Assembly: GCA_029262055.1 (NCBI GenBank)
Contig: JAJDAD010000017.1
Location: forward strand, 1-37,132
DNA: 37,132 nucleotides
Direction of reading: 5' to 3'
Source of the DNA: Candidatus Zhuqueibacterota bacterium
GTDB taxonomy: Bacteria; Zhuqueibacterota; Zhuqueibacteria; Oceanimicrobiales; Oceanimicrobiaceae
Made by a program: the position numbers and the translations under genes
In this document: positions 1 through 37,132 of the stretch, one piece after another
Layout: the number at the start of each line of letters is the position of its first letter
Numbering within the stretch: the first letter of the stretch is position 1
The notes under the pieces: generated by a model
The model's database searches: none
Seen by the model: only the letters and a program-made list of their open reading frames with translations
Told to the model about the DNA's origin: nothing

Positions 1-390
1 CGTACCGTCGGGAGCGATCTCAGTCGTTATCGGAATATCTCCGATGTCCAGAGCTTTCACGCTAAACCCAAAGGTGCCGACACTGCCGAACTTCAGGCTC
101 AGGGCGGCATAGTTAATATTGATGTCAGCGATGTGGGTCATGTGCGTGAACATCGCGTCGGCCGTGTAGTCAGACCGGGCGATTCCCGCAGGGTTCCAGT
201 AAATCGCCTCGACGCCGGACACCGTCGCTATTGGCGCGCCACCCAACGCAATATAGCGCGCGCCAACCGGAATCAGCAGCTCTGAGGCGCCGTTGGTTCC
301 GGTCCGGTTCTCCTGTGCGATGGCATCACTGCCGGCCAGCAGAAGAACGGCCAGAGAAAAAACCACCAATTTACAAAAAATACCTTTCAT
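1..390 (-). CDS. PorV/PorQ-family outer membrane protein, N-terminal part
   Basis: The gene starts at an ATG at 390 and runs off the window, so only 130 codons are visible. The start is preceded by a GGAGAA ribosome binding site. Residues 1-25 form a signal peptide (hydrophobic run, then AIAQ). The mature part shows the family hallmark: a GARYIALGGAP segment followed by AIYWNPAGIAR. In type IX secretion PorV is an outer-membrane beta-barrel that carries cargo from the translocon to the attachment machinery; many FCB relatives have only general function. It is the last visible gene of an apparent minus-strand operon, directly after a secreted protein with a type-IX-like C-terminal domain, which fits a cargo/shuttle pairing. 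Family assignment is firm; the role in secretion is inference. Confidence 0.85.
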   Translation of the reverse strand, partial: MKGIFCKLVVFSLAVLLLAGSDAIAQENRTGTNGASELLIPVGARYIALGGAPIATVSGVEAIYWNPAGIARSDYTADAMFTHMTHIADININYAALSLKFGSVGTFGFSVKALDIGDIPITTEIAPDGT

Positions 391-437
391 TGCTTTTCTC
401 CTTATTTGCCTTCTCTTTTCAGGCTTTTACAATTCAG

Positions 438-474
438 TTGCAGCGGCGTCGCCAAAAGACAAACGCCGCTGCAA
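438..474 (-). promoter_or_regulatory. Intercistronic hairpin, 12-bp perfect stem
   Basis: Arms at 438-449 and 463-474 are perfectly complementary (TTGCAGCGGCGT with its reverse complement), with a 13-base loop. It lies between the secreted-protein gene and the PorV-like gene. No T-run follows on the minus strand, so it is not a standard intrinsic terminator. It may protect the 3' end of the upstream message or tune expression between the two cistrons. Confidence 0.6.
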
Positions 475-487
475 AATGCCATCATCA

Positions 488-3400
488 TTAGAAGTTGCGG
501 AGGAACTGCTGTTCCTGCACGATTACCAGCTTCAGGTCTTTGGTCGCACCGATACCGGGCATCTCGACGTGTGCGACATAGATACCACCGGCCACCGGCA
601 AACCATTCTCGTTCTGCAGGTCCCAGTTCATGAACTGCGTGTCATCATTCTTCTCTAACAATGCCACCTGAATACCAGCAAGGTTGAAGATGCGAATCGT
701 AGCCTGCTGCGGCAAGTGACTAAACGTAAGAAACCGCGTGAAGCGAGTCCCCTCAAAGGAATTCACGCCCATATACGGATTCGGGAATACATTCACCATC
801 TCGGCTGCATCCTGCTTGGCCAGCGCATTGCTCACCGTAGGCTCGAAGCCGGCAGTGGAGAACGTGAATGAATCATTGGGGGTATTCGGCTTGGTGGTAA
901 TGATGCGAATAATCGAACCGTCTTCCGGACGCAGTTGCGTTCCAGGAGCAACCTCGCCATCGGCAACCTCATCCCCATTCCAGTTAACCAGAACGGTCCT
1001 GCCGAATAGCTCTGGACTGCCAAAGTCGTAAGAGCCGCTGCCATCCACACCAGCCTGGAAAGCAAGGGTAGTATCGATTGCGCTGATGAAAGCAGTGTAA
1101 CCTGCTTCTCCCGGAGAGGTATCCACAGGCTGTCTCCAATAAATCCATGGCGTGAACGGATCATTGGTGCCGCCCGAAGCCGGATGGTCGTTAGGGTCTA
1201 ACTGGTAGGTCATACCGTCAGGGTCGGTTTGAATCCCCCCTCCCTGGACACTGTCAAGGAACCAAGGGATGACACGATAATCATCGCTCGCATCATCCGG
1301 GGTATTACTACCGATATTCCATAGCTCAAAAGGCACCTTAAGAAGAGCGCCGTCCAAAAATGCTTTTGAGGCCCAACTTTCTCCGGTAAATCGCATCTCC
1401 CAGTCAAACGGGATCACGCGGCTAAAGTTGGAACCGCGCAGAGACCGTCTAATAAACTCACTAAGAGAGCCACCGCCGCCACCGGCATGGAAAAACCAGT
1501 GCCCGGAACCAACTTGCTGCTCATCACCAGGCCGGGCTGGAACAGGGAAGCCCTGAAAGTCAGCAGCAGCGCCTGTGAATGGGTCAATTGGACCAGCGCC
1601 GTTGGCAACCATCAAGAAATTCTTGAAGCCGTCTGGCGCACCACCCACGATGGCCTTGAAGCCCTGGGTCGGCAGATAATTACTATCAGCCGTCTGGTTG
1701 GTTTGGTCCTCCAACACCATCTCGCCCGTGGTAGTATTTCTCATATGCCACACTGGTGCATTGCCGCCACCAGTTGTGTCGACGCTGAAGGTCACCTCAT
1801 AGCTGTCGCCCGTGAGTGCGGTGGGATCAGTGACCAGTACGGTAACGGAGCCATCGCTCACACCAGCGTGCTCGGCGGGTATGGTGTCGCCGGCGGTCGC
1901 CTGAAAGCGCTCACCCAGCTTAGTGGTCTGCGGAACAACCGTGACAATACTCGGGACACTTTCCAGGGACTTGACGGTAGCATCGCCGTTAAAGTTGTAC
2001 GCTGTTACGCCAAAAAAGTAAGTCTGGCCATTGATCAAGCCTAAATCCCGGATGAGATCCTGGTCCAATGTCAGGAGACGCCTGATGCCACTGTTGCTGC
2101 CCAGCTGCACCGGTGCCTCAAGAATAAGACCGGAGCGTTGGTCAAAAACTTCCTGTGAGACAACGGTCACCTCATTGATGGCGTCAAACGTCGCGATTCT
2201 CACGCCCTGGTCCAGCGAGGCGCCTGAAGACGGCAATTGATAAACGTTATACCCCTCAAAGGTGTAACCCTTATCACTGAAATTCTCGGTCGCATCTACA
2301 CCGGCCGGATTGCCGCCCCAATTCAAGAGAATCTCGCCATCCAACTCAGTTGCCTTAACAAGGGGAACAGGCGGTGCTTTTGCCAACTCGAACAGATTGT
2401 CAAAAGCATCCTGTGCGAACCGGTCCACAAACTTGAGAACGGCTACACTGGAAAGGCGGTCAGAACCGAGAGCCGCCAAAACTGCGACGACGGTTTCGTT
2501 GGTATCGCCAACACCCATGGTAAAAGGCCCGGAGGCGAGAAGTAAGCGACGATCACCTGGGTCTGCATCGAGATCGCCAGTGCCTGCAACAGGATCACCC
2601 GTCAAGACAAACTTGGTAACGTTACCAGCCTTGTCCAACCAGGGAGTGCGTGGGAACTCAGGACGTGGCCGGAAGCCGCGCAAAAGGTTCCACCACTGCA
2701 GTGTACCATTATAGTCACCACCACGCGTAGGATCTGAATCCTGCCCACCCGCCGCGAAGAAACCGAAGGTCGTCATCGGCAGGTTCCGAAAGCCGGCACG
2801 TTTCTGCAATCCAAAAATAGCTTCACTGCCTGCATCTTCTACCAGGGGCCCGGCAAAAAAGTCATAACCGGATGCCGGTGGCGGCAAGCCAGCCGAGGCA
2901 TAAGTCGCATCGTTAGAACTCGCATTATAAGCATAACCCAGACTAAGGCCTATATCTGAGCCGACAAAATCGTCTCCAAAGCTGCCGAGATCCGGGTCTG
3001 ACCATTGACAGAAATGCAGACTATCAATGGTCGCATTCTGTGGCGTGGTACTTGTTCCTTTGTAAATAAAACGGAACTGCTTAAAGACAATCTGCCCTAA
3101 GGCATCGGAGCGACTGTAGGCCCAAAGCGTTCCCTGCACTTCCATTCCGATTGCAGGGGACCCGTACAAAGTCTGTACCGCACCCGCGTCAAGATCGTTA
3201 CTTACATACCACACGACCTGATCGGCATCGGCGACGCCGGGCTCATCTGCCTCGGGAAAAAGCTTGGGGGTGCCATCCGCATTGAACTCAGGTGAGTATA
3301 CGCCGTTAGAGTCTGCATCATAAAAAGGCGCGCCCTTATGGGCCGGCCAATCCACCCAGTCCTGCCGATAAATATCGCGTACTGTCTGTATCTGAGCGCC

Positions 3401-3913
3401 ACTGACATTACTGGCGCTGATGGTGTTCTGTTCAGCCGCATCTTGCCGCAAGGCGGCATCAGTGGCTGTGGCAAAATCACGCCGGACACGCCAGATGCGG
3501 TCGACATTCTGCGCATCGGAAAAGTCTTCAGCATTACCCGCTGACAAGATCGCACCCGCAACAGTTCCGGTACTGTAGGTACCGCCGCCGACACGCAGCG
3601 CAGGCTCGGCGCCGTCATTGACAATACCGCCCCAAACCGGGCCATCAGCAAAAATGGCTGCTGTGGTGGGTGAACTGCCACGCGGAAAAATCAGACCACT
3701 ACAACCGGCCGGCGTGATCGAGGAAGTTCCATCCGCATAAATCCACATGGCCACCTGACCAATGTTGACCAGCGTCCGGTTTGTCACGCTCCCTTGCGTA
3801 GTACCTGCAAGGCGAGCATTATCAAGTTTGCCGTCGCTCTCTTTGGCGAGCATTGGACTGGCCAGCAACAGCAGCGCCAGAAAGAACGGCAGGATTCTTA
3901 AAAGTCTATTCAT
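488..3913 (-). CDS. Large secreted protein with FlgD-like/type-IX-like C-terminal domain
   Basis: A protein of about 1141 residues exported by a clear signal peptide (residues 1-24, hydrophobic run ending SPMLAKES). I chose the ATG at 3913 because GGAGG lies about 11 bases upstream; an ATG six codons earlier would put the signal behind a charged extension. The middle part is Asp/Gly/Thr-rich beta-type sequence. Around residues 515-620 it looks like a fibronectin type III domain (ILLNW, then GYNVYQLP). From about 1037 it ends in a FlgD/CTD-like Ig fold (NVFPNPY, ATIRIFNLAG, WDLQNENG, GGIYVAHVE, LKLVIV), the kind of tail used for surface attachment through type IX secretion. It sits between a TonB receptor and a PorV-like gene. 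The biological activity of the body is not recognisable. Confidence 0.85.
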   Translation of the reverse strand: MNRLLRILPFFLALLLLASPMLAKESDGKLDNARLAGTTQGSVTNRTLVNIGQVAMWIYADGTSSITPAGCSGLIFPRGSSPTTAAIFADGPVWGGIVNDGAEPALRVGGGTYSTGTVAGAILSAGNAEDFSDAQNVDRIWRVRRDFATATDAALRQDAAEQNTISASNVSGAQIQTVRDIYRQDWVDWPAHKGAPFYDADSNGVYSPEFNADGTPKLFPEADEPGVADADQVVWYVSNDLDAGAVQTLYGSPAIGMEVQGTLWAYSRSDALGQIVFKQFRFIYKGTSTTPQNATIDSLHFCQWSDPDLGSFGDDFVGSDIGLSLGYAYNASSNDATYASAGLPPPASGYDFFAGPLVEDAGSEAIFGLQKRAGFRNLPMTTFGFFAAGGQDSDPTRGGDYNGTLQWWNLLRGFRPRPEFPRTPWLDKAGNVTKFVLTGDPVAGTGDLDADPGDRRLLLASGPFTMGVGDTNETVVAVLAALGSDRLSSVAVLKFVDRFAQDAFDNLFELAKAPPVPLVKATELDGEILLNWGGNPAGVDATENFSDKGYTFEGYNVYQLPSSGASLDQGVRIATFDAINEVTVVSQEVFDQRSGLILEAPVQLGSNSGIRRLLTLDQDLIRDLGLINGQTYFFGVTAYNFNGDATVKSLESVPSIVTVVPQTTKLGERFQATAGDTIPAEHAGVSDGSVTVLVTDPTALTGDSYEVTFSVDTTGGGNAPVWHMRNTTTGEMVLEDQTNQTADSNYLPTQGFKAIVGGAPDGFKNFLMVANGAGPIDPFTGAAADFQGFPVPARPGDEQQVGSGHWFFHAGGGGGSLSEFIRRSLRGSNFSRVIPFDWEMRFTGESWASKAFLDGALLKVPFELWNIGSNTPDDASDDYRVIPWFLDSVQGGGIQTDPDGMTYQLDPNDHPASGGTNDPFTPWIYWRQPVDTSPGEAGYTAFISAIDTTLAFQAGVDGSGSYDFGSPELFGRTVLVNWNGDEVADGEVAPGTQLRPEDGSIIRIITTKPNTPNDSFTFSTAGFEPTVSNALAKQDAAEMVNVFPNPYMGVNSFEGTRFTRFLTFSHLPQQATIRIFNLAGIQVALLEKNDDTQFMNWDLQNENGLPVAGGIYVAHVEMPGIGATKDLKLVIVQEQQFLRNF

Positions 3914-3953
3914 CAGATCCTTTACCTCCATAATTTATTAGCCCGTATATCTG

Positions 3954-3984
3954 GTGTTGGGCCCTGCGGGACAGGGCCCAACAC
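3954..3984 (-). promoter_or_regulatory. Intercistronic hairpin, 13-bp perfect stem
   Basis: Arms at 3954-3966 and 3972-3984 pair perfectly (GTGTTGGGCCCTG with its reverse complement) around a 5-base loop. It lies between the TonB receptor stop and the secreted-protein start. There is no T-tract on the minus strand. The very stable stem suggests 3'-end protection of the receptor message or partial attenuation of the downstream genes. Confidence 0.65.
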
Positions 3985-4003
3985 GGAAAGATATGTGATC
4001 CCT

Positions 4004-7000
4004 TTAGAATTCGATTCTGGCGCCGACACGGATCAAGCGCGGCACACCCAGGACCTCGAGTCCACTAGTATTACTCTGGTCCTGGCGGAAGTTGATGGCA
4101 TTGCCACCGCCATTGATCGCACGATAGAGCGCCTCATAAGCCTGAGCGCCAGTGCTGGCCGCCAAACCGTTCTGGGCAGCAGTTGTTCCGCGTGACTGGA
4201 TAACCGAAGCACTCAGAGCGCTATCGTCCAGAAAGCCATCGTTAAACGCATTGCCAGACCGGTTGAAGACATTGATGACATTTTCGCGGTCCAGGAGGTT
4301 CTGCACGTAGAAGTAAAAATTCGTGTCAAACTTCCCGAAGTTGACTGTCTTATCCACGCGCAAGTCAAGCTGGAAATTCCACGGCGTTGTCGACGCGTTG
4401 ATGTTCTCGTTTGCCAACCGCGAACGAGGATCCGTGATCTGGCCACCAAAGGACTCATCTTGCTGACCTAAATCTCCGCGTGCAAAAGTGTACGGATGGC
4501 CGCTGCGGAAGGTAAGCAGCAGATTGGCGCCCAATTGCTCGAGCACTGTCCCGCCTTCGCCACGTCCCCAACGGTAATCAACGTTGAAGGAGCCTGTCTG
4601 TGACCTGTGGAAATCCAACGGTGAAATGGTCGTAGCCGCATCCTGTAGCAACTCAACATTGGCGATATTCGCAGACGGCACAGAACCGGTACCAAGCGCT
4701 CTCGAGAACGTATAGTTCACCTGAGCTGACACACGACTTGTTCTGCGCAACGTCAGAGACAGCTCAACCCCGGCAGTGGTCGCAAAGTCACCATTACGCA
4801 GGATATTGTAGTCACCTGAAGACGAAGTCGCATCCGCCGTTACGCGGTCGAGCAGGATCTGGTCTTTGATGTTCTTGTAAAAAGTAGTCACATCAAAAGC
4901 CGCGTTATCACTGAACTGCTGGTTAAACCCGATCTCGTACTGCGTGGTGATTTCGGGATCCAGCCCTTGACCAGTCGAGTTGGTCTGAAATGAGGTGCCA
5001 CCCCGGAAGATAGCATCGTACCAGGTGGAGCCATTGTAGAGATCCGTCAGCCTCGGCGCTTGCACAAAACGGCCATACTGCATGTGGAATACCGTACGGT
5101 CGGTGACCGGGAAGGCCAGACCTATACGCGGACTGAGCTCGACGGCCGCATCTTTCTCAATTATCTGGTCTTCAAACAGACCACGATTGGCCACGTCCCA
5201 TGGCGGGTTGGACGGATCGACAAACTCGAAATCATCGTTGTCGATGACGTCGATGCGTATACCGGCATTGATGACCAGGTCACTGGCCTCAAACTTGTCC
5301 TGCAAGTAGGCCGACAAGTACTTCGGGTTCCTGGCACCGTCAACGCCACTGGCATCAATTTCATTGCCAAATACGTCATACCCGTAAGTCAGTCGCCCAC
5401 TATTGCCCAATAGAACGGCATACTCACGCTGGGCCTGAGCATCACCCTCGACAGCCCGCCTGAAAATGTCGGGGTTCGAGCGGGCACCTGTCAGTGCGTT
5501 TCGCGCACCAATAGAACTGTAGCTAAAGTTACGGGCCGTCCAGCGCTCATAGGAAACACCGAACTTGACTTCGTGCTGTGGCAACTGGGTGGTAAAATTA
5601 AAAGTACCACCAACGTATCCACGCCTTCTCTTGGTCAGACCATTGTTGACGGGAGACCCGGGCGCAACGAAATCAAAGCCGTAGATCTCCATATCCTGCG
5701 TTCCACCTGCCCACGGGTTGGTGAGGCCGCTAAAGTCGATTCCCTCAGCCGCGTTCGCAGTACTGTCCCAATAGGCGAAAAAGTCGTTCTCGAAAATCGG
5801 GTCGTACTGATACTCCCTGCGATCGAACACATTAAGATTTACCTCATAGAACGACTTGGAGCTGAGCAGATGGGTCATCTTCAGGTTCAGCAAAGCAGTG
5901 CTAACCTCTTCTTCCTCAATACGATCCTGGTTAAACATATCGTTAATGAGGTTTCCAAGTATCTCGTTTTGCTTGCGCCAGGACGCGGTAGCGCCGAGCC
6001 GAAAGATAAATGGCTTGGCATCCAGCACCAGGGTTCCATTACCGATCCACTCTTCGCGGGTTGCATTGGGCACATTGCCCTCCGGCATGACGATGCCCTG
6101 CGCTTGCAGACGTCGTTCGAGATCACTGTAGCCGTCTTCACCAAGTTCGCCACGGTTGGTTTCCAGAATAATCGGGAAACGATTGTTGGCAAAATCGGGA
6201 GTGTCGGAATGCTGAAAGTTGAAACCGCGATTGAAGCGCTGGATGCGGTCATCGACCAACCTTCTTTCACCAGCAACAAAAAAACGCAGCTTGTTGCCAA
6301 AACCCGGAACAGGACCACCCAAAGTAGCGGTCAAATCTCTATACCCGTAAGAGTTGGTGCTCAGGAACTCATCACCTTCACTGGCAAAATCATCAGTCTC
6401 TGCCTGAAAGGTGAAATGGTACTCAGGACCACCACTCTTGAGGGTCTGACGCACGATACCTGCACTCGCGCCACCAAACTCGGCATTAAAACCACCGGCC
6501 TGAATTTGGAACTCCTCCAACGCTTCCGGAATAACGGATATGGGATTGTCGCCACCAAGGGAACTGGCGGCATCGCCCATCCGGTCACGCACATTGGCGC
6601 CCTCCAGGAAAAATCCGGTACTGTTCTCACGACCACCGCGAATAAAGATATTGTTGTTCACGGTGATGACACCCGGCTGCAAGGCCACTGCTGCACCAAC
6701 GCCACGAAGAGGCAGATTCTTGATATCTTCGTAGCCGCGAATGCGGACAGCGTTTGTCGCGTTTTTGTTGACCAACGGCCGTTCAGCAACGATACTGATT
6801 TCACTTACTTCCAAGGCCTCGCTCGGTAACTGGAACGACAAGTCGGTAGTCAAGCCAGAGTTCACGCGAACGTTGTCAACCGTTACGTCGCGATAACCGA
6901 TAAACGCGCCCCGCACCGAATAGGCACCGGTCGGGACAGACAAGACAACAAAGTTCCCGTTAACATCCGTAGCAGCACCCAGCGTAGTACCAACGATCAC

Positions 7001-7132
7001 AACGTTGGCGCCGGGCAGCGCATCCCCAGTCTCACGGTCAATGACCCGACCGGAGATCTTTCCTGACTGGGAGAAGGCAACGGAGGTCAACAGGAGCACG
7101 GCGACCATGATCATAAATAATTTACGAACCAT
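4004..7132 (-). CDS. SusC-like TonB-dependent receptor with carboxypeptidase-regulatory-like domain
   Basis: A 1042-residue outer-membrane receptor that takes up an unknown ligand using energy from the TonB complex. Signal peptide 1-21 (ends VAFSQ). Residues about 24-110 form a carboxypeptidase-regulatory-like fold (GKISGRVIDRETGDALPGAN, then GAYSVRGAFIGYRDV). The plug follows at about 130-240, with IFIRGGRENS and a GGFNAEFGGASAGIV segment typical of plug ends. The rest is a beta-barrel with many aromatic/hydrophobic alternations, ending in Phe after VGARIEF, the usual outer-membrane signature. AAGGAGG precedes the ATG. It lies 65 bases after the DUF4397 lipoprotein gene and 90 before the secreted-protein gene, so co-transcription is likely. 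The substrate cannot be read from sequence. Confidence 0.92.
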   Translation of the reverse strand: MVRKLFMIMVAVLLLTSVAFSQSGKISGRVIDRETGDALPGANVVIVGTTLGAATDVNGNFVVLSVPTGAYSVRGAFIGYRDVTVDNVRVNSGLTTDLSFQLPSEALEVSEISIVAERPLVNKNATNAVRIRGYEDIKNLPLRGVGAAVALQPGVITVNNNIFIRGGRENSTGFFLEGANVRDRMGDAASSLGGDNPISVIPEALEEFQIQAGGFNAEFGGASAGIVRQTLKSGGPEYHFTFQAETDDFASEGDEFLSTNSYGYRDLTATLGGPVPGFGNKLRFFVAGERRLVDDRIQRFNRGFNFQHSDTPDFANNRFPIILETNRGELGEDGYSDLERRLQAQGIVMPEGNVPNATREEWIGNGTLVLDAKPFIFRLGATASWRKQNEILGNLINDMFNQDRIEEEEVSTALLNLKMTHLLSSKSFYEVNLNVFDRREYQYDPIFENDFFAYWDSTANAAEGIDFSGLTNPWAGGTQDMEIYGFDFVAPGSPVNNGLTKRRRGYVGGTFNFTTQLPQHEVKFGVSYERWTARNFSYSSIGARNALTGARSNPDIFRRAVEGDAQAQREYAVLLGNSGRLTYGYDVFGNEIDASGVDGARNPKYLSAYLQDKFEASDLVINAGIRIDVIDNDDFEFVDPSNPPWDVANRGLFEDQIIEKDAAVELSPRIGLAFPVTDRTVFHMQYGRFVQAPRLTDLYNGSTWYDAIFRGGTSFQTNSTGQGLDPEITTQYEIGFNQQFSDNAAFDVTTFYKNIKDQILLDRVTADATSSSGDYNILRNGDFATTAGVELSLTLRRTSRVSAQVNYTFSRALGTGSVPSANIANVELLQDAATTISPLDFHRSQTGSFNVDYRWGRGEGGTVLEQLGANLLLTFRSGHPYTFARGDLGQQDESFGGQITDPRSRLANENINASTTPWNFQLDLRVDKTVNFGKFDTNFYFYVQNLLDRENVINVFNRSGNAFNDGFLDDSALSASVIQSRGTTAAQNGLAASTGAQAYEALYRAINGGGNAINFRQDQSNTSGLEVLGVPRLIRVGARIEF

Positions 7133-7197
7133 TACTTACCTCCTTAAATCCACATTACTGTTGTTTACAATTCATAGATTTGGCTTAACGCCGGCGA

Positions 7198-7878
7198 TTA
7201 GTTGTCCGACAGGCTCACTAAAGACAAGGCGCCACTCGCATCGCTCACCAAAACAGAGGTGCTGCGAGCATTGCCGACATCCACTGATGCGGACGTGGCA
7301 GCAGTGGAGTCGCCTGCCGCAAAAACACTGACCGTATAAGTGCCGGACGGGATGCTCAGATAGCTCCCAACATCTTTGAAGGACATACCCGACAACGTGA
7401 TCGAGGTATCAGAGCCAGCTACGGTTACATCCACATCCGGTCCTGCGCCAGTGGTAGTGGCAGCCCCATGTACAACGCGGACTTTGCCTGTAGCGGTTTG
7501 AGCCGGATCAAAAATACGGCGTTCAACCAATTTAATGAATTCCCGGAAAGTAGTGGTGAGAGGCAAAACCAACACCGTCGCTCTCTGGTCCGTAGTCATG
7601 GCAACACGTAATGTATCACCGCTACCGCCAATCACACCAACGCGATTGCCAGCAGGGTAAGTCTGGTGCGAATTAGCCTGGCCAAAACCCAGACCAGTCG
7701 CAGCCGGCCCCAAATCAAAAGTCATGTCCGCCGATGACAACTCGGAAGCGTTCAGAACACGATACTCCGCCTCAAGTGTCGGTGGGGTCGGACCATTTGA
7801 AGGGACGTCTGTACAACCCACTAGCCATACCACCAGCAAAAGCACGGATAGCATAACCATTGTCGATCGTAACTTCAT
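7198..7878 (-). CDS. DUF4397-domain lipoprotein
   Basis: A 226-residue lipoprotein. The N-terminus has a short hydrophobic run and a lipobox (LVGC, Cys22), so the mature protein is probably anchored in the outer membrane or periplasmic face. The body fits the DUF4397 family: RVLNAS near the start, a later repeat of the same element (VRVVHGAA, PDVDVTVAG), and SIPSGTYTVSVFAAG, giving two beta-sandwich halves. Function in this family is unknown. GGAGGAGG stands 7 bases before the ATG. It is the first gene of the four-gene surface operon and is followed by the TonB receptor, so it may be a receptor-associated surface lipoprotein; that role is inference. Confidence 0.82.
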   Translation of the reverse strand: MKLRSTMVMLSVLLLVVWLVGCTDVPSNGPTPPTLEAEYRVLNASELSSADMTFDLGPAATGLGFGQANSHQTYPAGNRVGVIGGSGDTLRVAMTTDQRATVLVLPLTTTFREFIKLVERRIFDPAQTATGKVRVVHGAATTTGAGPDVDVTVAGSDTSITLSGMSFKDVGSYLSIPSGTYTVSVFAAGDSTAATSASVDVGNARSTSVLVSDASGALSLVSLSDN

Positions 7879-8068
7879 ACAAATACCTCCTCCATTAGAT
7901 TAGTAAGTTAATATCTTTGGCATTTCACTAACATGGCAGTTCATCCAACTTTGTTCTCTTAGCCCAATCCCAGTGCATCCGGATGACCGAACTTCGAGAA
8001 AAGATTAACCAGCCACCTCCTTTCAGAGTGAGTTCTTACCTATGAATTTGAGTGATTGTTATTTCTTA

Positions 8069-8097
8069 ATTAAAAAGGAATTGTCACAAGAATGCAA
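8069..8097 (-). promoter_or_regulatory. Probable sigma-70 promoter for the surface operon
   Basis: On the minus strand TTGCAT (8092-8097) and TTTAAT (8069-8074) are separated by 17 bases, giving a transcript with a leader of roughly 185 bases before the DUF4397 gene. The leader contains an AAGGAGGTGG block (around 8020) not followed by an obvious gene. The surrounding sequence is AT-rich, so a chance match is possible. Confidence 0.45.
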
Positions 8098-8467
8098 CAC
8101 TAGCACCCGACCAGCAAACTCCATACCAGTGCATATGATTCGAGTGACGAAAAAAACGACACGCCACAAGGACTTATATTAACAAGTTGTTAAGGGTGGC
8201 GATGGAAATGGTGTGAGATATGGGGCAGTCCAGGTAGGTGCAATTTCATTCACAGCTTGAAACGGGATTTGCACAGAGGCACTGAAAAGACGTCAAAACT
8301 GACTTAGTTCATCGTCGGATATGGCAGGGGGGTGTTTCTTATAAACAACGCTCACCTGAACCAGGCACGATTCAGCATACTGCTTCATACCAACCGCAAC
8401 GATAGACGAATCCCTAAAAACAGTCGATGCCGGACACCGCGACCAGTAATCCCTGACAGGAGATCGC
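8098..8467. other. Intergenic stretch with no recognised gene
   Basis: Between the probable promoter of the surface operon and the end of the NTF2-like gene there is about 370 bases. Reading both strands I see only short open frames without ribosome binding sites, no strong hairpin with a T-tract, and no tRNA-like fold. It may carry the 3' end of the upstream transcript and operator sequence. Confidence 0.5.
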
Positions 8468-8896
8468 TTACTTACCAGCCTTGCTATAGACGCTATGTAC
8501 GATTAGCCACTGTCCGTAAAGCTTCATCAGGGATAGGTAGTATGTAAAACGAAAGTCGCTGAAAGTGGAGAGGGTTTTCACCATTGCGGTATTTCCAGCA
8601 ATATCGATTGATACAATTTCATTGTTACGAACAGGTGGCTTGGTGGGTCTCTTGATTCGATCATACCACATGTATTGCGTCAGTTGCTTGAGCTCACCCG
8701 AGCGGGTGGTGTAGAAAATGCGCGCGTCAGGATGAAACGCCTGCTTTAGCACATTCACATCATAATTACTGACGCCGGAAAAGAACTTCTGAACGGTCTC
8801 CGCGATCGCCGGCCTGTCCTCCTCTTCACCTGCTAAAGAAAACTCACTGGTCCCTGTAAAAAGCAATAGGCTGACCGCCAGTATTGTAATCCTCAT
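8468..8896 (-). CDS. Secreted NTF2-like (putative lumazine-binding/SnoaL-type) protein
   Basis: A 142-residue protein with a signal peptide (residues 1-22) and an NTF2-like alpha+beta cone fold. The mature part begins with an AIAETVQKFFSGVSNYD helix, followed by LKQAFHPDARIFYTT and an ending typical of the family (YYLSLMKLYGQWLIVHSVYSK). The pattern matches the putative lumazine-binding family (Lumazine_bd_2) and DUF4440 relatives, whose members are mostly small-molecule binders or enzymes of unknown substrate. AGGAGGT precedes the ATG at good spacing. It lies 65 bases after the NtrC-family regulator, possibly in the same transcript. The ligand is unknown. Confidence 0.75.
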   Translation of the reverse strand: MRITILAVSLLLFTGTSEFSLAGEEEDRPAIAETVQKFFSGVSNYDVNVLKQAFHPDARIFYTTRSGELKQLTQYMWYDRIKRPTKPPVRNNEIVSIDIAGNTAMVKTLSTFSDFRFTYYLSLMKLYGQWLIVHSVYSKAGK

Positions 8897-8961
8897 CTAA
8901 TGACCTCCTGGTCCTGACTCACATAGTTGTCGGAATGTCAAGCGCTTCAGGCACGCTTGAT

Positions 8962-10323
8962 TCAAAGCTCGTACTTCTTGATTTTATAACGCATTGTGCG
9001 CAAACTGATATCCAGCACTTTCGCTGCTTTTGACTTGTTACCACTTTCATTCTCGATTGCACTTTGCAGAATCAGCTTCTCTGCAAACTCCACTTTGTCT
9101 CGAAAAGTTCTGCCCTTGCTCTTCAGGAAGTCGAGCTTTGCTGCGGATGCCGCCCCGGTGCCTATGTGAAAAGGCATGTGCTCAGGGAGAATTTCAGCGC
9201 CATCGCCGAGAACAATGGCGTTTTCGACCGCATTTTCCAGCTCCCGGACATTGCCTGGCCATTGATAGGCAAGGCACATCTCCACGGTCTTGTCGGCAAA
9301 TGACACTGCCGGTAGTTTGTTGTCGAGACTGATTTTCTTGACAAAGTAATCGAGGAGCAATGGAATGTCCTCCCGCCGATCGCGGAGCGGCGGTAAAACA
9401 ATCGGAATGACATTAAGACGATAGTACAGGTCTTCCCGAAATCCGCCTTCGGTAAGCCCCTTTTCCAAATCGCGATTGGTTGCCGTAATGACCCGCACAT
9501 CTACGTCGATGGTCTCAGTGCCACCGAGACGGGTGATTTGCCGTTCCTGCAGCACACGCAGGAGCTTTACCTGCACACTCTCAGAAGTGTCTCCGATTTC
9601 ATCGAGAAAAATGGTACCGCCTTCGGCCAGCTCAAAGCGCCCTTTCTTGGTGCCTTCCGCCCCGGTAAAGGCGCCCTTCTCGTAGCCGAACAGCTCACTT
9701 TCGAGCAAAGTCTCAGGGAATGATGCACAACTGATTTCGACCAGGGGCTTGCCGGCGCGTGGGCTATTATGATGGATGGCGCGCGCCACCAGCTCTTTAC
9801 CTGTCCCGCTTTCTCCCCGGATAAGGACTGTAGACTGCGTTTTCGCCACCTTGGTTATGGTGCTGAAAATACGTTGGATCGCTTCACCCTTACCGATGAT
9901 ATTTTGAAAGCTGTAGGTTGACTTGACCTGCTTTCTGAGTTCGATGTTTTCGCGCGCCAAACTTTGCTCGCCCAGCGCTTTCTCCAGGATCACAAATAGC
10001 TCATCCAGATCAAGCGGCTTGGTGAGATATTCATAGACTCCCCTTTTCATCGCTTCGACTGCATCCTTGACGGAGCTGTAAGCCGTCATGACGATGGTTT
10101 TTAGCTCGGGGGCAAGAGTTAAGGTGCGCTCGTACAACTCCATGCCGCTCATTTCCGGCATCTTCAGGTCGGTCAGAAGTACATCAAACTGCTCTTTTGC
10201 CAGGAGCTTCAGCGCCTTCTTGGCGGAATGAGCGCCTTGCACTGCGTAACCCTCTTCGAGCAGAATTTCCACCAGGCCCGACAGGGTATTTCGATCGTCT
10301 TCGACTATTAGAATTCTGGCCAT
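8962..10323 (-). CDS. Sigma-54-dependent response regulator (NtrC family)
   Basis: A 453-residue three-domain regulator. The receiver (1-118) has the acidic pair D9/D10, phosphoacceptor D52 (LLTDLKMPEMSG) and the TKPLDLDEL lysine. The AAA+ domain (about 140-370) has Walker A GESGTGKE near 169-176 and the sigma-54 contact loop GAFTGA near 216-221, both intact, so it should open sigma-54 promoters. The C-terminus (about 410-453) is a Fis-type helix-turn-helix (NKSAAKVLDISLRTMRYKIKKY). Activation is by phosphorylation from a histidine kinase. No dedicated kinase gene is adjacent; the receiver-kinase at 19199-21235 is the only kinase in the window. It follows the 3-phosphoglycerate dehydrogenase gene by 22 bases. 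No clear ribosome binding site was seen. Confidence 0.95.
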   Translation of the reverse strand: MARILIVEDDRNTLSGLVEILLEEGYAVQGAHSAKKALKLLAKEQFDVLLTDLKMPEMSGMELYERTLTLAPELKTIVMTAYSSVKDAVEAMKRGVYEYLTKPLDLDELFVILEKALGEQSLARENIELRKQVKSTYSFQNIIGKGEAIQRIFSTITKVAKTQSTVLIRGESGTGKELVARAIHHNSPRAGKPLVEISCASFPETLLESELFGYEKGAFTGAEGTKKGRFELAEGGTIFLDEIGDTSESVQVKLLRVLQERQITRLGGTETIDVDVRVITATNRDLEKGLTEGGFREDLYYRLNVIPIVLPPLRDRREDIPLLLDYFVKKISLDNKLPAVSFADKTVEMCLAYQWPGNVRELENAVENAIVLGDGAEILPEHMPFHIGTGAASAAKLDFLKSKGRTFRDKVEFAEKLILQSAIENESGNKSKAAKVLDISLRTMRYKIKKYEL

Positions 10324-10345
10324 TATTTCAACATCGAATTATTTG

Positions 10346-11311
10346 CTACTGATTCTGCTTGGTAGCCAACACTTCAGGATTAACCAAATTGTCGACGGTA
10401 TTTCCGGACAAGCAGTTAAAAACGGATTCCGCTATTTCTGTGGCTATCCGCTCCTGGGCATCGGTTGTACTTGCCCCGAGATGTGGCGTCATCACTACGT
10501 TCGGCAAGCCAACGAACCGGTTCTTGACAGGCGGCTCATCCTCAAAAACGTCTATCGCCGCTCCAGCTATCCTGCCGGTCTGTAACGCGCGGCAAAGCGC
10601 TTCTTCATCAACGACGCCGCCGCGCGCGACATTGATTAACCGCAGGCCTGGATTGGATTTAGCAAAAAGCTCATCTGAAACCAGATGCCGGGTACTAGCG
10701 TTGAGCGGCAGATGCAGAGTCACAAAATCGCACTTCTCAAAAATCTCATCAAACTGCAGTTGTTGCACGCCGGCCTGTGCAAAAGCGGTTGCAGCGAGGA
10801 ACGGGTCATAGGCATAAACTCCCATTGCAAACGCCTGCGCGCGGGTAGCTACTTCCCGTCCGATTTGGCCCAGGCCGACAATGCCCAGTTTTTTGCCAAA
10901 CAACTCGACCCCCACAAATGCTGCTCGTTCCCACTTGCCGCTAGCAAGTGAAGCGTGGGCGGCCGGGATATTCCGCGCCAGTGAGATCAGCATGGCGAAG
11001 GCGTGTTCGGCTGCAGCCAGCGTATTACCGCCGCGCGAGTTAAGAACGGCAATGCCACGCGCCGTGGCGGCTGTCAAATCGATGTTGTCGACGCCGGTAC
11101 CGGCCCGGCCGATGACGCGTAGCTTGTCGGCACAGGCAATGACTTCCGCCGTCACTTTGGTTGCACTGCGTACGATTAGGCCATCAAATTCAGTAACAAT
11201 ACTACACAGCTGCTCCCGATCAATTCCGGGTTTATTCGCCACCTGCAGGCCAAGATCCTGCAACCGGTTAATGCAGCTTGCTGCGACTTTATCTGAGATA
11301 AGTATTTTCAT
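10346..11311 (-). CDS. serA: D-3-phosphoglycerate dehydrogenase, short form
   Basis: A 321-residue NAD-dependent D-2-hydroxyacid dehydrogenase. It likely oxidises 3-phosphoglycerate to 3-phosphohydroxypyruvate, the first step of serine synthesis. The N-terminal substrate domain has DGLIVRSATKVT and RAGTGVDNID. The Rossmann domain has GLGQIG near 145-150, the catalytic Arg in NVARGG, a Glu in DVFEDEPP and the catalytic His in TPHLGAST near 275. The regulatory ACT domain of the ~530-residue forms is absent, so feedback by serine through that domain is not expected. It lies 77 bases after a class V aminotransferase gene that could perform the next step. A related hydroxyacid dehydrogenase such as glyoxylate reductase is possible, but SerA fits best. 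Confidence 0.85.
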   Translation of the reverse strand: MKILISDKVAASCINRLQDLGLQVANKPGIDREQLCSIVTEFDGLIVRSATKVTAEVIACADKLRVIGRAGTGVDNIDLTAATARGIAVLNSRGGNTLAAAEHAFAMLISLARNIPAAHASLASGKWERAAFVGVELFGKKLGIVGLGQIGREVATRAQAFAMGVYAYDPFLAATAFAQAGVQQLQFDEIFEKCDFVTLHLPLNASTRHLVSDELFAKSNPGLRLINVARGGVVDEEALCRALQTGRIAGAAIDVFEDEPPVKNRFVGLPNVVMTPHLGASTTDAQERIATEIAESVFNCLSGNTVDNLVNPEVLATKQNQ

Positions 11312-11388
11312 AGTCCGGTAACCTCAATCACGGATACTCAGTTCACGACTCTGCGGATGTGCAGATGTCCAGCAACAGAATCCGGTTC

Positions 11389-12528
11389 TCAGCGAGACTC
11401 CAGAAAGACCTTTTGCACGGCATGCACACCCTTGCCAAATTCAAACTCCCAGCCAAAGTCACGCAGGGTTAGTTCAAGCGCCGACGCCATGGCAACCATA
11501 TCGAGGGCGTCATAGTAGCCCATGTGCGAGACACGGAAAATACGGCCCTTGAGTTGGGCCTGCCCACCGGCAACCGTAATCCCATACGCGGTACGAAGGT
11601 GGCTCACAACTTTCAGGCCATCCATGGAGGCCGGGACCTGCACGGCCGTAAGGGAGTCCGAAGGGGATTTCGCAAAAAGCTCAAGGCCCAGGGCCTGAAC
11701 CCCTTGCCGGGTCGCATGCGCCAGGAGCGCATAGGAGGTCCACATGTTCTCCAGTCCCTTCTCCCGGATCATACGCAATGCCTCACGCAAACCCATGTAC
11801 AACGTAATCGCCGGCGTCCAGGCGGTGGCCGATTTCTCAAGGGCTGCCTGCTCTTTTCTCAAGTCAAAGTAGAAGCGTGGCGTAGTCGTTTGCTCAACTC
11901 TTTCCCAGGCCCGGCTGCTCAACGCGACCACTGCCAGGCCGGGCGGAATCATCAAGCCCTTTTGCGACCCGGTGACTGCCACGTCTATGCCCCATTCATC
12001 CATTTTGAAAGGCAGAACGCCGGCGGAAGTGATGGAATCGACGATAACCAGTGCATCTGAATGCTCGTGCACGATTTCGGAGATTCTTTGCAGATCAGCT
12101 GCGACCCCGGTCGAGGTCTCGCTGTGGGTCAAAAGGACAGCTTTGATGTCACTGTTTTCCTGCAAATATTTCTTGATCGCGTCTGGTTCGACAGCTTGGC
12201 CCCACGGAACAGTCAAGATCGATGTGTCCGCGCCATAGGTTTCGCACAGTTGTCCCCAACGCTCGCCGAACTTTCCGCCGGAAACCGACAACACTTTGTC
12301 GCCCGGCGAAATCAGGTTCACCACGCACGCCTCCATGGCTCCGGTGCCGGAACTGGTCAGACTCACAACGGTACCACTGGTCTGGAAGAAATACTTCAGG
12401 CCGTCGATTACTTCGTCAAACAAGGCTTTGAATTCAACCCCCCGGTGGTGCATGAGAGGATTCGCCATGGCTACCTGAACGCGTTCAGGAACCTGGGTTG
12501 GTCCGGGTGTAAATAGTCTTGCGCGCAT
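11389..12528 (-). CDS. Class V (PLP) aminotransferase, alanine/serine-glyoxylate type
   Basis: A 379-residue PLP-dependent fold-type I enzyme of the alanine-glyoxylate/serine-pyruvate aminotransferase group. It opens with the group's FTPGPTQVPERV and PLMHHRGVEF. The internal aldimine lysine is in TGSQKGLM (near residue 189), after the PLP-binding Asp in VDSITSAGV. Given the SerA-type gene next to it, it may act as a phosphoserine or serine aminotransferase as in lineages lacking classical SerC; this is inference, and serine-glyoxylate or alanine-glyoxylate activity is the alternative. The ATG overlaps the engB stop by one base (TAATG) and has GAGGAGG upstream, so translation is probably coupled. 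Confidence 0.88.
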   Translation of the reverse strand: MRARLFTPGPTQVPERVQVAMANPLMHHRGVEFKALFDEVIDGLKYFFQTSGTVVSLTSSGTGAMEACVVNLISPGDKVLSVSGGKFGERWGQLCETYGADTSILTVPWGQAVEPDAIKKYLQENSDIKAVLLTHSETSTGVAADLQRISEIVHEHSDALVIVDSITSAGVLPFKMDEWGIDVAVTGSQKGLMIPPGLAVVALSSRAWERVEQTTTPRFYFDLRKEQAALEKSATAWTPAITLYMGLREALRMIREKGLENMWTSYALLAHATRQGVQALGLELFAKSPSDSLTAVQVPASMDGLKVVSHLRTAYGITVAGGQAQLKGRIFRVSHMGYYDALDMVAMASALELTLRDFGWEFEFGKGVHAVQKVFLESR

Positions 12529-13115
12529 TACCTCCTCATCAAGTCAAAAATCGCCAGCAACAGTTCCTTCTTACCCATTCCCGTGGCTGAAGAAAAAGGC
12601 AGGATGGTCTTGAGATTGTAGGCAGACAGGCTACCTGAGTATTTTGATAAACGCTGTTTCACGGCCGATTTGGATAGCTTGTCGCACTTGGTAGCAATCA
12701 CAACGGTGGGCTTCGATATGCTGCTCAACCAATCGATCAGTTGCAGGTCAAGTTGCGTGGGTCCGATACGACTATCGATAATCAGGACAACGCCCTTCAG
12801 TCTGGGACTGGTTTCGATGAAGGCCTCAATGAGACTTCGCCACTGCACTCTTTCGCTTTTTGCAACTTTGGCGAAACCGTATCCCGGCAAGTCTACAAAG
12901 TAGAATTCGTTGTTTATTTTATAGTAGTTTAGCTGTCGTGTTTTGCCCGGGGAAGAGCTGATCCTGGCCAGCTTTTTACGATTCAGCAGGCAGTTGATCA
13001 AGCTGGACTTGCCCACATTTGAACGCCCGGCAAAAGCGACTTCGCTACACCCGTCTTTGGGAAGCTGCTCGAGGCTGGCGACACTGATGATAAATTCAAC
13101 TTCACGGATCTTCAT
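12528..13115 (-). CDS. engB: Ribosome biogenesis GTP-binding protein EngB/YsxC
   Basis: A 195-residue GTPase needed for late 50S subunit assembly. All G motifs are visible: G1 GRSNVGKSS (30-38), the G2 threonine in SSPGKTRQ, G3 DLPGYG, G4 TKCDK and G5 SSATG. The N-terminus (MKIREVEFIISV) matches the family when the ATG at 13115 is used; an in-frame TTG at 13133 would add six residues without family support. The ribosome binding site is weak. Upstream at about 13150-13180 is a possible promoter. The stop overlaps the aminotransferase start by one base. Confidence 0.95.
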   Translation of the reverse strand: MKIREVEFIISVASLEQLPKDGCSEVAFAGRSNVGKSSLINCLLNRKKLARISSSPGKTRQLNYYKINNEFYFVDLPGYGFAKVAKSERVQWRSLIEAFIETSPRLKGVVLIIDSRIGPTQLDLQLIDWLSSISKPTVVIATKCDKLSKSAVKQRLSKYSGSLSAYNLKTILPFSSATGMGKKELLLAIFDLMRR

Positions 13116-13150
13116 CGGGCATGGGCCATGCAAGCTTACTTACGTCAAAG

Positions 13151-13181
13151 GTTAAGGTTCTGCTCGGAGTTATAATACGGC
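13151..13181 (-). promoter_or_regulatory. Possible promoter before engB
   Basis: On the minus strand TTACCG is followed after 17 bases by TATAAC, within the 111-base gap between lon and engB. The -10 is good and the -35 partial. It would let engB and the serine genes be transcribed apart from lon. Confidence 0.35.
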
Positions 13182-13226
13182 ACTGGCGGTGCGGTAAGAC
13201 TGTCCGGGAGAGAGGCAGGTCCGGCG

Positions 13227-15566
13227 TCAGGCCAGGGCATGCTCCAGCACCTGGTTCATTTTCTCAACACCGATGATTGTCAGGCCACGTTTGACCGCAT
13301 CATTGACTTCAGACAGCTCGCGCTGATTCTCTCCGGGGATGAGGACGGTCTTAATGCCGTAACGCTTAGCTGCGAGCAGCTTTTCATTTAGACCACCGAT
13401 GGCAAGCACGTTGCCGCGCAAGGTAATTTCGCCAGTCATTGCCAAATTCTTGCGTACTCTTTTGCCCGACAGGGCTGAGATCAGGGCAACCGCCATCGTA
13501 ATGCCGGCGGACGGTCCGTCTTTAGGTGTTGCGCCATCGGGCACGTGAATATGAATATCGGTGTTTTCCCAGAAGCCGCTGTCTATCCCGACGGTCTTCG
13601 CGTTTGTGCGTGCATAGGACAGAGCAGCCCGGGCCGATTCTTTCATGATATCGCCGAGCTTGCCGGTCAAAGCCAGCTCGCCCTTGCCTGCCATCAGGTT
13701 GACCTCGATTTCCAGAACGTCGCCGCCATACTGTGTCCAGGCGAGGCCGAGCGCCGCCCCCACCATGTGACCGTCGTCGACTTTTTTCTCGGGATGTGCC
13801 GGTACGCCGAGATACTCTTCAACCGTGGTGTTTGAAATAGTGAACTTGTCTTTCAAGCCGGACTGAACAAATTTTTTGGCGACCTTTCTGCAGATCTTCG
13901 AAAGTTCGCGCTCCAGGTTACGCACGCCTGCCTCGCGCGTATACTCGCGGATGATGCGCACGATGGCTGTCTTTTGAAAAGAGACATTCTTCTTCTTAAG
14001 ACCGTGGCTCTTCAAGAGTTTTGGGATCAAGAACGCCTTGGCAATAGCTATCTTCTCGTGTTCGAGATAACCAGGCAGGTTGATGACCTCCATTCGATCC
14101 CGCAACGGTTCCGGGATCTGGTTCTCCAGGTTGGCGGTCGTAAGAAAAAGGACGTTTGACAGGTCGTAGTCTACTTCCAGATAATGATCGTTGAACGCCT
14201 TGTTCTGCTCGGGATCCAACACTTCGAGCAGGGCCGCGGAGGGATCACCACGGAAGTCCATGCTCATCTTGTCGACTTCATCCAGCAGAAAAACCGGATT
14301 GACCGACTTGGCTTTCTTTAAACTCTGAACGATCTTTCCGGGCATTGAGCCGATGTAGGTTCGGCGGTGGCCCCTGATCTCGGCCTCGTCGCGGACGCCA
14401 CCCAAAGAAACCCTGACAAAATTACGGCCCATGGCCCGCGCCACGGATTTACCCAGCGACGTCTTTCCAACACCAGGAGGGCCCGTGAAACACAAAATTG
14501 GCCCCTTCAGGTCCCTGGATAGTTTCAGCACGGCCAGATGCTCCAGAATCCGCTCCTTCGGTTTGTTCAGACCGTAATGGTCTTTATCCAGAATCCGCGA
14601 GGCGCCTTCCACGTCCAGATTATCTTCCGTCTGCTCGTGCCACGGCACAGCCAGGAGCCAATCGAGATAATTCCTAATGACGGTTGCTTCAGGAGAGAAC
14701 GGCGGCGTTTGCCGCAATTTGTCCAATTCCTCAAATGCCCGCTCTTCGGCCTCCTGGCTCATTTTGGTTTTCTTGATCCTCTCACTCAGAAAGGCAAACT
14801 CACCGTTGGCTTCGCCCTCCTCGTCGAGCTCCTCCTGAATTGCCCGCATCTGTTCCTGCAGATAGATATTCTTTTGCGAGCGCTGAATGCGATTGCGGAC
14901 CCGATCCTCGAGATCCTTTTCCAGTTCCAGGATCTCCATCTCCGATTCCAGGATTTCAATCAATTCCAGGAGGCTTCGACCTATTGATCTTACTTCCAGT
15001 AGCTTTTGCTTCACCTTCAAATCCGTTTGCAGGTGTGCCGCCACAAAATCGACAAAACGCTGGGGGCTGACAGACTTTTCGATGGTGAGGATTATCTCAT
15101 CGGGCAGGTTGCGATGCAGGCGCACATAATCTTTAAACAAATTGCTAATCCTGCGGATCTTCGCCTTGATCTCCGGTGTGGACTTATCGTTCTCAACCAG
15201 CACATCGATCTGCGCCTGAAAGTGGTCCTCCACCGACAGGAATCGTTGAATCCTGCCACGCACAACACCTTCCACCAGGACCTTCATCAAACCGTTGGGC
15301 AGTTTCAGGACCTGCAGGATACGCGCCACAACGCCTACCCGGTTCAAATCGCCTGACTCGGGATTCTCGACGGCGATGTCCTTTTGCGATACCAAAAAAA
15401 CCAGCTTGTCGAGCAGCATCGACTCTTCTATGGCCTTCAGCGAAGATGCCCGACCTACCAGCAACGGGTAAACCATGTAGGGGAAGATGATGATCTCTTT
15501 AAGCGGGAGAACGGGCAGGCGGTTGTTTATTTCAATGACTGTTTCGTCACGGATTACTTTGTGCAT
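13227..15566 (-). CDS. lon: ATP-dependent protease Lon
   Basis: A 779-residue LonA-type protease that degrades damaged and regulatory proteins in the cytoplasm. Order: LON substrate domain (about 1-205, starting [16 protein letters not shown]), a coiled-coil helical region, AAA+ module with Walker A GPPGVGKT near 361-368 and Walker [11 protein letters not shown], and the C-terminal peptidase with the Ser-Lys dyad at S686 (KDGPSAG) and K729 ([11 protein letters not shown]). Length is normal for LonA. The ATG has only a weak ribosome binding site. It follows clpX after an 81-base gap containing a terminator-like hairpin, so lon output may be set separately from the clp genes. Confidence 0.97.
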
Positions 15567-15579
15567 TTTCTTTCACTCG

Positions 15580-15618
15580 AAAAAAAATCTCCCCGTCGGC
15601 AAAATCCAGGAAGATTTT
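15580..15618 (-). terminator. Terminator-like hairpin between clpX and lon
   Basis: On the minus strand an arm at 15609-15618 (AAAATCTTCC) pairs with 15584-15593 (GGGAGATTTT), ten pairs with one G-U, and the right arm runs into eight consecutive T. This is a good intrinsic terminator shape. It ends only about 14 bases before the lon start, which is unusual, and may act as an attenuator. Confidence 0.6.
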
Positions 15619-15647
15619 TGGCTACATGCGATTGTTTATTTGAATAA

Positions 15648-16895
15648 TCAAGCCGTTTTCTTGACTTCCTTGAACGAGAACGTCGGCTCACCTTCACCGC
15701 AGACATAGTCACCGGTGATGACACATTCGACGATATCATTGCGGGACGGAATCTCGTACATCAGGTCGAGCATGACCTCCTCGAAAATGGACCGTAAGGC
15801 CCGCGCCCCGGTTTTGCGCGCTTTGGCCTTTCTGACCATCTCCCGCAGAGCTTCCGGCTGAAACGAGAGCTTAACATCATCCATCTCGAAAAGACGAATA
15901 TACTGTTTCGTCAGGGCGTTCTTCGGTTTCACGAGAATCTGCAGCAAAGCATCTTCTTCCAGTTCCTCGAGCACAGCGAGGACCGGCAGCCGGCCGATGA
16001 GTTCGGGAATCAAGCCAAACCGTAGCAAGTCTTCCGGCTCCACATGCTTGATCAGACCGGCGTCGTCGCCATCGAAGACCTTCTTGAGTTCGGCGCCAAA
16101 TCCTATATTTTTCTTTCCGAGGCGAGTCTTCACGATTTCGTTCAAACCGACAAAAGCGCCACCGCAAATGAACAAGATGTTCTTTGTGTCGATGTTGATC
16201 AGGTTCTGCTCGGGATGTTTGCGACCGCCTTTGGGCGGCACCGCAGCCTGCGTCCCTTCCAGTAGTTTCAGCAGGCCCTGCTGGACGCCCTCTCCCGAAA
16301 CGTCGCGCGTAATCGAGGGGTTACCGTCTTTGCGCGTAATCTTATCGATTTCGTCGATGTACACGATGCCGCGCTCTGCTTTTTCGACGTCGTAGTCGGC
16401 CGCTTGCAGCAAGCGCACCAGGATGTTTTCAACGTCCTCACCGACATAGCCAGCCTCGGTGAGGGTGGTCGCATCCGCTATAGTAAACGGTACTTCAAGA
16501 AAACGCGCCAGGGTCTGGGCCAGCAAGGTCTTGCCGGTTCCGGTCGGGCCGACCAGCAAAATGTTGCTCTTCTCAATTTCGACGTCGTCGAAGGAATCGT
16601 GCGTCCCAATACGCTTATAATGATTATAAACTGCCACTGCCATGCTCTTTTTAGCATTTTCCTGAGCAATGACATAATCATCCAAAGCCTGGGAGATATC
16701 GCAAGGGAGAAGATTATGGCTTTCGAAAGACCGCCCGCGCCGAACGTAATCTTCTTTTATGATGTCACTCGCACTGCGAACGCACTCATTGCAAATATAG
16801 ACATCAGGGCCCGTAACAATGCACTCTACCTGATTTGAGTTCTTTCCGCAAAAAGAACACACGTAGAGACGTTCAGCGCTTTCTTTATTGGCCAA
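15648..16895 (-). CDS. clpX: ATP-dependent Clp protease ATP-binding subunit ClpX
   Basis: A 415-residue AAA+ unfoldase that feeds substrates to ClpP. The N-terminal zinc-binding domain has C13, C16, C35 and C38. The AAA+ module has Walker A GPTGTGKT near 116-123, the GYVG pore loop, Walker [11 protein letters not shown], and the IGF loop (KKNIGFG near 262) that docks on ClpP. The start is a TTG at 16895 with GAGGG about 9 bases upstream; no better in-frame ATG precedes the zinc finger. The gene begins 15 bases after the clpP stop. Confidence 0.97.
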
Positions 16896-16910
16896 GAGCC
16901 ATTTCCCTCT

Positions 16911-17546
16911 TTATTTACTAACCTGCTTGCTGTCAGCCCGGCGGCCGGGTTTCTTTTTCATGAGGCCGGCGCGGTCGATCACTTCATCGATGATACCATA
17001 TTTCTTTGAGTCCTCAGCGGACATAAAGAAGTTGCGGTCCGTGTCTTTTGCGATGCGGGCTACCGTTTGGCCGGTATGCAGCGCCAGGACTTCATTCAAC
17101 CGCTCACGGATATATAGAATCTCGCGCGATTGAATCTCGATATCGGACGCCTGGCCCTGAGCCCCACCCAACGGTTGATGGATCATTACTCGTGCATGCG
17201 GCAACGCAAAGCGTTTCCCGGTAGCGCCGGCGGCCAATAAAACCGCCCCCATGCTGGACGCCTGACCCATACAGTACGTGACCACATCCGGCTTAACATG
17301 CTGCATCGTGTCGTAGATGGCCAGCCCCGCGGTTACGTACCCGCCGGGAGAATTGATGTAAATGGAGATATCCTTGTCAGGATCATCCGCCTCCAGAAAC
17401 AGCATTTGAGCGATGGCCAGACTGGCGACATTGTCGTCTATCGCTGTTCCGATAAAAATAATCCGTTCTTTTAGCAGACGCGAGAAAATGTCATAGGCTC
17501 GTTCTCCACGGCCCGTCTGCTCAACTACAACCGGTACTAGTCCCAT
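16911..17546 (-). CDS. clpP: ATP-dependent Clp protease proteolytic subunit ClpP, Asn in the triad position
   Basis: A 211-residue serine protease subunit that should form tetradecamers and work with ClpX. S98 (GQASSMGA) and H123 (MIHQPLGG) are present. At the third triad position, where Bacillus ClpP has D172 in TDRDNF, this protein reads TDRNFF, so residue 172 is Asn (codon AAC, 17031-17033). An Asn at this position is known in Listeria ClpP1, which needs a partner ClpP2 for activity. The ATG has a distant purine-rich site (GGAAAGAG). The gene lies 42 bases after tig and 15 before clpX. No second clpP is in this window. Confidence 0.95.
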
Positions 17547-17588
17547 AGTGTTAAACTCTTTCCATAAGTTAGTATTTCATAAGAGCCG

Positions 17589-18881
17589 TCAAACAGCAAC
17601 TCTCTTCCTCTTTTCAATATCCTTGCGGGTGATTTTTTTGTCTTTTATTTTTGCATGTGACTCGAGCAAATCAATAACCTTGTTCTCCAGGATATTGTCC
17701 TCCAGCCTGCGCTGCCCATCTTTGCCTTTAAAAGCCTTGCGCACGTCCTTGATCTCCACACCCTTCTCTTTCGACAAATCCTCCAAATAACGGTCCTTAT
17801 CCTCGTCCTCAACGGCCATCTCTTCCAGTTCGGTGAGTTTATCCTTGACAAGTTCCCACTTGATGGTTCGGACCGCCATTGGCCGGTATTCGTTTCGCAA
17901 TGCTTGTTCATCAAGCTCGCCGGCAGAGTCCTGCCGGGCACTCTCGATGATAGAGTCGAGATAGGCCGTCACCATTGACTCCGGCAGGTCGATGGTATTC
18001 TTCTTTAGCAGTTCATCCACCAGCATCCGCCGCATCATCCTGCGGCCATTGGCTTCCGTCTGCTTGACCAGGTTCTCGCGAATATCATCACGCAACGCTT
18101 GCAGGGTCTCAAACTCTCCTATATCCTTGGCTAATTCATCGTCGAGGGCAGGTAGTTCTTTGGCCTTGACCTCCTTGACATCGATCTGAAAAAACTCAAC
18201 CTTATCTTTTCCGCCATTGGCTTGCTCCGACCGCAACTCTACGCGGCGCGTGTCGCCTACCGAAACGCCCAGAAGCTGTTCCGTCAGGTCTTTGTTGCGT
18301 TCGTCACCTAGGAGCTGAAAATACCGGTCTTCAAACTTTTGCCCGATTATGGGCAGCCCGCCGGCGTCCACCTGCTGAAAATCGGCGACAAGGAAATGGT
18401 TCTCCTCCGCCACACCCTCAACCGGCTGCATGACGGCCATCTTGTCTCGAACATCCTCGAGGGCGTTGGCAACGTCTTCGTCATCAACCTGATAGGTTTC
18501 ATTCTCTGCGCTGAGACCTTTGTAGGTCTTCAGTTCAATCTCAGGCACCACCTCAACCACAGCCTTGAATTGCAGGCCGTCAGATTCGTCGTATTTGATG
18601 TCCTCCAGTTGTGCCGGCGCTACCGGCCGCAGATCTTCTTTCTCCCGCACTTCCCGGAAAACACTCTGAACAACTTCGTCGATGGCCTCGCCCTTAATCA
18701 CGTCTCCGTATAACTTCTTGATCAAAGCAAGCGGTACTTTGCCTTTGCGGAAACCTTCCAGCTTCAGATTCTTGCGGTATTTTCGATACACATTATCGAA
18801 ATGAGGCGCCAGCTCGGGTTCAGGCACAGATACCTCAACCAGCCGCTCAAAATTCCCCTTTTTAGTTACCTTTGCTTCCAA
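17589..18881 (-). CDS. tig: Trigger factor
   Basis: A 430-residue ribosome-associated chaperone and peptidyl-prolyl isomerase that receives nascent chains. The ribosome-binding signature GFRKGKVP is at 43-50. An FKBP-type domain (about 150-240, HFLVADFQ, YFQLLGDE) and a long helical C-terminal domain rich in Glu/Lys/Arg follow. The start is a TTG at 18881 with AAAGGAA about 6 bases upstream. It stands next to tRNA-Leu and before clpP and clpX, the common tig-clpP-clpX order. Confidence 0.96.
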   Translation of the reverse strand: MEAKVTKKGNFERLVEVSVPEPELAPHFDNVYRKYRKNLKLEGFRKGKVPLALIKKLYGDVIKGEAIDEVVQSVFREVREKEDLRPVAPAQLEDIKYDESDGLQFKAVVEVVPEIELKTYKGLSAENETYQVDDEDVANALEDVRDKMAVMQPVEGVAEENHFLVADFQQVDAGGLPIIGQKFEDRYFQLLGDERNKDLTEQLLGVSVGDTRRVELRSEQANGGKDKVEFFQIDVKEVKAKELPALDDELAKDIGEFETLQALRDDIRENLVKQTEANGRRMMRRMLVDELLKKNTIDLPESMVTAYLDSIIESARQDSAGELDEQALRNEYRPMAVRTIKWELVKDKLTELEEMAVEDEDKDRYLEDLSKEKGVEIKDVRKAFKGKDGQRRLEDNILENKVIDLLESHAKIKDKKITRKDIEKRKRVAV

Positions 18882-18920
18882 GTTTATTCCTTTACTATCT
18901 CATTCTCTGACCAAAAAAAG

Positions 18921-19003
18921 TGCGAGAGGAGGGACTCGAACCCACACGAGCAAAGCTCACTAGATCCTAAATCTAGCGCGTCTGCCAATTCCGCCACTCT
19001 CGC
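18921..19003 (-). tRNA. tRNA-Leu (anticodon UAG)
   Basis: Read on the minus strand, an acceptor stem GCGAGAG pairs with CTCTCGC, and the discriminator A is at 18921. The anticodon stem CTAGA/TCTAG encloses TTTAGGA, giving UAG. A long variable arm (GAGC-TTT-GCTC) marks a type II leucine tRNA, and the T-arm holds GGTTCGAGTCC. CCA is not encoded. CTTTTTTT follows directly, so some transcripts may end here before tig. Confidence 0.96.
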
Positions 19004-19013
19004 ATTGGAGCTG

Positions 19014-19042
19014 AATATATAAATTAATCTCTATAATGTCAA
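19014..19042 (-). promoter_or_regulatory. Near-consensus sigma-70 promoter for tRNA-Leu and the tig-clp genes
   Basis: On the minus strand TTGACA (19037-19042), a 17-base spacer and TATATT (19014-19019) precede the tRNA by about ten bases. The exact spacing and position make this one of the best promoter calls in the window. Confidence 0.8.
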
Positions 19043-19152
19043 TATCTTATTAGCGCTCACAGCACCACCGGAGTCCACATCCTAACCATCTGTTTTAATA
19101 CGTGTTGCAATGCCTGTCGAACCCTACCCCAAACTCAGCATCTGCGAACAAA

Positions 19153-19170
19153 TGTGCTAAACTTTGCACA
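19153..19170 (-). terminator. Weak terminator-like hairpin after the kinase gene
   Basis: TGTGC and GCACA pair across an 8-base loop and are followed on the minus strand by TTTGTT. The stem is only five pairs, so this is tentative. Confidence 0.25.
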
Positions 19171-19198
19171 CCACAGTCACGTCGGTTATTTGATGAGA

Positions 19199-21235
19199 TT
19201 ATGATCGAGCAGGAATGCTGGCAGGTTTCAAGTTGCGGACTTCGAAGGTGGATTTGTCGAACTCGCCGTTGGAGGCCGGCAACTCCACGATGAATGTAGA
19301 ACCCTGGCCTGGAACGCTCTCAAAATCAATTTTGCCTTGATGGCTTTGGATGATGCCATAGCACATGCTCAGTCCCAGGCCGGTTCCCTCTCCGACTTCC
19401 TTATTGGTATAAAAGGGATCGAAAATCTTGGTAATCTCATCGGGCTCGATTCCGATGCCATTGTCACTGACCTTAATGCGTACCGCCTGCTCGCAACACT
19501 CAGTCTGCAGGACGATTTTTTTCTTTTTCCGGTTTGAGGCGCGCAGGGCATCAAAAGCATTACTGATGAGATGAAAGAAAACCTGCTGCAACTGACGCTC
19601 ATCGCCAAGCACAAGGGGCAGGGAAGTCGAGTACTCCTTGGTTATCCGGACACGGTCCTGCTTGAATTCATACGCACGAAGCAGCAATATGCTGTCTAGC
19701 ATGACGTTGATGTCAATTTGCTGTCTGGCGGAATTCTGTTTCCTGGCAAAGCTCAAAAGATTTCTGACAATATCACGACAGCGGACCGCTTCTTTCAAAA
19801 TGATCTCAACATCATCCCGAAATCGCCCCGGCAGCTCCTCTTCCAAAAGCAACTGAGAGTAGCCAAGAATGCCGGACAACGGATTGTTGAGTTCGTGGGC
19901 CGTTCCTGCGATCATTTGCCCTAGGGACGATAGTTTCTCTGACTGGAGTAACTGTTTCTGCAATTGCACGATCTTGGAAACATCTTTGATGACCAGCAAA
20001 AAGGCGTCTTTGCCGCGCATACATGACTGGGAAATCAGGCACGGCATCACGCTGTCGTCGCGCCGCTTCATCTCAGCCTCATAGAGTGAGGCCTTGCCGG
20101 ACCTCAGTTCGTCGAGCTTCTTTGAGAAAAAGCCCTTCATGCTTTCCGGCACCAATTCCAGAAAACTTTTGCCGACAACTTCCTCTCCGTTCACATAGAC
20201 TTCTGCAAAAAGCTCGTTGTAAAATGTAACCGCTCCTTCTTCATTCAGCGTTACGATCATGTCAAGCGAACTATTCAACACGTTTTCAAAATTCTTTTTC
20301 AGACGATCGGTCTGCGTGTAAAGCTTGACATTTTCAATAGCCGTGCCAATCTGATTCGCGATCGAGGACAGAAGATTGACGCGCCGGTCAGCAAAATAGT
20401 CAAACTGCTTGCTACCGGCAAGAATCGCTCCTTTGGTGGTGGATTCATAGACGAGAGGCAGGGCTATAAAAGAGTTCAACCCCTGAGCGGCAAGGGCCCT
20501 GGCATAGGAAAACGAATGCTCTGCAAGTTGCTCAAAGACCACCGGAGCATTGCTGAGCAAAAGTTGGCTTAGCTCTTCTTCCGAATCCACCGGCAATCTC
20601 TCGAAACGACCGGGCAATTGAAACACCTCGTGCCCGGCTTTCAGGACCAAATCACCCGAATTCTCGTCCCGAAGAAAAATAGCAACAGCATCGAGGTTGA
20701 GTTTTTCCGCTATTTTCTGGATGGTAGCCTGCAGCACATCTTCTAAAACCAACGACTGGTTGAGCACTTCGGAAACGGAATTCAGCACCTGGAGCTCTCT
20801 GTTGCGGAGCCGAATCTCCTCTTCCATCCGCTTCTTTTCCCTGAAAATGTCGTACTTACTCAACACTCTCCTGACCACGTTTGGAAGAATACTGGGATAG
20901 TCGGTAGATTTTACAACGTAATCGAAGGCGCCTGCCTTCATTGCCGCAACCGCTATTTTTTCATGTCCGTGCCCTGTAACCAGAACAATCGGCGCGTCCG
21001 TCAACTTTTGCTGCTTGATGCGTTTCAGAAGACTCAGGCCATTAACGCCCGGCAGGTTGTAATCCAACAGGATTATGTCAAAACAGCGCTGCTCTAGGGC
21101 CAGCAGCGCATCTTCAGGTTTCTTCAGGGTTGTGACTGATATGGAGGGAGAACGTTCTAAGGAAAGCTTCGACAAAAGCGCGTGGTCAGCATTGTCTTCG
21201 ACCATCAAAATTTCTGTCACTTTGGAATCACTCAT
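19199..21235 (-). CDS. Receiver-GAF-PAS-histidine kinase
   Basis: About 678 residues when started at the ATG at 21235 (MSDSKVTE), just before the receiver; an upstream in-frame ATG at 21316 would add 27 residues unlike a receiver start, and neither has a good ribosome binding site. Order: receiver domain (about 1-120, EDN acidic cluster, LLDYNLPG phosphoacceptor, VVKS lysine), a short coiled coil, GAF (about 150-300), PAS (about 325-435), dimerisation domain with the H-box AGTAHELNNPLSG, and ATPase with N-box SNAFDAL, G1 DNGIGI, F DPFYTNK and G2 GTGLGLS. It should be a cytosolic kinase taking input through its own receiver and GAF/PAS sensors. All catalytic motifs are intact. The partner regulator is unknown; the NtrC-type gene at 8962 is a candidate by inference only. 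Confidence 0.93.
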   Translation of the reverse strand: MSDSKVTEILMVEDNADHALLSKLSLERSPSISVTTLKKPEDALLALEQRCFDIILLDYNLPGVNGLSLLKRIKQQKLTDAPIVLVTGHGHEKIAVAAMKAGAFDYVVKSTDYPSILPNVVRRVLSKYDIFREKKRMEEEIRLRNRELQVLNSVSEVLNQSLVLEDVLQATIQKIAEKLNLDAVAIFLRDENSGDLVLKAGHEVFQLPGRFERLPVDSEEELSQLLLSNAPVVFEQLAEHSFSYARALAAQGLNSFIALPLVYESTTKGAILAGSKQFDYFADRRVNLLSSIANQIGTAIENVKLYTQTDRLKKNFENVLNSSLDMIVTLNEEGAVTFYNELFAEVYVNGEEVVGKSFLELVPESMKGFFSKKLDELRSGKASLYEAEMKRRDDSVMPCLISQSCMRGKDAFLLVIKDVSKIVQLQKQLLQSEKLSSLGQMIAGTAHELNNPLSGILGYSQLLLEEELPGRFRDDVEIILKEAVRCRDIVRNLLSFARKQNSARQQIDINVMLDSILLLRAYEFKQDRVRITKEYSTSLPLVLGDERQLQQVFFHLISNAFDALRASNRKKKKIVLQTECCEQAVRIKVSDNGIGIEPDEITKIFDPFYTNKEVGEGTGLGLSMCYGIIQSHQGKIDFESVPGQGSTFIVELPASNGEFDKSTFEVRNLKPASIPARS

Positions 21236-21413
21236 GGAACAATGTCGTGTGTCCTTTTGTGCTGTAGTCAACCGCCCCATGGTTTTGAAACGCTCAGATA
21301 GCACGACAAACAACATCTGGACAGGCTCAACGCGTGCTCTCTGGCCTACAAGTGAAGTGGGCTAAAGTAGCTGGTTAACTCCTAAAAAAGCAAGAGCTTT
21401 TCGTCTGTTTAAG

Positions 21414-21442
21414 ATAATTTAATAATGGTTAAATTGTGTAAA
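21414..21442 (-). promoter_or_regulatory. Possible promoter for the histidine kinase gene
   Basis: TTTACA (21437-21442) and AATTAT (21414-21419) on the minus strand are 17 bases apart, leaving a leader of about 90-180 bases. The region is AT-rich, so support is moderate. Confidence 0.4.
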
Positions 21443-22079
21443 CGCCGGCGCTTTTGACGAGACGGGGAGCGGGATAAAATCGGACCCTCCCGCAACTCCT
21501 TTTACGGGAAAGTCCTGCATCAGAAGAGTCAACACTATTTTCCCTTTCCTGGTTGTCTCTACCGAGCCACAAACAGTAGTCCATCACCGTTCCCGGTCTA
21601 GCCCGGCAATCCGCGTGCCAACGATCCGCTTGGGGTCTTAAGCTATTATTAAGTTTGGCCTTGTGCGACAACTGCCCATCGCACAATGTGTTTAGTCGTT
21701 GAACAATGTATCAGACATGAGACAACTATGTCGAATGACTTGCTCCGGGCCGCGCAAAAAACACACTTCCAGGTGAGCGGCAGGAAAGCCAACTTTGCGC
21801 GCGGCTACAAAGTCCCGATTGCAGCAATTACGCGACGCAGTGAGTCGGTGAAGAGTTTCTACCCAAAAAAATAGGATTATTTTCCAGAAAACAGTTCAAT
21901 GGTGTGTCTCTATACCTATAGGGGATTAGTGTACGCTTACAGCGGTGCGGAAGTGACGGGGGCACGAGTCAAGCGATGTGCGGGGGACATGCTCTGTGAT
22001 GCTGGGTTGGGGTTAACAAAAATGGTGATGTGATGTTGGGTGGGTCCGGTTCCTTCTTCGGACGGAAAATCCGGATATT
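21443..22079. other. Long gap without a convincing gene, possible plus-strand small RNA
   Basis: Only short open frames lacking ribosome binding sites are present (for example 21686-21874 plus and 21429-21686 minus). The part after about 21890 is G-rich, contains alternative pairings (GTCCG 22044-22048 with CGGAC 22059-22063, or CGGA 22063-22066 with TCCG 22070-22073) and leads into the strong terminator at 22080-22118. That layout suits a plus-strand noncoding transcript. It does not match tmRNA, RNase P RNA or SRP RNA features that I know. Confidence 0.35.
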
Positions 22080-22118
22080 GGGCCGCTAATCTGGCACTGG
22101 TTAGCGGCCCTTTTCTTT
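22080..22118 (+). terminator. Strong intrinsic terminator, plus strand
   Basis: GGGCCGCTAA (22080-22089) pairs perfectly with TTAGCGGCCC (22101-22110) around an 11-base loop and is followed by TTTTCTTT. On the minus strand there is no T-tract after the stem. No plus-strand protein gene lies upstream, so the transcript it ends is unexplained. Confidence 0.8.
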
Positions 22119-22236
22119 GCTGTCCGCATCAGGACCAGGCACTGCTTAGCCGAAGAAAACCCAAGTCACCGGTAAGATGACTTGAAAATAGTGTCTGGCA
22201 GGGGGCGCAACGTCTCTGGCGAGGCGAAGATCAGCC

Positions 22237-22620
22237 TTAGAACGGAATCTTTGCGATCAACCGAACCAGGGAATTCGTCAGACTACGGTAGGCGGTTTGG
22301 GGAGGAACAACGACCGCCAACACTACTTCCTGATCAAAAGCACGAAAGAATCTGAAAATGATCTTCCTGTGATTAAACCCTTCGACTATCATTTCTTTAA
22401 TATTTGAAATCTTGGCCATGACATCGGCCATATTGCGCACCTCGCGCAACATAATCGACAATTCCGCCAACCGATCCTTTTCAACAATGCTGCCGTCGTA
22501 GTATTCGGCAAGGGGCAAGCCTTCATTCGAAAAGAGGTGAACCATGTCGTATTTCCCCGCCACGGTTATTTCTTTCATCCGAGTTTCAATCAGAGACTGG
22601 GGAGATGGTTTTTCAGGCAT
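22237..22620 (-). CDS. Roadblock/LC7-like protein downstream of MglA
   Basis: A 127-residue cytosolic protein without signal or membrane segment. Its alternation of helix and beta strand (DMVHLFSNEGLPLAEY, a long ELSIMLREVRNMADVMAKI helix, then VVLAVVVPP) fits a roadblock/LC7 fold. Such proteins bind and regulate MglA-type small GTPases. AAGGAAA precedes the ATG. It lies 33 bases after the mglA-type gene, with a second roadblock gene on the other side. The fold assignment is by pattern and context; it is less typical than its neighbour at 23249. Confidence 0.65.
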   Translation of the reverse strand: MPEKPSPQSLIETRMKEITVAGKYDMVHLFSNEGLPLAEYYDGSIVEKDRLAELSIMLREVRNMADVMAKISNIKEMIVEGFNHRKIIFRFFRAFDQEVVLAVVVPPQTAYRSLTNSLVRLIAKIPF

Positions 22621-22653
22621 GACGATTTCCTTGAGAATGGAATCCTGTAAGCG

Positions 22654-23238
22654 TTAACGTTCAATGTTGAGCTTGGACACGACATCCCGGATGATTGCCT
22701 TCAGCGATGTCAGCACTTCTACCCCCTCAGATGCAACGGCCTCAAAATAGGGCGCTTCGAAAAAATTGAGCTTAGCCTGCAGCGAGGGAACCGGTTCTAT
22801 GTTTGGCAAATCTCTCTTGTTGTACTGAATTAGCCAGGGAAACGTCTGGAGAGAATGTCCCATATCGATCAGGTTCTTTTCGAGGTCCAAAAGCGAGTCC
22901 AGGTTGTCTCCCATCCTCTGCCGTTGTGAGTCGGCCACGAAAATAATACCATCCACGCCCTTCAGGATTAGCTTCCGGCTAAAGCGATAGTAAATCTGAC
23001 CCGGAACAGTATAAAGGTTGAACCTGGGCTTCATTCCTTTGATTCGGCCAAGCTCGAGCTGAAGAAAATCAAAGTAGAGGGTACGCTCACCCCTGGTGTT
23101 CAGCGTTACCAACTCACTTCGCATTCCAGGGTCGAGCTTTTGGTAGATGTGCTCGACGTTGGTGGTTTTCCCACTCAGGCCAGGTCCGTAGTAGACAAGC
23201 TTGAAGTTGAGCTCTCGCCGAGCGTGATTGACGAACAT
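22654..23238 (-). CDS. mglA: MglA-type small GTPase
   Basis: A 194-residue Ras-like GTPase of the bacterial MglA family, which sets cell polarity and motility in Myxococcus and occurs widely in non-gliding bacteria. The opening MFVNHARRELNFKLVYYGPG is characteristic. The P-loop GPGLSGKTT is at 18-26, the switch II region reads LYTVPGQIYY (MglA keeps Pro-Gly here), and the base-specificity motif is QYNKRDLPN. There is no membrane anchor. It sits ten bases after a roadblock gene (the usual mglB-mglA order) and is followed by another. Family is firm; the process controlled here is unknown. Confidence 0.95.
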   Translation of the reverse strand: MFVNHARRELNFKLVYYGPGLSGKTTNVEHIYQKLDPGMRSELVTLNTRGERTLYFDFLQLELGRIKGMKPRFNLYTVPGQIYYRFSRKLILKGVDGIIFVADSQRQRMGDNLDSLLDLEKNLIDMGHSLQTFPWLIQYNKRDLPNIEPVPSLQAKLNFFEAPYFEAVASEGVEVLTSLKAIIRDVVSKLNIER

Positions 23239-23248
23239 CAGGCGCAGT

Positions 23249-23758
23249 CTAGAACGGCATAGACTTGTCGAGCTCCTCGCTTAACAGTGCTTTAAACTCG
23301 GCGTCAAGATATTCCCGTGACTTGTCCTCTTCGACTCTGGCGGACTCGAGAACACCCCGCAGCAAATCAATCGCCTTGCGGGTATAAATGCGAACCATGC
23401 CGAGTGCAATGTCAGGCTCAAAAACAACGATCAGGATAAAGTTGAAGCCGACGTCAGAGATGTATGTGTTCCGGCTCTCCCCTTCGTGGTACATATATCT
23501 GAAGCTACCGTCCTGCCCCAGCATTGAGGCCATTTTTGAGGTAGCCGAGAAATTTCCGGCAGCTAGCGATGTAAGACCCGGCAGGTCGATTCCCTTGAAA
23601 TCACCGACATAGGTGACCGGGTAGCCGTTTGCCTCCGCAAAAATAATGTTTCTGGCTCCTGTGCTCGCTGACAGATCCTGAATGGCTTCACGGACAGCAT
23701 TGAAAATGTCTTCAGACAATATTATTTGTTGTCCGCTGCTGAGATTGGTTAAGTCCAT
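23249..23758 (-). CDS. Roadblock/LC7 domain protein (MglB-like)
   Basis: A 169-residue cytosolic protein. The ATG at 23758 has GGAGGAG five bases upstream; an in-frame TTG at 23776 lacks this. The pattern fits roadblock/LC7: a leading helix (VREAIQDLSAST), strands GARNIIFAEANGYPVTYVG, helix LPGLTSLAAGNFSATSKMA, and strand FNFILIVVF. MglB proteins of this fold are GTPase-activating partners of MglA. Its position directly before mglA supports that role. The C-terminal 30 residues are charged and helical (REYLDAEFKALLSEELDKS), like the tail of MglB. GAP activity itself is inference. Confidence 0.85.
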   Translation of the reverse strand: MDLTNLSSGQQIILSEDIFNAVREAIQDLSASTGARNIIFAEANGYPVTYVGDFKGIDLPGLTSLAAGNFSATSKMASMLGQDGSFRYMYHEGESRNTYISDVGFNFILIVVFEPDIALGMVRIYTRKAIDLLRGVLESARVEEDKSREYLDAEFKALLSEELDKSMPF

Positions 23759-23797
23759 GATACTCCTCCAGACCAAGTATTGAAATTGTCCCGTAGA

Positions 23798-24526
23798 CTA
23801 CTGACCAAGTTCAAGCCGTTCAGCCAAAAATTCGGGCAGAGCAGCCTTTCTGATCTTTCGCTGGGTTTCAGGTATATCGTAATCGACCCTGACATGTTCA
23901 TACAACATCGCGCTCTCATCATAGATCCCGAATGACGCTTTCGGATTCAGGTCACGAGGCTGGCCAACGCTGCCCACGTTTATGATGTAACGCCTGTTCT
24001 CTGATATCTGCAGAGGATTGTCCTGCACAAACCGGCATTCTCCCTCTTCAGTCAGGACTATAATAATTGGTACGTGCGAATGGCCAATAAAGCAGACTTG
24101 ATTGCTAAATTGCGGAAAATATTTTTGTGCATCTTCGATGGAGATAATATAATTCCATTTCTGCGGCTCGGACGGCGTTGAATGCACAATCGTAAAACCA
24201 TCGATTTCCTGTTTCAGAGGCAAACCTAGCAAAAACTCGATCGACACGTCCGTTAGTCTCTCCCGCGTCCACTCGATTGCATTACGCGCCCAGGGGTTGA
24301 AGTAAGAAAGGTCAAGCTTGCCCAGTGGTGCATAATCGTGGTTACCTGCGAGCGTTACCTCGGCTTTCTCTTTAATTAACTCGAGGCACTCATTGGGGTT
24401 GGGACCATAGCCGACAACATCCCCGAGACAGAGTATGGAATCAACCGATCGCTTCTCCAGCTCCGCAAGAACGCTCTCCAACGCCTCCAAATTGCCATGT
24501 ATATCGGAAATAATTGCGTATTTCAT
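23798..24526 (-). CDS. Metallophosphoesterase (YfcE/MJ0936-like)
   Basis: A 242-residue calcineurin-like phosphoesterase with all metal-binding motifs: D8-x-H10 (DIHGN), GD36 (GDVVGYGPNP), GN62H63D, a later HS in IVHSTP, and GHSH near 147. The GYGPNP signature marks the subgroup of small cytosolic phosphodiesterases with two metal ions; substrates vary from cyclic nucleotides to phosphoproteins and are mostly unknown. It is the first gene of the MglA operon, 39 bases before the MglB-like gene and with its own promoter. A signalling role with MglA is suggested by context only. Confidence 0.9.
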   Translation of the reverse strand: MKYAIISDIHGNLEALESVLAELEKRSVDSILCLGDVVGYGPNPNECLELIKEKAEVTLAGNHDYAPLGKLDLSYFNPWARNAIEWTRERLTDVSIEFLLGLPLKQEIDGFTIVHSTPSEPQKWNYIISIEDAQKYFPQFSNQVCFIGHSHVPIIIVLTEEGECRFVQDNPLQISENRRYIINVGSVGQPRDLNPKASFGIYDESAMLYEHVRVDYDIPETQRKIRKAALPEFLAERLELGQ

Positions 24527-24548
24527 GTCTGCCTAGTAGGAAAAAATT

Positions 24549-24577
24549 AATATACGACTAATGCCCAGGGTTTGCAA
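24549..24577 (-). promoter_or_regulatory. Sigma-70-like promoter for the phosphoesterase-MglA operon
   Basis: On the minus strand TTGCAA (24572-24577), 17 bases, then TATATT (24549-24554) lie just upstream of the phosphoesterase start, giving a leader of about 15-20 bases. Confidence 0.7.
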
Positions 24578-24785
24578 GAAGATTCTACCGTCCCACAGGC
24601 GGTCGTAGGTGATGCATCATTGTCGCTTGCCGGCACAAAGCCCAGGCAGCCCGGTCAATCACAAAACAAGTTTTGCCTTGCATTTTCTGCACCTGAGGCC
24701 TACCTTGCGCGCCTAGGAAAGTATGAACTCAACCTCGGAATTGTGTCGCTTAGCGTGAAATCCTGGCTCTCGAAACACACATCTG

Positions 24786-25499
24786 ATGAAAACAGCTATT
24801 ATCATTCCCTGCTATAATGAAGAGAAACGGCTCAATCCGGAAATTGTCATTTCGTATTATGACAAAGACCGGTCCGTTAATTTCATCCTGGTCGACGACG
24901 GCAGCCTGGACGGCACCAGCGCAAAACTCGAAACTATTGCCGAAGGGCGCGACCAGAGAATTAAGGTCCTGGGGCTTAAAGAAAACGTAGGCAAAGCAGA
25001 AGCCGTGCGGCAGGGCGTGCTCACCGCTCTTGCCACCTGGGACTGCGATTATATCGGCTACTTTGATGCAGACTTCAGCACGCCGTTAACGGAAATACCT
25101 GCTCTGCTGGCCACCGGGAAGGAGTTCATTCTCGGTTCGCGCGTCAACCTCCTCGGCCGGTGCGTACGCCGCAGATGGTACCGTCACTACCTGGGCAGGG
25201 CCTTCGCAACCGCGGTTGACCTGTTGTTCAGGTTTGGCATCTATGATACACAATGTGGCGCAAAACTCGTTGCGCGCTCCCTGGCACAAGAGATTTTTGC
25301 CCGGCCCTGCCATAGCCGCTGGCTGTTCGACATCGAACTTATTGCCAGAGCACAGAAAATCAACAGCAATAGAAAGCTGCACGAATTCATGACAGAAGTT
25401 CCGTTACAGCAGTGGCTCGACAGCGGCAACTCCCGCATTCGGGCTACCGATCTCCTCAGGGTGCCATTCGAACTGATTAAGATCAAAATCCTTTCGTAG
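24786..25499 (+). CDS. Family 2 glycosyltransferase (dolichyl-phosphate-type)
   Basis: A 237-residue GT-A fold enzyme resembling polyprenyl-phosphate sugar synthases. Motifs: IIPCYNEEKRL at 6-16, FILVDDGSLDGT, NVGKAEAVRQG, the metal-binding DADFSTP (near 92) and IYDTQCGAKL, typical of the DPM1/DPG subgroup. It has no membrane segments, so it would work on the cytosolic face. The likely product is a polyprenyl-phosphate-linked sugar used by the GT-C enzyme encoded nine bases downstream. The sugar is not predictable. No strong ribosome binding site precedes the ATG. It is divergent from the MglA operon. Confidence 0.9.
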   Translation: MKTAIIIPCYNEEKRLNPEIVISYYDKDRSVNFILVDDGSLDGTSAKLETIAEGRDQRIKVLGLKENVGKAEAVRQGVLTALATWDCDYIGYFDADFSTPLTEIPALLATGKEFILGSRVNLLGRCVRRRWYRHYLGRAFATAVDLLFRFGIYDTQCGAKLVARSLAQEIFARPCHSRWLFDIELIARAQKINSNRKLHEFMTEVPLQQWLDSGNSRIRATDLLRVPFELIKIKILS

Positions 25500-25507
25500 A
25501 TTGTAGG

Positions 25508-27121
25508 ATGGCCAAACGCAAAAAGAAAACCCCTGCGGCAAGACCCGTCGAACGTACGGTAAGCGGGTTCGCGCCGGCGGAATTCGATGAAAGAATCCAC
25601 TTCGCGTTCCTTCTGCTTGTCGGTGCGCTGTATTTTGCCTTCAGCTATTTATCCGACGGCGTCTATCAGGACGACGAAATCGGACATGTCATGAAATCTA
25701 TGCGTTTCTGGCATGATCCAGCGTCCATCTTAACCTATTGGGACCGGCCTGGTTTCAAGCTGGTCTATGCCTTGCCGGCGCTCATTGGAGTCAAGGCCAT
25801 ACATTTGACCAGCATCGTCTTTACTGTCTCTACTTGCTATCTTGTGCTCCTCATCGCACGCAAGCTGAAACTGGACAATCCCCTGCTGTCAGCGATTTTC
25901 TGTGGATTGCAACCACTTTTGCTGCAACTCTCGTTCAGGACATATGCCGAAGTACTCGCCGGCTTCCTGCTGTCTCTGATGCTCTTGACCTATCTACGCA
26001 AGCAGTATCTGCTTGCGGCGCTTACGGCGACCTTCCTGTTCACCGTGCGGCAGGAATATGCCATCCTGGCGGTTATCATGGGCGGCTCTTTTCTTTACAA
26101 AAAAAAGCTATTGCCATTCTTTGTCCTGGGTGCATCTCCGGTCATTCTGGCTCTGCTGGGATGGCTTAAAACGGGCAACATCTTGTGGTTGGTTGAAGAT
26201 TATTTGCCTGTGGGCAAGTACGCGCAGACACTCAAACCCGGATTCTTCCATTACTGGCGTATGTTCGAACCGATTTTTGGAACAATCCCCAGCGCACTTT
26301 TCATCGTCGGTTTTTTCAGCTTCATCCCGGAGAGAAAGAAACTCAAGAAACATCTCCTCCGGTTTCATGCAGTCTACATTACCTTCGTAACAGTCTTTGT
26401 CATCCAATGTCTTTTGACGGCAAAATTTGTGACCTCACCGAGTCCCGGTCACTTTAGATATCTGCTGCCTCTGGCGCCGGTAGCAGCGATCTTCGCCAAC
26501 ATCGGGTTTAACCAGATTTGGTCAGCGGACAAGAACAACCGAACGGTTTCATTTTTCCTCTTCATGATATTCACATTCATTGTAATCGCTCTTCTTTCCA
26601 ATAAGCACAATCACTATTCCTTCATTCCGGAACCGGACATGAGCAAAGCGCTTGTATTGGCGGCGTTTGCTGCTCTGCTTTTTCTCGGCCCGTTTTTCAA
26701 GGCACGCACCAGAGTCATGGTGGTTTTGACCACTCTCTTGTTGACAACACACACACTTTACTCCGAGGAACCGATTGCAAAATCCCCGGAACACAAGACA
26801 GTCGAAGCAATGGCCGAATGGTATCGCAACCAGGGTTATGATGACCGAACTACACTGATCAATCATGCGGTCTTCTATTACAATCTTGGTAGATACAAAG
26901 ACCGCGAAAATCCCAAATGGCCCGGCTTGTATCTGGAAACAGTGGAAGCTGCACCGGCCGGTTCAATTGTGATCTGGGATTCGCACTACAGCTACCGCCC
27001 TGAATATGGGATGGATGTCAACATAGAGTTCTTCAAGAAAAACCCGGGCTATGTGCTTGTGAAGCAATTCGTCTCCTCAGACAAACGCTATGTGGCGATT
27101 GTCTTTGAAAAAAGCAGTTAA
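25508..27121 (+). CDS. Polytopic GT-C family glycosyltransferase-like membrane protein
   Basis: A 537-residue protein with about ten hydrophobic segments, starting after a basic N-terminus (AKRKKKTP). After the first membrane helix lies an acidic motif YQDDEIGHV, which matches the catalytic Asp-Asp/Glu loop of ArnT/PMT-type GT-C enzymes that use polyprenyl-phosphate sugars. A C-terminal soluble part of about 110 residues follows the last membrane helix. The gene starts nine bases after the GT2 gene, so the pair probably makes and transfers a lipid-linked sugar to a surface target. Family is by pattern; the acceptor is unknown. Confidence 0.75.
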   Translation: MAKRKKKTPAARPVERTVSGFAPAEFDERIHFAFLLLVGALYFAFSYLSDGVYQDDEIGHVMKSMRFWHDPASILTYWDRPGFKLVYALPALIGVKAIHLTSIVFTVSTCYLVLLIARKLKLDNPLLSAIFCGLQPLLLQLSFRTYAEVLAGFLLSLMLLTYLRKQYLLAALTATFLFTVRQEYAILAVIMGGSFLYKKKLLPFFVLGASPVILALLGWLKTGNILWLVEDYLPVGKYAQTLKPGFFHYWRMFEPIFGTIPSALFIVGFFSFIPERKKLKKHLLRFHAVYITFVTVFVIQCLLTAKFVTSPSPGHFRYLLPLAPVAAIFANIGFNQIWSADKNNRTVSFFLFMIFTFIVIALLSNKHNHYSFIPEPDMSKALVLAAFAALLFLGPFFKARTRVMVVLTTLLLTTHTLYSEEPIAKSPEHKTVEAMAEWYRNQGYDDRTTLINHAVFYYNLGRYKDRENPKWPGLYLETVEAAPAGSIVIWDSHYSYRPEYGMDVNIEFFKKNPGYVLVKQFVSSDKRYVAIVFEKSS

Positions 27122-27209
27122 TACCCGGGCCACCTCTTTTCTTTGAATCGTCTGTCCCGCGTGGGCTGGACGGCCAGCAACAGCGAATTGCGCCCAAGAC
27201 AGGCAGAAC

Positions 27210-27329
27210 GTGAGCCGGAAAATCGATACAATCTACGCTGACGCGCAAAACCCCGTTACAGACTTCGTTTTCGACTCTGCAGTGGCGGATGTTTTTCCGG
27301 ATATGATCGTAAGGAACTATCATGCCTGA
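27210..27329 (+). pseudogene. cmoA: cmoA 5' remnant
   Basis: A GTG-initiated frame of 39 codons whose first 33 residues match the start of carboxy-SAM synthase CmoA: RKIDTIYADAQNPVTDF then FDSAVADVFPDMI, corresponding to E. coli FDERVAEVFPDMI. The family continues RSVPGY and about 210 more residues including the SAM-binding site; here the frame diverges to VRNYHA and stops. CmoA makes the cofactor used for 5-oxyacetyl modification of wobble uridine in tRNA. The stub cannot be active. The break lies at about 27305, where the ribosome binding site and start of the mazG-like gene begin. Identified by recall of the family, not by search. Confidence 0.7.
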
Positions 27330-27660
27330 TCTGACCATCAACGACTACCAGAAAAAAGTAGGTGACTGGATCAACAGCATCGGCGTGCGTTACTTTTCGG
27401 AGCTGACCAATCTGGCGCAGCTTGTAGAAGAGGTTGGAGAAGTCGCGCGCGTCATGTCCCGAACATACGGCGATCAGAGTTGCAAGCCCGGCGAGAGCAA
27501 AGCAGAACTGTCCGACGAGTTGGCGGATGTGATTTTTGTCGTAACCTGCATTGCGAACCAAACTGGTATCGATTTGACCGACGCCGTGCGCAAAAACCTG
27601 GACAAGAAGAGTGAACGCGACCGGGAGCGGCACCGGCGCAATCCCAAATTGAACCGATAA
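27322..27660 (+). CDS. MazG-like nucleotide pyrophosphohydrolase
   Basis: A 112-residue all-alpha NTP pyrophosphohydrolase of the MazG superfamily, acting on (d)NTPs or modified nucleotides. The metal-binding pattern is visible: E36-E37-x-x-E40 in LVEEVGEVARV and a second acidic pair in SDELADVIF. It is a single-domain form, about the usual size. AAGGA lies six bases upstream of the ATG. The start codon lies inside the last codons of the cmoA remnant. Substrate unknown. Confidence 0.85.
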   Translation: MPDLTINDYQKKVGDWINSIGVRYFSELTNLAQLVEEVGEVARVMSRTYGDQSCKPGESKAELSDELADVIFVVTCIANQTGIDLTDAVRKNLDKKSERDRERHRRNPKLNR

Positions 27661-27764
27661 CCCCGGGGTCACCGCGCGGACGATTGCCTAATCGAACATT
27701 TTTGCAGACAATGCGTAGAAACATCTGGCTCAGAATACACACGCACTCTATTCAGGAGGAATCC

Positions 27765-28775
27765 ATGATTATCACCGGAACAAGCAAACACATCCGGATG
27801 CTCAGCTGTCTTTGTTTATGTTTCAGTCTGGCCGCTATGGGCTGCAGCGGAACGTCGGAAAAATCAAGCGAACGCAGGTTCATGAGCATTGGTACCGCTC
27901 CTCCCGGTGGTGCTTTTTTCCCGGTCGGCAACGCAATCGCAGAAGCCGTGAGCGCCAACCTAAGCGCACTCGACTGGCAAATCTCGGCAGAGGCAACAAA
28001 AGGCACGCAGGAGAATATCCGCAGGCTTGACAAGGGTGAACTGGATTTTGGGATGGCCAATGCTGCGATCTCCTACTTTGCGGTCCGCGGCCAAGGCGCG
28101 TGGGATAAAAAATACGCCATCAGGACCGTGATGACCCTCGCCCCGAACGTCGCCCTGTTTGTCACGCCAAAATCTTCCGGGATAAAAAGTCTTGCGCAAT
28201 TGCAAGGCAAGCGCGTAGTTGCCGGTCCTGCGGGAGCGGGGTTCGAATACTTCCTCGAACCCATTTTGCAGGCGCACGGCGTGACCTACGATGATTTCAC
28301 TCCGGTCCATAATACGCAATCCGGCGCTGTCGACATGCTTGCCGATGGTTCCGCCGCGGCCGCTTTTCTCGGAGGTGCAGTGCCCACCGCCTCGATCACG
28401 CAGGCATCGGCGTCCCAGGATATTTCCTTCGTTCCCTTTTCGGAAGAAGCAAAGCAGAATCTTTTCCGGGACTATCCTTTTTTTAATCCGGTTACGATCC
28501 CCGCGGGGACCTATCGTGGACAGGATGATGACTTTGCCGGCATGAATGTCGGGGCCATGCACTTAATCACCACGGAGACTCTGGACGAAGAAACAGTCTA
28601 CCAATTCACCAAGATCCTCTATAAAAACAGCGCAGAGGTGGTCAAAAAACACCCGGCCGGCAGAGCAATCAACGCCAAAAATATCGTGAAAGACACGGGA
28701 ACCCCTTTTCACCCGGGCGCGATCAAGTATTACCGGGAGATTGGAATTTGGCCGGCCGCGACCGCCGGCCAATAG
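27765..28775 (+). CDS. TRAP transporter solute receptor, TAXI family, lipoprotein
   Basis: About 336 residues. I chose the ATG at 27765 because AGGAGGA stands six bases before it. A lipobox (LAAMGC) ends the signal. The mature part has TAXI hallmarks: SIGTAPPGGAFFPVGNAIAEAV at the start, a GELDFGMANAAI segment, and GPAGAGFEYFLEPIL. TAXI receptors bind small organic acids such as glutamate or alpha-ketoglutarate and deliver them to the permease. The lipid anchor fits a receptor tethered to the membrane. It lies 15 bases before the fused permease. Ligand unknown. Confidence 0.92.
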   Translation: MIITGTSKHIRMLSCLCLCFSLAAMGCSGTSEKSSERRFMSIGTAPPGGAFFPVGNAIAEAVSANLSALDWQISAEATKGTQENIRRLDKGELDFGMANAAISYFAVRGQGAWDKKYAIRTVMTLAPNVALFVTPKSSGIKSLAQLQGKRVVAGPAGAGFEYFLEPILQAHGVTYDDFTPVHNTQSGAVDMLADGSAAAAFLGGAVPTASITQASASQDISFVPFSEEAKQNLFRDYPFFNPVTIPAGTYRGQDDDFAGMNVGAMHLITTETLDEETVYQFTKILYKNSAEVVKKHPAGRAINAKNIVKDTGTPFHPGAIKYYREIGIWPAATAGQ

Positions 28776-28790
28776 GAGGAGTGTGCGCGC

Positions 28791-30695
28791 TTGTTTTATC
28801 GAATATCAGCAGTACTCCTGTGCGTCTTTATACTAGCTGAGGTAAATTATCCTCTCCTGACACCCCAGTCACAGCTTGCGGTTTTTGCAATGTTGGGTCT
28901 GGTGTTGGTGTTCCGTGGCATCCCCATCCGAAAGTCCAACGCCCCCGCTGTGGGTCTCAGGCTTCTCGACGTAACGCTCATCGCCTTGACGATAGCTTGC
29001 TTCGGCTACATCCTGCTGCAGACGGAACCACTGTTCCAACGCTTTTGGTCCGGCGGCCAATCATTGGGCAATCGCGCGGGACTCGAAACCGGCCTGGATC
29101 ACCTGGTCGGACTGGTCGGACTGCTCCTGGTTCTCGAAGCAACACGCCGGGCGATCGGTCTAACCTTGCCGTTGCTGGCATTGGCTTTTCTGGCCTACGC
29201 CGCATTTGGCCCATCGTTGCCGGACTGGCTCTTCCCGCATCGCGGCTACTCCTGGGAGCGCATCGTCGGCCAGACGTTTCTGCAAAGCCAGGGGGTTTTC
29301 GGAATCGCCTTGAAAGTCATGTTTACCTACGTCTTTCTCTTTGTCCTGTTCGGAACCTTGCTGGAGAAGACCGGCGCCACCGGTTTCATCATCGATTTTG
29401 CCAGACACTTGTTCCGAAAAAGCCCGGGCGGCGCGGCCAAAGTGGCCGTCGTCAGCAGCGGCATGATGGGCTCCCTGTCGGGCAGTGCGGTCGCGAACAC
29501 CGCTACCACCGGGACGTTTACCATCCCCATGATGCGCAGTTCGGGATTCAGCGCTTCCGTCGCCGCCGGCGTCGAAGCAGCAGCCAGCTCAGGCGGGGCG
29601 CTGGTGCCGCCGATCATGGGGGCGGGCGCCTACATGATGCTGGAGATTGTAGAACCAGCCGTCACGTATGTTCAGATTATCAAGGCCGCCCTCATCCCTG
29701 CTATTCTCTATTACACCGCCCTGCTGCTGATCGTCCATTTACAGGCCAAGCGTACCGGCATTACAGAAGACACACAGGAGGGCGAATTAGAAAAGCCACA
29801 CATGTTCCAGGGAGTGCTTTTCTTTTCAGCTTTCTTTGCGCTTATCGTACTTCTGTTGCTCGGATATACGCCTTTCCGGGCGGTGAGCGTCAGCCTAGTG
29901 CTCATCGTGCTGTTGGCTGCCTGCAGCCAGACCACGCGCATAACCTGGAAAGGAGTCATCGCAGCGATGCAGGGCGCAGCCAGAGCCGGTGTCTCGTTGA
30001 TCGCGGCTGCTTCATGCGTCGGCATCATCATCGGGGTCGTAACCTTAACCGGAATCGGCGGCAAGTTGCCCGGCGCGATTCTGCCCTTGGCCCAGGACAG
30101 CGTGATTCTGGCTTTGCTCCTGCTCATGGTTTCGACCATAATTCTGGGCATGGGATTGCCAAGCGCAGTCTGCTACCTGTTGATGGCAACCTTGGTCGGG
30201 CCAATCCTGGGAGATTTAGGCTTAGTTCCTCTTGCAGCTCATCTGTTTATATTCTATTTTGGAATGATGTCAATGGTAACGCCACCGGTAGCGCTGGCAG
30301 CATACACGGCCGCGGCCATCGCGGACGCCGGCATTATGAAGTCCGCTTTCGCCGCCTTTCGGTTTGCGCTGGTCGGCTTTGCGCTGCCCTTTACTTTTGT
30401 TCTGCGACCGGAATTGTTACTGCTGTCACGGGATGGCGGACCGTTGAGTGCCTGGGCCATCATCAGCAACCTGGTTCCGGTTTTGTTTGCAATTGTTCCG
30501 CTTGCTGCGGGCGTGACGGGTTTCCTGTTTAAGCCCATCCCGATTTGGCAGCGAGGCTTGCTGGTAAGCGCAGCGTTGGTCATTCTCCTGGCTCAGGCGG
30601 ATGCCGAGCAGGTGTGGCTCCAGGCTGTGGCTTTTACGGTAATAGTTTTGGTAGGGCTGTCAAGTTGGCGCGCAGGAGAACCGATTGCAACCTAG
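28791..30695 (+). CDS. TRAP transporter fused permease (small and large subunits)
   Basis: A 634-residue polytopic protein in which the small (Q) and large (M) TRAP subunits are fused, as is usual for TAXI systems. Hydrophobic helices run throughout; LARHLFRKSPGGAAKVAVVSSGMMGSLSGSAVANTATTG is the signature region of the M part, with later GMGLPSAVCYLL and VTPPVALAAYTAAAIA. Uptake is driven by an ion gradient, not ATP. The frame starts at a TTG at 28791 after AGGAGGA; GTG codons nearer the site are out of frame. The receptor gene precedes it. Confidence 0.93.
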   Translation: MFYRISAVLLCVFILAEVNYPLLTPQSQLAVFAMLGLVLVFRGIPIRKSNAPAVGLRLLDVTLIALTIACFGYILLQTEPLFQRFWSGGQSLGNRAGLETGLDHLVGLVGLLLVLEATRRAIGLTLPLLALAFLAYAAFGPSLPDWLFPHRGYSWERIVGQTFLQSQGVFGIALKVMFTYVFLFVLFGTLLEKTGATGFIIDFARHLFRKSPGGAAKVAVVSSGMMGSLSGSAVANTATTGTFTIPMMRSSGFSASVAAGVEAAASSGGALVPPIMGAGAYMMLEIVEPAVTYVQIIKAALIPAILYYTALLLIVHLQAKRTGITEDTQEGELEKPHMFQGVLFFSAFFALIVLLLLGYTPFRAVSVSLVLIVLLAACSQTTRITWKGVIAAMQGAARAGVSLIAAASCVGIIIGVVTLTGIGGKLPGAILPLAQDSVILALLLLMVSTIILGMGLPSAVCYLLMATLVGPILGDLGLVPLAAHLFIFYFGMMSMVTPPVALAAYTAAAIADAGIMKSAFAAFRFALVGFALPFTFVLRPELLLLSRDGGPLSAWAIISNLVPVLFAIVPLAAGVTGFLFKPIPIWQRGLLVSAALVILLAQADAEQVWLQAVAFTVIVLVGLSSWRAGEPIAT

Positions 30696-30737
30696 GGCGC
30701 CGGAAGGCACCATAACCTATAGTGAGGAGACTTTATC

Positions 30738-31739
30738 GTGGCAGACTCTGAAAGCAGAGGTATAAAATGGGGCATAACCGTCATTGCGGTTGTCCTCGCT
30801 TTGCTGATGTTCATTTTCAGCATTTATTGGAGTCTTGAACCCGACCCGGACGATGTCGCGAGCTCAGCAGGTAGACAAGCAGAGCAGGACAACGTCAGCG
30901 TCGTGACCGGCTATACCACCACGCACGCGCTCATCAGCAGCGCAAGCAGGCTACTGGACAAGCCCGGCGGTTATCTGAGCAACGACATCATGCCTCCCAG
31001 TGTTTTCATGGACAATATGCCAAGCTGGGAGTTCGGCGTGTTGGTGCAGGTCCGGGATTTCACCAAAGTCCTGCGCAACGACATCAGCAGGGCGCAGACG
31101 CAGTCCAAGGAGCACCCGGCGTTGGCTAAAGCAGAACCGCAGTTCAATGTCGACAGCCGTTCCTGGGTTTTCCCGCGGGCCGAAGGGGAGTATCGTGAGG
31201 GTATCGCCGCTTTACAGGAATACCTGAACGGCCTGACCGATCCAAACGACACCAGCACTCAATTCTTTTCTCGTGCAGATAATTTACGCGAATGGCTCAA
31301 GATCGTGGCAAATCGCCTGGGCAGCCTATCGCAGCGGCTAAGTGCAAGTGTCGGGCAGGAGAGAATCAACACCGACCTGGCAGGCGAGCCGGACGCCGAG
31401 CAATCGACCTACCAGGCCAGCCGCGTTGAAGTGAAGACCGCATGGCTGGAAATAGACGACATATTCTACGAGGCGCGCGGCACTTCCTGGATTTTGATCA
31501 ACCTGCTGCGCGCCATCGAGGTGGACTTCAGCCAGGTATTGCAGAAGAAGAATGCCACCCGCAGCCTGCAACAAATCATTCGCGAGCTGGAGGCAACACA
31601 GCGCAGAATCTGGAGCCCCATGGTCCTGAACGGTTCCGATTTCGGCTTTTTTGCCAACTACTCGCTGGTCATGTCGTCGTACATTGCACGTGCCAATGCG
31701 GGAATCATTGATTTGCGCGATTTATTGAGCCAAGGGTAG
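30738..31739 (+). CDS. DUF2333 family membrane-anchored protein
   Basis: A 333-residue protein of unknown function. One membrane helix near the N-terminus (residues 10-32) is followed by a mostly helical soluble domain. Conserved family blocks are visible: TGYTTTHALISSASRLLDKPGGYLS is followed by NDIMPPSVFMDNMPSWEFGVLVQVRDF. The family (DUF2333) is known to me mainly from Gammaproteobacteria, so its presence here may reflect transfer. It starts at a GTG with GAGGAG upstream and lies 42 bases after the TRAP permease. Confidence 0.85.
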   Translation: MADSESRGIKWGITVIAVVLALLMFIFSIYWSLEPDPDDVASSAGRQAEQDNVSVVTGYTTTHALISSASRLLDKPGGYLSNDIMPPSVFMDNMPSWEFGVLVQVRDFTKVLRNDISRAQTQSKEHPALAKAEPQFNVDSRSWVFPRAEGEYREGIAALQEYLNGLTDPNDTSTQFFSRADNLREWLKIVANRLGSLSQRLSASVGQERINTDLAGEPDAEQSTYQASRVEVKTAWLEIDDIFYEARGTSWILINLLRAIEVDFSQVLQKKNATRSLQQIIRELEATQRRIWSPMVLNGSDFGFFANYSLVMSSYIARANAGIIDLRDLLSQG

Positions 31740-31779
31740 GCACAGCACCTGAAATCGAATGAGTCGGAATACAGTCCCT

Positions 31780-32274
31780 ATGAAAAGATTGCTTCTCGTC
31801 CGCCATGCCAAATCAAGCTGGAACAATCCCAGCCTGCACGATTTTGACCGGCCGCTGAACAAGCGTGGCTTCCGCGACGCTCCGTTTATGGGTCAAAGGC
31901 TGGCAGCTCTCGACAACATGCCGACCAGGATCATCACCAGTCCGGCAAAACGGGCGTTTGCCACCGCCGCGATAATCGCTCAGAAAATGGCTATTCAAGA
32001 GAAACAGATCACAACCGATGAAAACCTCTACCTGGCCGACAGGAGTACAATTCTCGATTTGATCAAGGGGCTGGACAACAAGCTGCACGAGATACTTATT
32101 GTGGGACACAATCCCGGTATGACCGACCTGGCAAACCATCTCCAGAACGACCCGATAGACAACATCCCCACCTGCGGCCTGTTTTGTCTGGACTTTGAAG
32201 TTTCGTCCTGGCAGACAATTACCAGAGGGTCAGGGCGTTTGCTCTTCTTCGACTACCCGAAAAAGCATTTTTAA
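31780..32274 (+). CDS. sixA: Phosphohistidine phosphatase SixA-like
   Basis: A 164-residue histidine phosphatase of the SixA subgroup, with the RHG-type motif LVRHAKSSW (nucleophile H9), DFDRPLNKRG, ITSPAKRAF, and a second His in LIVGHNPGM. SixA removes phosphate from histidines, including HPt domains in phosphorelays. The ATG at 31780 puts the motif at the usual place; an upstream ATG at 31759 would add seven residues. It is convergent with the TonB receptor gene 26 bases away. Target unknown; a link to the window's kinase is speculative. Confidence 0.88.
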   Translation: MKRLLLVRHAKSSWNNPSLHDFDRPLNKRGFRDAPFMGQRLAALDNMPTRIITSPAKRAFATAAIIAQKMAIQEKQITTDENLYLADRSTILDLIKGLDNKLHEILIVGHNPGMTDLANHLQNDPIDNIPTCGLFCLDFEVSSWQTITRGSGRLLFFDYPKKHF

Positions 32275-32300
32275 CGCACTCTCTTACCGACAACTTTCTT

Positions 32301-34484
32301 CTAAAATTCCACCATATATCCCACTACAAAATTTCGAATTTCCTCGATGCTCTCATCGCGCAGCGTGTAGTTATAGTTGCCGGCGTTGTTTACGCCCACA
32401 TAAAACGTATGATCTTTAAAATAATAAAACAGCCTCGTATCGAGAACTTTCTGTGCCACCAGTTGCGGAAAAGCCGAAAGCTGATAGACTTCCTGCGCGC
32501 TGCCGTATTTGTAGTCGGCCTGTAGTTCAAAGTTGCCCAGACGCAGAGAAGGCGCAATAAAAGCGATGAACTTCTGGCGGTAAGAGAGCAAACGATTCTG
32601 CACCCGGTCTCTCGGATTCATCAAAAGCAAATTCGCCTTCAAACCTAAACGATTGTGCCACCAACGTCCGTTGGTGAGAAACTCGACCCCGGTAATTCTG
32701 GCATCTTCAATGTTGCGAAAGCTGGCCTCCAGGCTTGGGCTGAGAACCACTTCGATCAGGTCGCTCACGTCGGTGTAAAAACCGTTGACTTCGAAAAACC
32801 AGGTCGGTGTGATTTTCTGGCGCAGACCGACTTCGTAAGTCCAGGACTCCTCGGAACGCAGATCCGGCGTTGCCCGAAAAGTAAATCCCGCCGCGTCGAA
32901 TTCCAGAAACAGTTGCGCCACAATGGGAAACTTAAAGCCGTTCGACGCTGCCGCCCTGATAGTGGTGGTTGCCGTCGGTCGAAAGTTGAGCCCCACTTTC
33001 GGGCTGAAGTGGTCGTACTCTTTGCTGTCTCCGAAGATGGCGTCCGGGTCGCCATCGATGTCGTACCGGTCGTAACGGCCGCCGAGACTCAGGTTGAAGT
33101 TACGGTGGAAGCCCCACTCCACCTGCGCATACGGCGCCGTCAAAACGGCGGTACGCTCGCCATACAATTTTGGATCCGACTTGACCTGGTCAACTTTAAA
33201 ATCAGAGCCATACACAATGGCAAGATTCGGGAACGGCAGGTAGTTGCCCTGCACGGAGCCACCTAGTCCGAGCGCGGGAGAAAAAAGCCCTTCGCTGGTG
33301 ACCTGGGTGCCAAGCAGAAAACGGTTATAATAAGCCTTGAAATTGAGCGCTGCTTTAGATGAAAGCGGCAGACTGTATTTAGTGAACAAAGTAATGCCGT
33401 TTTGGTCCTGGCGTTTATCCCGTTCGGGGTCCGGGACCCGAAGCGCTTGCCGCTGGTTACGCCAACGGATGAACACGTCCGACTTGTCGTTCATGTAGTT
33501 GCCGAACAAGGTCAAAGTTGAGGCATTCGGAAAGCGGTAGGTGAACTTCCCCGAAACGTTGTAGCGCTCAAACTCACCGTTCTCATGAAAGCCGGTAGAT
33601 TGACTGCGGCCGCCGGAGACGCGCAATCCCAGGTTACCCATTTGCCTGCTGTGCGTAAAGTCCTGCCGGTGAAAATTGAGGAAGCGATTGGTCCATTTCC
33701 ACGATGCTTCGTGCGGATCGTCGTACATGCCAAAAACCGCACGCACGTAGGTCTTGCTCCTCGGTGTCGGCCCACGCGTAATAAAGTTAATCACGCCACC
33801 CATGGCCGATGAGCCGTACAGTGCTGAGCCGGCGCCGCGCACAATCTCAGCGCGCTCGATATCAGCGGGGGAGATCATAAACCAATTCACCGCTCCGAAG
33901 TCGCTGTTCATGACCGGCACATCGTCGAGCAGGACGAGAACTCTGCTACCGACGCCGCGGGTGTAGCCGTCCGAACCGCGGATATTGACGGTTTCCTGTA
34001 CGATCTGCACACCGGCCGCACCCTCGAGCGCGTCCTCGATTCTGATCGGGCTGCGTTGCATGATCTCTCGCGCCGTCAGGACCTCAACGGTTGCGGGTGT
34101 GTTTGCGGCTTCCTGTCGCCACTTGCTCGCCGTTACTACGACCGGGTCGATCTCTATCGGCGTCTCGCGTATTTTAGCAAATACGAAGGTCGTGTCGCCG
34201 ACGGCAACTTTGACATTAGTAAACCTCTTGGTGCGATAACCAATCATGGAGACTTTGACCGCAAAAATACCAACGGGAACTCTCCCGATGATAAAAGCAC
34301 CGCTGGAATTGCTACTTGCCCCGAGCAGCGTTTGCTCGATCTGGATATTTGCCCCGGGAAGCCCTTCGCCGGTGTCCAGGTCGGTGACGCGTCCAAGGAT
34401 AACTCCCTGCGCCAGCAAACCGGAAAAGGCAACCAATGTCGAAAAAAACGCTATCAGGGCTGAAAGATGGCCGGTCTTTTTCAT
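32301..34484 (-). CDS. TonB-dependent receptor with carboxypeptidase-regulatory-like domain
   Basis: About 727 residues from the ATG at 34484, which has TGGAG eight bases upstream; an in-frame GTG at 34496 is less likely. Signal peptide 1-26. A carboxypeptidase-regulatory-like domain (GVILGRVTDLDTGEGLPGAN) is followed by a TonB-box-like DPVVVTASK, the plug (ILIDDVPVMN-type segment LVLLDDVPVMN, then ERAEIVRGAGSALYGSSAMGG) and a barrel ending in Phe (VGYMVEF). Size and plug resemble BtuB/FecA/CirA-type receptors for metal complexes, siderophores or vitamins rather than SusC. It is 14 bases after its partner lipoprotein gene. Ligand unknown. Confidence 0.92.
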   Translation of the reverse strand: MKKTGHLSALIAFFSTLVAFSGLLAQGVILGRVTDLDTGEGLPGANIQIEQTLLGASSNSSGAFIIGRVPVGIFAVKVSMIGYRTKRFTNVKVAVGDTTFVFAKIRETPIEIDPVVVTASKWRQEAANTPATVEVLTAREIMQRSPIRIEDALEGAAGVQIVQETVNIRGSDGYTRGVGSRVLVLLDDVPVMNSDFGAVNWFMISPADIERAEIVRGAGSALYGSSAMGGVINFITRGPTPRSKTYVRAVFGMYDDPHEASWKWTNRFLNFHRQDFTHSRQMGNLGLRVSGGRSQSTGFHENGEFERYNVSGKFTYRFPNASTLTLFGNYMNDKSDVFIRWRNQRQALRVPDPERDKRQDQNGITLFTKYSLPLSSKAALNFKAYYNRFLLGTQVTSEGLFSPALGLGGSVQGNYLPFPNLAIVYGSDFKVDQVKSDPKLYGERTAVLTAPYAQVEWGFHRNFNLSLGGRYDRYDIDGDPDAIFGDSKEYDHFSPKVGLNFRPTATTTIRAAASNGFKFPIVAQLFLEFDAAGFTFRATPDLRSEESWTYEVGLRQKITPTWFFEVNGFYTDVSDLIEVVLSPSLEASFRNIEDARITGVEFLTNGRWWHNRLGLKANLLLMNPRDRVQNRLLSYRQKFIAFIAPSLRLGNFELQADYKYGSAQEVYQLSAFPQLVAQKVLDTRLFYYFKDHTFYVGVNNAGNYNYTLRDESIEEIRNFVVGYMVEF

Positions 34485-34498
34485 TTCTAACTCCACAT

Positions 34499-35350
34499 CT
34501 ACGGGTTGTTGATATTTGCGAAGTCTGCCGTGATGTCGATGCCGGTGATTTTTTCTTTGTCTTCTACTGTCAGAGGCGCGGGAACGCCCGGTTGTTCCGG
34601 AATTTCGTAGAAACCAAGAAGCTTGAGTCGCGAGAGGTCAAACTCCCCTACAGGCAGCCAGGCGACCAAGATAGAGGAATATGTGTCAGGGGCGACGCCG
34701 ACACGATAGTCGAAGTCAGTCAGGTCGCGCGGAATAAAGCTCAGCGCGGGCGGAATGCCGCGCAGCAAGTCCTGGATGCTCTTGAGCACAACGACAACCA
34801 CGATTGCGGTGTTGCTCGGCCACGCCCCGACGAAATTGATCGTCCCGCTGATCGAAGAGGTGCGGTTCACGCGCTCCAGATCGAGCGGAATATTTACTTC
34901 TTCAATCGTCGGCTCCGACTCAGTCAAAGTGATAGACCGCAGTTCAAACTCATCGAGGTTGCCGAAAATCCCGACGATGTCGGTTAGCAAAAAGGATTGA
35001 TCTTTTGCTTTCCAGATGACGATTGCCGCTTCGTAAGTCCCGAGGGGAGCGCTCATTTCGAACGGCAAGGTTTGTGACTTGACCGAAGTGTCCTTGTTGG
35101 CGGAAAGAACACCGCTTGTGATCAAGCCCTGCAAGCTGGATGGCGGAAAACTTTCCACCAGAGCCACCCTGATCTCATCGGTGGTGTCCGGGACCACTGC
35201 GTTGATCTGCAATTCGCCCCTGACGGTTCCTTTGAAGAAATTAGCTTCGACCCCGTGGTCGCCGCAAGCGGTCAAAGCCAGATTCGCAATGCAGAACGCC
35301 CCCAAAACACAAAAAGCGCTGAGTGCGCGCCGCTTGTTCATGAGTTCCAT
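34499..35350 (-). CDS. Lipoprotein partner of TonB receptor, unknown function
   Basis: A 283-residue protein with a lipobox (LALTACG) after a basic/hydrophobic signal; GGGGAA precedes the ATG at 35350. The mature part is beta-rich, with two similar halves (RGELQINAVV ... GTYEAAIVIW and SGTINFVGAW ... DTYSSILVAWLP), suggesting duplicated beta-sandwich domains. I do not recognise the family. It is the first gene of a two-gene operon with the TonB receptor, so a surface ligand-binding or receptor-cap role is plausible but inferred. Confidence 0.75.
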   Translation of the reverse strand: MELMNKRRALSAFCVLGAFCIANLALTACGDHGVEANFFKGTVRGELQINAVVPDTTDEIRVALVESFPPSSLQGLITSGVLSANKDTSVKSQTLPFEMSAPLGTYEAAIVIWKAKDQSFLLTDIVGIFGNLDEFELRSITLTESEPTIEEVNIPLDLERVNRTSSISGTINFVGAWPSNTAIVVVVVLKSIQDLLRGIPPALSFIPRDLTDFDYRVGVAPDTYSSILVAWLPVGEFDLSRLKLLGFYEIPEQPGVPAPLTVEDKEKITGIDITADFANINNP

Positions 35351-35389
35351 GGTATTCCCCAGCGTTAAACATCAATCCGTTAATTTGAG

Positions 35390-35423
35390 AATGCGGATGA
35401 ACTTAAACAAATGTGTCCGCATT
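35390..35423. promoter_or_regulatory. Inverted repeat flanking the -10 of the lipoprotein/TonB promoter
   Basis: AATGCGGA (35390-35397) and its exact reverse complement TCCGCATT (35416-35423) are separated by 18 bases. The arms lie on either side of the minus-strand -10, and one touches the -35. This looks like an operator for a dimeric regulator. Confidence 0.55.
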
Positions 35424-35428
35424 GTCAA
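35400..35428 (-). promoter_or_regulatory. Promoter of the lipoprotein-TonB operon
   Basis: On the minus strand a perfect TTGACA (35423-35428), a 17-base spacer and TAAGTT (35400-35405) stand about 50 bases before the lipoprotein ATG. Confidence 0.7.
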
Positions 35429-35469
35429 TACAACTGCGATACCGCCTGGCAAGTTCGCAACAATTTGAA

Positions 35470-35497
35470 TTGCAAAGGGAAAGCTAAAGTGTATCTT
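35470..35497 (+). promoter_or_regulatory. Possible promoter of the EamA transporter gene
   Basis: TTGCAA (35470-35475), 16 bases, then TATCTT (35492-35497) on the plus strand, about 100 bases before the ATG. Match quality is moderate. Confidence 0.4.
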
Positions 35498-35595
35498 AAC
35501 AAGCTGAACGCCGCGATGATCGTCCTGACAAGAATTCGACCTTCCAAACAAAATGAACCGGGGACGAACCGACTGCAGCGAAAGGAAACCGAGCC

Positions 35596-36510
35596 ATGAA
35601 CCGCAACAGGTTTGCCGCCTACGCCGATCGCGGCTACATTTTGCTGGCAGCAATTTTCTACGGCCTGATCACCGTTGCAGGAAAGTATTTTTCCGACCTC
35701 GGTTTCTCGCTTTATGAAATTTCGCTTCTGATCATGTTTATGCCGGTGGCGCTTCTTCCGGCCCTTCTCTTCAGAAAGGACCTCAGGCCACAACCCCGGT
35801 TATTTGCATTTTATGTTAGCTTTGGTCTGATTGGCGCGGGATTGCAGTTAACTCAGTTTGCCGGCATCGTGCTGGGCGTACCTGTAGCGGTCGTGGCTCT
35901 GCTGCTCTACACCCAACCTATCTGGACGACGGTCCTGGGCCGCTTATTACTGCATGAAGCCATCACCCGGCGCAAGATTATTTCTGCCGGTCTCGCTTTA
36001 ATCGGGGTTGTCTTCCTGGTAGAGCCATTCTCCGGTCACGTCACACTGAACGCAACGGGCGTTCTTTTTGCCATAGCAGCCGGCATCTTTTTGTCGCTTT
36101 GGGTCATCTGGGGTCGCAAAGGTGGCTTGCGGGGGCAACACTTCGTCACATCTGCCTTCGGCTACGCATTTTTCTCGAGTGTCTGCCTTTTGGCTCTGTA
36201 TCCCCTGGCGCGCTGGCTCTTTCACGAGGAGGCCTTTGTGCGCCTGGATTTCCGCAATTACTTGCTGCACTGGCGGGCGGTCGCCGGCTTCACTCTCTTC
36301 GCCGGCCTCACGCCAGCTTGTCTGGCCTTTTCAGGCATGCGCACGGTTGAGGCGTCAACCGCCGGCATTCTGCTTCTGCTGGAGCCGGTGAGCGCGGCCA
36401 TCCTGGCATATCTCATCTTTGCACAAAAACCTACCTCGATGATCTGGATTGGTGGTGGCTTTATTCTGTTTGCAAACTACGTATTGCTACAAGAACGAAA
36501 TAGTGGCTGA
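35596..36510 (+). CDS. EamA/DMT-superfamily transporter
   Basis: A 304-residue inner-membrane protein with ten hydrophobic segments in two EamA repeats (about 12-145 and 155-298), the architecture of drug/metabolite transporters such as RhaT, YdcZ and amino-acid exporters. Family features are GVPVAVVALLLYTQPIWTTVL in the first half and VEASTAGILLLLEPVSAAILA in the second. AAGGAAA lies about eight bases before the ATG. It is divergent from the TonB operon, sharing the region with the inverted repeat. Substrate unknown. Confidence 0.9.
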   Translation: MNRNRFAAYADRGYILLAAIFYGLITVAGKYFSDLGFSLYEISLLIMFMPVALLPALLFRKDLRPQPRLFAFYVSFGLIGAGLQLTQFAGIVLGVPVAVVALLLYTQPIWTTVLGRLLLHEAITRRKIISAGLALIGVVFLVEPFSGHVTLNATGVLFAIAAGIFLSLWVIWGRKGGLRGQHFVTSAFGYAFFSSVCLLALYPLARWLFHEEAFVRLDFRNYLLHWRAVAGFTLFAGLTPACLAFSGMRTVEASTAGILLLLEPVSAAILAYLIFAQKPTSMIWIGGGFILFANYVLLQERNSG

Positions 36511-36617
36511 AATAAGTCATTAGTAGTTTTGTATAGTATGAAAACTCTGCTGCCTAGTTATGGACTGCATTTCTCCCTTGACTTCCTCCTTCTGATGAAC
36601 TGTTTTGGGTATCTAAA

Positions 36618-36721
36618 TCCCCTCCAAACGCGCAACGCGCGCGGAGGGACAGGTTCAAATCGCGCTCAGCGTTTTGAACCGGGGTGGGTACGCCTTCCTC
36701 CGCTGGTCACGCACCCACCCC
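36618..36721. repeat. Three-hairpin repeat element
   Basis: Three consecutive stems fill about 104 bases: CCCTCC (36620-36625) with GGAGGG (36643-36648); GGTTCAAA (36652-36659) with TTTGAACC (36673-36680); and GGGGTGGGT (36681-36689) with ACCCACCCC (36713-36721). All arms are perfect. The layout looks like a dispersed palindromic intergenic repeat or a miniature element. No second copy was noticed in this window, so repeat status is inferred from structure. Confidence 0.6.
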
Positions 36722-37132
36722 TGATTAGAAACTTAAGTGTACTCACAATTGCTTTGCTGGCCGCCTGCGGCGAACCTGTCGACCTTGCGCGGGAAACAGA
36801 AAAACTCCTGCAAACGGATCGCGATTTTTCGAAGAGTTCGCAAGAGATTGGCGCACCCGATGCCTTTTACCGTTACATGATCGATGATGCTCTTCAGCTT
36901 CCGCACGGGGGCAATCCCGTCATCGGACGCGATAGCATCCGAGCGCAAATGTCGGACGGACCGGAAGTGCAGCTCACCTGGACGCCGGAAGAAGCCGAGG
37001 TCGCTCTGCAGGGAGATCTTGGCTACACCTGGGGAAACTACCTGGCAACCTGGAAAGACGCCGAGGGAATCACACAGAAAGGGCGTGGGAAATATCTTAA
37101 CATCTGGAAGAAACAAGCCGATGGCGAGTGGA
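36721..37132 (+). CDS. DUF4440/SnoaL-like lipoprotein, partial, start codon unclear
   Basis: An open frame continuing off the window. From 36721 it reads LIRNLSVLTIALLAAC, a lipoprotein signal with the lipobox Cys at 36766-36768, then an NTF2-like body: DAFYRYMIDDALQLPHGGNPVIGRDSI, a PEVQLTWTPEEAEVA strand and a GYTWGNYLATWKD strand. This matches DUF4440/SnoaL-like proteins of unknown ligand. No ATG, GTG or TTG stands at the expected signal start; the codon there is CTG, the end of the hairpin repeat. In-frame ATGs at 36538 and 36595 would put repeat-encoded residues ahead of the signal. The frame is open back to the EamA stop. The gene may be altered by the repeat. Confidence 0.7.
   Translation, partial: MIRNLSVLTIALLAACGEPVDLARETEKLLQTDRDFSKSSQEIGAPDAFYRYMIDDALQLPHGGNPVIGRDSIRAQMSDGPEVQLTWTPEEAEVALQGDLGYTWGNYLATWKDAEGITQKGRGKYLNIWKKQADGEW

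Follow-up and report, generated by a model that had tools for sequence, protein, structure and literature searches.

Hairpin Element Upstream of the Lipoprotein Gene

What is the array of hairpins that stands in front of a lipoprotein gene, where the start codon of this gene should be, and what has it done to the gene? The window, which is the whole stretch of 37,132 nucleotides that was analysed, is contig C23 of the 5.74-Mb draft genome (114 contigs) of a Candidatus Zhuqueibacterota bacterium. In our judgement, the locus is likely to be a truncated copy of a miniature element, MITE-A, whose REP-like hairpin units are tied to DUF559 nuclease genes, and in which a deletion would have beheaded the lipoprotein gene.

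As shown in Table 1, the three tandem stems of the original prediction were present. Positions 36600-36735, folded as single-stranded DNA, gave z-scores of -4.3 on the plus strand and -5.9 on the minus strand, far better than shuffled sequences (0/200 as good). The reading frame was also open throughout the element, as had been claimed, and ran from 36529 into the lipoprotein gene, with in-frame ATG codons at 36538 and 36595. The predicted extent of the element was correct for the end of the last arm, at 36721, but the element starts at 36565 and its homology to other copies ends at 36726. In hairpin 3, the tag of the A unit pairs with that of a lost B unit. A search of Rfam with the hairpin element gave no match up to E = 5. 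By eye, GGTTCAAATC resembles a T-arm; this tRNA-like reading was rejected because the bases sit in the covarying stem of the unit.

Table 1. Positions of the hairpin element, its parts and the adjoining gene in the window.
Feature	Position	Strand	Description and evidence
Truncated MITE-A copy	36565..36726	+	Element positions 1-165; 94% identity to the full-length consensus over query 5-165 (blastn)
Degenerate left terminal inverted repeat	36565..36580	+	CTGCATTTCTCCCTTG (consensus CTNACATTTCTCACTT); alignment with intact copies
Complete REP-like double-hairpin A unit	36618..36689	-	ACCCACCCC tag, stem-loop, CCCTCC/GGAGGG hairpin; covariance model R1, E = 2.2e-10
Hairpin 1	36620..36648	.	CCCTCC 36620-36625/GGAGGG 36643-36648; fold
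Hairpin 2	36652..36680	.	GGTTCAAA 36652-36659/TTTGAACC 36673-36680; covarying stem of the unit
Hairpin 3	36681..36721	.	GGGGTGGGT 36681-36689/ACCCACCCC 36713-36721
B-unit remnant	36713..36726	+	Tag ACCCACCCC and TGATT, B hairpins deleted; copy comparison
Deletion junction, element/lipoprotein gene	36725..36726	.	TT microhomology; comparison with L024 paralogue
Lipoprotein gene, DUF4440 domain, original start absent	36727..37132	+	Pfam DUF4440, E = 2.6e-11
Possible extended ORF through the element	36538..37132	+	ATG 36538 or ATG 36595; ORF list and translation

Structure and Distribution of MITE-A

Comparison of the copies showed that a complete MITE-A is about 270 bp long and runs from CTRACATTTCTCACTT through hairpins 1 and 2, the central hairpin 3, a hairpin-2-like stem and a hairpin-1-like stem to AAGTGAGAAATGTYAG. 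Its ends are 16-bp terminal inverted repeats (CTNACATTTCTCACTT/AAGTGAGAAATGTNAG), and its body consists of two inverted (head-to-head) copies of one double-hairpin unit, with five hairpins in all. The window copy keeps the left 60% of MITE-A; the right ~105 bp, with two hairpins and the right terminal repeat, are missing. At the B-unit remnant, intact copies read CCCCTGATTCAAACTC..., and the window reads CCCCTGATTAGAAAC.

Copy numbers of MITE-A and of the unit were taken from blastn and covariance-model searches. The element proved to be a dispersed repeat, as the original prediction had supposed: blastn of the genome with positions 36600-36800 gave 27 places, one of them the lipoprotein paralogue, and about 30 loci were recovered with the full-length consensus as the query. 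About a dozen copies were complete or nearly so, and the rest were truncated or internally deleted. MITE-A was also present in the same-family genomes G004 and G005. The 16-bp end pattern, with up to two mismatches, occurred 74 times in the genome, compared with 12 times for the reversed control pattern. When the 7 bp immediately outside the two ends were compared in 35 bracketed family elements, they matched at 3.86 of 7 positions, compared with 3.09 of 7 in shuffled pairs (z = 4.9), and exact 7-bp target duplications were seen (TTACTGA at L002, TGATTCA at L045, and TAAATAA). Most complete copies were intergenic and overlapped no ORF of at least 100 amino acids, and the 270-bp element carried no conserved ORF across its about 30 loci.

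Terminal inverted repeats, target duplications and dispersed non-coding copies were thus all found, and MITE-A is a new MITE family. The 16-bp terminal inverted repeats together with the ~7-bp duplications suggest that MITE-A would most likely be moved in trans by a transposase of the cut-and-paste (DDE) type. No autonomous transposase with MITE-A ends was found at the end sites examined in this genome and the draft genomes of the family; between or beside the terminal repeats there were just MITEs, single ends and one decayed GxxExxY fragment. MITE-A is similar to the bacterial MITEs NEMIS/Correia, RUP, Nezha and ERIC in that it is short, non-autonomous, intergenic and hairpin-forming, has terminal inverted repeats and target duplications, and occurs in copies by the tens. 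It differs from them in its new end sequence with no parental transposase found, in a body made of two REP-like units, and in ends that bracket several unrelated palindromic bodies within the family.

A second MITE of ~215 bp was found in the same genome, having only the 16-bp ends in common with MITE-A and carrying a different palindrome (GTCATTCTGAGCGC...GAAGAATCTTCG). It was located at C16:33599, C38:11967, C93:50154, C104:6005 and C31:83957 (L107, L110, L122, L124 and L344). In six of seven same-family genomes (G001 and G003-G007), MITE-A ends bracketed MITEs that measured 125-450 bp and had five or more mutually unrelated bodies (L256, L257, L260, L261, L262, L267, L278, L350, L355 and L357). 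Several of these bodies were similar to palindromes that lie next to genes for nucleases or RAYTs. A single pair of ends carries many payloads.

Loss of the Start of the Lipoprotein Gene

The lipoprotein gene continues on contig C25, the first 141 bp of which it shares, and was 91% identical to a paralogue at the end of contig C22 (L024). At its start the C22 paralogue reads GAGGAGGGAAAATGAACGCCTTGGTTAGAAACTC, and the window reads CACCCACCCCTGATTAGAAACTT there (the matching sequence is also given as ACCCACCCCTGATTAGAAACTT). The paralogue carries a strong GAGGAGG ribosome-binding site, an ATG and first codons that are missing in the window, in agreement with the earlier suggestion that the start codon might have been destroyed. 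From this comparison, the element has lost its right ~105 bp, and the gene its ribosome-binding site, ATG and first codons. The proposal that the repeat ends exactly at the start codon was not supported; complete copies continue for ~105 bp, so the coincidence with the start codon marks a deletion junction and not the end of the element. In the window, the deletion has linked the middle of MITE-A to a point near codon 5 of the DUF4440 lipoprotein gene, which is a duplicated one, and alignment with the paralogue shows that the start codon and ribosome-binding site were removed by it.

No ATG, GTG or TTG was left in the window gene at a position from which a normal signal peptide would result. 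An N-terminal extension, also foreseen in the original prediction, could be obtained from the in-frame ATG at 36595 or 36538, adding about 43 or 62 residues, respectively, ahead of the signal peptide, but neither codon had an evident ribosome-binding site. The window copy is probably silent, or would yield a mis-sorted, N-terminally extended protein. If the gene were expressed normally, with CTG or ATT at the junction serving as a non-standard start, the junction would be neutral or adaptive. The downstream frame is intact, and translation of CTG ATT AGA AAC... would yield MIRNLSVLTIALLAAC, which would serve well as a lipoprotein signal; a ribosome-binding site is missing ahead of it, however, whereas the paralogue has its strong GAGGAGG, and we regard expression of this kind as unlikely.

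The junction could also have been produced by the assembly, with two repeats meeting near a contig end. Contigs C23, C22 and C25 have a 141-bp assembly branch in common, and the paralogues form a mosaic: 27 of the first 56 codons differ between the window and C22 (14 synonymously, 13 not), compared with 1 of the next 78. Such an artefact is very unlikely, as the junction at 36726 lies ~265 bp inside C23, ahead of the common 141 bp, and the sequence just past it, differing from C22 at 27/56 codons, was not copied from the C22 read path. The window copy is an example of the way in which a gene can be beheaded by a small mobile repeat.

The mosaic of paralogues, where three contigs meet (window 36890-37132, C22:22700-22941 and C25:1-141), may reflect recent gene conversion or assembly collapse. 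An inverted repeat, GTCATCCTGGAAGGATCTTTTTTGG...AAAAAGGATTCCTCCTGAATGAC, was seen upstream of the intact C22 paralogue (L024, 1320-1400), and similar sequences were seen near other copies, e.g., L005 and L123.

Conservation of the Double-Hairpin Unit

The unit consists of the ACCCACCCC tag, a covarying stem with a CTNNACG or CTNCG loop, and then a CCCCTCC/GGAGGGG hairpin. Among units from this genome and its relatives, 55 cells were changed on both sides of the stems, the figure for shuffles being 17.2 (0/500). Pairing was kept in 84% of cells, compared with at most 57% when the partners were slid. The loop was kept in 26/27 units, while 23% would be expected in shuffled sequence. Stems that stay paired and a loop that stays fixed while the stem sequence drifts suggest a ligand that would read the shape, the loop and the foot sequences.

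The unit covariance model gave 49 matches in this genome, 45 in G012, 24 in G004 and 18 in G002, and 15 of the 63 genomes of the class had any match. Units were also found in MITEs of G012 whose ends are unrelated to those of MITE-A (terminal inverted repeat CCTGGTTATCCAGTTAACTCAGC, and a second repeated family), which supports the capture of units by MITEs, as judged from the sequences. The presence of units inside MITEs shows that the units are carried there; it is not a sign that DUF559 moves them.

Two further repeat families in G012 carry DUF559-type hairpins. The first has CCTGGTTATCCAGTTAACTCAGC ends, apparent ~9-bp duplications and 10 copies (C6, C8, C10, C12, C21 and C3; L318-L327), and the second has 8 near-identical copies (C1, C3, C10, C11 and C14; L328-L335).

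Association of DUF559 Genes with the Units

DUF559 is a common protein family of unknown function. This genome has a single full-length DUF559 gene (C33:8554-8961), which is enclosed by two direct repeats that are 93% identical over 155 bp; each of these repeats is an inverted pair of units. The repeats on C33 are spaced by 549 bp, and an integron attC reading of them was rejected because the spacing equals one DUF559 gene between direct repeats.

Two 450-bp flanks were compared at each of 52 DUF559 loci from many phyla and at 189 control sites on the same contigs. A repeat common to both flanks was found at 33/52 DUF559 loci and at 8/189 control sites (p = 7e-20, kinship ignored), and GGGGTGGG occurred in the flanks of 14/52 and 4/189, respectively. 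DUF559 flanks in Brocadiaceae, Nitrospirota, Bacteroidota and KSB1 followed the same tag-hairpin plan, the extra stem being absent in many of them; these units resemble those of this genome but lack MITE ends. DUF559 was present in 12 of the 15 unit-bearing genomes of the class, compared with 13 of the 48 others (p = 5e-4, kinship ignored), and no DUF559 gene was detected in the unit-bearing genomes G005, G042 and G050. At L157 (G004:C74), a DUF559 gene lies in direct repeats of the same tag-stem-hairpin plan with a wholly different sequence (ACCACCCCCGACTTCG..., CCCCCGCCAGCGGGGGA).

The DUF559 protein of this genome matched PF04480 (E = 3.6e-30), and the most similar protein segment among named genomes was from a candidate division KSB1 bacterium (77% identity over 77 residues). 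Residues E27, D56, E67, D69 and H73 were invariant, and include the acidic residues expected of an active site (putatively catalytic). The closest solved folds to the predicted model (pLDDT 85) were NGO0050 (3hrl) and the homing endonuclease I-Bth0305I (3r3p). By its Pfam match, conserved residues and predicted fold, DUF559 has the features of a Vsr/homing-endonuclease-like nuclease; one DUF559 protein has been called Vsr-like (PMC12907096). The likeness to the Vsr-like/EDxHD homing endonucleases such as I-Bth0305I lies in the predicted fold, while the DUF559 gene differs from I-Bth0305I-type genes in having no intron or intein and in being placed between palindromic repeats. No report of a link between DUF559 and repeats was found among the open-access papers of PubMed Central.

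Comparison with REP Systems

The association of repeat and nuclease resembles the REPtron, in which REP/BIME/REPIN sequences occur with RAYT (PMC3733652), a homing-endonuclease-like nuclease taking the part of the HUH transposase. Both have tagged dispersed palindromes in inverted pairs and a small DNA-enzyme gene flanked by cognate repeats. The units differ from the GTAG REPs of the REPtron (PMC3733652) in their tag (ACCCACCCC/GGGGTGGGT) and in having two stems each, and the flanked gene encodes a DUF559 PD-(D/E)XK-type nuclease, not an HUH tyrosine transposase. The hairpins might nevertheless be classical REPs spread by RAYT (Y1/HUH transposase), with DUF559 incidental. Sixteen Y1_Tnp matches in this genome and the alternating inverted, BIME/REPIN-like layout would suit this origin, but no GTAG-type foot tag was found in the units, and the ten RAYT loci examined in the genome have other palindromes, with one stray GGGGTGGG and a unit in none of them. 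As these RAYT genes adjoin other palindromes, RAYT was rejected as the partner of the unit, and we consider spread by RAYT quite unlikely. At L216 (G000:C69:61215), a RAYT-type Y1 transposase gene was seen between ~310-bp direct repeats (87% identity) with several hairpins inside.

The CGTC REPs have a CGTC/TGTC/CCTC tag, an 8-9 bp stem starting with AT pairs and a CCA tail; they are mostly inverted dimers, and a dedicated transposase is not known for them (PMC3733652). The units resemble them in forming inverted dimers and, in many cases, in having CGTC or TGTC just before hairpin 1, but the unit stem starts with CC instead of AT, there is no CCA tail, and an extra stem and the ACCCACCCC tag are present.

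Possible Role of DUF559

Units of the same anatomy stand beside DUF559 genes here and in other phyla, which suggests that the DUF559 nuclease is the likely ligand of the unit, with single-stranded or cruciform hairpins as its substrate. It would cut or nick the hairpins and so spread or maintain them, as RAYT supposedly does for REPs. The full reading is put forward tentatively, at somewhat short of an even chance: tagged double-hairpin repeats would form a large superfamily with DUF559 as its dedicated partner, which would recognise palindromes in their folded state and cause them to be copied or maintained, and DDE-type MITEs would have captured such hairpins repeatedly. We also regard it as quite possible, if on balance improbable, that DUF559 genes and palindromes only share mobile or low-constraint regions, the palindromes being structured RNAs, or transcription terminators that serve adjacent genes, on which DUF559 does not act. 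An association is not a function, MITEs with other palindromes have these terminal repeats at their ends too, and covariation suits RNA as well as DNA structure. However, both strands fold, Rfam gave no match, bracketing by repeats on both sides is far commoner at DUF559 genes than at control sites of the same contigs, and the same tag-hairpin plan recurs in several phyla.

The strong tie between DUF559 and a recognisable palindromic repeat in many phyla gives this family a testable substrate. DUF559 also becomes a candidate enzyme type for palindromic repeats without a dedicated transposase according to PMC3733652, such as the CGTC REPs; if DUF559 is indeed the partner of the units, this would suggest which enzymes to try where palindromic repeats seem to have none. 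The pairing of small nucleases with repeats of their own may be general.

Genes for GxxExxY (PDDEXK_3) proteins are very common in the class, and their flanks shared repeats in 12/30 loci (E < 1e-5; L288-L317). A decayed GxxExxY copy adjoins a MITE end at L283 (G001:C167).
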